DNA from: Tibeticola sediminis
GTDB taxonomy: Bacteria > Pseudomonadota > Gammaproteobacteria > Burkholderiales > Burkholderiaceae_C
DNA length: 64,000 bases
NCBI RefSeq assembly: GCF_003843835.1
Contig: NZ_RKQL01000003.1
Location: 168,681-232,680, forward strand
Reading direction: 5' to 3'
The translations under genes and the position numbers were made by a program. Below the pieces are notes generated by a model. The model was not told the origin of the DNA. It saw only the letters and a program-made list of their open reading frames with translations, and did no database searches. Shown piece by piece: positions 1 through 64,000 of this stretch; the stretch's first letter is position 1, and each line of letters starts with the position of its first letter.

Positions 1-340
<340 letters not shown>

Positions 341-388
341 CGGTGCAGACGTCCGATCCTGCTGCATGCGCTCGCCCTTGGCTCTGCT

Positions 389-1270
389 TCAGGCCCGTGC
401 CGTCATGAGGATCCAGCCGTCTTCCTCGTCAGCCACGTGCAGTGAGAGGTAGGGGGCATAGGCATCCTTCAGCTCGTCGGCCTGGCGCTGCAAGATGCCT
501 GCCAAAACCAAATTGCCTCCCGGAGCGACCAGCCGACTCAGCAAGGGTGCCAGAACCTTGAGGGGCGTGGCCAGGATATTCGCAACGACGGTTTCATAGG
601 GTCCGCTTGCCGCCTCCGGCGCACCCGCGATGAGTTCGACGCGATTGGACTCGGCGTTGAAGCGGGTGGCCTCGATCGCTGCAGGGTCGATATCGACGGC
701 TTCGACCCGCGTGGCGCCATGCATGGCCGCGGCAATGGCGAGAATGCCGGAACCGCAGCCATAGTCGATCACCCGTCCAAGCTCGCCTTCATGGGCCGCG
801 ATCCACCGCAGGCACATCCGGGTGGTGGGGTGGGTACCGGTGCCAAAAGCCAAGCCCGGGTCAAGGCGGATCGCACGCTGGGCTTGCGGAGGTACTTCGT
901 GCCAGGTGGGCACGATCCAGAAGCGATCGGTGATGGATACGGGTTCGAACTGGGACTGCGTGAGCCGGACCCAGTCCTGGTCGGCGATGGCGCGCACCCC
1001 GACGATCTCGCAGGCTGCAAAAAAATCCTGCGCGCGCAGCACGGCCGCGGCGTGCTCTGCCTGCTGCCGCTCGGCAAACAGGGACGCGATGCGCGAGCGC
1101 TGCCAAGCTTCGCTGGGTGGCGGCAGGCCAGGCTCGCCGAAGAGCGCCCGCTCCTCGGGCGTGCCAGCGTCCGCATCCTCGACAGCGACACTGAGCGCGT
1201 CGAGCGCCTCGAGGGCATCGCTGAGGAGCTCGACATGGTCCTCAGGGCAGGTCAGTATGAGTTCAAACAT
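389..1270 (-). CDS. prmA: Ribosomal protein L11 methyltransferase
   Basis: The 293-residue protein matches PrmA in length and motifs. The N-terminal ferredoxin-like domain that binds L11 covers roughly residues 1-100. The Rossmann methyltransferase domain follows, with FGTGTHPTT at 142-150, the SAM-binding DYGCGSG at 169-175 and the family motif NILATPL at 231-237. PrmA uses S-adenosylmethionine to trimethylate L11 in the cytoplasm; it is usually dispensable. It sits 68 bp downstream of accC in the same direction, a conserved betaproteobacterial order, and is probably co-transcribed with it. Confidence 0.97.
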   Translation of the reverse strand: MFELILTCPEDHVELLSDALEALDALSVAVEDADAGTPEERALFGEPGLPPPSEAWQRSRIASLFAERQQAEHAAAVLRAQDFFAACEIVGVRAIADQDWVRLTQSQFEPVSITDRFWIVPTWHEVPPQAQRAIRLDPGLAFGTGTHPTTRMCLRWIAAHEGELGRVIDYGCGSGILAIAAAMHGATRVEAVDIDPAAIEATRFNAESNRVELIAGAPEAASGPYETVVANILATPLKVLAPLLSRLVAPGGNLVLAGILQRQADELKDAYAPYLSLHVADEEDGWILMTARA

Positions 1271-1338
1271 GGCAGCGGCTCGCCGGCGGACACCGGCTCA
1301 AAATGGAAACAAGCGTGGGCCGGTCGATCGGCAGGCCT

Positions 1339-2703
1339 TCAGCGGGCTTGACGGATGCCGCTGCGCTGCTCCAGCCACTCTTCCAGATAGTGAATGTTCG
1401 TCCCACCTGCCATGAATCGCGCGTCGACGAGCAACTCTCGATGCATCGGCACATTGGTTTGGATGCCTTCCACGACGGTTTCGAGCAAGGCCGTTTGCAT
1501 GCGTGCAATGGCCTGTTCCCGAGTGTCACCGTGAACGATGATTTTGCCGATCATCGAGTCATAGTTCGGTGGAACGAAGTAGTTCGTGTAAACATGGGAG
1601 TCGACCCGAACCCCCGGCCCTCCCGGTGCATGCCACATGGTGACCCGACCTGGCGAGGGCATGAACCGGTACGGATCCTCGGCGTTGATCCGGCACTCGA
1701 TGGCGTGTCCCCGGAATTGGATCTGTCGCTGCGTGAACGGCAGTTTCGCCCCGGCAGCAACCATGATCTGCGTTCGCACGATGTCGATCCCGGTGATGAG
1801 TTCGGTCACCGGATGCTCGACTTGTACGCGGGTGTTCATTTCGATGAAATAGAACTCCCCATTCTCATAGAGGAACTCGAAGGTGCCTGCCCCGCGATAG
1901 CCGATTTTCTTGACGGCGGCAACACAGCGCTCGCCGATGCGCTCGATCAAGCGACGCGGAATGTCGGGGGCCGGGGCTTCTTCAATGACCTTTTGGTGGC
2001 GGCGCTGCATCGAGCAGTCGCGCTCACCGAGATAGACGGCGTTCTTGTATTTGTCGGCGAGGATCTGGATTTCGATGTGGCGCGGATTCTGGAGAAACTT
2101 CTCCATGTAAACCGCGGGGTTGCCGAAGGCCGCGCCGGCTTCGGCCTTGGTCATCTGAACGGCGTTGACGAGCGCCGCCTCGGTGTGCACGACCCGCATG
2201 CCGCGTCCGCCACCGCCGCCCGCCGCTTTGATGATCACGGGATAGCCGATGCTTTTCGCAATCCGACGGATCTCGGCCGGGTCGTCGGGCAATGCGCCGT
2301 CCGATCCCGGAACGCAGGGCACGCCGGCGCGGATCATCGCCTGCTTGGCCGAGACTTTGTCGCCCATGAGCCGAATCGAATCGGCAGTCGGGCCGATGAA
2401 CTGGAACCCGCTCTTTTCGACGCGCTCGGCGAAGTCGGCGTTTTCGCTCAAAAAACCGTATCCGGGGTGGATGGCCTCGGCATCCGTCACCTCAGCGGCC
2501 GAGATGATGGCCGGCATGTTGAGGTAACTGAGCGCGGCCGGTGCTGGCCCGATGCAAACCGCCTCATCGGCCAGCTTCACGTACTTGGCGTCGCGATCGG
2601 CCTCGGAATACACCATGACCGCTCGAATGCCGAGTTCGCGGCAGGCGCGCTGGATGCGCAAGGCGATCTCCCCGCGATTGGCGACCAGAATTTTCTTGAA
2701 CAT
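1339..2703 (-). CDS. accC: Acetyl-CoA carboxylase, biotin carboxylase subunit
   Basis: The 454-residue protein is full length for AccC. It starts [17 protein letters not shown], has the ATP-grasp glycine loop [11 protein letters not shown] near residue 160 and the catalytic stretch [14 protein letters not shown] near residue 290. It uses ATP and bicarbonate to carboxylate the biotin on AccB, the first half-reaction of malonyl-CoA formation for fatty acid synthesis. AccB lies 15 bp upstream, so the two form a classic accBC operon. The carboxyltransferase genes accA and accD are not in the window. Confidence 0.98.
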
Positions 2704-2718
2704 GCTGGGGCGCCCGGC

Positions 2719-3186
2719 TCAAGCAATGACCATCAGTGGCTGGCCAAACTCGACCGCCTGCCCGTTTTCGACGAGGATTTCCACCACCGTTCCCGAGCAA
2801 TCGGCCTCGATTTCGTTGAGGATTTTCATGGCCTCGATGATCCCGACGGTGTCGCCCTCTTTCACGACACTGCCCACCTCGACGAAGGGCGCTGCCCCGG
2901 GGCTTGAGGCGCGGTAGAAGGTGCCGACCATGGGCGACTTGACCACATGCCCTGCGGGCGCCGCTGCGGGCTCGGCCGCGGCCGCCGGAGCTGCGGCGGG
3001 CGCCGCCGGTGCGGTCGCGACGATCGAAGCTGGAGCCGCACTCGGGGCCGCTGGCACCGCGACCACCGGCGCGAGCGGCTGCGCCTTGACGATGCGGACC
3101 TTGCCTTCGGCTTCGGTGATTTCGAGTTCGGAAACATTCGACTCCGAAACCAAATCGATCAGTGTCTTCAGTTTGCGCAGATCCAT
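2719..3186 (-). CDS. accB: Biotin carboxyl carrier protein of acetyl-CoA carboxylase
   Basis: The 155-residue BCCP starts at [13 protein letters not shown], the usual family start, with GGAG six bases upstream. A longer open frame to 3498 exists but its added residues look non-native. Residues 37-80 are an Ala/Pro-rich flexible linker. The biotinyl domain has IEAMKILNE, with Lys121 as the biotin attachment site. AccB carries carboxybiotin between AccC and the carboxyltransferase. The 136 bp upstream to the next gene are non-coding and presumably hold the accBC promoter; I could not place its hexamers with confidence. Confidence 0.97.
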
Positions 3187-3322
3187 ACCGTCTCCAGTTT
3201 TCTGTGACAAAGTGCGCAAATGTACTCGATTTCGCACGATCTTCGGCAAACGTCGCCGAACAGCAGGGAACGGATGCCGCGCCTTCAGCCGAAGAAGGTT
3301 GGGCGCGCCGCCAAACCTCCGC

Positions 3323-3907
3323 TCAGCGGGCGCTTGCGTCGACCGGGAGTTGCGCCCAAGCGGCCAGGTCGTCGGGGCTGAGCTTGCCCATTTTACGCTG
3401 CAGCACCGCGCCGTCCCGGTCGAACACGACCGTGTACGGCAGGCCGCCCGTGGCATTGCCCAAGGCCTTGGCCAGTTCCGAGCCCCCGAAGCCGGCAAGA
3501 CCGACGGGCAGGCTCAGCGGGCGCTGCGCCAAGAAGGCGCGCACCGCGCTGGGCTGATCGATCGCCAGACCGACCACCGCCCATCCACGAGCCTGTTGCG
3601 CGCGGTAAAACCCGTCGAGCAGCGGCAGCTCCGCGACACAGGGAGGGCACCAGGTCGCCCAGAAATTGAGCACCAGCCGTCGCCCGCGGAACTGCGCCAG
3701 CGCGAGTTCACCGCCCTCCGGCCGCTCGAAGGTTTGCTGCCAGAACGTGGCCTCGGGCCCGACCCCAGCCCCCAGCGTCCCGTCACCAGGGCGCAAGCGC
3801 CAAGCGGCAAACCCGGCCCCGGCCAGCGCCGCAAGCGCGCCGACCGTTGCCACCACGGAGCGGCGGCGCAACGGCACCGCGGCCCGATCCGAAGCTGAAT
3901 CATGCAT
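3323..3907 (-). CDS. TlpA/ResA-like thiol-disulfide oxidoreductase, membrane-anchored
   Basis: A 194-residue thioredoxin-fold protein. Residues 14-38 hold arginines followed by a hydrophobic segment, fitting an inner-membrane anchor with a periplasmic domain. The active site is WCPPC (Cys87, Cys90) inside [16 protein letters not shown], and a cis-Pro region [10 protein letters not shown] follows. Proteins of this family reduce or shuffle periplasmic disulfides, for example during cytochrome c maturation; the substrate here is not evident. I chose the ATG at 3907 because GGAGAG lies about 8 bases upstream; the frame is open back to 4009. The start overlaps the end of the upstream unknown gene by 8 bp, which suggests translational coupling. 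Confidence 0.85.
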
Positions 3908-4499
3908 CGTCCGTTCTCTCCAAACAGGCGCGGACAGCCGCCAAGTCGCCCCGGCGCGTGCGCCCACGGCCGTCGACACGCGCGCGTTGACGCAGGTCGT
4001 CCGCATCAAAAATCAGCATCTGCACGCCGACCGGTTCGGGCCAGTCCGCCACACGCTCCTGGACCCGCAGGGCCGCGATGGGCTCCCCCCGAACACCGGT
4101 CGCGACCCCGGCGTCGAACCGCACGCCTTGGTTGATCAAGGCGATTTCGGCCATCTTCGGGTCGTCGCAGAACAACTCCAGGCAGACGTCCGAATGGCGC
4201 GTCGCCGTTCCCTGCCACACGGCACCGACCAAATAAGGGCGAAACTCGACCAAGCGTTCCATCCAGCGCGCGGCCAGGCTGCGCAGCGCCTGCAGTTCCT
4301 GCGGCTGGGTGTCGCCGCAAAACGCTTCGAGGTAGTCGCGCACGGCGTCTTCGAGCGCGGCATTGTCGGGTAAGGTCGCGCGGGCTCCGAGACGAAGCAA
4401 GCGGGCGGCCCGCTGCTTGGCCGAGGCGTAATCCAGGCCCTCTTCGACCACCAGGCGGGCAGCGACCCGGGTCAGCTCATCCAAAATAGCGTCCATCAC
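3900..4499 (-). CDS. Conserved hypothetical protein, possible nucleotidyltransferase-fold domain
   Basis: A 199-residue soluble protein I do not recognise with certainty. The N-terminal half is helical and charged. The middle contains VGAVWQGTATRHSDVCLELF, which resembles the glycine loop plus Ser-Asp of minimal nucleotidyltransferases, though the second catalytic acid is not clear. No signal peptide or membrane helix is seen. It is transcribed divergently from mpl with 110 bp between, and its end overlaps the thioredoxin-like gene. The start may be the ATG at 4499 or the next codon, also ATG. Confidence 0.7.
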   Translation of the reverse strand: MMDAILDELTRVAARLVVEEGLDYASAKQRAARLLRLGARATLPDNAALEDAVRDYLEAFCGDTQPQELQALRSLAARWMERLVEFRPYLVGAVWQGTATRHSDVCLELFCDDPKMAEIALINQGVRFDAGVATGVRGEPIAALRVQERVADWPEPVGVQMLIFDADDLRQRARVDGRGRTRRGDLAAVRACLERTDDA

Positions 4500-4609
4500 G
4501 CGGATTGTGAGGCCGGCGACAAACCCGCGGGCGCGTAAGGCGACCCGACCGGCGCCCCTCCCGAGTTCCAGCCGCCGCGCTTTCCCACCTGTTTGACGAA
4601 CGACCTGCC

Positions 4610-6031
4610 ATGCATCTTCACATCCTCGGTATTTGCGGCACCTTCATGGGCGGCCTCGCCGCGCTCGCCCGCGAGGCCGGGCATACCGTCACCGGCTGTG
4701 ACGCCGGCGTCTACCCGCCGATGAGCGACCAGCTGCGCGCACTCGGCATCGATCTCATCGAGGGCTTCGGTGCCGACCAGATGGCGCTGCGCCCCGACGT
4801 GTTCGTGGTCGGCAATGTCGTGAGTCGCGCCCGGCTGCCCGATGGCACGCCGAAGTTCCCGCTGATGGAAGCGATCCTCGACGCCGGCGCTCCCTACACC
4901 AGCGGCCCGCAGTGGCTTTCCGAACACGTGCTGCAGGGCCGCCATGTGCTGGCGGTGGCGGGCACCCACGGCAAGACGACGACGAGTTCCATGCTGGCCT
5001 GGATCCTCGAGCATGCGGGGTTGCGGCCCGGCTTCCTCATCGGCGGCGTACCGTTCAACTTCGGCACCTCGGCGCGGCTCGGCGCATCAGGCGCATCGGC
5101 GGCGCCGCGCGGGGCCGCCGAGCGACCGCTGTTCGTGATCGAAGCCGACGAGTACGACACCGCGTTTTTCGACAAACGCAGCAAGTTCGTGCATTACCGC
5201 CCGCGCACGGCGGTGCTGAACAACCTCGAGTTCGATCATGCCGACATCTTCGAAGATCTGGCCGCGATCGAGCGTCAATTTCACCACCTCGTCCGCACCG
5301 TGCCATCGAGCGGGCGCGTCATCTACAACGCGCTGGAGGAAAGCCTGCAGCGGGTGCTGGCCCAAGGCTGCTGGAGCGAGCTGCGCAGCTTCGGCAGCGC
5401 CGTGGCCGACTACACCGCCGAGGGCGAGCCCGACGCCTTCACGGTGTTGCGTCGGGGCGAGCCCGTGGGCCAGGTGCAGTGGGGCTTGAGCGGTGTGCAC
5501 AACCAGCTCAACGCGCTCGCTGCCATCGCCGCGGCCGAACATGTCGGGGTGAGCGCCGCGCAAGCCGCCGAGGCACTGGCGCAGTTCGGCAACGTGCGCC
5601 GACGCATGGAAGTGCGCGGCCGCGTGGCGCGCGACGGCGGTTCGATCACCGTCTACGACGACTTCGCCCACCACCCCACGGCCATGCGCACCACCCTCGA
5701 CGGCCTGCGGCGTCGCATCGGACCGCAGGCGCGCATCCTCGCGGTGTTCGAGCCGCGCAGCAACACCATGAAGCTCGGCACGATGAAGGCCCAGCTGCCC
5801 TGGGCGCTCGAAGACGCCGATCTCGCGTTTTGCCACGCCGGCGGCCTCGACTGGGACGCCCGCGCCGCACTCGCACCGCTGGGCGACCGCGCGCAGGTCG
5901 CCGACGATCTGCCCACGCTGGTGCAGCAGGTCACCCAGGCCGCCCGCGCCGGCGACCACATCCTGTGCATGAGCAATGGCAGCTTCGGCGGCGTGCACCA
6001 GAGGCTGATCGAAGCGCTGCAAATCCGATAG
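4610..6031 (+). CDS. mpl: UDP-MurNAc:L-alanyl-gamma-D-glutamyl-meso-DAP ligase (recycling)
   Basis: The 473-residue protein is a Mur ligase. It begins MHLHILGICGTFMGGLA, the characteristic Mpl start, and has the P-loop GTHGKTTT at 118-125, VIEADEYDTAFFDKRSKFVHY and DDFAHHPTA. Mpl attaches the tripeptide recovered from old peptidoglycan directly to UDP-MurNAc, saving the stepwise MurC/D/E reactions. It stands alone on the plus strand, divergent from the gene ending at 4499, so its promoter should lie in 4500-4609. It is distinct from the murC in the division cluster. Confidence 0.96.
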   Translation: MHLHILGICGTFMGGLAALAREAGHTVTGCDAGVYPPMSDQLRALGIDLIEGFGADQMALRPDVFVVGNVVSRARLPDGTPKFPLMEAILDAGAPYTSGPQWLSEHVLQGRHVLAVAGTHGKTTTSSMLAWILEHAGLRPGFLIGGVPFNFGTSARLGASGASAAPRGAAERPLFVIEADEYDTAFFDKRSKFVHYRPRTAVLNNLEFDHADIFEDLAAIERQFHHLVRTVPSSGRVIYNALEESLQRVLAQGCWSELRSFGSAVADYTAEGEPDAFTVLRRGEPVGQVQWGLSGVHNQLNALAAIAAAEHVGVSAAQAAEALAQFGNVRRRMEVRGRVARDGGSITVYDDFAHHPTAMRTTLDGLRRRIGPQARILAVFEPRSNTMKLGTMKAQLPWALEDADLAFCHAGGLDWDARAALAPLGDRAQVADDLPTLVQQVTQAARAGDHILCMSNGSFGGVHQRLIEALQIR

Positions 6032-6092
6032 CAATACATCGACATTTCACGCCGGTATCCGGCGCGAAAGCCTGCAAAATGCGCTGATCGGC

Positions 6093-6404
6093 TCAGAACG
6101 TGACCGACTGCGCACGCAGGTCCACGGTCACGCGGGTACGGCCGAGCGCGGCGCAAGCGGCGCGCGCAAAGGCCTGACCCCAGGCCGGGTCCGTCCAACG
6201 GGTGGAACCGGCGGCTTGCGCGATGGCGAGAACCTTGTCGGCCAGCAGAACCTTGCCGCTGGCTCGCAGGGGCTCGCAGTCGAGTTCGATGAATGCGGCG
6301 TCCAGCCAAGCGCGCGCCGCCTCGGGCGTGAGCGAGGCCGGATCATCGGACGCATAAAAAAATTCCTGGCCGTCTGGGCCGATCAGCGTAAGGCCTTGGT
6401 ACAT
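6093..6404 (-). CDS. Small conserved hypothetical protein
   Basis: A 103-residue soluble protein with no motif I recognise. It starts MYQGLTLIGPDGQEFFY and has an even, globular composition. It lies downstream of the DAHP synthase gene on the same strand, separated by a short palindromic element, and converges on mpl. Codon use matches its neighbours, which supports it as real. No function is proposed. Confidence 0.65.
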   Translation of the reverse strand: MYQGLTLIGPDGQEFFYASDDPASLTPEAARAWLDAAFIELDCEPLRASGKVLLADKVLAIAQAAGSTRWTDPAWGQAFARAACAALGRTRVTVDLRAQSVTF

Positions 6405-6425
6405 GGTGGCTCTCCTACGGCTTCA

Positions 6426-6506
6426 GGCAACGCTGAACAAGTCCCTCGCGCGCCGCACATCCCGGCTGCAGGCGCGCACCATCGCGGGAACCTATTCAGC
6501 GTTGCC
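6426..6506. repeat. Short palindromic dispersed element, family A, copy 1
   Basis: An 81-bp element bounded by perfect 12-bp inverted ends: GGCAACGCTGAA at 6426-6437 and TTCAGCGTTGCC at 6495-6506. The interior is also imperfectly palindromic. The left 56 bases closely match the arms of the copy at 45505-45665. It begins one base beyond the stop codon of the DAHP synthase gene (minus strand), so it forms the first 3' hairpin of that transcript. Confidence 0.85.
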
Positions 6507-6507
6507 T

Positions 6508-7638
6508 TCATTTTGCCTGTTTGCGCCTCGCCCGAACACCCTGGGCGAGCATGTCGAGCACGCCGACCGAATCGGCCCAGCCGAGGCAGGCGTCGGTGAT
6601 GCTCTTGCCATACTCGAGCGCAGCGACGTCGTCCTTGCCCGCGGTGAATTTCTGTGCGCCCGGCTGCAGATGGCTCTCGACCATGACGCCGAAGATCTGA
6701 CGCGAACCGGCCGCGAGCTGGCCGGCGATGTCGCGGGCCACCTCGATCTGGCGCTCATGCTGCTTGGCGCTGTTGGCGTGGCTGCAATCGACCATGAGCG
6801 AGGGGTGGAGCTTTGCGGCTTCGAGCTCTTTGCACGCCGCAGCGACGCTGGCCGCGTCGTAGTTGGTGTGTTTGCCGCCGCGCAGGATGACGTGGCAATC
6901 CTTGTTGCCCTTGGTGCGCACGATGGCGACCTGGCCGTTTTTGTGCACCGAGAGGAAATGGTGCGGACGCGCCGCGGCCTGGATGGCGTCGATGGCGATC
7001 TTGAGGTTGCCGTCGGTGCCGTTTTTGAAGCCGATCGGCGCCGACAGGCCCGAGGCGAGCTCGCGGTGCACCTGGCTCTCCGTCGTGCGCGCGCCGATGG
7101 CGCCCCAGCTGATGAGGTCGCCGATGTACTGCGGGCTGATCACGTCGAGGAACTCGCTACCGGCCGGCAGCCCCAGGCGGTTGATTTCGATGAGCAGTTG
7201 GCGCGCGATGCGCAGGCCTTCGTCGATGCGGTAGCTCTCATCGAGGTAGGGGTCGTTGATGAGTCCCTTCCAGCCAACCGTCGTGCGCGGCTTCTCGAAA
7301 TAGACCCGCATGACGATTTCCAGCGTGTCGGCATGGCGTTCGCGCTCGGCCTTGAGGCGGCGGGCGTAGTCGATGGCTGCGGCCGGGTCGTGGATGGAGC
7401 ACGGACCGATGACCACCAGCAGCCGGTCGTCTTTGCCCGACATGATGTCGTGGATGCGGCGACGCGTGTTGGCGATCAGTGTCTCGACGGGGGTGCCGCT
7501 GATCGGGAAGAAGCGGATCAGGTGTTCGGGCGGCGGCAGCACGGTGATGTCCTTGATGCGTTGGTCGTCGGTCTGGCTGGTGCGGTCGGCGGGACGCGGC
7601 GACCAGACGTCGGTGCTGGCCTGAGGCTTGGGGGTCAT
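6508..7638 (-). CDS. aroG: 3-deoxy-D-arabino-heptulosonate-7-phosphate synthase, class I
   Basis: A 376-residue class I (AroG/AroF/AroH type) DAHP synthase. Motifs visible are LLVVIGPCSIHDP, MRVYFEKPRTTVGWKGLINDP, GARTTESQVHRELASG and MVDCSHANSAKQH, covering the PEP, erythrose-4-phosphate and metal sites. It condenses PEP with erythrose 4-phosphate, the first step of the shikimate pathway to Phe, Tyr and Trp. AGGAG lies about 8 bases before the ATG. The upstream 180 bases carry an aromatic leader peptide and a terminator, so expression is probably set by attenuation. The symbol is by family; the feedback-specific isozyme cannot be assigned by eye. Confidence 0.95.
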   Translation of the reverse strand: MTPKPQASTDVWSPRPADRTSQTDDQRIKDITVLPPPEHLIRFFPISGTPVETLIANTRRRIHDIMSGKDDRLLVVIGPCSIHDPAAAIDYARRLKAERERHADTLEIVMRVYFEKPRTTVGWKGLINDPYLDESYRIDEGLRIARQLLIEINRLGLPAGSEFLDVISPQYIGDLISWGAIGARTTESQVHRELASGLSAPIGFKNGTDGNLKIAIDAIQAAARPHHFLSVHKNGQVAIVRTKGNKDCHVILRGGKHTNYDAASVAAACKELEAAKLHPSLMVDCSHANSAKQHERQIEVARDIAGQLAAGSRQIFGVMVESHLQPGAQKFTAGKDDVAALEYGKSITDACLGWADSVGVLDMLAQGVRARRKQAK

Positions 7639-7692
7639 CGGAGGGCTCCTGGAATCGAACGTTGGGATGAGGGAAGGTTGTGAGCGGCCAAG

Positions 7693-7729
7693 AAAAAACC
7701 GCCGGGCGGTGACGCTGCGGCGGTTTTTT
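7693..7729 (-). terminator. Attenuator terminator in the DAHP synthase leader
   Basis: On the minus strand an A6-CCGCCG arm (7729-7718) pairs with CGGCGG-T6 (7704-7693), ending in six T. It lies between the leader peptide stop codon and the DAHP synthase start, so it is an intrinsic terminator inside the transcribed leader. The 3' arm hexamer CGGCGG is repeated exactly inside the leader coding region at 7766-7771, which could pair with the 5' arm and block the terminator. Confidence 0.88.
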
Positions 7730-7746
7730 CGAGGGGTTGGGGGTGC

Positions 7747-7818
7747 TTACGCGTTCGCCTCTCGTCCGCCGGGGACAGAGAACCAAAAGTAAAAACCAAA
7801 AGCGAAGCGCAACAACAT
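7747..7818 (-). CDS. Aromatic amino acid leader peptide, 23 residues
   Basis: The minus strand encodes a 23-residue peptide starting MLLR and containing FAFGFYFWF, that is five Phe, one Tyr and one Trp within nine codons, then SVPGGREANA and TAA. It precedes the terminator by about 18 bases and the DAHP synthase gene by about 110. This is the layout of a ribosome-mediated attenuator: stalling at aromatic codons when charged tRNA is scarce would leave CGGCGG (7766-7771) free to form an antiterminator; a ribosome reaching the stop would cover it. No good ribosome binding site is visible before the ATG, a weak point. Confidence 0.85.
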   Translation of the reverse strand: MLLRFAFGFYFWFSVPGGREANA

Positions 7819-7854
7819 GCGAGGAACTTTAGCACATGAATCTTGAAGCCAGGC

Positions 7855-9315
7855 TTACGCGGTGCCGCCCACGGTCAGCCCGTCGATACGCAGGGTGGGC
7901 TGGCCCACGCCCACGGGCACGCTCTGCCCTTCTTTGCCGCAGGTACCCACGCCGGAGTCGAGCCGCATGTCGCGCCCGATCATGGAGACGCGCTTGAGCA
8001 CGTCGGGCCCGCTGCCCACCAGCGTCGCGCCCTTGACCGGGTATTGGATCCGGCCGTTTTCCACCCAGTAGGCTTGGCTCGCGCTGAAGACGAACTTGCC
8101 GCTGGTAATGTCGACCTGGCCGCCGCCGAAATTGGTGGCGTAGAGGCCGCGCTTGATGCTGGCGACGATTTCCTCGGGCTCGTGCGCGCCGCCGAGCATG
8201 TAGGTGTTGGTCATGCGCGGCAGCGGCACATGGGCGTAGCTCTCGCGGCGACCGTTGCCGGTGGGCTTGACGCCCATGAGGCGGGCGTTCGTGGCATCTT
8301 GGATGTAGCCCTTGAGGATGCCGTCCTCGATCAGCACCGTGCGCTGAGTGGGATGGCCTTCGTCATCCACGTTGAGCGAACCGCGCCGGTCGGCGAGGGT
8401 GCCGTCGTCGAGCACGGTCACGCCCTTGGCCGCCACGCGCTGGCCGATGCGCCCGGAAAAGGTGCTGGAGCCCTTGCGGTTGAAATCGCCCTCGAGGCCG
8501 TGGCCGATGGCCTCGTGCAGCAGGATGCCGGGCCAGCCCGGGCCGAGCACCACGGTCATCTCGCCCGCCGGCGCGGGACGCGCCTCGAGATTGGTGAGCG
8601 CGGCGCTGACCGCCTCGTCCACATACTGCGCAAGCACCGCATCGTCGAAGTAGCCCAGGCCAAACCGGCCGCCGCCGCCGGCAAAGCCCGACTCCCGCCG
8701 GCCCTGCTGCTCGGCAATCACCGAGACCGACAGCCGTACCAGCGGCCGCACGTCGGCGGCGAGCGTGCCATCGGCGCGCGCGATGAGCACCACGTCGTAC
8801 TCCGCCGCGAGGCCAGCCATCACCTGCACGATACGCGGGTCGCGGCTGCGCGCCATCTGCTCCACCCGCCCGAGCAGCGCCACCTTGGCGTTGCTATCCA
8901 GCGTGCCGATGGGGTCCACCGGGCCATAAAGCTTGCGGCTGCGCGCCACCTTGCGCGCTGGCGTGCGCACACGCCGGTTCTGCGCGGCCTGGGCGATCGA
9001 GCGCACGGTGCGGGCGGCATCCATCAGGGATGCCTCGGAGATGTCGTCCGAGTAGGCAAACGCGGTTTTCTCGCCGCTGACCGCCCGCACGCCCACGCCC
9101 TGGTCGATGCTGAAGCTGCCGGTCTTGACGATGCCTTCTTCGAGGCTCCAGCCTTCGGAACGGGTGTATTCGAAATATAGGTCGGCGTCGTCCACCTGAC
9201 GCAGTCGGATCTCCGCGAGCGCGCGGCTCAGGTGCGCCTCGGTCAGGCCAAACGGTTCGAGCAGCAGCGCCTGCGCGGTGGCCAGGCGCTCGAGGGTGGG
9301 TTCACGCGAAATCAT
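7855..9315 (-). CDS. tldD: Metalloprotease TldD
   Basis: A 486-residue TldD protein. The zinc motif is HEAIGHGLEGD at 267-277, of the HExxxH class typical of TldD rather than TldE. Other family marks are GYIQDATNARLMGVKPTGNGRRESYAHVP (positions about 353-381) and the C-terminal GKEGQSVPVGVGQPTLRI. TldD pairs with TldE (PmbA) to cleave modified peptides and unfolded substrates in the cytoplasm; no tldE lies in the window. The ATG at 9315 is chosen as the usual family start; the frame is open further up. Its last codons probably overlap the promoter of the DAHP synthase leader transcript. Confidence 0.95.
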   Translation of the reverse strand: MISREPTLERLATAQALLLEPFGLTEAHLSRALAEIRLRQVDDADLYFEYTRSEGWSLEEGIVKTGSFSIDQGVGVRAVSGEKTAFAYSDDISEASLMDAARTVRSIAQAAQNRRVRTPARKVARSRKLYGPVDPIGTLDSNAKVALLGRVEQMARSRDPRIVQVMAGLAAEYDVVLIARADGTLAADVRPLVRLSVSVIAEQQGRRESGFAGGGGRFGLGYFDDAVLAQYVDEAVSAALTNLEARPAPAGEMTVVLGPGWPGILLHEAIGHGLEGDFNRKGSSTFSGRIGQRVAAKGVTVLDDGTLADRRGSLNVDDEGHPTQRTVLIEDGILKGYIQDATNARLMGVKPTGNGRRESYAHVPLPRMTNTYMLGGAHEPEEIVASIKRGLYATNFGGGQVDITSGKFVFSASQAYWVENGRIQYPVKGATLVGSGPDVLKRVSMIGRDMRLDSGVGTCGKEGQSVPVGVGQPTLRIDGLTVGGTA

Positions 9316-9411
9316 GGCTTCATTGTAGGCAGCCGCGGCCCGCCGCCCCGGCGCAGGGAATTGCGGGTGACGCCGAACCCGCCCCCAAATCCGCCCCTCA
9401 CTCAGCACCCG

Positions 9412-10566
9412 TCAGGAGGGCATGAGCCGCTTGGCGCGGGCGATGGACATCAGCATGCCCAGTGCCAAGCCGAGCGTGACCATGGCGGTGCCGCCGTAGC
9501 TGATGAAGGGCAGCGGCACGCCGACCACCGGCAAGATGCCGCTGACCATGCCCATGTTGACGAAGGCGTAGGAGAAAAACATCACCGCGATGGCGCCTGC
9601 GAGCAGCCGGGTAAACAGCGTGGGCGCCTGCGCTGCGATGTAGAGCGCACGCAGGATCAGCACCGCAAAAGCCGAGATCAGCACCAGATTTCCCAGCAGG
9701 CCGAATTCCTCGCTGAACGCCGCGAAGATGAAGTCGGTCGTGCGCTCGGGCACGAATTCGAGGTGCGTTTGCGTACCCTGCATGAAGCCCTTGCCGGTGA
9801 CGCCGCCCGAGCCAATGGCAATCATGCCCTGGATGATGTGAAAGCCCTTGCCCAGCGGATCGCGCGTGGGGTCGAGCAAGGTGCAGATGCGCTGTTGTTG
9901 ATAGTCGTGCAACAGCGGCCAGCGCACGCCGTCCGCACACCAGTCGTCACCAAAAATCGCGAGCGCCGCCACGCCGGCCAGACCGAGCAGCACCGGCGGC
10001 AGCACCAGCTTCCAGCTCAAGCCCGCAAAGAAGATGACCGACAGGCCCGAGGCCAGCACCAACATCGCGGTGCCCAGGTCCGGCTGCTTCATGATGAGCC
10101 CGACCGGCACCACCAGCAGCAGCCCGGCGACGAGAAAGTCCACCGCCCGCAAGGCACCCTCGCGCTTTTGGAACCACCAGGCGAGCATCAGGGGCATGGC
10201 GATTTTCATGATTTCGCTCGGCTGGATCACCACCCCGACGTTGAGCCAGCGGCGCGCGCCTTTCTTCGTCAATCCGAACAGCGCCACCGCAACGAGCAGC
10301 GCCACGCCCACCGTGTAGAGGGGCACGGCCACGCTCATGAGGCGCTGCGGCGGCACCTGAGCCACGACGAACATGATGAAGCCTGCCAGCAGCATGTTGC
10401 GCGCGTGGTCGACGAAGCGCGTGCCGTGGTCGTAGCCCGAGGAATACATCGCAAGCAGCCCCAGGCCACAGAGGACGAACACGGCAAACGCCAGCGGCCC
10501 ATCGAAGCCGCGCAGCATCGGCGAGAGGCGTTGCCACAGAGGGGGGCGGTCGAAAACAGCGGCCAT
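9412..10566 (-). CDS. rodA: Peptidoglycan polymerase RodA (SEDS family)
   Basis: A 384-residue membrane protein with about ten hydrophobic segments. SEDS marks include GARRWLNVGVVIQPSEIMKIAMP, DLGTAMLVLASGL and GVPLPFISYGGTAM. Full length for RodA. It polymerises lipid II glycan strands in the elongasome, normally with PBP2. The mrdA gene for PBP2 often lies next to rodA but is not seen here; tldD follows instead. The window therefore holds both SEDS proteins, RodA here and FtsW in the division cluster. The yqiA-like gene is divergent, with 46 bp between. Confidence 0.95.
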   Translation of the reverse strand: MAAVFDRPPLWQRLSPMLRGFDGPLAFAVFVLCGLGLLAMYSSGYDHGTRFVDHARNMLLAGFIMFVVAQVPPQRLMSVAVPLYTVGVALLVAVALFGLTKKGARRWLNVGVVIQPSEIMKIAMPLMLAWWFQKREGALRAVDFLVAGLLLVVPVGLIMKQPDLGTAMLVLASGLSVIFFAGLSWKLVLPPVLLGLAGVAALAIFGDDWCADGVRWPLLHDYQQQRICTLLDPTRDPLGKGFHIIQGMIAIGSGGVTGKGFMQGTQTHLEFVPERTTDFIFAAFSEEFGLLGNLVLISAFAVLILRALYIAAQAPTLFTRLLAGAIAVMFFSYAFVNMGMVSGILPVVGVPLPFISYGGTAMVTLGLALGMLMSIARAKRLMPS

Positions 10567-10612
10567 GGGCGCGAATTATCGACGCTGCGGCGGCTCTCTA
10601 TGATGGTGGTCC

Positions 10613-11224
10613 ATGCGTCCTGAGCCCATCACCCATCTGCTCTACCTGCACGGCTTTCGCTCCTCGCCGCAATCGGCGAAGGCGCGGCATTTGGAGGCGC
10701 TGATGCGCGCGCACCACCCCGACGTGCACTGGTGGTGCCCGGCCCTGCCCGCCTCACCGCGCGAGGCGCTGGCCCAGGTGTTCGAGGGCGTGGCCGACTG
10801 GCCTGCCGCACGCATGGGGGTGGTCGGCTCCTCGCTGGGCGGTTTTTATGCGACCGTCGTGGCCGAGCGCCTGGGTTGCCGGGCTGCGTTGATCAACCCG
10901 GCCGTCTACCCCGAGCGCGATCTGGCAGCCTACATCGGCGAGCACAGCGTCTGGCAGGACCCGCAGGCGCGTGTGTTCTTCCGACCCGAATATGTCGATG
11001 AACTGCGCGCGCTCCACCCGGGAGCGTTGCAGCAGCCCGAGCGTTATCTGGTCTTCATCGCCAAAGGCGACGAGGTGCTCGACTGGCGCGAGATGTTCGC
11101 GCGCTACGGCTCCGCCCAGGTCGAGCTCATCGACGGCGGCGACCATGGCCTGAGCGATTTCCCGACGCGGGTGCCGCGGCTGCTCGCGCATTTCGGACTC
11201 GGCCAAGACCCCGCAGCCGACTGA
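10613..11224 (+). CDS. YqiA/YcfP-family esterase
   Basis: A 203-residue alpha/beta hydrolase. It starts with THLLYLHGFRSSPQSAKA, typical of YqiA, and has the nucleophile elbow GSSLGG (Ser74). The acid and base candidates are in FIAKGDEVLDW and DGGDHGLSDF. It probably hydrolyses short acyl esters or thioesters in the cytoplasm; the physiological substrate is unknown. Its TGA stop is also the first three bases of a long inverted-repeat element. Confidence 0.88.
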   Translation: MRPEPITHLLYLHGFRSSPQSAKARHLEALMRAHHPDVHWWCPALPASPREALAQVFEGVADWPAARMGVVGSSLGGFYATVVAERLGCRAALINPAVYPERDLAAYIGEHSVWQDPQARVFFRPEYVDELRALHPGALQQPERYLVFIAKGDEVLDWREMFARYGSAQVELIDGGDHGLSDFPTRVPRLLAHFGLGQDPAAD

Positions 11225-11386
11225 GAGGCTGAGAGGGAATTGGTCATGCCCGCTTTGACGCCCCAAAACACGCCAGAGGGCGTTGCAAATGCGCGCCGTA
11301 GCCCGAGCTACGGCTGTGCTTTGCGCCTACTCGGGCGCGTTTTGGGGCGCCCCTTCGGGCACGCCCAATTCCCTCTCAGCCTCTGA
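11222..11386. repeat. Long inverted-repeat element, family B, between two plus-strand genes
   Basis: A 165-bp near-palindrome. The outer arms are a perfect 20-bp inverted repeat, AGAGGCTGAGAGGGAATTGG at 11224-11243 and its complement at 11365-11384. Inner arms continue the symmetry imperfectly, including CGCCCCAAAAC on both sides, and the centre is a smaller hairpin CCGTAGC / GCTACGG. The left end supplies the stop codon of the esterase gene, and the element fills most of the gap before the exonuclease gene. Confidence 0.88.
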
Positions 11387-11421
11387 CGACTGGCCGCCGA
11401 AAGCTGGGACAATCCGACCCC

Positions 11422-13539
11422 ATGCATGCATTGTTTGAAGACACGGGCAAATTCCTCGTCGGTCGGGTGCTCTCCGAAGCCGAAAGCTCGGCTCAAATCG
11501 AGCTCGACAGCGGCAAACGCGTCAAGGTCAAGGCGCATAACATCCTGCTGAAGTTCGACAAGCCCGCACCGGCCGAATTGCTGGCGCAGGCGCAGGCGCT
11601 GGCGGCGCAGATCGAGCTCGATCTGGCCTGGGAATTCGCCCCTGAGGACGAGTTCGGCTACGCCGACCTGGCACAGGAATATTTCAGCGCCCAGGCTACG
11701 GTGGTCGAGCGCGCGGCGACCTTGCTGCGGCTGTTCGAAGCGCCGCACTATTTCCGCCGCGCCGGCAAAGGGCGTTTTCGCAAGGCCAGCGCCGAGGTGT
11801 TGCAGCAGGCGCTCGCCGCCATCGAGAAGAAGAAGCAGGTCGCCGCGCAAATCGAAGCCTGGGCCGCTGAACTCGCCGCCGGCCGCTGCCCCGAGCCGAT
11901 CCGCAGCCAGCTCTACAAAATCCTCTTCCGGCCCGACAAGAACGCGCCCGAGTACAAAGCCGTGGTCGAAGCCGCACGGCAGACGCAGCGCTCGCCGCTG
12001 GCGCTGCTGCAAGCGGCCGGCGCCATCGCCTCGCCCTACGAATTCCACTGGCAGCGCTTTCTGTTCGAGCACTTCCCCAAGGGGACGGGCTTTCCCGAGG
12101 TTCAGGCGCCGGCGATCGCCGAGGAGTTGCCGCTCGCCGAGGGCGTCGAGGCCTATTCGATCGACGACTCGCACACCACCGAAATCGACGACGCGCTCTC
12201 GGTGCAGGGCTTGGGCAGCGGCAAGGTCACGGTGGGCATCCACATCGCCGCACCGGGCCTGGCGATCACGCCGGGCAGCGCGCTCGACCAGCTCGGTCGC
12301 AGCCGCCTGTCCACCGTCTACATGCCCGGCTACAAGATCACCATGCTGCCCGAGGCCGTGGTGCAGGCCTATACGCTCTCCGAAGGGCGCGCGGTGCCGG
12401 CGGTGTCGCTCTACGTGACCGTCGACGAGGCGACGCTGGCGATCGAGGGCCATGAAACCCGACTCGAGCGCGTGCCCATCGTCGCCAACCTGCGCCACGA
12501 CCAGCTCGATGCGGTCGTCACCGCCGAGTGGCTGGAAAACCCCGAGATTTCGAAAGAAAACCCGGTAACGCCGGCGTCAATCGGTCACTCGACGCTCTCA
12601 TTTTTATATCGACTGGCGCAGCACCTCAAGGCCGGCCGCGAGCAGGTGCGCGGCAAGCCCGAGAACTTCAACCGGCCGGATTACACCTTCCGGCTGATCG
12701 GCAACGACGGTGCCGTCCCCACCGGCGAGGAGCGGGTGGACATCACGCCGCGCAAACGCGGCGCGCCGCTCGACCTGATCGTGGCCGAGGCCATGATCCT
12801 GGCCAACAGCACCTGGGGCCAGTGGCTGGCCGAACTCGGCGTGCCCGCGATCTACCGCAGCCAGGCCTCGATGGCGCCTGGTGTCAAGGTGCGCATGGGT
12901 ACCAAGGCGCTGCCGCATGCCGGCCTGGGTGTGCCGGCGTATGCGTGGAGCACCTCGCCGCTGCGTCGCTACACCGACCTCGTCAACCAGTGGCAAATCA
13001 TCGCTTGTGCCCGCCACGGTCGCACCGCCGCGCTGGCCGCGCCGTTCAAGCCCAAGGATGCCGAGCTGTTTTCCATCATCAGCGCCTTTGACGCCGCCTA
13101 CAGCGCCTACAACGGCTACCAGGCCGCGATGGAGCGTTTCTGGACGCTCAAATACCTCGAGCAAAACCAGATCACGGAACTCGAAGCCACGTTGCTGCGC
13201 GACAACGGCGGCGGTGTCTGGCTGGCCCGTGCCGACGCGCTGCCGCTGGTGTTCACGACGCTCGGCGGCGGTGCGCTCGAGCGCGGCGCGCGGGTACGCG
13301 TCAAACTTGGCGCCATCGACGAGATCACGCTCGATGTGAACGCGACCGTGCTCGAGCGGCTCGACGCCGCACCCGACGGGGCGGCACTCGCCGAGGCCGA
13401 AGACGAGGGCGAAGAAGATGGTTTAGAGGCCGAGGTCGCCGCCGGCCCGATCGCCATCGCGCTCGAGGTCGAAGAGCCCGCGGCCGAGCCGCCCGCCGGG
13501 AACGCCATCGCCAACGAAACGGAGCCCGACACGCCGTGA
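11422..13539 (+). CDS. RNB-domain exoribonuclease (RNase II/R superfamily)
   Basis: A 705-residue protein with an RNB catalytic domain. The magnesium site is at SIDDSHTTEIDDALS (246-260), and the C-terminal catalytic block contains STSPLRRYTDLVNQWQI. The N-terminal 200 residues do not look like paired cold-shock domains. After about residue 640 the protein ends in an acidic Glu/Ala tail. The family degrades RNA 3' to 5' in the cytoplasm. This type is a common extra RNB protein in Burkholderiales and is probably not the main RNase R. The start lies only 35 bp beyond the long inverted repeat. Its TGA overlaps the next ATG by one base. Confidence 0.9.
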   Translation: MHALFEDTGKFLVGRVLSEAESSAQIELDSGKRVKVKAHNILLKFDKPAPAELLAQAQALAAQIELDLAWEFAPEDEFGYADLAQEYFSAQATVVERAATLLRLFEAPHYFRRAGKGRFRKASAEVLQQALAAIEKKKQVAAQIEAWAAELAAGRCPEPIRSQLYKILFRPDKNAPEYKAVVEAARQTQRSPLALLQAAGAIASPYEFHWQRFLFEHFPKGTGFPEVQAPAIAEELPLAEGVEAYSIDDSHTTEIDDALSVQGLGSGKVTVGIHIAAPGLAITPGSALDQLGRSRLSTVYMPGYKITMLPEAVVQAYTLSEGRAVPAVSLYVTVDEATLAIEGHETRLERVPIVANLRHDQLDAVVTAEWLENPEISKENPVTPASIGHSTLSFLYRLAQHLKAGREQVRGKPENFNRPDYTFRLIGNDGAVPTGEERVDITPRKRGAPLDLIVAEAMILANSTWGQWLAELGVPAIYRSQASMAPGVKVRMGTKALPHAGLGVPAYAWSTSPLRRYTDLVNQWQIIACARHGRTAALAAPFKPKDAELFSIISAFDAAYSAYNGYQAAMERFWTLKYLEQNQITELEATLLRDNGGGVWLARADALPLVFTTLGGGALERGARVRVKLGAIDEITLDVNATVLERLDAAPDGAALAEAEDEGEEDGLEAEVAAGPIAIALEVEEPAAEPPAGNAIANETEPDTP

Positions 13540-14405
13540 TGCCGGATCTGCTTCGACGCCTCGACACCTTGCACTGGGCACTGCTCGCGTCCGTGCTCGT
13601 GCATGGCGTGCTGCTCACGATCCGCTTCGTCGACCCCGAGCGCTTCGACCGCCTGTTCGAGGACACGCCGCTCGAAGTCATCCTCGTCAACGCGAAGAGC
13701 ACCGAGAAGCCCGACCCGCGTCACGCGCAAGCCATTGCGCAACACGCGCTCGCCGGCGGCGGAGACGCCGAGCGCGGCCGCGCCACCACGCCAACCCCGG
13801 CGTCGGCGTTGACCGAACTCGGGGACGACGCCGAAGAAGAGCAAAAGCGCATCGAAGCCTTGCAGCAGCGGCAGCAGCAGCTCATGGCCGAAATCCGCCG
13901 CCAGCTCGACAGCCTCAACATGCCGCGCGCGCCGGCCGACCAGGCAGACACCGCCGACCGGGCCATCGAGGAGCGGCGCCGCCAACTGCTGCAACTGCTG
14001 GCTGAAATCGAGCGCCGCATCAACCAGGAAAACGCCCGGCCGCGCAAGCGCTTCATCAGCCCCTCGACCCGTGAGGCCGAATACGCGGTGTACTACGACC
14101 GCCTGCGCCGGAAGATCGAAGACAAAGGTACCGAGAACTTCCCCGAACTGGCCGGCCAGAAACTCTATGGCGAATTGACGATGATCGTCACGGTCGACCA
14201 ACAGGGTCGCGTGGTACGAACCGAGGTCGTCGAGAGTTCCGGCAACCGAGCCCTGGATCGCCGTGCCGAGGCCATCGCCCGAGAAGCCGGGCCATTCGGC
14301 CGCTTTTCGCCGGAAATGCGCCGCAAGAGCGACCAAATCGTCGTCGTCTCGCGCTTCAAGTTCACGCGCGAAGACACGCTCGAGACCAAACTGCGCGAGC
14401 AATGA
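13539..14405 (+). CDS. TonB-family protein
   Basis: A 288-residue protein. A hydrophobic segment near residues 12-28 is a likely inner-membrane anchor. Residues 95-160 are Gln/Arg/Glu-rich and probably coiled coil. The C-terminal 90 residues resemble the TonB C-terminal domain ([51 protein letters not shown]). There is no Pro-rich spacer and no exbB or exbD nearby, so a role in energised outer-membrane transport is unproven. It overlaps the exonuclease stop (TGATG) and aroE (ATGA), so the three are probably coupled. Confidence 0.78.
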
Positions 14406-15274
14406 ACCCACCCGATCGTTATGCCGTCGTCGGCCATCCCGTGGCCCACAGTCGTTCGCCCTGGATCCATGCCCGCTTTGCACAGCTCACGGGCGAGCCC
14501 ATCGTGTACGAGGCAGTGCTCGCCCCGCTCGACGGGTTCGCGCAGACGCTGACTCAGCTGCGCGCGCAAGGCCTGCGTGGCTGTAACGTCACCGTGCCGT
14601 TCAAACACGAAGCCGCAGCCCTCGCGCACGAGCGCAGCCCCGCCGTGGCGTTGGCGGGTGCAGCCAACACGCTGAGCTTCGACGGCGAGCGCATCGTCGC
14701 GGACAACACCGACGGCGCAGGCCTCGTTGCCGACCTGACGCGCAACGCCGGCGAGACGCTGGCGGGCCGCGATCTGCTGCTCATCGGCGCGGGCGGCGCC
14801 GCGGCCGGCGTGCTGGGGCCGCTGCTGCGCGAGCGACCCCGCCGGCTGGTCGTTGCCAATCGCACCGTCGGGCGGGCACAGGAACTCGTCGACCGGCATG
14901 CTGCCCTTGCAGCAGCTGGCGGCACCGAACTGCTCGCGTGCGCCACCGACGCGGCCCGGCTGGCCAGCGGCTTCGACCTCGTGATCAATGCGACGTCCAG
15001 CAGCCTCGCCGGGGCCACATCCCCCGTGGATGCGACGGTGCTGCGCCCCGAAGCGCTGGTGCTCGACATGATGTACGGCCCGGCGGCGCGTGCCTTCCTG
15101 GCTTGGGCCGAGCGGCACGGCGCCCGCACCCGCGACGGTCTCGGCATGCTGGTGGAACAAGCCGCAGAGGCGTTTGCGCGCTGGCGCGGCGTGCGGCCGC
15201 CGACGGCGTCGGTACTCGCCGAACTGCGCGCGCGGCTCGACGAAGAGGCGCGCGCGGCGCGCACGCCCGACTGA
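14402..15274 (+). CDS. aroE: Shikimate dehydrogenase
   Basis: A 290-residue AroE. It has [11 protein letters not shown] for shikimate binding near residues 10-20, [10 protein letters not shown] with the catalytic lysine, NTDGAG, and the NADP loop [13 protein letters not shown]. It reduces 3-dehydroshikimate to shikimate with NADPH. It overlaps the TonB-like gene by ATGA. The window thus has two shikimate pathway genes, this one and the attenuated DAHP synthase, in separate operons. Its stop codon is the start of a TGAGAGGCTGAG motif shared with two other genes. Confidence 0.96.
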
Positions 15275-15301
15275 GAGGCTGAGTCGCAGCGGGTGGCAGT
15301 G

Positions 15302-16048
15302 ATGAAATTCTTCTCGCGTTGGGTGCTGTGGGTCGCGCTGTCCGCGCTCGGCCTGCAGCTGTTCTTTTTGGCGCGCATCGCGACCCTGGCGGTGGTCAAC
15401 CCCGAGTCCACGACCTTCGAGCGCTCGGAAGCCTGGCGGCTCCTGACCCAGAAGGACCGCCTGCGCTGGAGCCAGCGCTGGGTGCCGTACGCGCGGATCT
15501 CCGATACCCTCAAGCGCGCCGTCATCGCCAGCGAGGACGCCGACTTCGTCAACCACGAGGGCGTGGACTGGGAAGCGCTCGAGAAAGCCTGGGAGAAAAA
15601 CGCCCAAGCCGAAGCCGCTGCAGCACACCGCTCCGCGCTCGCCCGCGCCGCCCGCGCCGCCCGCGGGGCGCCCACGCCCAAGATCGTCGGCGGCTCCACC
15701 ATCACGCAGCAGCTGGCGAAGAATTTATTGCTCTCGGGCGAGCGCACCTTGCTGCGCAAAGGACAGGAGTTTGTGCTGACGCTGATGCTCGAGGCCTTCC
15801 TCAGCAAACAACGCATCCTCGAGATCTACCTCAACCACGTCGAATGGGGCGAGGGCATTTTCGGGGCCGAGGCCGCCGCCCAGCACTACTACCGCAAGTC
15901 GGCAGCCCAGCTCAGCGCATGGGAGGCCGCGCGCCTCGCCGTGATGCTGCCGCGCCCCAAGTATTTCGAGAAGCTCCCCCAATCGGCCTACCTGAGCCAC
16001 CGCGCCGAAATCATTTTGGGCCGTATGCCGGCCGTGGAGCTCCCATGA
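15302..16048 (+). CDS. mtgA: Monofunctional biosynthetic peptidoglycan transglycosylase
   Basis: A 248-residue glycosyltransferase family 51 protein with an N-terminal membrane anchor (residues 8-28). Marks are RAVIASEDADFVNHEGVDWEAL with the catalytic Glu, GGSTITQQLAKNLLLS, EIYLNHVEWGEGIFGAEAAA and a C-terminal AVMLPRPKYF. It polymerises lipid II without a transpeptidase domain. The ATG at 15302 is preferred; GTG codons at 15293 and 15299 are in frame. Residues 105-125 hold an Ala/Arg-rich insertion before GGST. Its end overlaps plsC by ATGA. Confidence 0.95.
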   Translation: MKFFSRWVLWVALSALGLQLFFLARIATLAVVNPESTTFERSEAWRLLTQKDRLRWSQRWVPYARISDTLKRAVIASEDADFVNHEGVDWEALEKAWEKNAQAEAAAAHRSALARAARAARGAPTPKIVGGSTITQQLAKNLLLSGERTLLRKGQEFVLTLMLEAFLSKQRILEIYLNHVEWGEGIFGAEAAAQHYYRKSAAQLSAWEAARLAVMLPRPKYFEKLPQSAYLSHRAEIILGRMPAVELP

Positions 16049-16665
16049 ACCGCCTGCTTGCGCGCCTGGTCGGCGGCTTCCTGCTCGGCCTCGTTCGCCT
16101 GCTGACCGGGGCCCAGGCACGTTGGGTCGGCTGTCCGCCGAAGGCCGAGCAACGCATTTACTTCGCCAACCACCAAAGCCACGCCGACCTCGTGCTGATC
16201 TGGGCCGCGCTGCCCGAGGAGCTGCGCGCCATCACGCGTCCAATCGCCGCGAAGGACTACTGGACGAAGACGCGGTTTCGAAAGTGGATCACCACCGAAG
16301 TCTTCCACGCGGTGTATGTCGACCGCGAGCGTCGGGGCGACGAAGACCCCTTGGCCCCGCTGATCGAAGCCCTCGAAAAAGGGGATTCGCTCATTCTCTT
16401 CCCCGAAGGCACGCGGGGCCATGGCGCAGAGCCGCAGCCGTTCAAAGCTGGCCTCTATAGCCTGGCCCTGCGTTTCCCCGATGTCGTCCTGGTGCCCACC
16501 TGGATCGACAATGTGCAGCGACTCATGCCCAAAGGCGAATTCGTTCCCGTGCCGGTGTTGTGTTCCGTCACTTTCGGGCCGCCCATCCGGCTGGAGCCGG
16601 GCGAAGATCGCGCCGCCTTTCTCGAACGCGCCCGCGCCGCGGTGATCGCGCTTCGACAGACCTGA
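16045..16665 (+). CDS. plsC: 1-acyl-sn-glycerol-3-phosphate acyltransferase
   Basis: A 206-residue PlsC-type acyltransferase with the catalytic NHQSHAD (42-48) and the phosphate-binding FPEGTR (119-124). One hydrophobic segment lies at the N-terminus. It makes phosphatidic acid from lysophosphatidic acid at the inner membrane. It overlaps mtgA by ATGA and is followed after 10 bp by a CdsA-like gene, so the pair would carry out consecutive steps, lysophosphatidate to phosphatidate to CDP-diacylglycerol. The protein is short for the family, and this may be a second PlsC-like enzyme rather than the main one. Confidence 0.88.
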   Translation: MNRLLARLVGGFLLGLVRLLTGAQARWVGCPPKAEQRIYFANHQSHADLVLIWAALPEELRAITRPIAAKDYWTKTRFRKWITTEVFHAVYVDRERRGDEDPLAPLIEALEKGDSLILFPEGTRGHGAEPQPFKAGLYSLALRFPDVVLVPTWIDNVQRLMPKGEFVPVPVLCSVTFGPPIRLEPGEDRAAFLERARAAVIALRQT

Positions 16666-16675
16666 ATCTCCGCGC

Positions 16676-17671
16676 ATGAATCACTTCTTTCGTAGCCTCA
16701 GCGCCCACCAACAGGTCGGCGCGCTGTTTCTGATGGTGTTCGGCCTGCTCGCCCTCGCGAGCATCGTCTACACCCTGTTGGCGCTGCGGGACACGGGCGA
16801 GCCTGCCACAGCGTCGCTGCGCCAAGCCCGGCTGCGCGAGGCCCGTCGACTGCTGCGCACAACCTGGGTCATGGTGTCGGTCTTTTGGCTCGCTTGGGTG
16901 CTCGGCGGGGGCGTCGCAACCCTGTTGTTTGCCTTCGTCGCCTTCTTCGCACTGCGCGAGTTCGTCACGCTCTCGCCGCCCAGCCGGCGCGACCACCGCA
17001 GCCTCGTCCTCGCGTTTTTCGTCGTGCTTCCGACCCAGTTTTGGCTCGTCTGGACGGGGCAGTTCGACCGGTTCACCGTCTTCATCCCGGTCTACGTCTT
17101 TCTCGCGCTGCCCGTGGTCAGTGCGCTCGCCGACGACCCCGAACATTTCCTCGAGCGCACGGCCAAGCTGCAGTGGGGCATCATGGTCTGTGTCTACGGA
17201 CTGAGCCATGTGCCGGCACTGCTGTTGCTGCAGTTTCCGGGCTGTGGCACGGAGCGCAATGCCTTCCTCGTCTTCTTCCTGGCCGCCGTGGTGCAAACCG
17301 GGATGCTCGCGCAGCATCTCGCCGGCCGTTGGCTGCGGCGCCCGCCCGTCGCTCCGCGAATCAGCCGGAGCTTCCATTGGACGTCATGGGGCTGGGGCAT
17401 GGCCGCAGGCGGCTTGCTGGGTGGCTTGCTCGCCGGAATAACGCCGTTCAAGCCCGGCCAGGCGCTGGCGATGGCGTTGATCGCCTGCGCCTCGGGCTCA
17501 CTGGGTCACTTGGTCATGAAAGCCATCAAACGCGACCGCGGCATTCCAAGCTGGGGTTCGCAAGGCCGCTCGGTCACGGGCGCGAGCGGCCTGCTCGATC
17601 GGGTCGACGCCCTGAGTTTTGCGGCGCCGGTGTTTTTTCACTCCATCCGATGGACTTTTGGTTTGCATTGA
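16676..17671 (+). CDS. CdsA-family phosphatidate cytidylyltransferase homologue
   Basis: A 331-residue membrane protein with about eight hydrophobic segments. The C-terminus carries a recognisable CdsA signature: VMKAIKRDRGIPSWG then GASGLLDRVDALSFAAPVFFH. In canonical CdsA the first part reads roughly KRxxGxKDxG; here Lys-Asp is replaced by Pro-Ser, so one metal ligand may be changed. Its place behind plsC fits a YnbB-like role converting phosphatidate and CTP to CDP-diacylglycerol. Activity is likely but not certain. Confidence 0.82.
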   Translation: MNHFFRSLSAHQQVGALFLMVFGLLALASIVYTLLALRDTGEPATASLRQARLREARRLLRTTWVMVSVFWLAWVLGGGVATLLFAFVAFFALREFVTLSPPSRRDHRSLVLAFFVVLPTQFWLVWTGQFDRFTVFIPVYVFLALPVVSALADDPEHFLERTAKLQWGIMVCVYGLSHVPALLLLQFPGCGTERNAFLVFFLAAVVQTGMLAQHLAGRWLRRPPVAPRISRSFHWTSWGWGMAAGGLLGGLLAGITPFKPGQALAMALIACASGSLGHLVMKAIKRDRGIPSWGSQGRSVTGASGLLDRVDALSFAAPVFFHSIRWTFGLH

Positions 17672-17767
17672 GCCTCGGGTCCGACACGGCCCTGAGACAG
17701 CACCGAGCACCGGCACGGCGTCGCATCCAGGCGGCGCGGCGCAAACTTTCAGCGTAGATTGGACACC

Positions 17768-18316
17768 ATGCGCATTTTGGGCATCGATCCGGGTTTGCAG
17801 GTGACGGGCTTTGGCGTCATCGACACCGAAGGTTCCGCACTGGCTTATGTCGCCAGCGGCGTCATCAAGACCTCGGCCGCGCCGGTCGGCGATCTGCCCG
17901 CGCGTCTCAAGCTGCTGTTCGAGGGCATCCGGGAACTGCACGCCCGTTATCGGCCCGATGCAGCCTCGGTGGAAATCGTCTTCGTCAACGTCAACCCGCA
18001 GGCCACGCTGCTGCTCGGGCAGGCGCGCGGTGCTTGCGTCACGGCTTTGGTCGCCTGCGACCTCGCGGTGGCCGAATACACCGCGCTGCAGATGAAGCGC
18101 GCCATCACCGGCCATGGCCATGCCACCAAGGCCCAGATTCAGGAAATGGTGCGGCGGCTGCTGAACCTGCCCGCCGTTCCCCGGCAAGACGCCGCCGACG
18201 CGCTCGGGCTCGCCATCACCCATGCCCACGCGGGCGCATCCCTCGCGCGCCTCGAAGCCGCCCACCCGCTCAAGCGCACGACCAGCGGGATGTACCGTGG
18301 TGGCCGCGGGCACTGA
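17768..18316 (+). CDS. ruvC: Holliday junction resolvase RuvC
   Basis: A 182-residue RuvC with all four catalytic acids in place: Asp7 in MRILGIDPG, Glu69 in SVEIVFVN, and Asp141 and Asp144 in [16 protein letters not shown]. It cuts Holliday junctions as a dimer with RuvAB, which are not in the window. The ATG at 17768 is the family start; a TTG nine bases upstream is in frame. About 96 bp separate it from the CdsA-like gene. The stop TGA begins another TGAGAGGCTGAG motif. Confidence 0.97.
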
Positions 18317-18334
18317 GAGGCTGAGCCCCGTTCC

Positions 18335-18368
18335 CCTCGAGCGGTGCGCTCAGGCGAGCCGCTCGAGG
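18335..18368. terminator. Perfect 10-bp inverted repeat at convergent gene ends
   Basis: CCTCGAGCGG (18335-18344) and CCGCTCGAGG (18359-18368) pair perfectly with a 14-base loop. It sits where ruvC (plus) and the small membrane gene downstream of lpxC (minus) converge and spans that gene's stop codon. There is no T run on either side, so termination would need Rho, or the hairpin may only protect 3' ends. Confidence 0.55.
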
Positions 18369-18526
18369 ATGAGTACGCCAAAGAACATCAAGCCCGCGAC
18401 CAGCACCCACTTGAGCAATTGCAGGCCAAAACGCCGAAAACGCACCTGGCCGGTGGCGATGTAGAACGCGAACGCGGTGCCTGCGCCGAGCAAGAGCAGC
18501 AGCAGAATCCAGCGAAACAGCAGCAT
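18350..18526 (-). CDS. Small single-span membrane protein downstream of lpxC
   Basis: A 58-residue protein, MLLFRWILLLLLLGAGTAFA then a basic stretch and a second hydrophobic segment LLKWVLVAGLMFFGVLIL. This gives one or two membrane helices around RFRRFG. It begins 10 bp after the lpxC stop on the same strand, so it is probably the last gene of the division cluster. The function is unknown; the position after lpxC and the sequence pattern suggest a conserved small envelope protein. Confidence 0.7.
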   Translation of the reverse strand: MLLFRWILLLLLLGAGTAFAFYIATGQVRFRRFGLQLLKWVLVAGLMFFGVLILERLA

Positions 18527-18536
18527 CGAGCCCGCC

Positions 18537-19460
18537 TCACCAGGCCATCGCCGGCTGCGCAAACCCGCGCGGCGCGCGTTGCTCGTCTTCGAAGCTCACC
18601 CACTCCCAGGCGTCGCGCCGCGCCAGCAAGGCGCGCAGCAGTCGGTTGTTGAGCGCATGCCCCGAGCGAAACGCGCTGTACGCCGCCAACAGGGGATGCC
18701 CGAGAAGATAGAGGTCGCCCATCGCGTCGAGTATCTTGTGCTTGACAAACTCATCGTCGTAACGCAGCCCGTCGGCATTGAGCACGCGGTAGTCGTCCAT
18801 CACGATGGCGTTGTCCAGCCCCCCGCCGAGCGCCAGCCCCTTCGACCGCAGCGCCTCGACGTCGCGCGTGAAGCCAAAGGTGCGCGCCCGCGCAATGTCG
18901 CGCGCGTAGGAACCGTCGGCTAGGTCGAACATCACCCGCTGGCCGGTGGCGTCGACGGCCGGATGGTCGAAGTCGATCTCGAAACTCAGCCGAAAGCCCT
19001 CATAGGGCATCAGGCGCGCCCACTTTTCATCGGCTCCCTGACCCTCGCGCACCTCGATGGCATCGGTGACGCGCACGAAGCGGCGCGGCGCCGGCTGACG
19101 CTCAAGGCCCGCGCTGCTGAGCAAGTACACGAACGATGCTGCCGACCCGTCCAGAATCGGGACTTCTTCGGCGGTGATGTCGACATAGAGGTTATCCACC
19201 CCAAGCCCGGCGCAGGCCGACATCAGATGCTCGACGGTGAGCACCCGAACATCCCCGCGGCCGATGGTGGACGCGAGCCGGGTGTCGACGACGGCCTCGG
19301 CCGACACGGGAATGTCGACCGGTTCGGCCAGATCGACGCGGCGGAACACGATGCCCGTATCGACCGGCGCGGGCCGCAGGGTCAGCTCCACCCGTTGGCC
19401 GCTGTGCAGGCCCACGCCGACGGCACGGGTGAGCGACTTGAGCGTATGTTGAGCGAGCAT
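18537..19460 (-). CDS. lpxC: UDP-3-O-acyl-N-acetylglucosamine deacetylase
   Basis: A 307-residue LpxC. It begins [21 protein letters not shown]. Zinc ligands are in VEHLMSA and in [18 protein letters not shown]. It catalyses the committed step of lipid A synthesis, deacetylating UDP-3-O-acyl-GlcNAc. It lies 115 bp after ftsZ in the same direction, the standard end of the cluster in proteobacteria. In enterobacteria LpxC level is set by proteolysis through a C-terminal tail; the tail here ends FAQPAMAW, which I cannot interpret for FtsH. Confidence 0.97.
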
Positions 19461-19575
19461 CGCGCGATTGTATGAAGTCCCCGTCAACCGAGCCGGCCTG
19501 GGGACTCCATGACCTTGCAGCAACGCGGACCCAGCCTCCGCGACGCGGCGCAAGGCGCGGGTTGCAGCGCTGCCC

Positions 19576-20796
19576 TCAATCGGCCTGCTTGCGCAGGTAA
19601 GCCGGGATGTCGATGTCGTCCATGCCGCCCATCACCAACGCGTCGACGCGCTGGGCGGCCTGGGTGCGGTTGGGCTGGCGCCAGACCGCGGGCCGGGTGC
19701 TGATGTCGCTGAAATCGGTCGCCGCGCCCGCCATGCCTGGGCCGGTCGCCGTCGCGCCGGCCTGGGCGTGGGCGATCGGCTGGTTGTCCGTGCCGGTGCG
19801 CAGCACCTGCAGCGGCGGCGCCGTGCGCCGCGCACCCTGGCGCGACAAGCCCGTGGCGACGACGGTGACGCGGATGTTGTCCCCCAGCGTATCGTCGTAC
19901 GCGGTACCGTAGATGACGTGCGCATCGGGCGAGGCGTAGGCGCGGATGGTGTTCATCGCCAGCTTCGATTCGGAGAGCTTGAGGCTGCCCTTGGCCGCCG
20001 TGATCAGCACCAGCACGCCCTTGGCGCCCGAGAGGTCGATGCCTTCGAGCAGCGGGCAGGCTACGGCCTGCTCGGCAGCGATGCGCGCGCGGTCCGGGCC
20101 GCTGGCCACGGCCGTGCCCATCATGGCCTTGCCGGGCTCTCCCATGACGGTGCGCACGTCTTCGAAGTCGACGTTGACGTGGCCCGGCACGTTGATGATT
20201 TCCGCAATACCGCCGACCGCGTTCTTGAGCACGTCGTTGGCGTGCGCAAAGGCCTCGTCCTGCGTGACATCGTCACCGAGCACCTCGAGCAGTTTTTCGT
20301 TCAGGACGACGATGAGCGAGTCGACATTGGCCTCAAGCTCGGCCAGACCCTGGTCGGCGTTGGTCATGCGGCGCCCGCCCTCCCAATCGAACGGTTTGGT
20401 CACCACGCCCACGGTCAAGATGCCCATTTCCTTCGCAATACGCGCAATCACCGGTGCCGCGCCCGTGCCCGTGCCGCCGCCCATGCCGGCGGTGATGAAC
20501 AGCATGTGCGCGCCTTCGATCGCCGCACGGATGTCGTCGGCTGCCGCTTCGGCGGCTTCGCGGCCTTTGTCGGGCTTGCTTCCGGCGCCGAGCCCGCTGG
20601 TGCCGAGCTGGATGGTGCGGTGCGCCGAGCTGCGCGCCAGCGCCTGGGCATCGGTGTTCGCGCAGATGAATTCCACACCACCGACGGCGCGTTCGATCAT
20701 GTGCTCGACCGCATTGCCGCCGCCGCCACCGACGCCGATCACCTTGATTTGCGTGCCTTGGTTGAATTCTTCGACTTCGATCATTTCGATGCTCAT
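19576..20796 (-). CDS. ftsZ: Cell division GTPase FtsZ
   Basis: A 406-residue FtsZ. The GTP-binding tubulin signature GGGTGTG is at 106-112 and the synergy loop has [11 protein letters not shown]. The C-terminal peptide [13 protein letters not shown] ends the protein and should bind FtsA and ZipA. A variable Gln/Ala/Gly linker spans about residues 320-390. FtsZ forms the Z-ring. The start at 20796 has TAAGGAG nine bases upstream, an ideal ribosome binding site. The 178 bp before it, after ftsA, leave room for an extra promoter, as known for other ftsZ genes. Confidence 0.98.
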
Positions 20797-20813
20797 GGGG
20801 CGCTCCTTACGTT

Positions 20814-20831
20814 GAAACTGAAACTGAAACT
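20814..20831 (-). repeat. Three tandem GTTTCA units in the ftsZ leader
   Basis: On the minus strand GTTTCA is repeated three times just upstream of the ftsZ Shine-Dalgarno TAAGGAG. It is a short direct repeat in the untranslated spacer after ftsA. I know of no role for it. Confidence 0.7.
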
Positions 20832-20974
20832 CAAATGAAAACGGAATGGGATGGACTGAACCGGACCATCGGCGGCGGGGCGCGGTGGCGCGGCCGGACC
20901 GCACCACCGCTTGCGCATTCGCTTGCGCACGGCACCCCGCCGCGCGCGGGTTCCAAAGGGCATCGGGCACATGG

Positions 20975-22204
20975 TCAGAAATTCCCCACGATGAAGTCCT
21001 TGATGCGCCCGAAGGCGCTCTTGACCGTCCCGACCTGCCGGGCCGCCTTGAAGCCGCGGAGCCGGGCGAGCCGCGCCTCTTCCATCAGGCCGAGCACCGT
21101 GGCGCAGCGCGGCTGCGCCACCATGTCGGCGAGGGCGCCCGTGTAATGCGGCAGGCCCCGGCGGACCGGCTTGAGAAAGATGTCTTCGCCCAGTTCGACC
21201 ATGCCGGGCATGACGCTCGAGCCGCCGGTGAGCACGACGCCCGACGACAGCACTTCCTCGAAACCCGACTCGCGGATGACCTGTTGCACCAGGGCGAAGA
21301 TTTCCTCGACGCGGGGCTCGATGACGCCCGAGAGCGCTTGGCGGCTGATCATGCGGGGCTCGCGGTCGCCCAGACCCGGCACTTCGACCTGCTGCTCGGG
21401 GTCGGCCAGCAACTGCTTGGCGCAGCCGGCTTCGACCTTGATTTCCTCGGCATCGCGCGTGGGCGTGCGCAGCGCCATCGCAATGTCGCTGGTGATGAGG
21501 TCGCCCGCGATCGGAATCACGGCGGTGTGGCGTATCGACCCGCCCGAGAAGATGGCCACGTCGGTGGTGCCGGCGCCGATGTCGACACAGGCCACGCCCA
21601 GTTCGCGCTCATCGGGCGTGAGTACGGCCTGGCTCGACGCGAGCGGATTGAGCAAGAGTTGCTCGACTTCGAGCCCACAGCGCCGCACGCACTTGAGGAT
21701 GTTTTCGGCCGCGCTTTGCGCGCCGGTGACGATGTGCGCCTTGGCCTCGAGCCGGATGCCGCTCATGCCGATGGGCTCTTTGACCTCCTGCCCGTCGATG
21801 ATGAATTCCTGCGCCTCGACAAGCAGCAGCCGCTGGTCGGTCGAGATGTTGATGGCCTTGGCGGTCTCCATCACACGGGCGACGTCCGAGGGCGTCACCT
21901 CCTTGTCCTTGATCGCTACCATGCCGCTCGAGTTGAAGCCGCGGATGTGGCTACCGGTGATGCCCGTGAGCACCCGGGTGATCTTGCAGTCGGCCATCAG
22001 TTCGGCTTCTTTGAGCGCCTGCTGGATGCTCTGGACCGTCGCCTCGATGGTGACGACGGCGCCGCGCTTGAGCCCCTGACTCGGCGCAACCCCTAGGCCC
22101 GCCAGTTTGAGTTCACCGTTGGCGAGCACCTCCCCGACGACCACCATCACTTTGGAGGTTCCGATATCGAGTCCGACGACGAGGTCCTTGTATTCCTTGG
22201 CCAT
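20975..22204 (-). CDS. ftsA: Cell division protein FtsA
   Basis: A 409-residue actin-like ATPase. Phosphate motifs are VVGLDIGTSKV near residue 10 and GVACVDIGAGTTDVAIF near 205; the adenosine motif is VVLTGGSSVMPGM. The C-terminus, FGRIKDFIVGNF, fits the amphipathic helix that anchors FtsA to the membrane. FtsA tethers FtsZ and recruits later division proteins. It starts three bases after the ftsQ stop region, in operon order. Confidence 0.98.
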   Translation of the reverse strand: MAKEYKDLVVGLDIGTSKVMVVVGEVLANGELKLAGLGVAPSQGLKRGAVVTIEATVQSIQQALKEAELMADCKITRVLTGITGSHIRGFNSSGMVAIKDKEVTPSDVARVMETAKAINISTDQRLLLVEAQEFIIDGQEVKEPIGMSGIRLEAKAHIVTGAQSAAENILKCVRRCGLEVEQLLLNPLASSQAVLTPDERELGVACVDIGAGTTDVAIFSGGSIRHTAVIPIAGDLITSDIAMALRTPTRDAEEIKVEAGCAKQLLADPEQQVEVPGLGDREPRMISRQALSGVIEPRVEEIFALVQQVIRESGFEEVLSSGVVLTGGSSVMPGMVELGEDIFLKPVRRGLPHYTGALADMVAQPRCATVLGLMEEARLARLRGFKAARQVGTVKSAFGRIKDFIVGNF

Positions 22205-22207
22205 GAT

Positions 22208-23038
22208 TCATCCGTTTCGTTTCGTCTGGGGCTGCGGGGCCGGGCCCTTGCGCGACGGCAGCGCGGCGCTCACGGTCGTCACCCCCTTGAGTCGCAGGGC
22301 ATAGGCGCGGGGATAGCGCAGATCGGCTGCCTCGATCGCATCGGCGCTGCGGTGGTAGCGCGCAGCGACCTGCGGGGCCGTTGCCACGAAGCGGCGACTG
22401 CGTTCGATGAGTTCAGCCGCCTCACCACGCCCGAGTTCGATGCGGCCGCCGTTGTCGAGCTCGGCACGCCACTGGCCACGCTCGGTGAGATCGAGGCCCA
22501 CCAGCTCCGCGTCGAGCGGCGCGAACACCGGCCGCAGCGCCCCGAGCGTGGCCAGGATCTCGGCGGCACGCTGTGGCGGCCCCCAAAGGCGCGGCAGTGC
22601 ATCGACGTCCACATCGCCCAGGTTGGCGTCGAACAGGACGCCCGTGCGGTCGATGAGCCGGGCATCGACGTCGGTGTCGTCCCGCGCCCACAAGGCCACG
22701 GGCTGGAACTCTTCGAGCGTCACATGCAGCCGATAGGGAAACTCGCGCCGCACGAATGCCCGACGCACCCAGGGTACGGCCTCGAACGCGACGCGCACAT
22801 CCTTGAGGTCGATCGTGAAGAAATTGCCGCGCAAGCGCGGTGCGACGTTCGCGCGCAGGGTCACGGCATTGTTGTGGGTGACCTCGCCATCGACGACGAT
22901 GGCGCGGATGTCGAAGGCCGGATGCCGTGCCGCCCAGCCCAGCAGGGCTGCCAGCGCGAACAGGAACACGCCCGCGAACAAAACGCCCGCGGTGGCATTC
23001 ATCAGTCGCACGTCGAGTGGCAGCGGGCTGAGGCTCAT
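22208..23038 (-). CDS. ftsQ: Cell division protein FtsQ
   Basis: A 276-residue protein with one membrane helix near residues 17-36, then a POTRA domain ([24 protein letters not shown], residues about 41-64) and the FtsQ beta domain ([23 protein letters not shown]). The periplasmic part links FtsL/FtsB to the divisome. The ATG overlaps the ddlB stop by ATGA, which fixes the start; the frame stays open upstream but overlaps ddlB. The C-terminal tail is basic and Pro-rich. Confidence 0.95.
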
Positions 23039-24024
23039 GAGTGAGCGCCTCCACCGGCAGTGTTGTCGAGGCTCGCGGACTCGAGCACGAGCAGGCACAG
23101 TTCTTCGTAGCGCAGGCCCGCAGCCCGCGCGGCCATCGGCACCAGTGAGTGACCGGTCATGCCCGGCGAGGTGTTCATCTCGAGCAGGAAGGGCTTGCGG
23201 TCGCTGGCGCGAATCATCAGGTCGGCCCGGCCCCAACCTCGGCAGCCGAGCGCGCGATAGGCGGCCAGCGTCAGGCGCTGGATTTCGGCCTCTTCCTCGG
23301 GCGGCAGACCGCTCGGGCAGAGGTAGCGCACGCTGTCGGTGAAGTATTTGTTTTGGTAGTCGTAGGCACCTTCGGGCGCAACGATGCGGATCACCGGCAG
23401 AGCCCTGGCCTCGGCACCGGACCCGAGCACGGCGCAGGTCACTTCCTCGCCCTCGATGAATTCCTCGCACAGCACATCGGCGTCGTACCGCGCCGAGAGC
23501 GCCACCGCCTCGTCCATGTCCGTATCGCCCCGCACCTTGCTGACCCCGAGCGACGAGCCCTCACGCGGGGGCTTGACGATCAGCGGCAGCCCCAGCTCAT
23601 CGGGTACGGCGCGCACGCGTTCGCGGCTCTGCTCCTGCGGCTGGAGCCAAACGAAGCGCGGCGTCGACAAGCCCTGCGCCTGCCACAAGCGCTTGGTCAT
23701 CACCTTGTCCATCGCCACCGCCGAGGCCATCACGCCCGAGCCGGTGTATGGAATGCCGAGCAGCTCGAGCGCGCCCTGAACGCTGCCGTCTTCGCCGTAG
23801 CGTCCGTGCAGCGCGATGAAGCAGCGCGCATAGCCTTCGTCCTTCAGTGCGCAGATCGGGCGTTCGGCCGGGTCGAAGGCCTCGGCATCGACACCGCAGG
23901 CCCGCAGCGCCTGCAAGACCCCCGCGCCCGAGAGCAAGGAAATCTCACGCTCGGCCGAGCGCCCGCCCATGAGGACGGCGACCTTGCCCATTTTTGAAGC
24001 TTTTTCTTGGATTGCCGGCGTCAT
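23035..24024 (-). CDS. ddlB: D-alanine--D-alanine ligase
   Basis: A 329-residue ATP-grasp ligase. It has [20 protein letters not shown] near the N-terminus, [14 protein letters not shown], the ATP-binding [24 protein letters not shown] and [15 protein letters not shown]. It joins two D-Ala for the peptidoglycan precursor. The ATG at 24024 overlaps the murC stop (ATGA); an internal ATG 33 bases on is an alternative closer to the usual family start. YDYQNKY fits Ddl making D-Ala-D-Ala rather than D-Ala-D-lactate. Confidence 0.97.
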
Positions 24025-25442
24025 CCGGTCACCTCTTGCTCTTGTTTTTGAAGTAATTCGACCACTTTGCCCGGTACGGCTCCGATCGAACCCGCGCCCA
24101 TGCACAGCACCACGTCGCCGCCGCGGGCTTGCTCGAGGATGACCTGAGGCAGCTCGGCCACCGACTCGACGAAGACCGGCTCGACCTGCCCGCCGACCCG
24201 CAGCGCGCGCGCCAGGCTGCGCCCGTCGGCGGCGACGATCGGCGCTTCGCCCGCGGGGTAAACCTCGGTGAGCAGCACGAGGTCTGCGAGCCCAAGCACC
24301 CGAACGAAATCCTCGAAGCAGTCCCGCGTGCGGGTGTAGCGATGCGGCTGAAAAGCCAGCACCAGGCGTCGGCCCGGAAAGGCCCCCCGGGCCGCAGCGA
24401 GGGTCGCCGCCATCTCGACCGGATGGTGGCCATAGTCGTCGAGCACGGTGAACCGCCCGCCATCGCGCGCGGGCCAGTCGCCATAGTTCTGAAAGCGCCG
24501 CCCCACGCCTTTGAATCCGGCGAGTGCCCGCAAGACCGCGTCGTCCGGGACATCGAGCTCGACGGCAACCGCAATTGCTGCCAGCCCATTGCGCACGTTG
24601 TGCTCGCCGGCCAGGTTCAGGGTGACTTCGAGATCGGGCAGCGTCACGCCGTTGCGGCGCTGCACGCGAAACTGCATCTGCGCGCCGACCGCCCGCACAT
24701 CGACCGCCCGGACCTGCGCCTCCTCACTGAAGCCGTAGCTCGTGATCGGGCGCGAGACGCGGGGCAAGATCGAGCGCACGCCGGGATCGTCGATGCACAG
24801 AATCGCCGTGCCGTAAAAAGGCATGCGGTGCAGGAAGTCGACGAACGCGTCCTTCAGGCGTGCGAAGTCGTGCCCGTAGGTCTCCATGTGGTCGGCGTCG
24901 ATGTTGGTGACGACGGCCATCACGGGCATCAGGTTCAGGAACGAGGCGTCGGATTCATCGGCCTCGACGACGATGTACTCGCCTTGCCCGAGTCGCGCAT
25001 TCGCGCCGGCGCTGTTGAGCCGCCCGCCGATCACGAAGGTTGGGTCGAGCCCGCCTTCGGCCAGCACGCTCGCGACCAGGCTGGTCGTGGTCGTCTTGCC
25101 GTGCGTGCCCGCGATCGCAATGCCCTGCTTGAGCCGCATGAGCTCGGCGAGCATCACCGCACGCGGGACGATCGGCACATGGCGCGCACGCGCGGCCAGC
25201 ACCTCGGGGTTGTCTGCGCGCACGGCGGTCGAGACCACCACCGCATCGGCACCCTCGACCTGCTCGGCGGCGTGGCCCACGAAGGTGCGGATGCCCTGCG
25301 CGCGCAGCCGCTGCAAGCTCGCGCTGTCGGCCAGATCGGAACCCGACACCGTGTAGCCCAGGTTGTGCAGCACTTCGGCAATACCGCTCATGCCCGAGCC
25401 GCCGATGCCGACGAAATGGATGTGACGAATCGCGTGTTTCAT
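24021..25442 (-). CDS. murC: UDP-N-acetylmuramate--L-alanine ligase
   Basis: A 473-residue Mur ligase. [17 protein letters not shown] binds UDP-MurNAc near residues 9-25, the P-loop GTHGKTTTT is at 112-120, and [11 protein letters not shown] and DDYGHHPVE follow. It adds L-Ala to UDP-MurNAc, the first amino acid of the stem peptide. It overlaps murG and ddlB by ATGA on both sides. Its closest relative in the window is the recycling ligase mpl. Confidence 0.98.
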
Positions 25443-26569
25443 GGGGAATCTCTCGTGATCTGCGGCCCGAGCAGCCGCTCACAGGCGTCGACGATCGCCT
25501 CGGTCGCACCGGCCCGGCGGGCCGCATGGGCGGCCTCGGCGCGCCGCAGCAATTCCGCACGGTCGAGGCCGGCGAGAAACGCCGCCAGCCGCTCGGGCGT
25601 GAAGTCGGTCTGGTTCATCAGCCAGCCCCCACCGCGTTCGACGAGAAAGCGCGCGTTGTGCGTCTGATGGTCGTCCACGGCATGCGGGAAGGGGACGAAA
25701 ACGGCTGCGGCGCCGATGGCGGCGATTTCGGTCACGGTCGAAGCCCCAGCGCGGGCGATGACCAGATCCGCGTCTGCAAGCGCGTGCGCCATGTCGTCGA
25801 TGAAGGCCACGAGCCGCGCCTGGACCCCGGCCTGGGCATAGGCGTCTTGCAACGCCTCGAACTGCTTCTCGCCGCTTTGGTGCAGCACGCTCGGTCGGCG
25901 CGCGGGATCGAGTCGGGCCAGCGCCTGCGGCACCGTCTCGTTGAGCGCGCGGGCGCCGAGACTGCCGCCGACGACCAGCACCCGCAGCGGGCCATTGCGC
26001 CCGGCAAAACGCGCACGCGGCTCTGGTTGCTGCCAAAACGGTGCGCGCAACGGGTTGCCGACCCAAACCCCGCGCGGCAACACGTCGGGGAAGGCCGTGA
26101 AGCAATGCCGCGCGCACGGCGCCAAGGCCCGATTGGCCAAACCCGCAATCGCGTTTTGCTCATGCAGCACGAGCGGGATACGACGCAGACATGCGGTGGC
26201 GCCGCCCGGCGCCGTGACATAGCCCCCAAAGCCCACGACCACGTTCGGCTGGACGCGGTCGAGCGTGCGCCAGGTTTGCACCAGCGCCCGCAGCAGCCGC
26301 GCAGGCAGCGTCCACAAGGACCGCCAGCCTTTGCCGCGCACACCGCCAAAGTCGATCGCCTCGAAGGCAAAGCCCTGCGGCGGGACGAGGCGGCTCTCCA
26401 TGCTCTCGGGCGTACCCAGCCAGTGCACGCGCCAGCCGCGATCCTGTAGCGCGGCGGCCACCGCAAGCCCCGGGAAGATATGCCCGCCGGTGCCCCCCGC
26501 CATCACGAGCGCACGCGGGCGCGGGCTGCGGTCCGTGGGGATGGATGCGCCTTCCGGCACGGCGCTCAT
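25439..26569 (-). CDS. murG: Lipid II synthase MurG (GlcNAc transferase)
   Basis: A 376-residue GT-B glycosyltransferase. It has the N-terminal glycine loop [16 protein letters not shown] near residues 23-38, [25 protein letters not shown] and [23 protein letters not shown]. It transfers GlcNAc from UDP-GlcNAc to lipid I on the cytoplasmic face of the membrane. The N-terminus carries about 18 extra residues before the first strand. ATGA overlaps join it to ftsW and murC. Confidence 0.97.
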
Positions 26570-27837
26570 ACCCGCCCTCCTCGCATCAGCGCGCGGTTCT
26601 CGAAGTCCACCCGAAGCACGATGGCCATCGAAACCAAGCCCATCAGAATCGCCGACCCACCGTAGCTCATGAACGGCAAGGTCAAGCCTTTGGTCGGCAA
26701 GGCGCCGAGGTTCACGCCCATGTTGATGAAGGCCTGAAAGCCGATCCAGATCCCGATGCCTTGCGCGACGAGCCCCGAGAACACCCGGTCGAGCGCGATC
26801 GCCTGGCGGCCAATCTGCATGATGCGCCGCGTCAGCCAGAAAAACAGCACGATGAGGCTGAGCACCCCGACGAGCCCGAATTCTTCGCCGATCACCGCGA
26901 GCAAAAAGTCGGTATGCGCTTCGGGCAGCCAGTTGAGCTTTTCAACACTGCCGCCGAGGCCGACGCCGAACACCTCGCCCCGCCCGATGGCGATCAGCGC
27001 ATGCGAGAGCTGGTAGCCCTTGCCCAGTGCGTGCTTCTCACTCCAGGGGTCGAGGTAAGCAAAGATGCGCTCGCGGCGCCATTCCGACAAGCCGATCATC
27101 AACCCGAAGGCCACGAGCAACACCGCCGCGATCAAGAAGAACATCCGCGCATTGACGCCGCCCAGGAACAGAATACCCATGGCGATCATCGCAATCACCA
27201 TGAACGCGCCCATGTCGGGCTCGGCCAGCAACAGAATGCCCACGATGCCAACCGCCGCCCCCATGGGCAGGACGGCGCGGAAGAAGCGCTCCTTGACCGC
27301 CATCTTGCGCACCATGTAGTCCGAGGCGTACAGGACGGTCGCGAGCTTCGCGAACTCCGAGGGCTGAAAGTTCATGACACCCAGCGAAATCCAACGACGC
27401 GCGCCGTTGACCCCGCGGCCGACGTGCGGAATCAAGACGGCGACGAGCAGCAGCAGCGCCAGAATGAAGATCCAGGGCGCAGCCTCTTCCCAGCGCCGCA
27501 TCGGCACCTGATAGGCGAGCAAGGCGACGGCGAACCCCAGCACCAGCGACAACAGGTGGCGCAGCAGGAAGTGCGTGCCCGCATAGGCAGCGAACTTGGG
27601 GTTGTCGGGCAGTGCGATCGAGGCCGAATAGACCATTACCAGGCCCCAGGTCAGCAGCGCCAGCACCACCCAAACCAGGCTTTGATCAAAGGTGGCCAAG
27701 CCCGCGACCCGTCCATCCTGGCGCGGCAGCGTGCGCTCCCACGGGGTCGGAACCGGCTCGGCGGAGGGGTGCGCTGCGCGCCGCGCCCGCGAAAAGAGCG
27801 AAGAGAACCGATCCCCCATGGTTTGCGCAAGACTCAT
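26566..27837 (-). CDS. ftsW: Septal peptidoglycan polymerase FtsW (SEDS)
   Basis: A 423-residue polytopic protein with about ten membrane segments. Marks are [61 protein letters not shown] and [14 protein letters not shown]. The cytoplasmic N-terminus of about 45 residues is rich in Arg and Pro. FtsW polymerises septal glycan together with FtsI, which is encoded in the same cluster. The ATG overlaps the murD stop. Confidence 0.97.
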
Positions 27838-29354
27838 CGCACCCCCTCGATCGGTGTGCCCGCCTCGGCAGCCAAGGCCGCCACCGACGCGCGAAACACC
27901 TCGGCCCGGTGCGCGTAATCGGCAAACATGTCCATGCTGGCACAGGCAGGAGACATCAACACCGCATCGCCCGGGCGCGCACGCGCCGCCGCCAAGCGCA
28001 CCGCTGCGGGCATGTCCGCCGCGTCGATCAGCTCGACGCCTGCGGGGGAGAGCGCCGCACGAATCCGGGGCGCGTCCTGTCCGATGAGCACGACCGCCCG
28101 AACATGCTGCGCCACCAGCGGTGCCAGCGGCGCAAAGTCCTGCCCCTTGCCGAGGCCGCCCAGAATCAGCACCAACGAACGCCCCTGCGCCAGACCGCTG
28201 ATGGCCGCGGCCGTCGCCCCGACGTTGGTGCCCTTGCTGTCGTCGATGTATTCCACGCCGTCGACGATGGCGACCGTCTCGACGCGATGGGGCTCACCGC
28301 GGTATTCCCGCAGCCCGTGCAGCATGGGTGCCAGCGAGGCCCCGGCTTCGGTCGCCAGCGCCAGCGCCGCCAGTGCATTGAGCGCGTTGTGGCGGCCGCG
28401 GATGCGCAAGGCATCGGCAGGCATCAAGCGCAGCAGCGGCGCTGCGGCGCTCTCACCCTCGGCGCTGCCACGCCGCCGCGGCAGCTCGTCGGCCGCCCCG
28501 GCACGCACCAGCCAAGTCATGTCGTGCACCGTCTCGAGGCCCCAGTCCAGCGGCCGCTGCGGCACATCGGAGCCAAAGCTGACCCAGCGTAAGGCCGGTG
28601 CACCCTTGGCCGGCGCGGGCGGCACCATGGCCATCACCCGTGCGTCATCGCGATTGAGCACCCGCACCCCTTGCGAACCGAAAATCCGTGCCTTCGCCGC
28701 CGCATACGCCTCCATCGAACCGTGCCAGTCCAGATGGTCCTGGGTCAGGTTGAGCACCGCCGCCGCCGTCGGCTCGAAGCGCCCGGCGTGCTCGAGCTGG
28801 AAGCTCGAGAGCTCGAGCACCCAGACCTCGGGCAGCGCGTGCTGCTCGATCCGCTCACGCAGGGTGTCGAGCAGGGTCGGACCGATGTTGCCGGCCACAG
28901 CCGTTTGCAGCCCCGCACGGGCCAGCAGCTGACCCGTCAGCGCCGTCACGGTCGTCTTGCCGTTGGTGCCGGTGACGGCCAGGATCTTCGGCGTATAGCC
29001 CTCGCTCTGGGCCCGCTCTGCCAGCGCCTCGGCAAACAGCGCGAGTTCGCCGCCGATCCACACGCCGCGCGATTGGGCGGCTTCGCGGATTTGGGCCGTC
29101 TGATCGGGCGTGAGGCCGGGGCTCAGCAGCAGCAACTCCGCCTGCGCCGCATCGAGCAAGGCCGCATCGAACGGGGCGTGCAGCCACTTCGCCCCTGGGC
29201 AATCTTCGAGCAAGCGCGATCGCTGCGGCGGCTCAGCCCGGGTGTCGGCGACCGTGACCCGAGCGCCCGCGCGCGTGCACCAGCGCGCCATGGCGAGCCC
29301 CGAAGCTCCCAGGCCCAGAATCAGAACGCGGCGATCATGCAAGAAAGGGCTCAT
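27834..29354 (-). CDS. murD: UDP-N-acetylmuramoylalanine--D-glutamate ligase
   Basis: A 506-residue MurD. It has [15 protein letters not shown] near residues 11-25, P-loop GTNGKTT at 129-135, [20 protein letters not shown] and [11 protein letters not shown]. It adds D-Glu to UDP-MurNAc-L-Ala. It is longer than the roughly 440 residues of the E. coli protein, partly from an insertion around residues 285-325 rich in Ala, Arg and Gly. The start at 29354 is five bases beyond the mraY stop; the frame is open far upstream but those residues are mraY sequence in another frame. Confidence 0.97.
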
Positions 29355-29359
29355 GTCGA

Positions 29360-30538
29360 TCAGCGCAACTTCAGCGTGGAGAGGCCCACGAGGCACAGCA
29401 GCATCGTGAGGATCCAGAAACGAACGACGACTTGAGTCTCGTTCCACCCCTTCTTTTCGAAGTGGTGGTGCAGCGGCGCCATCAGCAGCAAGCGGCGTCC
29501 CTGTCCATAGCGCCGCTTGGTCCATTTGAACCAGCTGACCTGGAACATCACCGACAGCGCCTCGACGACGAACACGCCACCCATGATCGCGAGCACGATT
29601 TCCTGGCGCACGATCACGGCCACCGTGCCCAAAGCCGCCCCGAGGGCAAGCGCGCCCACGTCGCCCATGAACACCTGGGCCGGATGCGCGTTGAACCACA
29701 AAAACGCCAGCCCCGCGCCGCTCATGGCCGCACAAAACACCAGCAACTCGCCGCTGCCGGGGATGTGCGGCAGAAACAGATAGCGCGCGAACACGGCATT
29801 GCCCGTGACGTAGGCAAACACGCCCAGCGCCGCGCCCACCATGACCACGGGCATGATCGCTAGGCCGTCGAGCCCGTCGGTGAGGTTGACCGCGTTGCTC
29901 GAGCCCACGATGACGAGATAGCTCAACACCACGAAGCCGACGACGCCCAGTGGGTAGCTGACCGCTTTGAAGAAGGGCACGAGCAAACCAGCCTTGGGCG
30001 GCAGATCGACATCGAAGCCCGAGCGCACCCAAGTCAGGAACAACTCGAACACCTTCGCGTTCGAGCTCTCCGAAATGCTGAACACCAGGTAGAGCGCAGC
30101 GAGCAAGCCGATGACCGATTGCCAGAAATATTTCTCGCGTGAGCGCATGCCCTCGGGGTCTTTGCGCACCACCTTGCGCCAGTCGTCCACCCAGCCGATC
30201 GCGCCAAAGCCGAGCGTGACCGCGAGCGTGATCCAAATGAAGCGGTTGCTCCAGTCGGCCCACAGCAAGGTCGCGGTCGTGAGCGCCACGAGGATGAGCA
30301 CGCCGCCCATGGTCGGGGTCCCGCTCTTGGCCAGGTGCGATTCGACGCCGTAGCCGCGAATCGGCTGACCGATCTTCAGCGCCGTCAATCGACGGATCAC
30401 GGCGGGGCCTGCGGCCAGCCCGATCACCAGCGCGGTCATCGCGGCCATCATGGCGCGAAAGGTCAGGTACTGGAACACCCGCAAAAAGCCCCATTCCGGC
30501 TGCAGGGCCTGCAACCACTGGGCCAGGCTAAGCAACAT
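29360..30538 (-). CDS. mraY: Phospho-MurNAc-pentapeptide transferase
   Basis: A 392-residue membrane enzyme with about ten helices. The family motifs are [45 protein letters not shown] and [19 protein letters not shown]. It moves phospho-MurNAc-pentapeptide from UDP to undecaprenyl phosphate, forming lipid I. The ATG at 30538 lies inside the last codons of murF, an 11-base overlap. An extra loop around [18 protein letters not shown] is typical of beta and gamma proteobacterial MraY. Confidence 0.98.
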
Positions 30539-31973
30539 GCCGACCTCCTTCCGAGCCGGACCGATCCGAGCGGCTTTCAATTGCGGCGACGACGCGCTCC
30601 ATGCGCATGAAGCGCGAGCCTTTGACCAACACGGAACGAGCCGCCGCCAAGGCCGGCCCGAGCGCATCGAGCAAAGCCTCCACCGAGGGGTAGGCCTCGA
30701 CGCCCGCAACGGCGCGTGCCGCAGCCGCACTCAGCGGCCCCACGACCCAGATCCGCTCGAGTCCGCGCTCGACGGCCAGCCGCAACACCTCTTCGTGAAA
30801 CTCGACCCCGCGCTGACCGACTTCGCCCATGTCACCGAGAATCAGGAACCGAGGCGCGGGCAGCGCCGCGAGCACATCGATCGCGGCCCGAACCGAATCC
30901 GGATTGGCGTTGTAGCTGTCGTCGACGAGCGTGACCGGCACGCTGCCGAGCCGCAGCGTCAGCGCGCGGGATCGGCCGCGCACGGGCTCGAAATGTTCCA
31001 GGCCCGCAGCGACGGCCTTGAGCGGTGCGCCCGCAGCGAGCGCGCAGGCAGCCGCCGCAGCCGCATTGCGCAGGTTGTGCCGCCCGGCAATTCGCAGCCG
31101 GGTCTGCACCCGGCCCGCCGGGGTCTCGAGCCGGAGCTGCCAAGCACCCCCGGCCTCGATCCAATCGGCCTCGGCGCGCACCCGATTCGAGCCCTCAGCC
31201 GGCTCGCTTTGGTCCGTGAAACGCCAGGTCGACCGCGCACCGGCCATACGGCTCCAAAGCGGCGTGTAGGGATCATCCGCCGGGAAGACCGCAACCCCGT
31301 CGGGCGGCAGACTCTCGATCACCGAGCCGTTTTCACGGGCGACGGCCTCGACCGTCTCCATGAACTCCAGATGCTCGCGCTGCGCGTTGTTGACGAGCGC
31401 CACCGTGGGTTGCGCCCACGCGGCGAGTTGGGCGATTTCGCCAGGGTGGTTCATGCCGAGTTCGACCACGGCGACGCGATGGCCCTCGCGCAAGCGCAGC
31501 AGCGTGAGCGGCACACCGATTTCGTTGTTGAGGTTGCCTTGCGTGGCCAGCGCTGCGTCGCCCACCCACGCGCGCAGGATGGACGCGATCATCTGCGTCA
31601 CCGTGGTCTTGCCGTTGCTGCCCGTCACAGCGATCAGCGGCAGGTCGAACTGCGCGCGCCATGCCTGGGCCAGCTGGCCGAGCGCCACTCGGGTGTCGGG
31701 AACGAGCAAACCGGCAAGGCCCGATGCGCGCAGCGCGGCTTCGCTCTCGAAGTTGCAGAGGGCCGCCACGGCACCCTGCGCGCGGGCCTGATCGAGGAAG
31801 GCAGCGCCGTCGAAGCGCTCACCCTTGAGCGCGACGAAGCAGTCGCCCGCTGCGAGGGTGCGGGTGTCGGTGTGCACGCGCTGGGGGCGCAGCGACCCGT
31901 CGCCGACGAGGCGGCTGCCCGGAATCCAGGCCTGGGCTTCTTTCAGGGTCATCATGGCTGAGCTGGAATTCAT
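30528..31973 (-). CDS. murF: UDP-MurNAc-tripeptide--D-alanyl-D-alanine ligase
   Basis: A 481-residue Mur ligase with P-loop TGSNGKTT at 117-124, [27 protein letters not shown] and [11 protein letters not shown]. It adds D-Ala-D-Ala to the UDP-MurNAc tripeptide. The ATG at 31973 overlaps the murE stop (ATGA); in-frame ATG codons at residues 7 and 8 are alternatives. Its 3' end runs into mraY. Together with murC, murD, murE and ddlB the cluster encodes the whole stem-peptide assembly. Confidence 0.97.
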
Positions 31974-33477
31974 GCGCGGCCGCCTCCGCTGGTCGCACGA
32001 CGGCGCTCGAGCGCCGCGAGGGCCTCGGCCCGATCCGAAAACGGCCGCCGCACACCGGCGACCTCCTGATACGTCTCGTGGCCCTTGCCGGCCAGCAGCA
32101 CCACGTCCGCCCCCGCCGCGCGATCCAAGGCATAAGCGATGGCGCGCGCGCGATCGGGCTCGACGGCTGCAGGGGCATGCGCCATGCCCGCGAGAATCTG
32201 GGCCAGGATCGCCTCGGGGTCCTCCGAGCGCGGGTTGTCGCTGGTAACGACGACGGCATCGGCCAGGCGCTCGGCAATGGCGCCCATCAGCGGGCGTTTG
32301 CCCGGATCGCGGTCGCCGCCACAGCCAAACACACACCACAAGCGACCGCCACGCTGCACGGCAAGGCCCCGCAAGGCGGCAAGAACCTGTTCGAGCGCGT
32401 CCGGCGTGTGCGCATAGTCGACGACGACCAGCGGCTCGCCCGCACCACCAAGGCGCTCCATGCGCCCCGGAACGGGCTGCAGCGCCGAGCACGCCTGCAC
32501 GGCCGCGTCGAGCGGATGGCCGAGCGCGCGCAAGCAACCCAGCACGACGAGCAGATTCGCCGCGTTGTAGTCACCGATCAGCCCAGTCTGCACGGCATGC
32601 ACCGTCCCGCCCTCGAGCACTTCGAAGCTCAAACCCTCGCCCGTCGGGGAAAGCCGGTAACCCAAGCCGCGGGCGCGCAGGCGCGCGGATGACACGGTGC
32701 CGACCGTCCAGACATCCAGGCGACCGGCCATCGCCTCGGCCAGCTCGGCACCCTTGGGGTCGTCGACAAAAATGACCGCGGCGCGCAGCCCTGGCCAGTC
32801 GAACAAGGACCGCTTGGCCTGCCAATAGGCCTCCATGGTCCCGTGGTAGTCGAGATGGTCTTGCGTGAAATTCGTGAAGGCTGCGATCGCGATCCGCGTG
32901 CCATCGAGCCGGTGCTCGGCAAGGCCGATCGAAGACGCTTCCATGGCGCAGACGCGCACGCCTCGTTCGACGAACGAGCCGAGCGTTTGCGCGAGCAGCA
33001 CCGGGTCGGGCGTGGTCAGCCCGTTGTGCTTCAGCGTGGGCAGGATTCCGGTACCCAAAGTGCCGATGACCCCGCATGAATGGGCAGTTTCTTGCTGTAG
33101 TTTTGAGAGTGCTTGGGCAATCCACCAAGTGCTCGAGGTTTTGCCGTTGGTGCCGGTCACCGCGACGACGTCGAGGCGCTCCGAGGGCCGCCCGTACCAC
33201 AGCGAGGCAATCGGCCCGGCCTGAGCTTTGAGGCCCGGCACGGCGGCCACGTCGTCCCCGTCGCAGTCGAAGCGCTCTGCGCCTTCGCGCTCGACCAGGC
33301 ATGCCCGCGCGCCCGACTGCCGCGCGGCACCGACGTAGGCCCGCGCATCCACCGCCGCACCCGGCCAGGCCACGAACGCGTCGAGCGGCCGAACCGCACG
33401 GCTGTCGCTGCACAGGCCGCGCACGTCGCGCGTGCGCAACCAGTCGACGACTGCTTGGGGGGTTTGGAGAACGCGCA

Positions 33478-33478
<1 letters not shown>
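31970..33478 (-). CDS. murE: UDP-MurNAc-L-alanyl-D-glutamate--meso-DAP ligase
   Basis: A 502-residue Mur ligase. P-loop GTNGKTS is at 109-115, FTNFTQDHLDYHG follows, and TSDNPRSEDP carries the DNPR motif that recognises meso-diaminopimelate rather than lysine. So the wall is the DAP type, agreeing with mpl and dapF elsewhere in the window. The ATG shares one base with the ftsI stop (TGATG), and the end overlaps murF by ATGA. Confidence 0.97.
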
Positions 33479-35210
<1,732 letters not shown>

Positions 35211-35214
<4 letters not shown>

Positions 35215-35501
35215 CGCTGAGCCTCCGATGCCACGGCCGCCGGCACGGCGACGTACTGGGTGATCGCGGGTGTCGCCGTGCGCATGCCCAGTCGTTCCCG
35301 CGCGAGCCGCTCCACCCGCAAGGGGGTCGCCTGAGCGCGACGTTCGACTTCGAGCCTTTGGCGCTCGCTCGCAAGCGCCCGGGCCTGCGCCTGCGCCTGC
35401 TCGAGTTCGACGAACAAATGCCGCGAGGCCGCCTGGACATGTACGACGTAGAGCGCGCTGGCCACCACCGACAGCAGGAGGACGAGGTTGAGCCGCGTCA
35501 T
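35211..35501 (-). CDS. ftsL: Cell division protein FtsL
   Basis: A 96-residue bitopic protein: a short cytoplasmic start MTRLN, one membrane helix near residues 5-24, then a coiled coil of Glu, Gln, Ala and Arg (residues 28-65) and [13 protein letters not shown], the usual FtsL end. It forms the FtsQLB complex that activates FtsWI. Small size and location between rsmH and ftsI are diagnostic. ATGA overlaps occur at both ends. Confidence 0.93.
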
Positions 35502-36406
35502 GTCGCCACCTTCTCGGCCACGCGCATCACGGCGCTGCGCGCGCGCGGGTTGGCCTGGATCTCGGCCTCGCTCGGCCGCACGCGCCCGAGCGCCTTGAGC
35601 GGCAGCGCCTTGGGCGGCGCAAATGGCAGGCGTCGGTCGACGGTCTCGCGCGCATGCGCCGCGATGAATCGCTTGACGATGCGGTCTTCCAGCGAATGAA
35701 AGGCAATCACCACGAGCCGCCCACCGGGCCGGAGCACCTTCAACGCCGCGGCAAGCGCCGCGTCGAGGGATTCGAGCTCCCGGTTGATGAAAATCCGTAG
35801 AGCTTGAAAGGTGCGCGTGGCCGGGTTTTGTCCGGCTTCCCGGGTCTTGACCGCACCAGCCACGACCCCGACGAGGTCGGTCGTGGTGCGCACAGGCTGT
35901 CCGCTGTCGCGGCGAGCCACAATCGCCTTTGCAATCGGCAGAGCAAACCGTTCTTCGCCGTAGTCACGAATCACCTCCGCAATTTCCCGAACCGACGCCA
36001 CCGCGAGCCAGTCGGCCACACTCGGGCCGCGGGTCGGGTCCATCCGCATGTCCAAAGGGCCCTCGAAACGAAAAGAAAAACCCCTTTCGGGGCTGTCGAT
36101 CTGCGGGGAGCTGACCCCAAGATCGAGCAGGACCCCATCCACGCTTTCCGGGGGCAGCTGCGCCAGATCGCTGAAATTGGCATGCCGGATCGAAAACCGC
36201 GGGTCGCTGAGCTCGGCGGCGGCCGCAACCGCTTGCGGATCCTGGTCGAACGCGAGGACGCGGCCTTCCGGAGCGAGCTTGGCGAGGATGCGACGGGTGT
36301 GACCGCCGCGGCCGAAGGTTCCATCGACATAAACCCCCAGAGGGTTCGTCACGAGCGCATCGACTGCCTCTTCGAGCAGCACGGTGGTGTGGGCAAGGTC
36401 CGTCAT
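35498..36406 (-). CDS. rsmH: 16S rRNA (cytosine1402-N4)-methyltransferase RsmH
   Basis: A 302-residue methyltransferase, formerly MraW. It begins with [14 protein letters not shown], has [15 protein letters not shown] for SAM binding, [33 protein letters not shown] and [16 protein letters not shown]. It methylates N4 of C1402 in the ribosomal P site. It starts 10 bp after mraZ and overlaps ftsL by ATGA. The frame is clean and full length. Confidence 0.97.
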
Positions 36407-36416
36407 GCCTGGCCCC

Positions 36417-36845
36417 TCAGAACGAGAAGTCCTTGAAGACGTCGGGCATCTCGGCCTTCATCGCCTCGGCTTCCTGCGCCTCATAGGTCGCCTGATCCCA
36501 AAGCTCGAAGTGGTTGCCCATGCCCAGCAAAACGACGTCGCGACTGATCCCGGCCGCCTTGCGCAGCTCGGGAGAAATCAGCACCCGCCCGGTGCCATCG
36601 AGTTCGACGTCGAGTGCGTTTCCCAGAAAGATCCGCTTCCACCATTGCGCCGACATGGGCAAAGCCGCGATCCGCTCACGGAAGCGCTCCCACTCCGGCC
36701 GCGGGAACAGCATCAAACACCCATGCGGATGCTTCGTCACGGTCAAGGCGCCCTGGGCCGTTGCGTGCAGGACCTCGCGGTGCCGGGTGGGCACCGACAG
36801 CCGGCCTTTCGCATCCAGACACAACGCTGAAGCCCCTTGAAACAC
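36417..36845 (-). CDS. mraZ: Transcriptional regulator MraZ
   Basis: A 142-residue protein with two AbrB/SpoVT-like halves: [23 protein letters not shown] at the start and [19 protein letters not shown] near residues 80-96. MraZ is a ring-forming DNA-binding protein that represses its own cluster. I chose a GTG start at 36845, because GAGGGA lies about 8 bases upstream and the family normally begins MFxGA; an in-frame ATG at 36866 would add seven residues. Four phased repeats 40-77 bp upstream look like its operator. Confidence 0.93.
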
Positions 36846-36885
36846 GCTGATCCCTCGTTGAGCCATCGGCGGACGGACCGCTTTT

Positions 36886-36922
36886 GGCACTTTCTACCAC
36901 TTCATTGCACTTTTTTGCACTG
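36886..36922 (-). promoter_or_regulatory. Putative MraZ operator: four AGTG repeats at exact 10-bp phase
   Basis: On the minus strand AGTG recurs four times with exact 10-bp spacing; the CAC of each unit lies at 36888-36890, 36898-36900, 36908-36910 and 36918-36920. Most units read AAGTG preceded by A or T. MraZ is known to bind direct repeats of a short G-rich box at about one helical turn. The array sits about 40 bp upstream of the mraZ start and touches the candidate promoter. Confidence 0.82.
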
Positions 36923-36946
36923 TAGCAGGAACGCTAGGGCATGCAA
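36919..36946 (-). promoter_or_regulatory. Candidate promoter of the division cluster
   Basis: Minus strand TTGCAT (36946-36941), 16 bases, then TACAGT (36924-36919) preceded by TGC, an extended -10. The fit to the -35 consensus is modest. The -10 overlaps the first AGTG repeat, so bound MraZ would block polymerase. Confidence 0.4.
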
Positions 36947-37284
36947 AGACGTGTTGCAACAAAATCTTGCAGGGAAATCAATCACTTAGAGCCGACTTTT
37001 CGGCCGAAGCCGCTCAAAAACCATTCGCCAGCATAGACTTGGCGCACGCTCCGAAAGTGGGCTGTGAAGTCCTGGCAAGGAACAAGCCGGCGGCGGGAGC
37101 GTGACTTCCTTCACGACTGACCCGCTCGTCGGTGGTGAAGCCGAGCGGTCTAGGGCGTCGGGGGAATCGAGCGTGGGAAAGGGCCTGCCCCGAGAATGCG
37201 GCCGCTGCGGAGGTGCGACACCAGTGAGTCGTACAGCCCGGCAAGCGCTACCCGGACGGGCGCCCGAACTCGCTCAGCGTGGGC
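36947..37284. other. 338-bp spacer without a supported gene
   Basis: This spacer lies between the upstream end of the mraZ control region and the stop of the STAS-domain gene. Small frames exist on both strands, but none has a plausible start signal or family character. I see no tRNA and no terminator with a T run. It may hold more promoter or 5' leader of the division cluster. Confidence 0.5.
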
Positions 37285-39024
37285 TCAATCGACGCGCGTG
37301 GAGATTTGGGCCACGTCCGCAATGCCCAGCAGGCGGAAGAAGCCTGCGACCAGGCGATGGACCTGCTCGAAATGCACCGACCGGCCTTGCGCTTGCTGCT
37401 CGCTGAGCCAGTTGAGCAGTTCACCCGCTGCAGCGAAGTCGACCCGAGCCAACGCCCGGCAAGAAATGACGGGAAGTTCGGCCCCCTCCAGACGTTCGGC
37501 GAGCGTGCGCACCGTCGCCGAGATGTCCCCGACCAGCTCACCGCTGAGTTCGACCACAGTGGGCCCGAGCAAACTGGAATGGATGCTGCTGGCTCGAAAG
37601 TCCGTGGGCTCAAAGCCGGCCCGCCTTGGAGCCGCCGCAGCCGCGTCTTCTACGAGCCCGATGAAGGTACTGATTCCTTCTTCGACCACGCCTTCGGCGT
37701 TGATGCGGCGGTAACGCCCGCGCGGCGCCTCCCAGGAGGGCGGCGAAACCTCATACGTCACGCAGTAGTCGAGTGCAGCCAGTTCGAACTCGTCGGCCCG
37801 ACCCATGGCGCGCAACAGCGACAGGCGGACGTGCCACCAGCGGGCGTCGATCGACCGGTCGCCCGAAGGAGCCGCAGCCGCCAGCAACTCGAGCAAGCCG
37901 TCGGCACCGACCATATGCACCTCGACCGGCTCGGCGGCCCAGTCGGAAAACAACAGATGCAGGCTCGGGAGAGCGTCGGGTTCGATCGACTGCAGCGGCG
38001 ACCAGTCGAGCCGCCAGGGTTGTGCGGTTTTTTCGAGCCGCTGGCGCAAGCCCATCACGGCCGCCGCATTCAAGCGCCCGGGGCTGCTCCAATGCAGCGC
38101 GGCACTGCCCGTGCCGGCCTGGGCTGCCAGTCGGCTCTGGGCCAAGCTGGGCATCGACCACCACTGCGGCGCCGAGCGTTGGAACTGGCTTGCAAAATCG
38201 AGCGCCGCAAGCTCGAAGCGCTCTTGCTGCCCAGTCGCGCGGTAGAGGTCGAACAGCGTCATCCAGGCTTCGATCGGGTCGCGTTCGGCGCTCTCGCGTC
38301 CCAGCAGGTCGAGCAATGTGGCCTCTGCACCTGGCACATCCCCTCCGGCAAAGCGGATGTATACCTCTTCCATCTCCGGGTCGTGGGCGACCTCGTGGAC
38401 TTCGATCGCGCCGGACTGGGTCGACGCGAACGTGTTCGTGCCCGGCGCAGCGGCAGGCTGGGGGCTCGTGCCACCCGAGGGCTCCAGACCGGGAGCAGAA
38501 CTTGCCGCTGGGGCTGGTGCTGGCGCGCGAGCCGCCTGCGCTGCAGCGGCGGCCAACGGGGCCGCAATCGTCGTCGCCTGCGCAGCGGCAGGCGGCACCG
38601 GCGCCTCCGGGTGGCGAGAAAAAACGGTGCTCGTCACCGACGAAACCGAGTCCAGGGAGCCGTCGCGCGCCTTGGTTTTCCACCACTGCATCGACATCTG
38701 CGCTTCGATTTCGTCGATTTTTTTCAGGGTGTTGGCGCGCTCGGCCTGATTGGACGGCAGGCTGCTTTGGAAGAAAGACGCCCGCTCCACGGGCATGGCG
38801 CCTTGCACCTGCTCGCGCCGGCGGATCTTGCGCAGCATGTCGAACTCACGGCGACGCACGAAGTCGTTGCGCTTCTTGCGCTCCATCATCTCTTTGAGCA
38901 TGAGCTGGCTGTGGCCGCTTGGCTCAAACGTCGATGCCTGGTCGAGGTCGGCCCAGTCCGTCGTCGGGTTGCGGACGAACTTCACCACTTTGGCGAGTAG
39001 GCTGCGCTTATCCTCTTTGGCCAT
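37285..39024 (-). CDS. STAS-domain protein with two STAS-like regions
   Basis: A 579-residue cytoplasmic protein. The N-terminal 110 residues are charged and include a possible coiled coil (MMERKKRNDFVRRREFDML). Residues 130-200 form an Ala/Pro-rich linker. Two helical repeats contain similar text, EAWMTLFDLYRATGQQERFELAALDF and RLSLLRAMGRADEFELAALDY (at about 255 and 425). The C-terminal 95 residues, from VVELSGELVGDI to FRLLGI, are a STAS domain like MlaB or anti-anti-sigma factors, and a related stretch sits near 305-385. No partner kinase or transporter lies nearby; the role is unknown. Confidence 0.78.
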   Translation of the reverse strand: MAKEDKRSLLAKVVKFVRNPTTDWADLDQASTFEPSGHSQLMLKEMMERKKRNDFVRRREFDMLRKIRRREQVQGAMPVERASFFQSSLPSNQAERANTLKKIDEIEAQMSMQWWKTKARDGSLDSVSSVTSTVFSRHPEAPVPPAAAQATTIAAPLAAAAAQAARAPAPAPAASSAPGLEPSGGTSPQPAAAPGTNTFASTQSGAIEVHEVAHDPEMEEVYIRFAGGDVPGAEATLLDLLGRESAERDPIEAWMTLFDLYRATGQQERFELAALDFASQFQRSAPQWWSMPSLAQSRLAAQAGTGSAALHWSSPGRLNAAAVMGLRQRLEKTAQPWRLDWSPLQSIEPDALPSLHLLFSDWAAEPVEVHMVGADGLLELLAAAAPSGDRSIDARWWHVRLSLLRAMGRADEFELAALDYCVTYEVSPPSWEAPRGRYRRINAEGVVEEGISTFIGLVEDAAAAAPRRAGFEPTDFRASSIHSSLLGPTVVELSGELVGDISATVRTLAERLEGAELPVISCRALARVDFAAAGELLNWLSEQQAQGRSVHFEQVHRLVAGFFRLLGIADVAQISTRVD

Positions 39025-39110
39025 GATGCTCGCCAGTGTCGCACGGTTGAGGCGGTTTGGGCATGCTCGCAAACACCACTTTCCGCCAACAGGTTCACGG
39101 ACTTGGGCGC

Positions 39111-40061
39111 TCAGTCGCCAAACATCTTTTGCCGCAGTTCGCGGCGCTGCTGCGCCTCGAGCGACAACGTCGCGGTCGGACGGGCGAGCAGGCGGCCAAC
39201 GCCGATGGGCTCGCCGGTTTCGTCGCAATAGCCGTAGTCACCCGATTCGATCCGGGCGATCGACTGGTCGATTTTCTTGAGCAGCTTGCGCTCGCGGTCG
39301 CGCGTGCGCAGTTCGAGCGCGTGTTCTTCTTCGATCGTGGCGCGGTCGGCCGGATCGGGCACGACGACGGTGTCCTCGCGCAGATGTTCCGTGGTCTCGC
39401 CGGCGTTGTTGAGAATGTCGGCTTTGAGACGCTGCAGTTTGAGCCGGAAGAAGGCGAGCTGCGTCGGATTCATGTACTCCTCGTCCGGCATCGCGAGGAT
39501 ATCGTCGTCGGTCAGTTCCTCGACGGGTTTGATCTTCCAGTTGTTGGCGCGTTTCGGGTCTTTCTTCAGCGCCGCGGAATTCGGCGCTGAAGGCAGGGTA
39601 GCAATCGGCATGGTGTGGTCGTAAGAGGCCTTGGCCGCGGTCGAGGCGACGGCCTGGGCCATGGATGGAACGGTCATCTGGGCCAGCCGCGCGCCCCGGG
39701 TCACCCGGGTTCGCGGCGGCGTGGCGACGGGAGCGGCTGGAGCCGAAACGGCCGGTGTAGGCTTGGCGGGCACTGCGGCACGGGCTTGCTCAGGCGCGGG
39801 CTTGGCTTTTTTGGCCACAGTCGTCGTCTGAGTTTTCCGGGGTGCTGGGGCTGGAGCTGGAGCCGGCTTTGGGGCCGCTGATGCAGCCTTCGAGAGCGCG
39901 GCGGGTGCCCCGACTTTGGCTTTGGCTGGGCTGACCGAAGCCTTCTTGGCGGGCTCAGCTGCGGCGGGTGCCGCGGCTTTGGCCTTGGCCTTTTTCACCG
40001 GGGCATCGACCTTCGGGCTGGCCTTGGATTCCGCACGGGCTTTGGCGGTTGCGCTTTTCAC
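39111..40061 (-). CDS. dksA: DksA-family RNA polymerase-binding factor with Lys/Ala/Pro-rich N-terminal extension
   Basis: A 316-residue protein. The last 130 residues are DksA: EYMNPTQLAFFRLKLQRLKADIL, a coiled coil with an acidic tip, then YGYCDETGEPIGVGRLLARPTA. Only one of the four zinc cysteines (Cys279) remains. About 160 N-terminal residues are Lys/Ala/Pro-rich and histone H1-like. The start is a GTG at 40061 with AGGAGA close upstream; an ATG at 40196 in the same frame would add 45 residues. DksA enters the secondary channel of RNA polymerase and acts with ppGpp. Confidence 0.9.
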   Translation of the reverse strand: MKSATAKARAESKASPKVDAPVKKAKAKAAAPAAAEPAKKASVSPAKAKVGAPAALSKAASAAPKPAPAPAPAPRKTQTTTVAKKAKPAPEQARAAVPAKPTPAVSAPAAPVATPPRTRVTRGARLAQMTVPSMAQAVASTAAKASYDHTMPIATLPSAPNSAALKKDPKRANNWKIKPVEELTDDDILAMPDEEYMNPTQLAFFRLKLQRLKADILNNAGETTEHLREDTVVVPDPADRATIEEEHALELRTRDRERKLLKKIDQSIARIESGDYGYCDETGEPIGVGRLLARPTATLSLEAQQRRELRQKMFGD

Positions 40062-40225
40062 AGCGGGTCTCCTCTTATCAATGGGCTCCGCGTCGGCAAT
40101 AGCGGGGGGTTCGGCCGGCGCCGGCGCCGAATCGGCGCGCGATTGTATCGGCTTCCCCCAGGCCAGCCCCATGAGTTGCAGAATCGAGACAAACATGGTG
40201 CGTGGGTTTCAGAAAACGTTGCGGA

Positions 40226-41266
40226 TCAGCCCACCAGGCTTTGGTTCAGACCTTGCACGAGGATGTCGCGCGGCAGGTCGATGCCGATGAACACCATCTT
40301 GCTCACGCGCGGCTCGCCCTCGGACCACTTCGGCCCGAGGTCGCTGCCCATGAGCTGGTGCACGCCCTGGAAGATCACCTTGCGGTCAGTGCCGGCCATG
40401 TGCAGCACCCCTTTGTAGCGCAGCATGCGCGGACCGTAGATGTTGACGATGGCGCCAAGGAAATCCTCGAGCTTGGCCGGGTCGAACGGGCGCTCGGCGC
40501 GGTAGACGAAGCTCTTGACGTCGTCGTCGTGATGGTGGTGATGCGGGTGGCTGCAGTGCTCGCCGGGCGCGTGGTCGTGGTCGCAGTGGGCGTGGTCGTG
40601 ACCCGCGTCTTCCTTGAGGAAGTCCGGGTCGATGTCGAGTTTGGTGTTGAGATTGAAGCCGCGCAGGTCGAAGACGGAAGCGATCGGCACCTCGCCAAAG
40701 TGCACCATGCTTTGCGGGGCGCGCGGGTTCATGTGGGTGAGCCGGTGCTGCAACGCAGCGAGTTCGTCCGGGCTCACCAGGTCGGCCTTGCTGATGAAGA
40801 TGCGGTCGGCAAAACCCACCTGGCGTCGTGCCTCCTGCCGCTCATCGAGTTGCTGCTGCGCGTGCTTGGCGTCGACGAGCGTGAGGATGGCGTCGAGCAG
40901 ATAGCTCTCGGCAATCTCGTCGTCCATGAAGAAGGTCTGCGCGACCGGGCCGGGGTCGGCGAGGCCGGTGGTTTCGATCACCACCCGCTCGAAGTCGAGT
41001 TCGCCACGGCGCTTTTTCTGCGCGAGGTCCTGCAGCGTGGTGCGGAGGTCTTCGCGGATGGTGCAGCAGATGCAGCCATTGCTCATCTGGATGATCTGCT
41101 CCTGCGTGTCGGTCACGAGGATGTCGTTGTCGATGTTTTCCTCGCCGAATTCGTTTTCGATCACGGCGATTTTCTGGCCGTGTGCCTCGGTGAGCACGCG
41201 CTTGAGCAGCGTGGTCTTGCCCGAGCCGAGAAAGCCGGTGAGGATGGTGGCGGGAATCAGTGCCAT
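40226..41266 (-). CDS. CobW/COG0523 G3E-family GTPase, likely zinc chaperone
   Basis: A 346-residue GTPase. Walker A GFLGSGKTT is at 11-19, the metal-binding CICC at 65-68, ETTGLADP near 99 and the base motif SKAD at 159-162. Residues 223-249 are a His/Asp-rich loop with about 14 histidines, and the C-terminal CobW domain follows. The family delivers zinc or other metals to client enzymes. I looked for a Zur-type operator in the 190 bp upstream and saw none that I would defend. It stands alone between dksA and rlmI. Confidence 0.92.
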   Translation of the reverse strand: MALIPATILTGFLGSGKTTLLKRVLTEAHGQKIAVIENEFGEENIDNDILVTDTQEQIIQMSNGCICCTIREDLRTTLQDLAQKKRRGELDFERVVIETTGLADPGPVAQTFFMDDEIAESYLLDAILTLVDAKHAQQQLDERQEARRQVGFADRIFISKADLVSPDELAALQHRLTHMNPRAPQSMVHFGEVPIASVFDLRGFNLNTKLDIDPDFLKEDAGHDHAHCDHDHAPGEHCSHPHHHHHDDDVKSFVYRAERPFDPAKLEDFLGAIVNIYGPRMLRYKGVLHMAGTDRKVIFQGVHQLMGSDLGPKWSEGEPRVSKMVFIGIDLPRDILVQGLNQSLVG

Positions 41267-41459
41267 ACGGTGAGGCCTCGAGTCATGGAAAGCAATGCGG
41301 CTGCGCGGCGCGCGAGCGGGGCGACAGTGTAGCCGCGCGGTCGACAGCGCACCGTGACCACTCTACATGAGGTGTCAAGCCCGGATTTGAATCCTTTTTT
41401 GATAGCACGATATGACCATTTGACGCTGGGTTTTCGGGATATTTTCCTGAAAACAGGGC

Positions 41460-42647
41460 TCAAAGCGGCTGGCGCAGCACCACCAGCCCCTTGAGGTAGT
41501 CGCCCTCAGGGAAAAACAGGGTGGCCGAGTGGTCCGGGGCGGCGGCCAGCCGCTCGGTGATGGCGCCATCCACACCGGCGTCGATGCCCGCGCCGGCGAC
41601 GATCTTGTGGAACAGGCCGGCGTCAATGCCGCCCGAGCACGAGAACGTGAACAGCTCGCCGCCGGGCGCGAGCAGCTTGAGCGCCAGGCGGTTGATGTCT
41701 TTGTACGCACGCGCGGCGCGTTCGGCGTGGGCGGCCGTCGGCGCGAACTTCGGCGGGTCGAGAATGATGGCGTCGAAACGCTCGCCCGCGTCCAGAAAAC
41801 GCCGCAGCGAGGCGTTGACGTCGGCATCGAGAAACTGCGCGCGCGCCGCATCAAAGCCGTTGAGCGCGACATGCGCGCGGGCGCGCTCGAGCGCGGGCGC
41901 CGAGGAGTCGATGGACACCACCTCGGCAGCGCCGCCGGCCAGCGCGGCCACGCTGAAGCCACCGGTGTAGCAATAGCAGTTGAGCACGCGCACAAAGCCG
42001 CGGCGCCGCGTGTGCACGGCAAAACGCGCGCGGTTGTCGCGCTGGTCGAGATAAAAGCCCGTCTTGTGGCCCTGCGCGATGTCCACCGTGAGGCGCCAGT
42101 CGTGCTCGCGGATGGTCACTTCGGTCTCGCCGCTGCCGCGCAGCCAGCCCACGGACTCCGCGAGCCCCTCGAGCGTGCGCACGCTGGCGTCCGAGCGCTC
42201 GTACAGGCGCGGGCAGCCGGTCAGCTCGAGCAAGCTGTCGGCGATCAGCGACTTGTTGCGCTCGACGCCGCAGGCGGTGAACTGCGCCACCAGCGTGTCG
42301 GCATAGCGGTCGACGATGAGGCCGGGCAGACCGTCGGCCTCGCCGTGGATCAGGCGCACGCCGTCGCTCTCGACCCCGAGCAGGGCGCGTGCCCGCACGG
42401 CGCGCTCGATGCGCGCGCGGAAAAACGCCGCGTCGATACGCTCAGCCTCCTCGAAGCTCCAGACGCGGGCGCGGATCTTCGACCGCGGGCTGAATGCCGC
42501 CCACGCGAGGAAGCGCCCTTCGCTGGACTCGATGCGCACGAGTTCACCGGCGTCGCCGCTGCCCTTGTCGATGGCGCCGTCGAACACCCAAGGATGACGG
42601 CGCAGCAGCGAGCGCTCTTTGCCCGGTTTGAGTCGGATGGTTTTCAT
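41460..42647 (-). CDS. rlmI: 23S rRNA (cytosine1962-C5)-methyltransferase RlmI
   Basis: A 395-residue protein. The N-terminal PUA domain begins MKTIRLKPGKERSLLRRHPWVF. An EEHD-type middle domain precedes the Rossmann fold, with QGHKTGFYLDQRDNRA, VLNCYCYTGGFSVAALAGGA and FDAIILDPPKFAPT. These mark RlmI/RlmK-type enzymes; the PUA start supports RlmI, which methylates C1962 of 23S rRNA. The ATG at 42647 is the clear family start although the frame is open to 42959. Confidence 0.92.
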   Translation of the reverse strand: MKTIRLKPGKERSLLRRHPWVFDGAIDKGSGDAGELVRIESSEGRFLAWAAFSPRSKIRARVWSFEEAERIDAAFFRARIERAVRARALLGVESDGVRLIHGEADGLPGLIVDRYADTLVAQFTACGVERNKSLIADSLLELTGCPRLYERSDASVRTLEGLAESVGWLRGSGETEVTIREHDWRLTVDIAQGHKTGFYLDQRDNRARFAVHTRRRGFVRVLNCYCYTGGFSVAALAGGAAEVVSIDSSAPALERARAHVALNGFDAARAQFLDADVNASLRRFLDAGERFDAIILDPPKFAPTAAHAERAARAYKDINRLALKLLAPGGELFTFSCSGGIDAGLFHKIVAGAGIDAGVDGAITERLAAAPDHSATLFFPEGDYLKGLVVLRQPL

Positions 42648-42723
42648 GCGTCCGATTGTCGCCGGCGCAGCGCCGCCGAGAACCCGGCCCCAAGCCGCCA
42701 ACATACCGCCCGAGCGCCGCGCC

Positions 42724-43743
42724 TCAATCGGGCTTGGGCTTGGACTTGGACTTGCGCGTGGCCTTGGCGCGCGGATGCGCGGCGTCGTAGGCGCGGGCGA
42801 GATGCTGGAAATCGAGCCGGGTGTAGACCTGCGTGCTCGTGATGCTGGCGTGACCGAGCAATTCCTGCACCGCGCGCAGGTCGCCGCTCGACTGCAGCAG
42901 GTGACTGGCGTAGCTGTGGCGCAGCATGTGCGGATGCACCGGGGCCGACAGGCCCGCAAGCTGTGCGCGCCGCCGCAAGCGCTGCCAGATCGACTGCGCG
43001 GTGAGCCGCGTGCCGCGCCGCCCGACGAACAAAGGCTCGGTCGGCTGCGCGGCCCCGCGCACGGCCAGCCAATGGTCGAGTGCGGCGAGCGCCGCGCGCC
43101 CGACCGGCACGCTGCGGCGCTTGCGGCCCTTGCCGGTCACATGCGCCTCGCCCGCCTCGCGGTCGATCCAGCCGCGTCCGGCTTGCGCGGCTTCGGCGCT
43201 CGCACCCACGTCGAGCCCGACGAGCTCGCCCACGCGCAGGCCGCAGCCGTAGAGCAGTTCGACCATGGCCGCGTCGCGCGCTTCGAGCCAAGGGTCGGCG
43301 GATTCGTTCGCAAACTCGGCGAGCTGCACGGCGTCATCCACCGGCAGCGCCTTGGGCAGCCGCTTGGCCGCCTTGGGCGCGCGCACCCCCTGCACGGGGT
43401 TGGTGGCGATGCGGCCCTCACGCCCGAGCCACGCGTAAAACCCGCGCCAGCCCGAGAGGATGAGCGCGATGCCGCGCGGCGTGCGTCCACCGGCGTGCAT
43501 GCGCGCCGCCCAGGCGCGGATGTGGTGCGCTTGCACCTCCTCGAGCGATACCCCGGCCTCGAGGGCGCGCGCATGGAGTTTTTCGAGGTCGAGCTGGTAG
43601 AGCGCCACGGTCCGCGGTGCGAGCCGCTTGACCACGCGCACATGCTCGAGGTAGGCCCGCGCGATCGCGGGCAGCTCGAGCGGGCTGGGAGCGTCGTCTT
43701 CGCTTTGGGCCGAGGCGGCGGTGCCATTTGCCGGGGCGGGCAT
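42724..43743 (-). CDS. xerC: Tyrosine recombinase XerC
   Basis: A 339-residue recombinase. The N-terminal SAM-like core-binding domain covers about residues 20-115. Catalytic residues, counted from the chosen start, are Arg170 in GCGLRVGEL, Lys205 in TGKGRKRR, His272 and Arg275 in HMLRHSYASHLL, His298 in LGHASITST and Tyr307. With XerD it resolves chromosome dimers at dif. The order dapF-DUF484-xerC is conserved in proteobacteria and supports XerC over a phage integrase. The tail is a basic Lys/Ser/Pro repeat. Confidence 0.94.
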   Translation of the reverse strand: MPAPANGTAASAQSEDDAPSPLELPAIARAYLEHVRVVKRLAPRTVALYQLDLEKLHARALEAGVSLEEVQAHHIRAWAARMHAGGRTPRGIALILSGWRGFYAWLGREGRIATNPVQGVRAPKAAKRLPKALPVDDAVQLAEFANESADPWLEARDAAMVELLYGCGLRVGELVGLDVGASAEAAQAGRGWIDREAGEAHVTGKGRKRRSVPVGRAALAALDHWLAVRGAAQPTEPLFVGRRGTRLTAQSIWQRLRRRAQLAGLSAPVHPHMLRHSYASHLLQSSGDLRAVQELLGHASITSTQVYTRLDFQHLARAYDAAHPRAKATRKSKSKPKPD

Positions 43744-43780
43744 GGCGCGACGGGGCGGCTGGGCGCGACGGTGGCGGGCT

Positions 43781-44464
43781 TCAGCGGAGCCGGGAGAGCG
43801 CCGCGCTGACGATTTCACCCAGGCGCTCGATCAGGTCGGTCGCCATGCCCGCCGCGAAGCGCTGCGGGTCGGGCGAAGCCAGCACCAGCAGACCAAAGGC
43901 CGGCGTCTCGACCGTATCGCGCAAAGGCAACAGCACCAGCGACGCGGCGCGCTCGGGCTCGGGCAGCCAATGCACCGCTTCGAAGCCCGCATTGGCGCCG
44001 ATGTAAGGCTGCGCCAGTGACGACGCGAGGCTGCGCACATCGCCGCTTGCCCCCTGCGCCCACGGCTCGGTGCGGTGCGCGTCCGCCACCTCCCAGACCT
44101 TCAGCGCCACCTGCGGCACTTGGAAACGCTCGCGCAGTTCTTCGAGCACGCGCTCGGGCAGATCGGCGGGCGCGCGCACGAGCAGCAGGGTCCTCGCCAG
44201 CGCCAGCAGCCGCTCCGTGAGCAGCATGTTTTCGTTCCCGTGGCGAATCATTTCCATGATCCGTCGCTCCAGGCCCTTGATGCGCTCGCGCAGCATCTCG
44301 GCCTGGCGCTCTTGCAGGCTGACGGCACGTGCCCCGTGCGGGCTGGTGAGTTGCACGCTGGCGAGCAGCTCCGCGTGCCGGTTGAAAAAGTCCGGCGTCT
44401 GGATCAGATAGTTGGCGATGTCATCCTCGGTGATCGGGGGCACGCCAGGGGTGTGGGTATTCAT
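43781..44464 (-). CDS. DUF484 family protein
   Basis: A 227-residue protein of the DUF484 family, usually found between dapF and xerC. It begins with ITEDDIANYLIQTPDFFNRHAELLASVQLTSPHG, a typical DUF484 helical start, and continues into a GAF-like domain (residues 85-225). Function is not established. The ATG at 44464 is preferred; the open frame to 44524 adds residues that do not fit the family. Confidence 0.88.
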   Translation of the reverse strand: MNTHTPGVPPITEDDIANYLIQTPDFFNRHAELLASVQLTSPHGARAVSLQERQAEMLRERIKGLERRIMEMIRHGNENMLLTERLLALARTLLLVRAPADLPERVLEELRERFQVPQVALKVWEVADAHRTEPWAQGASGDVRSLASSLAQPYIGANAGFEAVHWLPEPERAASLVLLPLRDTVETPAFGLLVLASPDPQRFAAGMATDLIERLGEIVSAALSRLR

Positions 44465-44524
44465 GGGTTCTTTCCTTTGCCGACGCAGCGGCGTCGAAGT
44501 GTCGCTGCCAAAGCCATCACGCAT

Positions 44525-45457
44525 TCACGGCGCATCCGGCCCGGCCGGGTGTTCGGGCAGTTCGATCTCGCCCTCGAAAACGGTGACCGCCGGCCCGGTC
44601 ATGTGCACGGAATCCTCGAGCCGGCCCGACCACTCGATGGTCAGTCGACCGCCACGCGTGCGCACATCCACCCGGGAATCGAGCCAGCCCAGGCGGATGC
44701 CCGCCACGACGGCGGCGCAGGCGCCGGTTCCGCAGGCGAGCGTTTCGCCCGCGCCCCGCTCAAAGACCCGCAGCCGGATGTTCGAACGATCGACCACCTG
44801 CATGAATCCCGCATTCACGCGCCGCAGAAAAGCCGGGTGATGCTCGATGCAGGGCCCGAGGACCTCGACTTCGGCACGCGCCACATCGTCGACGCGCAGC
44901 ACCGCATGTGGGTTGCCCATCGACAAAACCGCTACATGAATGAGAGCATCTGAATCGCAATTTGCGCCGGCCATAGGACGATTTTCTTTCAAATCCAGCG
45001 GCCACATCTGCCACGAGCCGACCACCATCGGCGTTCGGGCGCCGGGCTCGAATGGCACGCGCGCAAGTTCGAACACCGGCGCTCCCATGTCCACCGTGAC
45101 GCGGCCGTCGGGCTGCACGGCGAGCGACAACACCCCGCTCGCGGTGCGCACGCGCACCGGGTTGTCCTGGGTGAGGCCGCGCTCATGCACGTAGCGTGCG
45201 AAGCAGCGCGCGCCGTTGCCGCAGTTCTCCACCTCGCCGCCGTCGGCGTTGTGGATCACGTAGCCGAATGCAATGCCGGCGGCGGCATCTTCAGGCGTGG
45301 GCGCGCGCACGCTCAGAATCTGGTCGGCGCCGACCCCGAAATGCCGGTCGGCCAGGAAGCGGTAATGCGCGGGCTCGAGCCCAAACCGGCCCTGCGTCTC
45401 GTCGAGCACGACGAAATCGTTGCCCGCACCCTGCATCTTGGTGAAGCGGATCTTCAT
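44525..45457 (-). CDS. dapF: Diaminopimelate epimerase
   Basis: A 310-residue DapF that starts [20 protein letters not shown]. The two catalytic cysteines are Cys79 in [14 protein letters not shown] and Cys242 in [15 protein letters not shown]. It turns LL-diaminopimelate into the meso form used by murE and for lysine. The start is at 45457, with another ATG nine bases upstream; the longer open frame runs through a repeat element and is not credible. It heads the dapF-DUF484-xerC group. Confidence 0.96.
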
Positions 45458-45504
45458 GGCCGCCATTATCAGGCGCCAGCCGAACGCGGCCTGGGTCGCC
45501 ATAA

Positions 45505-45665
45505 GGCAACGCTGAATCAGTTCCCGTGATGGCGCGCGCCCGGCTGCGGGATGGGATGCGAGGCGCAAACCGAGACAATAGCCGCAGCTATGGCGAGGAT
45601 TTGCAACGAAGCAGACCGCCCGCAGCCGGGATGCGCGGCGCGCGAGGGACTTGTTCAGCGTTGCC
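45505..45665. repeat. Palindromic dispersed element, family A, long copy
   Basis: A 161-bp element with the same perfect 12-bp inverted ends as the copy at 6426: GGCAACGCTGAA at 45505-45516 and TTCAGCGTTGCC at 45654-45665. Its interior carries about 80 extra bases, including TTTGC and TTGCAA flanking a small hairpin around ATAGCCGCAGCTAT. It lies between the divergent dapF and Nudix-MBL genes and ends 12 bp before the latter's ATG, so it must carry or neighbour both promoters. Confidence 0.88.
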
Positions 45666-45677
45666 ATAATCCAGCGC

Positions 45678-47336
45678 ATGGTCCGCCCCACCCAACTCCT
45701 GCACCCGCAGCGCGAACCCGCGCCACCGCGCCCCGCCGCCACCGTCCTGCTGCTGCGCGACAGCCCGGCCGGCTTTGAGGTCCTCATGACCCGGCGCAGC
45801 GCGCATGCAAGCTTTGCGCCCGGCGCCTACGTGTTTCCCGGCGGCGGCATCGACGCCGCTGACGCGAGTCCCGAAGCACACGCGCAGGCCACGCGGCGCC
45901 CCGGCCAGCGCGAAGCGCATCTCACCCAGGCGATTGCCGCCATTCGCGAGAGCTTCGAGGAACTCGGCGTGCTGCTCGCGCGCCACGCCGACGGGCGCAT
46001 GGCGGATGCGGCCGACATCGCCGCCCTCGACCGCAAGGGCTCTTTCGTCGCCCAGTGCGCCGCGCGCGGCCTCCAGCTCGCCGCCGCCGATGTGTTCGTG
46101 CTGGCGCACTGGATCACCGACCGTGACCTGCCGCGGCGCTTCGACGTGCCCTTTCTCGTCGCGCGCATGCCCGAAGGCCAAGAGCCCGTGGCCGACGAGG
46201 CCGAGCAGTTCGAGCCGGTCTGGGTGCGGCCGGCCGATGCGCTCGCGCGCCATGCCGCGGGGCAGTTCTTCATGATCTTCCCGACCATCCGCACGCTCGA
46301 GCGGCTGCAACACTTTGCCGGCGTGGACGCCGTGCTCGCCGCCTGCGCCGCCAACGAGGAGCCGCTGTGGACGAGTTGCCCGCGTGCGGGCCTGCTCGGT
46401 GGGCGCGAGGCGCGCTTTATGGAGCACGAGCCGCCCTACGGCGAACTCGAACTCGTCTGCCCCGACGGCCAGATCCTGCATCCGCTCGACTGGCACCGCG
46501 ACGAGCCCACGCCGCTGCTCAAAAACGTCGCGCGCCTGACCGCCGCCAACCCGGGCGCCATGACCGGCCCCGGCACCAACAGCTACCTCGTCGGCGACCC
46601 CAGCACCGGCTACATCGTCATCGACCCCGGGCCAGTGGATGCCGAGCACCAACAGCGCCTCTGGCGCGCCACGGGCGGCGCGATCTACGCCATCGTCTGC
46701 ACGCACTCGCATCCCGACCATGCGCCCGGCGCGTGGCCGCTGCAGGCGCTGTGCGCGCACCGACCACCCGTCCTCGGGCTACCCTCGGCCGCCACCGCGC
46801 GTGCCGCCAGTGCGTTCACGCCCGACCGAACGCTCTGCGACGGTGAATACCTGGTGCTGCGCAGCGCCGACGGCACCACGACCCACACGCTCGAGGTGCT
46901 GCACACGCCCGGCCATGCCGCCAACCACCTCTGCCTGGTGCTGCGCGAAGACGGCCTGCTGTTCAGTGGCGACCACATCTTGAACGGCAGCACCACCATC
47001 GTCGACCCCCCCGATGGCGACATGAGTGCCTACCTCGACTCGCTCGACCGACTCGCCGCGCATGGCCACGCACACGAGGTGCGCTACATCCTGCCCGCGC
47101 ATGGCTACGTGATCGCCGACGCCCCCGCCGCCATCGCACGGCTCAAAGCGCACCGACTGCAGCGCGAAGCCAAGGTCATCGCCGCCATGCAGGCCGCGCC
47201 CGAGGGCACGCTGCAAGACTGGGTGCGCCTGGCCTATGACGACGTGCCCGAACGCATGTGGCCGCTGGCCGAGCGCAGCCTGCTCGCCCATGTGCAGCGC
47301 CTGCGCGCACTCGCCCCGGGCAACGACGGCCTATGA
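45678..47336 (+). CDS. Nudix hydrolase - metallo-beta-lactamase fusion protein
   Basis: A 552-residue two-domain protein. Residues 15-215 are a Nudix hydrolase: the box runs from FPGGGID (53-59) to [11 protein letters not shown] (90-100), with an insertion inside the box. Residues 275-545 are an MBL fold with THSHPDH (342-348), GHAANH near 415 and a final PAHG histidine; the layout resembles LACTB2-type hydrolases. A nucleotide-diphosphate substrate for the first and a thioester or RNA substrate for the second are possible; neither can be read here. The ATG at 45678 is used, since the frame above it is repeat DNA. Confidence 0.88.
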
Positions 47337-48058
47337 ACCGTCCCCCGAATCCCGGCGCTGCCCCCGTAGAGGTCGGCGAGCGGCTCGCCAAGCGGGTGGC
47401 CGCGCTGCGCGGCTGCTCGCGCGCCGAGGCCGAGCGGCTGATCGAAGGCGGCTGGGTGCGGGTGGATGGGGTCGTGGTCGAGCAGCCGCAACACCGCGTG
47501 CGAGATGAACGCATCGAGATCGACCCGAACGCCCAAGCCGCCGCACTGCGCCCCATGACGCTGCTGCTGCATCGAAGCGCGGCTGCCGCCGCGGCCCCGC
47601 CCGCTGCGGCCGACCGCTGGGACGCCGACCCCTCGCGCGAGCGGCTGCTGCGCCGCCATCTGCAGGCCTTGCAGGCGCCCCTCTCGCTGCCGCCGGCGTG
47701 CAGCGGCCTCGTCGTCTGGACGCAGGACGCCGCGGTCGCACGCCGCCTGATGGAGGACGAGACGCTGCTCGAGCAGGAATTTCAACTCGACGTGGCGGGC
47801 CCCGTGAGCCCCGTGCAACGCGCCGCGCTGCAGCAAGCCCTGCCCGGAGGCAAAGCCAGCGTCGGCAGCAGCCAGGCCGACCGCACGCGGCTGCGGGTGG
47901 TCGGCAAGGGCGCACAGGCCCCCGCGGTGCTGCTCGACGCGAGCGCGCGCGCCGGACTTGCGATCCTTGCGCTCAAGCGCCTGCGCATCGGCCGCATCGC
48001 CCTCGGCCCGCTGCCCGAAGGCCGGTGGCGCTTCCTGCGGCCGTTCGAGCGGTTTTAA
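47333..48058 (+). CDS. S4-domain protein of the RsuA/RluF pseudouridine synthase family, probably inactive
   Basis: A 241-residue protein. Residues 15-65 are an S4 RNA-binding domain (RLAKRVAALRGCSRAEAERLIEGG, then VRVDGVVV). The rest has the layout of RsuA-type synthases, but where active enzymes have GRLDxxTxGL this one reads LPPACSGLVVWTQD (119-132), so the catalytic Asp is missing. It overlaps the Nudix-MBL gene by ATGA. It may keep RNA binding without catalysis; misassignment to the subfamily is possible. Confidence 0.72.
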   Translation: MNRPPNPGAAPVEVGERLAKRVAALRGCSRAEAERLIEGGWVRVDGVVVEQPQHRVRDERIEIDPNAQAAALRPMTLLLHRSAAAAAAPPAAADRWDADPSRERLLRRHLQALQAPLSLPPACSGLVVWTQDAAVARRLMEDETLLEQEFQLDVAGPVSPVQRAALQQALPGGKASVGSSQADRTRLRVVGKGAQAPAVLLDASARAGLAILALKRLRIGRIALGPLPEGRWRFLRPFERF

Positions 48059-48063
48059 AACTA

Positions 48064-48075
48064 GGCAACGCTGAA
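48064..48075. repeat. Solo arm of the family A element
   Basis: GGCAACGCTGAA occurs six bases after the stop of the S4-domain gene, with no matching right arm found in the next 250 bp. It looks like the remnant of a family A element at a gene end. Confidence 0.6.
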
Positions 48076-48105
48076 CCGGCCGGCAGCGGTCGTCCAGCCC
48101 TTCGT

Positions 48106-48306
48106 TCACTGCGGCGCCAACGAGCAATGGCCCGCGCTCGCCGACGGGCCGGAACCCAGAGCCAGCGGCGGCGGCTCGGCGAATCGGTCATGCGGCGTGC
48201 TGTTCTGCCAATCGAGCAGCAAAAGCAGCACGACCACCAGCCAAAAGAATACGGGCCGGGCGCGCCAGCGCCCGGTCGTCCCATTGGGCCTCGATGGTTG
48301 GTTCAT
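48106..48306 (-). CDS. Small single-span membrane protein downstream of the thiosulfate transporter gene
   Basis: A 66-residue protein: basic start MNQPSRPNGTTGRWRARP, one helix VFFWLVVVLLLLLD, then WQNSTPHDRFAEPPP and a tail ending in Cys and Pro. It begins 4 bp after the transporter stop on the same strand, so co-transcription is likely. Function is unknown. It faces the convergent S4-domain gene. Confidence 0.6.
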   Translation of the reverse strand: MNQPSRPNGTTGRWRARPVFFWLVVVLLLLLDWQNSTPHDRFAEPPPLALGSGPSASAGHCSLAPQ

Positions 48307-48310
48307 GGTC

Positions 48311-49546
48311 TCAGTCCCCCAAGCCCAGCCGACGGCGCAGCCGCACGCCGACGAGGCTGCCCGCAAAGGCGACGGCGAACCACACCCAACCGTGGACGCT
48401 GCCGGTGGCTATGCCCGAAAAATACGCGCCCACATTGCAGCCAAAGGCGAGCCGTGAGCTGTAGCCCAGCACCAGCCCCGCCGCCACCGACGCGGTCCAA
48501 GCCTGAGGGGAGAGCCGCACCACGGGCGTGGGCTGACCCCGCCAGCGTGCGGCGAGCCAAGCCCCCCAAAGCAGGCCGAGGTCGGTCACGCTGGTGTTGT
48601 CGGTCAGCACGCTGGCCTGCAGTTGCGCTTGCTGGGCCGCCTGCCCCCAAAACGCATTGCCGGACAAATCCATGCCCAGCGCCTGCGCGAGCTTAGCGCC
48701 CCAGAGCCCAAGGCCATAGACGATGCCCCAAGGCTGGCCCGCAACCACGAGGTTGGCCGCAGCCAGCACGCCCAAGGCCAGCGCGGCCAACCACACCGCG
48801 CGCCCGGACCAACGCGATGCAAACGACGCACCCTGCCGCCGCTGCGCACTGAAGACCCAAAGCAGCAGCGCCAGAGCGGCCAGGGCCCCCAACTGCACCG
48901 CCAGCGTCAGCGGCGCGCCCCAGCGTTGCACCAGGTTCACGGGCGGCAAAGCGCCGAGCGACAGCCACGCCGGCAGGTGCGCGGCACCGAAAAAGCTGCC
49001 GACGATGAAAGCCGGCAGCACCGCCATGCTGACCGGATGCCCCAGGCCCGCCTTGTAGAGCGTGCCCGATCCGCAGCCGTCGGTGACCTGCATCGCGGCG
49101 CCGAAGACGAACGCGCCGACCAGCAGGCTCACCGACAGCGGGCCGTTGGCTGCGCCCAGCTCGGGATGCGCCGCCAGCAGCGGGACGCTCATGCCCATCG
49201 CCACCGCAATGGCCAAAAACTGCGCCCACAAGCCTTTCGCATCGCGCCGGGTGATCCAGACCCGCCAGCCGGTGGTGAAGCCAAACGCCGCCCCGGCCAG
49301 CGCAGCGCCGTAGCCCACACCGATCGCCCACAAAAATCCTTGCCGCCAACCGACGAGCCAGGTGATGCCCGCAAAGGCCGCCACCGCCAGCCCCAACAGG
49401 CCCCAAGGCCGCTGCGGACGAGCGTTCCCGGCCGCGCCCGGCACGCCCGCCCCGTTCCTCGAGGCCAGCGGGTTCGAGCATGGGCTAGCCCCGTCCAGGG
49501 TTCCACGCTGGACTGTTTGAGCCACACGGGCCGATGCAGGGCTCAT
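48311..49546 (-). CDS. YeeE/YedE-family (TsuA-like) sulfur transporter
   Basis: A 411-residue membrane protein with about ten helices starting near residue 48. It holds the paired family motifs with conserved cysteines, DGCGSGTLYKAGLGHP (Cys158) and FGCNVGAYFSGIATGSVHGW (Cys370). YeeE homologues import thiosulfate through a pore lined with such cysteines. The gene overlaps a secreted-type rhodanese by ATGA, supporting a joint role in using reduced sulfur. The first 45 residues are polar and may be partly untranslated. Confidence 0.9.
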   Translation of the reverse strand: MSPASARVAQTVQRGTLDGASPCSNPLASRNGAGVPGAAGNARPQRPWGLLGLAVAAFAGITWLVGWRQGFLWAIGVGYGAALAGAAFGFTTGWRVWITRRDAKGLWAQFLAIAVAMGMSVPLLAAHPELGAANGPLSVSLLVGAFVFGAAMQVTDGCGSGTLYKAGLGHPVSMAVLPAFIVGSFFGAAHLPAWLSLGALPPVNLVQRWGAPLTLAVQLGALAALALLLWVFSAQRRQGASFASRWSGRAVWLAALALGVLAAANLVVAGQPWGIVYGLGLWGAKLAQALGMDLSGNAFWGQAAQQAQLQASVLTDNTSVTDLGLLWGAWLAARWRGQPTPVVRLSPQAWTASVAAGLVLGYSSRLAFGCNVGAYFSGIATGSVHGWVWFAVAFAGSLVGVRLRRRLGLGD

Positions 49547-50562
49547 GGCGTGCTCCTCCAGAGCGTGCGCAGCTGCGCCCAGAGCTGTTCGGCACGGCCT
49601 GGCACATGGTCCATCGGCAGCCCCGCGCGCGACCACTCGACCATCGAACCCGGATAGAGCTGCACGCCGCTTTGCCCCAACACCTCGGAGAGCACGAACC
49701 AGTTGATCGCAGCCCAGTGGCCGGTGTTGCAAAAACTGACCATGCGCGTGGGCGCAGCTCCGGCGCGGGCCTGCCACGGGCCTTGCGCGGCGATGCGCGC
49801 CAGCGTGGCGGCATCGGGCAGACGGGCGCTGCCGTCGGGGAACCACTGTGCATGGTCGAAGGACTGCGCGCCCGGCAGCGTGCCCGGGCGGCGGGCGGCC
49901 GGAGCCTTGATCGCACCCCGGTAAAACGGCGCCGGGCGCGCATCGAGCAGCAGCGTTTGCGGATCACCGAGCCGCGCGCGCACCTCTTCCAGGCTGGCCC
50001 GCACCGATGCGTCGAGCCGCGGTGTATAGGTGGAGGGCGTGACCGTCGCCGGCTGCCGGGCCAAGGGCAAACCGGCGTCGATCCAGGCCGGTGCGCCGCC
50101 GTTGAGTATGGCCAGGCGGCGCAGGCCCAGCCAGCGCAGCGTCCAATAGACGCGCGCGGCCGCCCCGAAATCCGACGCCTCCTCGCCATCGCCGACGATC
50201 ACCACCGGCGTTTGCGCGTCGAGGCCCAAGCTGCGCACCCAGGCGGTGAGTTCGGGCAGCGGTCGCTCCTCCCCGAGCGGCCCACGCCAGCGCGAATACG
50301 GCGCCGAGACCGCCCCGGCGAGCCAGCGCGCGGCGTCAGCGGGTGCCTCGTCGTCGGGCTCGCGGATGTCGAGAATGCGCACGCGGCCGAGCCAAGGGCG
50401 CAGAGCCGACGCCTCGATCAGCGGACCCAAGTTGGAGCCCGTCGCTGCCGCCGCCTCGCCCACCGGGCGCAGCGACGCCGCGGGCGCATGGCCCAACATC
50501 ACGACGGAGAGCGCCCACCCGGCCAGAACCGTGCGGCGGCGCAGAGAAAAACCGATGTCCAT
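49543..50562 (-). CDS. Tandem-rhodanese sulfurtransferase with twin-arginine signal
   Basis: A 339-residue protein. The N-terminus reads SLRRRTVLAGWALSVVMLG, a likely Tat signal, so the enzyme would act in the periplasm. Two rhodanese domains follow: the first (about 50-175) lacks the active cysteine, the second has it in FCNTGHWAAIN (Cys278). Such enzymes move sulfur from thiosulfate or similar donors to thiophilic acceptors. The ATG at 50562 is preferred; an ATG 27 bases upstream is also in frame. It is translationally coupled to the YeeE-type transporter. Confidence 0.87.
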   Translation of the reverse strand: MDIGFSLRRRTVLAGWALSVVMLGHAPAASLRPVGEAAAATGSNLGPLIEASALRPWLGRVRILDIREPDDEAPADAARWLAGAVSAPYSRWRGPLGEERPLPELTAWVRSLGLDAQTPVVIVGDGEEASDFGAAARVYWTLRWLGLRRLAILNGGAPAWIDAGLPLARQPATVTPSTYTPRLDASVRASLEEVRARLGDPQTLLLDARPAPFYRGAIKAPAARRPGTLPGAQSFDHAQWFPDGSARLPDAATLARIAAQGPWQARAGAAPTRMVSFCNTGHWAAINWFVLSEVLGQSGVQLYPGSMVEWSRAGLPMDHVPGRAEQLWAQLRTLWRSTP

Positions 50563-50590
50563 GCCGGTATTGTCCGAAATCGCCTTCATA

Positions 50591-50622
50591 TTCGAAACGA
50601 CTGAATTTTCATACGCTTCGAA
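50591..50622 (-). promoter_or_regulatory. Pair of TTCGAA sites upstream of the sulfurtransferase gene
   Basis: TTCGAA occurs at 50591-50596 and 50617-50622 in an AT-richer stretch just upstream of the rhodanese start. The same motif recurs in front of the adjacent LysR-type gene, so both may be targets of that regulator. Confidence 0.4.
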
Positions 50623-50692
50623 CGGGACGTAATAACGACGCGCGGGCCGCCCCGCCCGCACCGACGCGCGAGCAGAGAAGCCTCTCCGCCGA

Positions 50693-51595
50693 TCACACCT
50701 CGAACAAGCCCGTGCGCGCCACTTCGGTAATCGCGGTCACGGCCGGGTGGGTGATGCGACGTTCGACCGAGATCGCAAAGAACTCCTCGACCAGTTCGTG
50801 GCTGCGCCCGATGCACACGGCGCCGGTTTGGGCCGTCACCTCGGCTTCGAGCACGCTGGGTGCGACGAACACCCCGCGGCCCTCGCGGCCAAAGGCGGTC
50901 ATGAGTGCGCCGTCGTCGAACTCGCCGACGATCTGCGGGCTGAGCCGCTCGCGCGCGAGCCAACCGTCGATCTGCCCGCGCAGTGCCGAGCTCGCGCCCG
51001 GCAGCAGCATCGGCATCCCGTCGAGACAATGCGGGAAGGCGCCGTGCAGCCGCGCCTGCAGCGCTGGCGCGGCGAAAAAGCTGGTCGTGGTGCGGCCCAA
51101 GGGATGGTTGAAGGCCCGCACGCTGAGCCGACGCGACAGCGGCTCGTCGGCGATCACCAGGTCGAGCCGGTGCAGCGCGAGCTGCGCCAGCAGATCACCC
51201 AGCCGGCCTTCGCTGCCGATGAGCCGCAGCGGCTGTGTGAGCGCCAGCGCCGGCTCGAGCAGGCGATAGGCCACCGCCTTGGCCACGGAATCGGCGACGC
51301 CGACGCGAAACTCCAGCACCCGGGGCGCTTCGCGCTGCGGTCGCCGCAGCGCCTCCTCGAGCTCGCGGCCGAGCGCGAAGATTTCATCGGCATAGCGCAG
51401 CGCCGTGCGCCCTTCGTCGGTCAGCACCAATTGCCGGCCCTGTTTGCGAAACAACTTGCAGTTGAGCGCGGCCTCGAGAAGCTTGATCTGCCCCGAGAGC
51501 GTCTGCGGCGTCGTGGCCAGCACCTCGCCCGCGCGCACGATGCCGCCCGCGCGCGCCGCGACCCAAAAGTAGTGCAAATGCTTGAAGTTGATCAT
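50693..51595 (-). CDS. LysR-family transcriptional regulator, NhaR-like
   Basis: A 300-residue LysR protein. The winged helix-turn-helix is at residues 1-60, with INFKHLHYFWVAARAGGIVRAGEVL and TPQTLSGQIKLLEAAL, closest in pattern to NhaR. The substrate-binding domain spans about 90-295. NhaR in E. coli senses sodium; here the neighbours are sulfur genes, so the effector may differ. It is divergent from the IscR-like gene with 133 bp between, and upstream of the rhodanese gene on the same strand. Confidence 0.88.
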   Translation of the reverse strand: MINFKHLHYFWVAARAGGIVRAGEVLATTPQTLSGQIKLLEAALNCKLFRKQGRQLVLTDEGRTALRYADEIFALGRELEEALRRPQREAPRVLEFRVGVADSVAKAVAYRLLEPALALTQPLRLIGSEGRLGDLLAQLALHRLDLVIADEPLSRRLSVRAFNHPLGRTTTSFFAAPALQARLHGAFPHCLDGMPMLLPGASSALRGQIDGWLARERLSPQIVGEFDDGALMTAFGREGRGVFVAPSVLEAEVTAQTGAVCIGRSHELVEEFFAISVERRITHPAVTAITEVARTGLFEV

Positions 51596-51613
51596 CCGGC
51601 TCGCCCGTATTCA

Positions 51614-51659
51614 TCGAAAAACTCGAAGTGAAATAGTTTGAAATTCGAATTTACTCGAA
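51614..51659. promoter_or_regulatory. Cluster of TCGAA motifs between the LysR and IscR-like genes
   Basis: TCGAA occurs four times, at 51614, 51623, 51645 (inside palindrome ATTCGAAT) and 51655, in an AT-rich region. It is 19-64 bp upstream of the LysR start and about 70 bp from the IscR-like start. TTGAAA at 51639 and GATAGG at 51661, 16 bases apart, are a candidate plus-strand promoter. Autoregulation by the LysR protein is likely. Confidence 0.42.
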
Positions 51660-51728
51660 GGATAGGCTTGCCTACACTGAACTTATCCCCACATTCCGTA
51701 TCTGAAGGGGAAAACCAGGAGAGTTGCC

Positions 51729-52268
51729 ATGCGTCTGAGCACCAAAGGCCGTTTCGCCGTCACCGCCATGATTGATGTGGGCTTGCGCCAGAAGGCAGGG
51801 CCCGTGTCGCTCAACGACATTTCGGCCCGGCATCACATTTCGATGTCGTATCTCGAGCAGATGTTCGCCCGCCTGCGGCGCTCGGGTCTGGTCGAGAGCA
51901 CGCGCGGCCCGGGCGGCGGCTACACGCTGGCGCGGCCCGCCCGCGACATCTCGGTCGCCGACATCATCACGGCGGTCGAGACGACCGATGACGACGAGGC
52001 GCCCCGCGCTGGAGCCGAAGACGGCGTTTCGGCCATGACGGCGCAGCTCTGGTCCGAGCTGCAGGCACGCATGCTCGCCTACATGCAGTCGATCTCGCTC
52101 GAGCAGCTCATCGAGGAGCAACGCGCCCTTGTCGGGGAACCCGTCGCCGAGGAAAAGCCCCGGATGAAGCGCGGCATTTACCGCCGGCCAGAAACCCGCG
52201 CACCGGCTGCACCAGCGGTGCCCAACTCCGTGTTTGAACTCGGTCGACTCGCACTGGCGCCGCGTTGA
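51729..52268 (+). CDS. Rrf2-family regulator, IscR homologue lacking cluster cysteines
   Basis: A 179-residue protein that aligns along its length with IscR: MRLSTKGRFAVTAMIDVGLR, ISMSYLEQMFARLRRSGLV, RGPGGGYTLARP and LWSELQARMLAYMQSISLEQLIEEQ. In IscR three cysteines between the wing and the LW helix bind an iron-sulfur cluster; here that stretch (TTDDDEAPRAGAEDGVSAMT) has none. So it should behave as a permanently cluster-free form, or sense something else. No iscSUA genes follow; rnpB and a terminator do. AGGAG precedes the ATG. Confidence 0.9.
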   Translation: MRLSTKGRFAVTAMIDVGLRQKAGPVSLNDISARHHISMSYLEQMFARLRRSGLVESTRGPGGGYTLARPARDISVADIITAVETTDDDEAPRAGAEDGVSAMTAQLWSELQARMLAYMQSISLEQLIEEQRALVGEPVAEEKPRMKRGIYRRPETRAPAAPAVPNSVFELGRLALAPR

Positions 52269-52295
52269 GGCGCTCCCGCGACCGAGCCACCGCAG

Positions 52296-52322
52296 CCCAC
52301 GCCGACGCGTGGGCATTTTTTT
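52296..52322 (+). terminator. Intrinsic terminator after the IscR-like gene
   Basis: GCCCACG (52296-52302) pairs with CGTGGGC (52309-52315) around a six-base loop, followed by a run of T. It ends the plus-strand transcript, 27 bp after the stop codon, before it enters rnpB from the opposite side. Confidence 0.85.
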
Positions 52323-52336
52323 GCTCGGGAAAAAAG

Positions 52337-52670
52337 TGTGAAGCCCGCCGATACGCCGGATTCTGTGCACCCCGGTGACCCGGGGCGTGACCGTCATTCA
52401 TCTGGGCCGGGGGTCACCCACCCGGCTCGGTGCCACCTACCCGCACACTCCGCGGGCCGCATCATCGTGTGCCTATTTGGTGTTGCTGCGCGTAGAGATT
52501 GCCCGTTTCACCCGAACTCAATCGGCTCGTCTCTGTTGCTCTGATCCTCACCTTATACCTTGCGGCTTTCGGTGGAGAGGTGTTACCTCCTACGCTGCCC
52601 TGTGCAGTCCGGACGTTCCTCCAGTGCGCCCTTTCGGGACATGCACCAGCGACGGCCTGGCAGGCTTCAC
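52337..52670 (-). ncRNA. rnpB: RNase P RNA, bacterial type A
   Basis: The minus strand shows the conserved blocks of RNase P RNA in order: GAAGCC at the 5' end, GGAGGAACGTCCGGACTGC, AGGGCAGCGTAGGAGGTAAC, GCAACAGAGA, GGGTGAAACGG, ACCAAATAG, GATGAATGACGGTC, ACAGAATCCGGCGTAT and a closing GGGCTTCAC that pairs with the 5' end. About 334 nt. The segment between GTGAAACGG and CCAAATAG is very short, so the P13/P14 part seems reduced. A T6 run follows the 3' end. GATAAT at 52684-52679 is a good -10. This is the catalytic RNA that matures tRNA 5' ends. Confidence 0.95.
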
Positions 52671-52771
52671 ACGAGCGATTATCGGTGAGTCCGAATGGAC
52701 CGGTGTCGCGCCGGATTTGCGAACGATGGATATGATCCAGCCCCCTGCTTGATCGACACAAGCTGACACAG

Positions 52772-54589
52772 ATGATCCGACTCTCCGAACTCAAGCTGCC
52801 GCTGGCGGCGCTGCCGGTCGAAGTGCGCCGCGCGGCCGACGCACCCGCCGAGACCGAGGCCGACCGGGCCCCCGCACCGCACCCCATCGCGGCGCTGCGC
52901 GCACTGGCCGCGGAGCGACTGGGCTTGGCCGAGCGGGACATTGCCACGCTCGAAGTGTTCAAACGCAGCTTCGATGCGCGCAAGGCCGAGATCCGCGCGG
53001 TGTACATCGTCGATGTCGCCTTGCGTGAGGGACTGTCCGAGGCCGACCTGCTCGCGCAGCATGCGGGCGACCCGCACATCCGCCCCACACCCGACATGCG
53101 TTGGCACCCGCCGGTGCACGCCCCCGCGGGATTGGCGCGGCGGCCGGTGGTGGTGGGCTTTGGGCCAGCCGGCATGTTCGCGGCCTTGGTGCTCGCGCAG
53201 ATGGGGTTTCGGCCGATCGTGCTCGAGCGCGGCCGCCCGGTGCGACAGCGCACCAAGGACACCTGGGGCCTGTGGCGCAAGCGCATCCTCACACCGGAGT
53301 CGAACGTGCAGTTCGGCGAGGGCGGCGCGGGGACGTTCTCGGACGGCAAGCTCTACAGCCAGATCCGCGACCCGCGCCATCTGGGCCGCAAGGTGCTCCA
53401 GGAGTTCGTCGACGCCGGCGCCCCACCCGAAATTCTGTATGAGGCGCATCCGCACATCGGCACCTTCAAGCTCGTGAAGGTGGTCGAGAGTCTGCGCGCA
53501 CAGATCCTCGCGCTCGGTGGCGAGGTGCGCTTCGAGCAACGCGTGACCGACCTGGTCCTGTCGGACGAGGCAGGCGTGCGGCGCGTCACCGGGCTCGAGG
53601 TGCTCGACCAGCGCAGCGGCCAAACACAGCGCCTCGATGCCGACCATGTGGTGCTCGCCCTCGGCCACAGCTCGCGCGACACCTTTGCGAGGCTGCACCG
53701 ACGCGGCGTGTTCCTCGAGCCCAAGCCCTTCTCCATCGGCGTGCGCATCGAGCATCCGCAAAGCCTCATCGACCGCGCGCGCTGGGGCCGCCATGCCGGC
53801 CACCCGCTCTTGGGCGCGGCGGATTACAAGCTGGTCCACCACGCGGCAAACGGGCGCACCGTCTACAGCTTTTGCATGTGCCCGGGCGGCACGGTGGTCG
53901 CCGCCACCAGCGAGCCGGGGCGGGTCGTCACCAACGGCATGAGCCAATACTCGCGCGCCGAGCGCAATGCCAACGCGGGTCTGGTGGTGGGCATCGAGCC
54001 GGCCGACTTCCCCACACTCGACCGCGCGGCTTGGGTCGAGGCTTTCGGTGCCGAAGACGGTGGGCGCTTTGCCGATGAGGCCGAAGCGCTGGCGCGGGAG
54101 ACGCCCGCGCGCGTGCATCCGCTTGCGGGCATCGTGCTGCAGCGCGGGCTCGAGTCGCGCGCGTTTGCCGCGGGCGGCGGCACCTACGAGGCGCCGGGGC
54201 AGCTGGTGGGGGACTTGCTCGCCGGTCGGCCCTCGACCCGCTTTGGGGAGGTGCTGCCGTCCTACAAACCCGGCGTGAAGCTTGGCGACCTCGCCGAGGT
54301 GCTGCCCGCTGAGGTCATCGAGGCGATGCGCGAGGCGCTGCCGGTGTTTGGGCGCCGCATTCCCGGCTACGACCGGGCCGACGCCGTGCTCACCGGCGTC
54401 GAAACCCGCACCTCGGCGCCGCTGCGCATCACGCGCGGCGCCGATTTTCAAAGCCTCAACACGCGCGGCCTGTTTCCGTGCGGCGAGGGCGCGGGCTATG
54501 CCGGCGGCATTCTCTCGGCCGGGGTGGACGGAATAGAGGTTGGCGAAGCGGTGGCCCAGAGCCTCGTGGCGGCCGCCGTCCAAAACTAA
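52772..54589 (+). CDS. FAD-dependent oxidoreductase (COG2509-type)
   Basis: A 605-residue flavoprotein. About 120 N-terminal residues form a small domain before the dinucleotide fold VVVGFGPAGMFAALVL near 126-141. Further marks are VQFGEGGAGTFSDGKLYSQIRDPR, FCMCPGGTVVAATSEPGRVVTNGMSQYSR and the C-terminal FPCGEGAGYAGGILSAGVDG. The family is widespread and annotated only as NAD(P)/FAD-dependent dehydrogenase; the substrate is unknown. The gene stands alone on plus between rnpB and a shared terminator. Confidence 0.9.
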   Translation: MIRLSELKLPLAALPVEVRRAADAPAETEADRAPAPHPIAALRALAAERLGLAERDIATLEVFKRSFDARKAEIRAVYIVDVALREGLSEADLLAQHAGDPHIRPTPDMRWHPPVHAPAGLARRPVVVGFGPAGMFAALVLAQMGFRPIVLERGRPVRQRTKDTWGLWRKRILTPESNVQFGEGGAGTFSDGKLYSQIRDPRHLGRKVLQEFVDAGAPPEILYEAHPHIGTFKLVKVVESLRAQILALGGEVRFEQRVTDLVLSDEAGVRRVTGLEVLDQRSGQTQRLDADHVVLALGHSSRDTFARLHRRGVFLEPKPFSIGVRIEHPQSLIDRARWGRHAGHPLLGAADYKLVHHAANGRTVYSFCMCPGGTVVAATSEPGRVVTNGMSQYSRAERNANAGLVVGIEPADFPTLDRAAWVEAFGAEDGGRFADEAEALARETPARVHPLAGIVLQRGLESRAFAAGGGTYEAPGQLVGDLLAGRPSTRFGEVLPSYKPGVKLGDLAEVLPAEVIEAMREALPVFGRRIPGYDRADAVLTGVETRTSAPLRITRGADFQSLNTRGLFPCGEGAGYAGGILSAGVDGIEVGEAVAQSLVAAAVQN

Positions 54590-54614
54590 AAACCGCAGAC
54601 GATGCTGCGGTTTT
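54589..54614. terminator. Bidirectional intrinsic terminator
   Basis: AAAACCGCAG (54589-54598) and CTGCGGTTTT (54605-54614) form a perfect 10-bp stem with loop ACGATG. The A and T flanks give a T run on either strand. It overlaps the stop of the flavoprotein gene (plus) and lies 58 bp beyond htpX (minus), so it serves both. Confidence 0.85.
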
Positions 54615-54671
54615 CAGAGCAATCAAGGTCCATCTGACGCTGGCATCCCAGCGAAAAGACCCGTATCGGTC

Positions 54672-55544
54672 TTACAAGGCCTGCAGCGCGGCAATGCGCT
54701 CTTCGATCGGTGGATGGGTGGCGAACAGCGCGCCGACCGAGCCCGCGATTCCGAAGGCCTCGACCGATTTGGGCAATTCGGCCGGGTGCAGGCGGCCGAG
54801 CCGCGCCAGTGCATTGATCATCGGCTGCTTGCGGCCCAGCAGTTGCGCCGAGCCCGCGTCGGCGCGGAATTCGCGCTGCCGGCTGAACCAGGCCACGATG
54901 ATGGCCGCGAGGAAGCCCAGCACGATGTCGAGCACGATGGTGGTGACCATGTAGCCGATGCCGGGACCGCTGTCGCGGTCGTCGCCACGGCGCAGGAAAC
55001 TGTCGACGGCAAACCCAATCGCGCGGCTCAGGAAGACGACGAAGGTGTTCATGACGCCTTGAATCAGCGTCATCGTGACCATGTCGCCGTTGGCAATGTG
55101 CGCCACCTCGTGCCCGAGCACGGCCTCGATTTCCTCGTGCGTCATGTTCTGCAGCAGCCCGGTGGACACCGCCACCAGTGCCGAATCGCGGAACGCACCG
55201 GTGGCAAAGGCGTTGGGGTCACCCTCGAAAATGCCGACCTCGGGCATGCCGATGCCAGCCTTCTGGGCCAGGTTGTGCACGGTGTTGACGAGCCAGGCCT
55301 CGTCGGCGTTGCGCGGCTGCTCGATCACCTGCACGCCCGCGCTCCACTTCGCGATCGGCTTACTCATCAGCAGCGAAATGATCGAGCCGCCAAAACCCAT
55401 GACCAAGGCAAACATCAACAGCGAACCGAGGTTGATGCCGCTGGCGGAAAGATAGCGGTCGACGCCGAGCAAGCGCACGGCGATCCCCAGAACCACGATG
55501 ACCGCCAGGTTGGTGAGCACGAACAGTGTGATGCGTTTGAACAT
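54672..55544 (-). CDS. htpX: Membrane zinc metalloprotease HtpX
   Basis: A 290-residue M48 protease. Two hydrophobic segments lie near residues 5-25 and 38-58, the zinc site is HEVAH at 145-149, and [13 protein letters not shown] gives the third ligand. It degrades damaged membrane proteins together with FtsH. The ATG at 55544 matches the family start MFKRI; the frame extends upstream without support. Confidence 0.96.
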
Positions 55545-55651
55545 GTTGAACAGGCTGAGAGCGCCCCGAAGTCTGGGCGAGATGCGGATGGCAGGGTCAG
55601 ACGAGGGGAAATCAAGCACCGCAGCCGAAATTCCCGCCCGCGGCGTGGAAA

Positions 55652-56464
55652 TCAGCCAGACGCAGGGCGGGCGCGCGCCGGCCGAAACACCGCCGGGTCG
55701 TCGTAGAAGCCCGGGTCTGCATTCGCGGGCCACCAGAGCGGTACGCCCAGCACCGGCAAAGGCGCAAAGGGCTTGGCCGCCAGCCGTTCGGGCAGCAGTT
55801 CCGGCACGACCTGCGCCTCGAGGGCGCGCAAATCCGACCACGGCGAGCGCACCCGCCAGACATGCACCGTGATCGACTTGTAGGGCCGCACGAGCTTCTC
55901 CAGCGCCGCATGGCCGAAAACGAGCAGTTGCGTCTGTGCCCACAGCGGCCGCAGCGCGCCAAACAGCACCGACCAGGCGCGCGCCGCCAAGGCGTCCCAC
56001 AGGGGCTCGGGGGCGTACAGAAAAGCCCCGTTTTCATCGAGCACGGTGAGCGCGTCACGTATCGGCCCACGGGTCGCGCCCACGCCGCGCGCGGCGATCT
56101 CGGCCGCCTGCAAGGCGTTCATGCGCGCCTTCACCCCGGGCAGTCCTAGCCAACAAATTCCATTGAAAAAATCGTGTAGCCCGGCGCGAACTGGCACTCG
56201 TTTGCTCTTAAAAATGTAGTCTTCATAGGCCTGCCCGGCGGGCAAGTCCTGCTGCGGCACGAAGCCCACCGGCGCGCCCCGCGCCCGCCCCTCTGCATCG
56301 AGCGCCGCGTGCAGCGCCTCACCCGCCGCAAGCCGCTGCCGCACCGCCACGATCGTCGGCTGCCAGGGTGCAAACCAGGGCGCGGGTGTTGGAGTCGCCG
56401 CAGGCAGCGCGTCGGCCCAGCCGGATGTGTCCATCGGGCACTGAAGCACACCGGTACCGGCCAT
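55652..56464 (-). CDS. DUF3025 domain protein
   Basis: A 270-residue soluble protein of the DUF3025 family. Recognisable text is [44 protein letters not shown] (positions about 80-123) and [17 protein letters not shown]. The family has no assigned function. It follows pyrC by 11 bp on the same strand. The ATG at 56464 is used; another ATG at 56434 and a TTG at 56479 are in frame. Confidence 0.82.
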
Positions 56465-56475
56465 GCCCCGCGTGC

Positions 56476-57519
56476 TCAAGCCCGCTCAGCCACCACCCGC
56501 CACCCCAGCGCCTCGCCCGCAGCCAGCGGCTTGAGCTCGGCTTCGCCGAAGGGGAAGGACGCGGGCGGTGTCCAGCGCTCGCGGCGCAGGGTGAGGGTGC
56601 CGGTGTTGCGCGGTAAGCCGTAGAAGTCGGGGCCGTGGTGGCTGGCGAACGCTTCGAGCCGGTCGAGCGCGCCGGCGGCCTCGAAAGCCTGGGCGTAGAG
56701 CTCGATTGCGGCGTGGGCGGTGTAGCAGCCGGCGCAGCCCACCGCGGCTTCCTTGAGAGCCGCGGGATGCGGCGCGCTGTCGGTGCCGAGGAAGAACTTC
56801 GGGCTGCCGCTGGTCGCCGCGGCCACCAGCGCCTGCCGGTGCTGCTCGCGCTTGAGCACGGGCAGGCAGTACCAATGCGGGCGAATGCCACCGGTGAACA
56901 GGGCGTTGCGGTTGTAGAGCAGATGATGCGCGGTGATGGTGGCGGCCAGGAGCCCATCGGCCTCGGCGACGTACTGAGCGGCTTCGCGCGTGGTGATGTG
57001 CTCCATCACGATCTTGAGTCCCGCAAAGTCGCGCCGCAGGGGCTCGAGCACGCACTCGATGAACACGGCTTCGCGGTCGAACAGGTCGACCTCGGGGTCG
57101 GTCACTTCTCCGTGCACCAGCAGCAGCAGGCCCTCGCGCTGCATGGCTTCGAGCGTTGCATAGGTCTTGCGGATGTCGGTCACGCCGGCATCGCTGTTGG
57201 TGGTGGCGCCAGCGGGGTAGAGCTTGACCGCCACCACGCCAGCGGCCTTGGCGCGGCGGATTTCCTCCGGGGGCAGGTTGTCGGTGAGGTAGAGCGTCAT
57301 CAACGGCTCGAACGCCATTCCCGTGGGCACGGCGGCCTGGATCCGCGCACGGTAGGCCAACGCCGCCTCGGCCGTGGTGACGGGCGGCTTCAAATTGGGC
57401 ATGACGATGGCGCGCGCGAACTGCGCGGCGGTGTGCGGCACGGTGGTTGCCAGCGCCGCGCCGTCGCGCAGGTGCAGATGCCAGTCGTCGGGTCGGGTGA
57501 GGGTGAGGGTGTCAGTCAT
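56476..57519 (-). CDS. pyrC: Dihydroorotase
   Basis: A 347-residue class II dihydroorotase of the E. coli PyrC type. It has [12 protein letters not shown] with the first two zinc histidines, [26 protein letters not shown] with the carbamylated lysine, [15 protein letters not shown], and FLGTDSAPH with the catalytic Asp. It closes carbamoyl aspartate to dihydroorotate in pyrimidine synthesis. The ATG at 57519 fits the family. Confidence 0.97.
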
Positions 57520-57581
57520 GGAGCCGGATTGTCCCAAATGCGCCGATCCATGGCGCCCCGCCTTGCGACCGCCGCACCACG

Positions 57582-57605
57582 AAAACGGGCACCCGAGGGT
57601 GCCCG
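57582..57605 (-). terminator. Intrinsic terminator of the glt operon
   Basis: On the minus strand CGGGCACCC and GGGTGCCCG pair (57605-57586) with a two-base loop and are followed by TTTT. It lies 25 bp beyond the gltL stop, between gltL and pyrC. Confidence 0.85.
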
Positions 57606-57629
57606 CTGCGCGTGAGGCAAAGATGAAGG

Positions 57630-58373
57630 TCAGTGCGAAAGGATCTTGTCGAGGAAATCCTTGGTGCGCGGCTGACGGTTTTCGGGGTGGCCGAAGAACT
57701 CGTCTTTGGAGCAGTCTTCGAGGATGCGCCCGCCCACGTCGATGAAGATCACGCGGCTCGCCACCTTGCGTGCAAAGCCCATCTCATGCGTGACCACCAT
57801 CATGGTCATGCCCTCCTTGGCCAGCGTCACCATCACGTCGAGCACCTCGCCGACCATTTCGGGGTCGAGCGCCGAGGTGGGCTCGTCGAACAGCATGACG
57901 ATGGGGTCCATCGAGAGCGCACGCGCAATGGCCACGCGCTGCTGCTGCCCGCCCGAGAGCTGGCCCGGGAATTTGTCTTTGTGCGCCATCAGGCCCACCC
58001 GGTCGAGCATCTTGAGGCCGCGCGTCTTGGCCTCGTCGGGACTGCGCCCGAGCACCTTGACCTGCGCGAGCGTGAGGTTCTCGGTGACCGAAAGATGCGG
58101 AAACAGCTCGAAGTGCTGAAACACCATGCCCACGCGGCTGCGCAACTTGGGCAAATCGGTTTTGGGGTCGTGGACGGGAATGCCGTCGACCCAGATTTCG
58201 CCTTTCTGGATCGGCTCGAGGCCGTTGACGGTCTTGATGAGGGTGGACTTGCCCGAGCCCGAAGGGCCGCAAACCACCACCACGTCGCCCTTGGCGATGC
58301 TGACCGAGCAGTCGTTGAGCACCTGCACAGGGCCATACCATTTGGAAACATTCTTGAGTTCGATCATGTTCAT
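57630..58373 (-). CDS. gltL: Glutamate/aspartate ABC transporter ATPase
   Basis: A 247-residue ABC ATPase of the polar amino acid class. Walker [10 protein letters not shown] is near 37-45, the Q loop is [13 protein letters not shown], the signature is [15 protein letters not shown] and Walker B is [12 protein letters not shown]. It powers uptake through GltJ and GltK. It is the last gene of gltIJKL and is followed by a terminator. Confidence 0.95.
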
Positions 58374-58397
58374 TCTCCGGCGTGGATGCGAGCGCCA

Positions 58398-59084
58398 TCA
58401 GCGGATGATGGCAATGCGGGCCTGAAGCCGTTTGACGGTCCACGACAAGGCATAGCAAATCACGAAATAAACGACCGCCGCGAGCAGATACGCCTCTTCG
58501 GTGCGGCCATAGATCTTGCCGGCGTTGGTGAAGCCCTTGAGCAGGTCGTAGGCACCGATGGCGTAGACCAGCGAGGTGTCCTGGAACAGGATGATGGTCT
58601 GCGTCAGCAGCACCGGCACCATGTTGCGAAACGCCTGCGGCAGAACGACCAGGCGCATGGTCTGCGCATAGTTCATGCCGAGCGCCTGCGCCGCAAACAC
58701 CTGGCCGCGCGGAATCGACTGAATCCCCGCCCGCATGATTTCGCTGAAATAGGCCGCCTCGAAGGCCACGAAGGTGATGATGGCCGAATACTCGGCACGG
58801 TGGTTCGCCCCGTCGGGCAGGTAGGTGTAGAAACCCGCCGGCACGAGCAGGAAAAACCACAGAATCACCATCACCAGCGGCACTGAACGCATGCCGTTGA
58901 CGTAGACGGTCGCAGGACCGGCCAACACGGACTTGCCCGAGAGCCGCATGAGCGCGAGCAGCGTTCCAAACAAAATGCCCCCGACGGTCGCCACCAGGGT
59001 GAGTTGCACGCTGAAGCGCAGCCCGCCCAGCACGAACTTGTCGATGATGTCCCAGTCGAGCCAGCTGAAGTCGAGTCCGAGCAT
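58398..59084 (-). CDS. gltK: Glutamate/aspartate ABC transporter permease
   Basis: A 228-residue permease with about five helices. The loop EIMRAGIQSIPRGQVFAAQALGMNYAQTMRLVVLPQAFR (positions about 114-152) is the EAA motif that contacts the ATPase, in the form typical of the His/Glu/Gln permease family. It lies 24 bp before gltL. The assignment to GltK rather than GltJ rests on operon order and length. Confidence 0.92.
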   Translation of the reverse strand: MLGLDFSWLDWDIIDKFVLGGLRFSVQLTLVATVGGILFGTLLALMRLSGKSVLAGPATVYVNGMRSVPLVMVILWFFLLVPAGFYTYLPDGANHRAEYSAIITFVAFEAAYFSEIMRAGIQSIPRGQVFAAQALGMNYAQTMRLVVLPQAFRNMVPVLLTQTIILFQDTSLVYAIGAYDLLKGFTNAGKIYGRTEEAYLLAAVVYFVICYALSWTVKRLQARIAIIR

Positions 59085-59141
59085 GGTCAGGCTCCTTTCA
59101 GTCGGGTCGTGGGCCCAAGGTCGAAGCGTTGGATCTGCATC

Positions 59142-59861
59142 TCAATGCCCTCCCGCGCCGCCAGCGACGATGAAGCCCGGAATGCGCACCCGCTTCTCGA
59201 TGAAGGCAAAGATGCGGTTGACTGCAAACGCCGAGACCGCATAGAGCGCCGTGACCGCTAAATAGATCTCGATGCCGCGCGACGTCTCTTCCTGCGCCTG
59301 CATCGCAAACATCGTCAACTCCGGAATGGACACCGCAAACGCCACCGAGGAGTTCTTCAACAGGTTCATCGATTCACTCGTGAGCGGCGGCAGGATGATG
59401 CGCAGGGCCATCGGCAGGATGACGTAGCGATAGGTTTGCGCCGTCGTCAGGCCCAGCGCCATGCCCGCATAGCGCTGCCCGCGCGGCAGCGACTGAATAC
59501 CCGCGCGTACCTGCTCGGCAATGCGCGCGGAGGTGAAAAACCCGAGCGCAAAGACGACCAGCACAAAGCCTGGCACTTGCTGAAACGCTGGGAACACCTT
59601 GGGTACCACGAAGTACCAGAGGAAGACCTGAACCAGCAGCGGAATGTTGCGGAAACCCTCGACCCATCCATTGGCAAAACGGCTCAGCCAAGGGCTGTCG
59701 GGCAAGGTGCGCAGCACGCCGACCACCGAGCCCACGAACACCGCGACGACCCAAGATGCGCCCGCGACCGCCAGCGTCCAGCGCCAGGCCTCGAGCATCC
59801 ACTGCAGATACGTGCGACCACTGCCGTCATCCGCCAGAAAAACCTGCCATTCCCATGTCAT
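59142..59861 (-). CDS. gltJ: Glutamate/aspartate ABC transporter permease
   Basis: A 239-residue permease with about five helices. The EAA loop is AEQVRAGIQSLPRGQRYAGMALG and the end is FIEKRVRIPGFIVAGG. It forms the membrane channel with GltK. The ATG at 59861 (MTWEWQVFLADDG) fits the family. It follows gltI after a spacer with a strong stem-loop, and gltK follows after 57 bp. Confidence 0.92.
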   Translation of the reverse strand: MTWEWQVFLADDGSGRTYLQWMLEAWRWTLAVAGASWVVAVFVGSVVGVLRTLPDSPWLSRFANGWVEGFRNIPLLVQVFLWYFVVPKVFPAFQQVPGFVLVVFALGFFTSARIAEQVRAGIQSLPRGQRYAGMALGLTTAQTYRYVILPMALRIILPPLTSESMNLLKNSSVAFAVSIPELTMFAMQAQEETSRGIEIYLAVTALYAVSAFAVNRIFAFIEKRVRIPGFIVAGGAGGH

Positions 59862-59917
59862 CGGAACTCTCCTTTCGAAGCTTGGGCGCATCGCCGCGTC
59901 GCGCCAGGCGCAAAACG

Positions 59918-59954
59918 GCAACCCCGCCAGGGCACGATACCCAGGCGGGGTTGC
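59918..59954 (-). promoter_or_regulatory. Stable stem-loop between gltI and gltJ
   Basis: GCAACCCCGCC (59918-59928) and GGCGGGGTTGC (59944-59954) pair perfectly over 11 bp with a 15-base loop. It lies 36 bp after the gltI stop. A short CGTTTT follows on the minus strand, so partial termination is possible. Such hairpins often protect the binding-protein message and lower expression of the downstream permease genes. Confidence 0.75.
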
Positions 59955-59990
59955 GCTGGCCCGGCCCGGCCGGGACGAAGCGGATTGTCC

Positions 59991-60890
59991 TTAACGTGCG
60001 TTGTAGGCTTCCATGGGCTTGTCGTTCGGATTCGCCCAGGCTGCCTTGAGGTTTTCGCTCGGCGGCAAGCCGATCCGTGCGCCCTTGGGCGGAATCGGTT
60101 GCATGAACCACTTGTCGTAGATCTTGGCGATTTCGCCCGACTTCATCAGCCCGATGAGGGTGTCGTCCGCGAGCTTCTTGAAGGCCGGGTCATCCTTGCG
60201 CATCATGATGGCGATGGGCTCGACCGACAACACTTCACCGACGATCTTGTAGTCGGCCGGGTTCTTCGAGTTGGCAATCAGGCCCGCGAGGATGGAGCCG
60301 TCCATCACGAACGCATCCGCACGGCCCGATTCGAGCAGCAGGAAGCTGTCGGCATGGTCTTTGCCATAGACCTCTTTGAAGTCGATGCCGCGGGCACGCT
60401 CGTTCTTGCGCAGCGTTTGCACGGACGTGGTGCCGGTCGTGGTGGCAACGTTTTTGCCGTCGAGCTGTGCGATCGAGGTAATGCCAGAGTTGGCCTTGAC
60501 CGCCATGCGCACCTCCTCGATGAAGGTCGTGACCGCAAAAGCGACGTCCTTTTGGCGCGCGAGGTTGTTGGTCGTGGAACCGCACTCGATGTCGACCGTG
60601 CCGTTTTGAACCAAGGGAATGCGGTTTTGCGACGTCACCGATTGGTACTTGACCTCGAGCTTCTTGCCGATTTGCTTCTCGAGGTTGTCGATGATGCGCT
60701 GGCACAGCTCGACGTGGTAGCCGACGTACTTGCCGTCGCCGAGCGTGTAAGACAGGGCGCCCGACGAGTCGCGCACACCCATCGTGATGGTGCCGGAAGC
60801 CTTGACCTTGGCGATGGTGTCGTTGGTCTGAGCAAGCGCGCTGCCCATGGTGAGGGCGGCGACTGCGAAGGCGACGATCGATTTCTTCAT
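59991..60890 (-). CDS. gltI: Periplasmic glutamate/aspartate-binding protein
   Basis: A 299-residue family 3 solute-binding protein. Residues 1-20 are a clear signal peptide, MKKSIVAFAVAALTMGSALA, with cleavage after ALA. The mature protein has GVRDSSGALSYTLGDGKYVGYHVELCQRI, QNRIPLVQNGTVDIECGSTTNN and LLLESGRADAFVMDGSILAGL, which match GltI/DEBP. It captures glutamate or aspartate and delivers it to GltJK. It is the first gene of the operon; the promoter should lie in 60891-60983. Confidence 0.95.
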   Translation of the reverse strand: MKKSIVAFAVAALTMGSALAQTNDTIAKVKASGTITMGVRDSSGALSYTLGDGKYVGYHVELCQRIIDNLEKQIGKKLEVKYQSVTSQNRIPLVQNGTVDIECGSTTNNLARQKDVAFAVTTFIEEVRMAVKANSGITSIAQLDGKNVATTTGTTSVQTLRKNERARGIDFKEVYGKDHADSFLLLESGRADAFVMDGSILAGLIANSKNPADYKIVGEVLSVEPIAIMMRKDDPAFKKLADDTLIGLMKSGEIAKIYDKWFMQPIPPKGARIGLPPSENLKAAWANPNDKPMEAYNAR

Positions 60891-60983
60891 GAGAACATCC
60901 TTAGGGCCAGTGGATAAAAATGGATCAACCCAACGGCAGATTTTAGGCCTCGCCGCTTACCGCCGGTCCCGAACAAACCCTAG

Positions 60984-61046
60984 GGCAACGCTGAACAGTC
61001 CCTCGCGCGCCTCGCATCCCATCACGCGAACTCATTCAGCCTTGCC
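60984..61046. repeat. Palindromic dispersed element, family A, short copy
   Basis: A 63-bp copy: GGCAACGCTGAA at 60984-60995 and TTCAGCCTTGCC at 61035-61046, one mismatch between the ends. The left interior CAGTCCCTCGCGCGCC nearly repeats copy 1. It lies between the divergent gltI and NDUFA9-like genes. Confidence 0.85.
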
Positions 61047-61091
61047 CTGGTCCTGTCGCGGACCGGTCCCAGTTGCCCTACAGTTCGCCCC

Positions 61092-62069
61092 ATGAACAAG
61101 ATCTTTGTCCTCGGCGGCACCGGCTTCGTCGGCCGCCATCTGTGTGAGCAGCTCAACCGCGCCGGCCAGCGCATCACCGTGGCGACGCGGCGGCTCGTGA
61201 ATGCCCAAGCGATCCAGAGCCTACCGCTGGTCACCCCGATCGAGGTCGACGTATTCGATGAGGCGCAACTGGCGCGGCAACTCGCGGGACATGACGCCGT
61301 CGTAAACCTCATTGCCATCCTGCACGGCAGTGAGGAAGCGTTCGAGCGCACGCATGTCGAACTGCCCGAACGCATCCTGCGCGCCGCGCGCAAGGCCGGC
61401 GTTCGGCGCGTCATCCACGTCAGTGCGCTGGGCGTGGCGGTCGATGCGCCTTCGCGCTATCTGCGCAGCAAGGCGCGCGGCGAGGCGGTCTTCCGCAACG
61501 CTGCGGCAGCCGGCCTGATCGATCTGACGGTGTTTCGGCCCAGCGTCATCTTTGGCGCGGACGACCGCTTCCTCAACCTGTTTGCCGAGTTGCAGCGCAA
61601 GCTGCCCGTGATGCCGCTGGCGCGGGCGCAGGCGCGGCTGCAGCCGGTTTGGGTCGAAGACGTCGCGCTCGGCATGACGCGCGCGATCTCGGGGCCGCAA
61701 TCGCGCGAGAGCCTCGGCCAGATTTACGAAGCCGCGGGCCCCGAGGTGTATACGCTCGGCGAGCTCGCGCGTGCCGCCGGTGCTTGGGCCGGCGTCAACG
61801 AGGGTCGAGGCCGACCGGTGCTGCCGCTGCCCGATGCCCTGGGCTGGCTGCAGGCCGCACTGCTCGAGCTGCTTCCGGGCGAGCCACTGATGAGCCGCGA
61901 CAACCTCGACTCGCTCAAAGTCGACAACGTCGCCACCGGCGCCTTTCTCGGCCTCGAGGCGCTGGGCATCCGGCCCGCGCCGCCCTCGGGCATCGCGCCG
62001 GGCTATCTCGGCCACCGTGGGCCGCGCAGCGGGCTCGATCTCGTCCGCCGCCGCGTCGACACTCCGTAA
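61092..62069 (+). CDS. NDUFA9-like NAD(P)-binding protein (atypical SDR)
   Basis: A 325-residue Rossmann protein that starts with IFVLGGTGFVGRHLCEQL, the NAD(P) loop. It then has AVVNLIAIL, VIHVSALGV and YLRSKARGEAVF, where Tyr-x-x-x-Lys is changed to Tyr-Leu-Arg-Ser-Lys. This is the pattern of complex I NDUFA9-type relatives, which bind NADPH without clear catalysis. It probably forms an operon with the glutathione S-transferase and cca genes. Confidence 0.87.
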   Translation: MNKIFVLGGTGFVGRHLCEQLNRAGQRITVATRRLVNAQAIQSLPLVTPIEVDVFDEAQLARQLAGHDAVVNLIAILHGSEEAFERTHVELPERILRAARKAGVRRVIHVSALGVAVDAPSRYLRSKARGEAVFRNAAAAGLIDLTVFRPSVIFGADDRFLNLFAELQRKLPVMPLARAQARLQPVWVEDVALGMTRAISGPQSRESLGQIYEAAGPEVYTLGELARAAGAWAGVNEGRGRPVLPLPDALGWLQAALLELLPGEPLMSRDNLDSLKVDNVATGAFLGLEALGIRPAPPSGIAPGYLGHRGPRSGLDLVRRRVDTP

Positions 62070-62089
62070 ACCATCCTAGGAACCTCGCC

Positions 62090-62782
62090 ATGCGCCAACT
62101 CTGGATCGGCAACAAAAACTATTCGTCCTGGTCGATGCGGCCGTGGGTCTTGATGCGCGAAGCGGGCATCCCGTTCGAGGAAGTGATGGTGCGCTTTGAC
62201 GGCTTCGGGCCCGACAGCGCGTTCAAGCAGCGGCTCGCCGGCATCAGCCCCACCGGCAAGGTGCCGGTGCTCGTCGAGGACGATCTCGTCGTCTGGGATA
62301 CGCTGGCCATTGCCGAGACGCTGGCCGAGCAATTCCCCGATCGCGCGTTGTGGCCACGCGAGCCGCGCGCGCGGGCGCATGCCCGCAGCATCTGCGCCGA
62401 AATGCACAGCGGCTTCATGGCCTTGCGCGCGGCCTGCCCCATGAACATCGAGGCGTCCTTGCCCGAGGTCGGCGCGCTGGCCTTGCGCGACAAACCGGCG
62501 GTTCGCAGCGACCTGCAACGCCTGACCACCATGTGGAGTGAACTGCTGCACGCCCACGGGGGGCCGATGCTGTTTGGCGACTTCAGCATCGCCGACGCGT
62601 ATTTCGCACCGGTGGTGATGCGCATCCAAACCTATGCCCTGCCCGTGCCCGAGCCCGTCGCGGGCTATGTCGAGCGCGTGTGCGCGCTGCCTTCGGTGCG
62701 AGCCTGGGTCGACGACGCACGAGCCGAACATGACTTTCGGCCGTTCGAGGAACCGTACCGGCTGCACGGCAACAAGGCGTGA
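62090..62782 (+). CDS. Glutathione S-transferase family protein
   Basis: A 230-residue GST. The N-terminal thioredoxin-like domain has LWIGNKNYSSWSMRPWVLM with the probable active serine, SPTGKVPVLVEDDLVVWDTLAI (cis-Pro and the glutathione gamma-Glu site) and an all-helical second domain with FGDFSIADAYFAPVVMR. The KNYSSWSMR start is a known bacterial GST subfamily. The substrate is unknown. It lies 20 bp after the NDUFA9-like gene and overlaps cca by GTGA. Confidence 0.9.
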   Translation: MRQLWIGNKNYSSWSMRPWVLMREAGIPFEEVMVRFDGFGPDSAFKQRLAGISPTGKVPVLVEDDLVVWDTLAIAETLAEQFPDRALWPREPRARAHARSICAEMHSGFMALRAACPMNIEASLPEVGALALRDKPAVRSDLQRLTTMWSELLHAHGGPMLFGDFSIADAYFAPVVMRIQTYALPVPEPVAGYVERVCALPSVRAWVDDARAEHDFRPFEEPYRLHGNKA

Positions 62783-64000
62783 AGATCTACCGCGTCGGCG
62801 GCTCGGTCCGCGACGAGCTGCTCGGTCGGCCCGTGCAAGACCGCGATTGGGTGGTCGTGGGCGCAACGCCGGAGGAAATGGTCGCGCTGGGCTACACCCC
62901 AGTCGGGCGCGACTTCCCGGTCTTTTTGCACCCCGAAACGCATGAGGAATACGCGCTTGCCCGCACCGAGCGCAAAACGGCGCCCGGCTACCACGGCTTC
63001 GTGGTCCATGCCGCGCCCGACGTGACGCTCGAAGAGGATCTGGCTCGGCGCGATCTCACGATCAATGCGATGGCACTCCCGGCCGATTTCACGCCGGCAT
63101 CGGGCCCAAACAGCCTGGAAGAACACCTGATCGACCCCTACGGCGGCCTGCGCGACCTGCGCGCGCGCGTACTGCGCCATGTGACCGACGCCTTCCGCGA
63201 AGACCCGGTGCGCATCCTGCGCGTGGCACGCTTTGCCGCGCGCTTTGCCGACTTCCAAGTCGCCCCCGAGACGCTCGCGCTGATGCGCGAGATGGTGGCG
63301 GCGGGCGAGGTGAACCACCTCGTGCCCGAGCGCGTGTGGCAGGAGCTCGCCCGCGGCCTCATGGAGACGGCGCCAGCGCGCATGTTCGAGGTCCTGCGGG
63401 CCTGCGGTGCCTTGGCCGTGCTGCTGCCCGAAGTCGACCGGCTCTGGGGCGTGCCGCAGCGCGCCGACTACCACCCCGAAGTCGACACCGGCGTGCATGT
63501 GATGATGGTGCTGCAGCAAACCGCACGCTTCGCGGCGTCCCTGCCGGTGCGCTTTGCCGCGCTCACGCATGACCTCGGCAAGGGCACGACGCCGCCCAAC
63601 GTGCTGCCACGGCACATCGGCCACGAAGAGCGCAGCGTGCGCTTGCTCGGCCCCTTGTGCGAACGACTCAAAGTGCCCAAGGACTGCCGCGAGCTCGCCG
63701 ACGTGGTCGCGCGCGAGCACGGCCACATCCATGCCAGCCTCGGCTTCAGCGCCGCCGCGACGGTGCGCCTGCTCGAGCGTTGCGATGCGCTGCGCAAGCC
63801 CGCACGCTTTGCCGACGTGCTGCTCGCGTGTGAATGCGACGCCCGCGGCCGCCTGGGCTACGAGGAACTGCCCTACCCACAGCGCGATCGGCTGCTGCAG
63901 GCGCTCGCTGCCGCGCAATCGGTCGACACCGCAGCCGTCGCCGCAGCAGCGGCGGCCCGAGGCGCCCAAGGCCCGGCCATCGGCGCTGCGGTGCATGCGG
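62779..64000 (+). CDS. cca: Multifunctional CCA-adding enzyme (3' end outside window)
   Basis: The first 407 codons are present; the gene runs off the right edge. It starts at a GTG that overlaps the GST stop (GTGA). The nucleotidyltransferase domain reads KIYRVGGSVRDELLGRPVQDRDWVVVG, with the metal-binding DRD, then RRDLTINAMA and DPYGGLRDLRARVLRHV. An HD domain (HPEVDTGVHVMMVLQQ, LTHDLGKGTTP) identifies the multifunctional Cca of beta and gamma proteobacteria. It adds CCA to tRNA 3' ends; the HD domain has phosphatase and phosphodiesterase activity. Confidence 0.95.
   Translation, partial: MKIYRVGGSVRDELLGRPVQDRDWVVVGATPEEMVALGYTPVGRDFPVFLHPETHEEYALARTERKTAPGYHGFVVHAAPDVTLEEDLARRDLTINAMALPADFTPASGPNSLEEHLIDPYGGLRDLRARVLRHVTDAFREDPVRILRVARFAARFADFQVAPETLALMREMVAAGEVNHLVPERVWQELARGLMETAPARMFEVLRACGALAVLLPEVDRLWGVPQRADYHPEVDTGVHVMMVLQQTARFAASLPVRFAALTHDLGKGTTPPNVLPRHIGHEERSVRLLGPLCERLKVPKDCRELADVVAREHGHIHASLGFSAAATVRLLERCDALRKPARFADVLLACECDARGRLGYEELPYPQRDRLLQALAAAQSVDTAAVAAAAAARGAQGPAIGAAVHA

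Follow-up and report, generated by a model that had tools for sequence, protein, structure and literature searches.

A Predicted Trivalent Attenuator Upstream of the DAHP Synthase Gene aroG in Burkholderiales

Synthesis of every aromatic amino acid passes through 3-deoxy-7-phosphoheptulonate (DAHP) synthase, whose control is usually attributed to repressors and feedback inhibition. In the 64,000-nucleotide stretch of the Tibeticola sediminis genome analyzed here (the window), the gene for this enzyme, aroG, is preceded by a short open reading frame (ORF) rich in aromatic codons and by an intrinsic terminator. Considering that attenuation of aroG had been predicted from this arrangement, we asked whether that interpretation holds and which amino acids such a device would sense. 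The sequence and a fold model support it, with a modelled off state that is not clean. It is highly probable that the element is a ribosome-mediated transcription attenuator of aroG, which would respond jointly to charged tRNA-Phe, tRNA-Tyr, and tRNA-Trp.

Organization of the aroG Leader Region

The original prediction had read a leader, a terminator, and a DAHP synthase gene in succession, and every one of these elements was found, on the minus strand (table 1). The leader is exactly as it had been described, 23 codons with five Phe, one Tyr, and one Trp. Two scans saw the terminator with its run of six T ahead of the DAHP synthase gene, whose product matched TIGR00034 at 538.7 bits (cut-off 173.2). 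Of the two copies of the hexamer CGGCGG, one lies within the leader (7771-7766) and the other forms the terminator 3' arm (7704-7699), and each is able to pair with CCGCCG at 7723-7718; such pairing had been anticipated for the leader copy, and both its position and its complementarity agree. The region 7690-7830 on the minus strand has a folding z-score of -3.34 against shuffled sequences, and the folds contain hairpin 1:2 together with the terminator. Hairpin 1:2 would protect the antiterminator strand while its 5' arm is free of a ribosome.

Table 1. Features of the aroG leader region in the window
Feature	Position	Strand	Basis or remark
Extended -10 promoter element TGC-TAAAGT (TGn 7834-7832, hexamer 7831-7826)	7826..7834	-	7 nt 5' of leader start
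Predicted transcription start, leaderless or nearly so	7818..7819	-	-10 spacing
Leader peptide ORF MLLRFAFGFYFWFSVPGGREANA (codons 7818-7750, ATG 7818-7816) with stop TAA (7749-7747)	7747..7818	-	ORF list, alignment, joint test
Predicted core sensing codons Phe-Tyr-Phe-Trp-Phe	7780..7794	-	Fold model and composition
Hairpin 1:2, UUCUC.GUCC / GGAC GAGAG	7759..7782	-	Folding; GAGAG conservation
Antiterminator strand CGGCGG within leader, complementary to terminator 5' arm	7766..7771	-	
Terminator 5' arm CCGCCG, common to antiterminator and terminator	7718..7723	-	
Intrinsic terminator (A6 7729-7724, 5' arm 7723-7718, 3' arm CGGCGG 7704-7699, T6 7698-7693)	7693..7729	-	
Shine-Dalgarno AGGAG of aroG	7646..7650	-	Sequence reading
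aroG, class I DAHP synthase (3-deoxy-7-phosphoheptulonate synthase), predicted regulated gene	6508..7638	-	TIGR00034
Upstream neighbour tldD (metalloprotease)	7855..9318	-	Stop at 7855; 36 nt 5' of leader start

Immediately 3' of aroG, the same strand carries a 103-codon open frame (6093-6404) without a match in NCBIfam or Pfam. Elsewhere in this genome, an aromatic leader was looked for upstream of the DAHP synthase paralogue (L189) and none was found. Upstream of a trpE homologue (L206), one short ORF with three F/Y/W per eight codons, about 310 nt 5' of the apparent trpE start, is not convincing, and a 2.2-kb region running up to and into the prephenate dehydratase frame (L207) yielded no aromatic leader.

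Conservation and Promoter of the Leader

Homologous aroG loci came from three sources: 40 relatives gave 30 loci, named genome contigs 80 (the best 80 among 593), and a sample of the order 84. These 194 loci are not independent, some genomes being present twice, as a handle and as a named contig (for example, L014/L074 and L017/L088). The named loci come chiefly from Comamonadaceae and neighbours, that is, Hydrogenophaga, Variovorax, Acidovorax, Polaromonas, Rhodoferax, Limnohabitans, Aquabacterium, and Ideonella, with one from Solimonas. An upstream ORF was called an aromatic leader if it had at least four F/Y/W in 12 codons, and 103 of the 110 first-round loci possessed one. A hairpin with a T-run accompanied it at 101 of these 103; of the remaining two, L029 passed the terminator part of the joint test and L051 did not. 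This joint test, for an aromatic leader together with a hairpin and T-run, was positive at 128 of the 194 loci, paralogues and distant homologues included: 102 of the 110 first-round loci and 26 of the 84 from the order sample. The positives include each of the 24 genomes taken from the window's family. The 66 loci that failed include many distant homologues and paralogues, as well as L051, which carries a leader but has a misassigned gene start; no DNA upstream of the gene is available for L076. The occurrence of an aromatic leader and hairpin upstream of aroG is not due to chance. The check that the original prediction had set itself, whether relatives keep the leader frame, terminator, and antiterminator, was positive.

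The leader was absent at the Polynucleobacter loci L096, L099, L103, and L108 and at the similar L114 and L115. At L096, L099, L114, and L115, aroG starts at most about 30 nt after the preceding frame, which leaves no room for a leader. For a search by model, 93 sequences were prepared, of which 75 entered alignment A1 and RNA model R1; R1 holds only six terminator pairs and amounts to a sequence profile. R1 matched at full length directly before aroG in all 24 family genomes, a count without evidential weight because 23 of them are in the alignment of R1 and match by construction. Such matches were also found upstream of aroG in 5 of 16 genomes from other families of the order, none of which is in the alignment, and weak matches elsewhere (E 0.001-0.1) were mostly partial pieces from the terminator side. 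Across 184 genomes of the class, under stricter filters, R1 gave two matches beyond the family's two, both in one other family outside the order and before a DAHP synthase-like gene (L265 at G357:C8, where the gene was checked, and L266 at G221:C33).

The aromatic leader at L265, SFYFWYYFPKPLAEEG, and its terminator resemble the aroG element, and the L266 version would begin with GTG; the element in these two genomes would reflect either common descent or transfer. In Solimonas sp. SE-A11 (L069), aroG is 80% identical to that of the window and has a leader of the same kind, which suggests a joint transfer of gene and attenuator or a mislabelled record.

The ribosome binding site of the leader had been regarded as poor, and in fact no Shine-Dalgarno sequence lies upstream of it. 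A standard sigma-70 promoter scan of the window region found no promoter; the promoter is of the extended -10 type, and its position offers an explanation for the weak site. RNA polymerase usually starts about 6-8 nt downstream of the -10 box. Since the box ends 7 nt before the ATG, the transcript would start at the AUG or 1-2 nt earlier, and the ribosome binding site would be weak because the leader mRNA is leaderless. Among the 128 positive systems, a TANNNT box was found 5-9 nt before the leader start in 112 (6, 7, or 8 nt in 108), with TGN ahead of it in 104; the same box test gave 0 of 83 at the assignable aroG starts. The 16 systems without the box belong mostly to other families. Shine-Dalgarno-like tetramers preceded only 3 of the 128 leader starts compared with 63 of the 83 aroG starts. 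Both marks of a leaderless start, a -10 box some 6-8 nt ahead of the start codon and no Shine-Dalgarno sequence, are thus found, and the leader mRNA is probably leaderless or nearly so.

Pairing of Leader and Terminator

The motif expression used for covariation could read 115 of the 128 systems; 13 were unreadable, some of them via the terminator detector taking a neighbouring hairpin. Where the terminator arm was CCGCCA, the base before the leader GGCGG was T in 14 of 20 systems (C in 3, A in 2, and G in 1), and where it was CCGCCG, that base was C in 66, A in 17, and T in 9 of 92. The association of CCGCCA with a leader T has a Fisher p of 8e-8, a value not corrected for kinship, and the T-A pair was also seen within the window's family (L067). 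Five systems departed inside the motif: L024 and L028 compensate (AGCGG with CCGCU), L054 gives a G-U pair, and in L127 and L181 the expression had caught an overlapping first AGCGG. Covarying stems had been named beforehand as a check; the pairing was supported, but the covariation proved modest, two of the five inner departures being compensated. The 127 modelled systems correspond to 123 distinct ones. Mean duplex energy of the leader was -14.75 with its own arm versus -13.76 (sd 0.11) with permuted arms, and 0 of 300 permutations were as low; the own duplex was stronger than that with the other-type arm in 98 of the 123 distinct systems. When the consensus arm was swapped into 27 non-consensus systems, the mean was -15.14 versus -14.95 for their own arms, a swap that costs nothing because G-U pairs are tolerated. 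The covariation supports the proposed leader-terminator pairing, yet alone it is no proof.

In the fold model, each leader was folded up to the terminator 5' arm with the nucleotides beneath the ribosome masked (127 systems, L020 left out). Mean capture of the arm by the leader was 0.93 for a stall one codon before the last aromatic codon, 0.70 at that codon, and 0.43 one codon on, and the stall value exceeded those of later positions in 125 of the 127 systems. With the leader shuffled downstream of the core, stall capture was 0.57, and the observed value was above the shuffle mean in 123 of the 127. Ribosomes placed further upstream, 8 to 12 codons before the last aromatic codon, likewise gave high capture (0.81-0.89). 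For completed or absent translation, which in an attenuator favours the terminator, capture was 0.29 two to five codons past the core, 0.54-0.75, depending on the footprint, at the stop codon, and 0.54 without a ribosome (0.55 in shuffles). The core mean exceeded the stop state in 85 and the ribosome-free state in 106 of the 127 systems. In the window, capture was 0.98 one codon before the last Phe, 0.06 on it, 0.30 ribosome-free, and 0.86 at the stop. By this model, a ribosome halted on the control codons would favour an antiterminator whose formation precludes the terminator.

On a simple view, a ribosome at the stop codon would keep the antiterminator from forming, but the model did not reproduce this. 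The stop codon lies 6 to 16 codons past the last aromatic codon, so that a ribosome waiting there would often leave the antiterminator strand free. Because equilibrium folding misses the off state, efficient termination would need either hairpin 1:2 to form first, in co-transcriptional order, or quick release of the ribosome.

An ORF with product codons (128 of 194 loci), a terminator between leader and gene (101 of 103), complementary arms, conservation, and promoter spacing are all given by sequence. We infer that translation, stalling, termination, and its relief would proceed as follows. Driven by the extended -10 promoter in the gap between tldD and the leader, transcription would begin at the AUG or no more than about 2 nt from it, and the leader would be translated without a Shine-Dalgarno site. 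A ribosome stalled at a Phe, Tyr, or Trp codon of FYFWF would cover the 5' arm of hairpin 1:2; the freed leader strand CGGCGGACGAGAGG would pair with CCGCCG, the terminator would not form, and aroG would be transcribed. With all three charged tRNAs ample, the ribosome would proceed, cover the leader strand, and depart, whereupon hairpin 1:2 would re-form and the terminator would halt transcription ahead of aroG.

Alternative Explanations and Related Attenuators

The mixed Phe/Tyr/Trp run to which the original prediction had drawn attention turned out to be the rule: F is present in 128, Y in 122, and W in 108 of the 128 leaders, and 105 have all three. The aromatic fraction was 0.88, 0.91, and 0.86 at the three codons preceding the last aromatic codon, which itself (offset 0) is aromatic by definition and carries no information; the drop in capture at that codon, by contrast, is a result. 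In the core, the aromatic class is maintained, while the codons and the exact residues vary. Phe is encoded by TTT in 65% of cases in the leaders versus 20% in the aroG coding sequences (128 systems), and this bias may slow decoding or hold the stretch free of structure. An attenuator that senses mainly Phe, with Tyr and Trp as near-neutral fillers, is unlikely but deserves consideration. The core residues comprise 523 Phe versus 197 Tyr and 114 Trp, 20 of the 128 cores lack Trp and 6 lack Tyr (3 of these being Phe only), and the effect of aroR in Corynebacterium glutamicum is reported under Phe limitation (PMC11802643). Against such a reading, however, stand the 105 cores with all three residues, and in the model the Tyr and Trp codons fall inside the stretch where a stall would capture the terminator arm.

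The downstream part of the leader behaves differently from the core. The motif [GA]GCGG is present in 119 leaders and is read in frame 0 (81, as GG), frame 2 (34, with an Ala codon mid-motif), or frame 1 (4, as RR); as every frame is used, the motif is conserved at the RNA level. GAGAG was found in 96 of the 128 systems, and in 12 of these it overlaps or follows the stop codon. Conservation thus differs between the two halves of the leader, preserving amino acid class in the core and RNA in the downstream part. It is on this evidence that an arrest-peptide switch of the TnaC/ErmCL type, in which nascent ...FWFSVPGG would stall the ribosome on binding a free aromatic amino acid or another ligand, appears very improbable. 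One subset does show a strikingly conserved SVPGG tail, and a stop codon immediately after GG occurs in some members; nevertheless, the tails across members read PGGRE, TAAGE, PLAEE, PRRSS, or PRAVE, and the core varies too. The tails vary because one RNA is read in different frames, which a specific arrest sequence would hardly tolerate.

It is scarcely credible that the hairpin merely ends tldD transcription and that the aromatic ORF is incidental. The leader does follow tldD on the same strand after only 36 nt, and a hairpin with T6 is a good terminator. However, a tldD terminator requires neither an aromatic ORF, nor a third arm copy, nor a promoter box, and thus the recurrence of the first two at 128 of 194 loci and of the box in 112 of 128 systems counts against it; moreover, L096, L099, L114, and L115, where the leader is missing, have no terminator between the preceding frame and aroG. 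Just as hard to credit is a small protein with its own function and a separate terminator, for the ORF is conserved and hydrophobic, but its C-terminal halves vary between members and track the RNA motif rather than the protein.

The preferred reading, ribosome-mediated attenuation, is in itself of a classic kind, with one described case at a DAHP synthase gene. In pheL-pheA, pheST, and trpL-trpE of Escherichia coli, product codons lie in the leader, the hairpins are mutually exclusive, and the terminator is intrinsic; each responds to one amino acid through a leader led by a Shine-Dalgarno sequence. The aroG element has this attenuator logic in common with them and differs in the genes, the number of amino acids, and the Shine-Dalgarno sequence. 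A multivalent attenuator is known in ilvL of E. coli ilvGMEDA, which serves branched-chain amino acids; a single leader there monitors more than one end product of a branching pathway, as the aroG leader would, with branched-chain amino acids in ilvL and aromatic ones in aroG. An attenuator at aroR-aroF of C. glutamicum was reportedly described by Neshat et al. in 2014. Two papers (PMC11802643; PMC4046766) describe there a leader peptide with Phe-Tyr-Phe before a DAHP synthase gene and read-through by stalling under Phe limitation. The claim of the original prediction that DAHP synthase attenuation is little documented holds, but aroR/aroF is a precedent (PMC11802643; PMC4046766). By these descriptions, which leave the RNA arms aside, both systems have a leader peptide with aromatic codons upstream of a DAHP synthase gene, whereas C. 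glutamicum is an actinobacterium whose described run lacks Trp and the FYFWF core of the window includes it. PMC11802643 also names the pheL-pheA, pheST, and trpL-trpE attenuators of E. coli and gives the DAHP synthase genes of that species as repressor-controlled.

Leaderless leader peptides with mapped starts are described for trpL (peTrpL) of Sinorhizobium meliloti (PMC7298713) and for leuL, trpL, and ilvL of Streptomyces lividans (PMC8079986). These likewise begin at the start codon, in other classes and at other genes, and for the aroG leader the start is predicted. Burkholderia cenocepacia has leaderless transcripts (PMC4603805), and the main text of that paper contains no match for "attenuat" or "leader peptide". 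In the part seen of the survey PMC3766115, only His, Leu, Thr, and Trp leaders are treated, and the main text of PMC2965389 has neither aroG nor DAHP. In Rfam, the aroG element of the window region matches no family (best RNAI, 21.1 bits, gathering 47), and none of the six aroG elements among nine further loci matched at E 0.5; the leuA leader at L218 is weakly like Leu_leader RF00512 (26 bits, below the gathering value of 50), to which the aroG element has no match. No aroG attenuator of Burkholderiales was found in Rfam or in the open-access literature searched. As far as this search extends, three features are new: a core trivalent for Phe, Tyr, and Trp, a leaderless design, and occurrence across Burkholderiales; an earlier report is possible.

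The promoter of the aroG leader recurs at a second gene. The string TGTGCTANANT-N5-8-ATG had 53 matches in 60 family genomes and 9 in the reversed control. An assignment script, based on the presence of a short ORF and on aroG or leuA sequence marks up to 620 nt away, divided the 53 into 24 aroG leaders, 20 leaders upstream of leuA, and 9 others, a number equal to the 9 of the reversed control and thus at background level. One of the 20 leuA leaders (L253) is Leu-poor. Two types of leuA gene are represented, and both code for 2-isopropylmalate synthases (one representative each checked). In the window's genome, the single string match is at aroG, and leuA (TIGR00973, above cut-off) has a leader of the same design, MNFAFPLLLLRLSDGRGS, preceded by TGTGATACAGT. 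Wherever the region after a Leu-rich leader was read (L208, L209, L211, L218, and L245), a terminator hairpin followed. This leuA element is apparently a leucine attenuator of the same design. Leu-rich leaderless leaders with the same extended -10 were observed upstream of leuA at L218 (G001:C1:2800927), L208, L245 (in the window's own genome, G000:C1), and 18 further places; an example of such a leader is MNFALLSLLLLPDGRSR.

We tentatively propose, as slightly less likely than not, that Burkholderiales may have a class of leaderless attenuators with a shared extended -10, TGTGCTACATT, ending 5-8 nt before the AUG, which would control the committed enzymes of different amino acid pathways (aroG in response to Phe, Tyr, and Trp, and leuA in response to Leu). 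The leaderless start could be a working part of such attenuators: the first ribosome would load at the 5' end on a fixed schedule, which would set the timing between polymerase and ribosome and tie attenuation to 70S initiation. The recurrence of the leaderless design at leuA makes it testable whether attenuators use leaderless initiation to fix this timing. The promoter string also offers an inexpensive way to find such elements: of its 53 matches in 60 genomes, 44 lie at these two attenuators. At aroG, a single short RNA would sum the supply of all three end products through tRNA charging.
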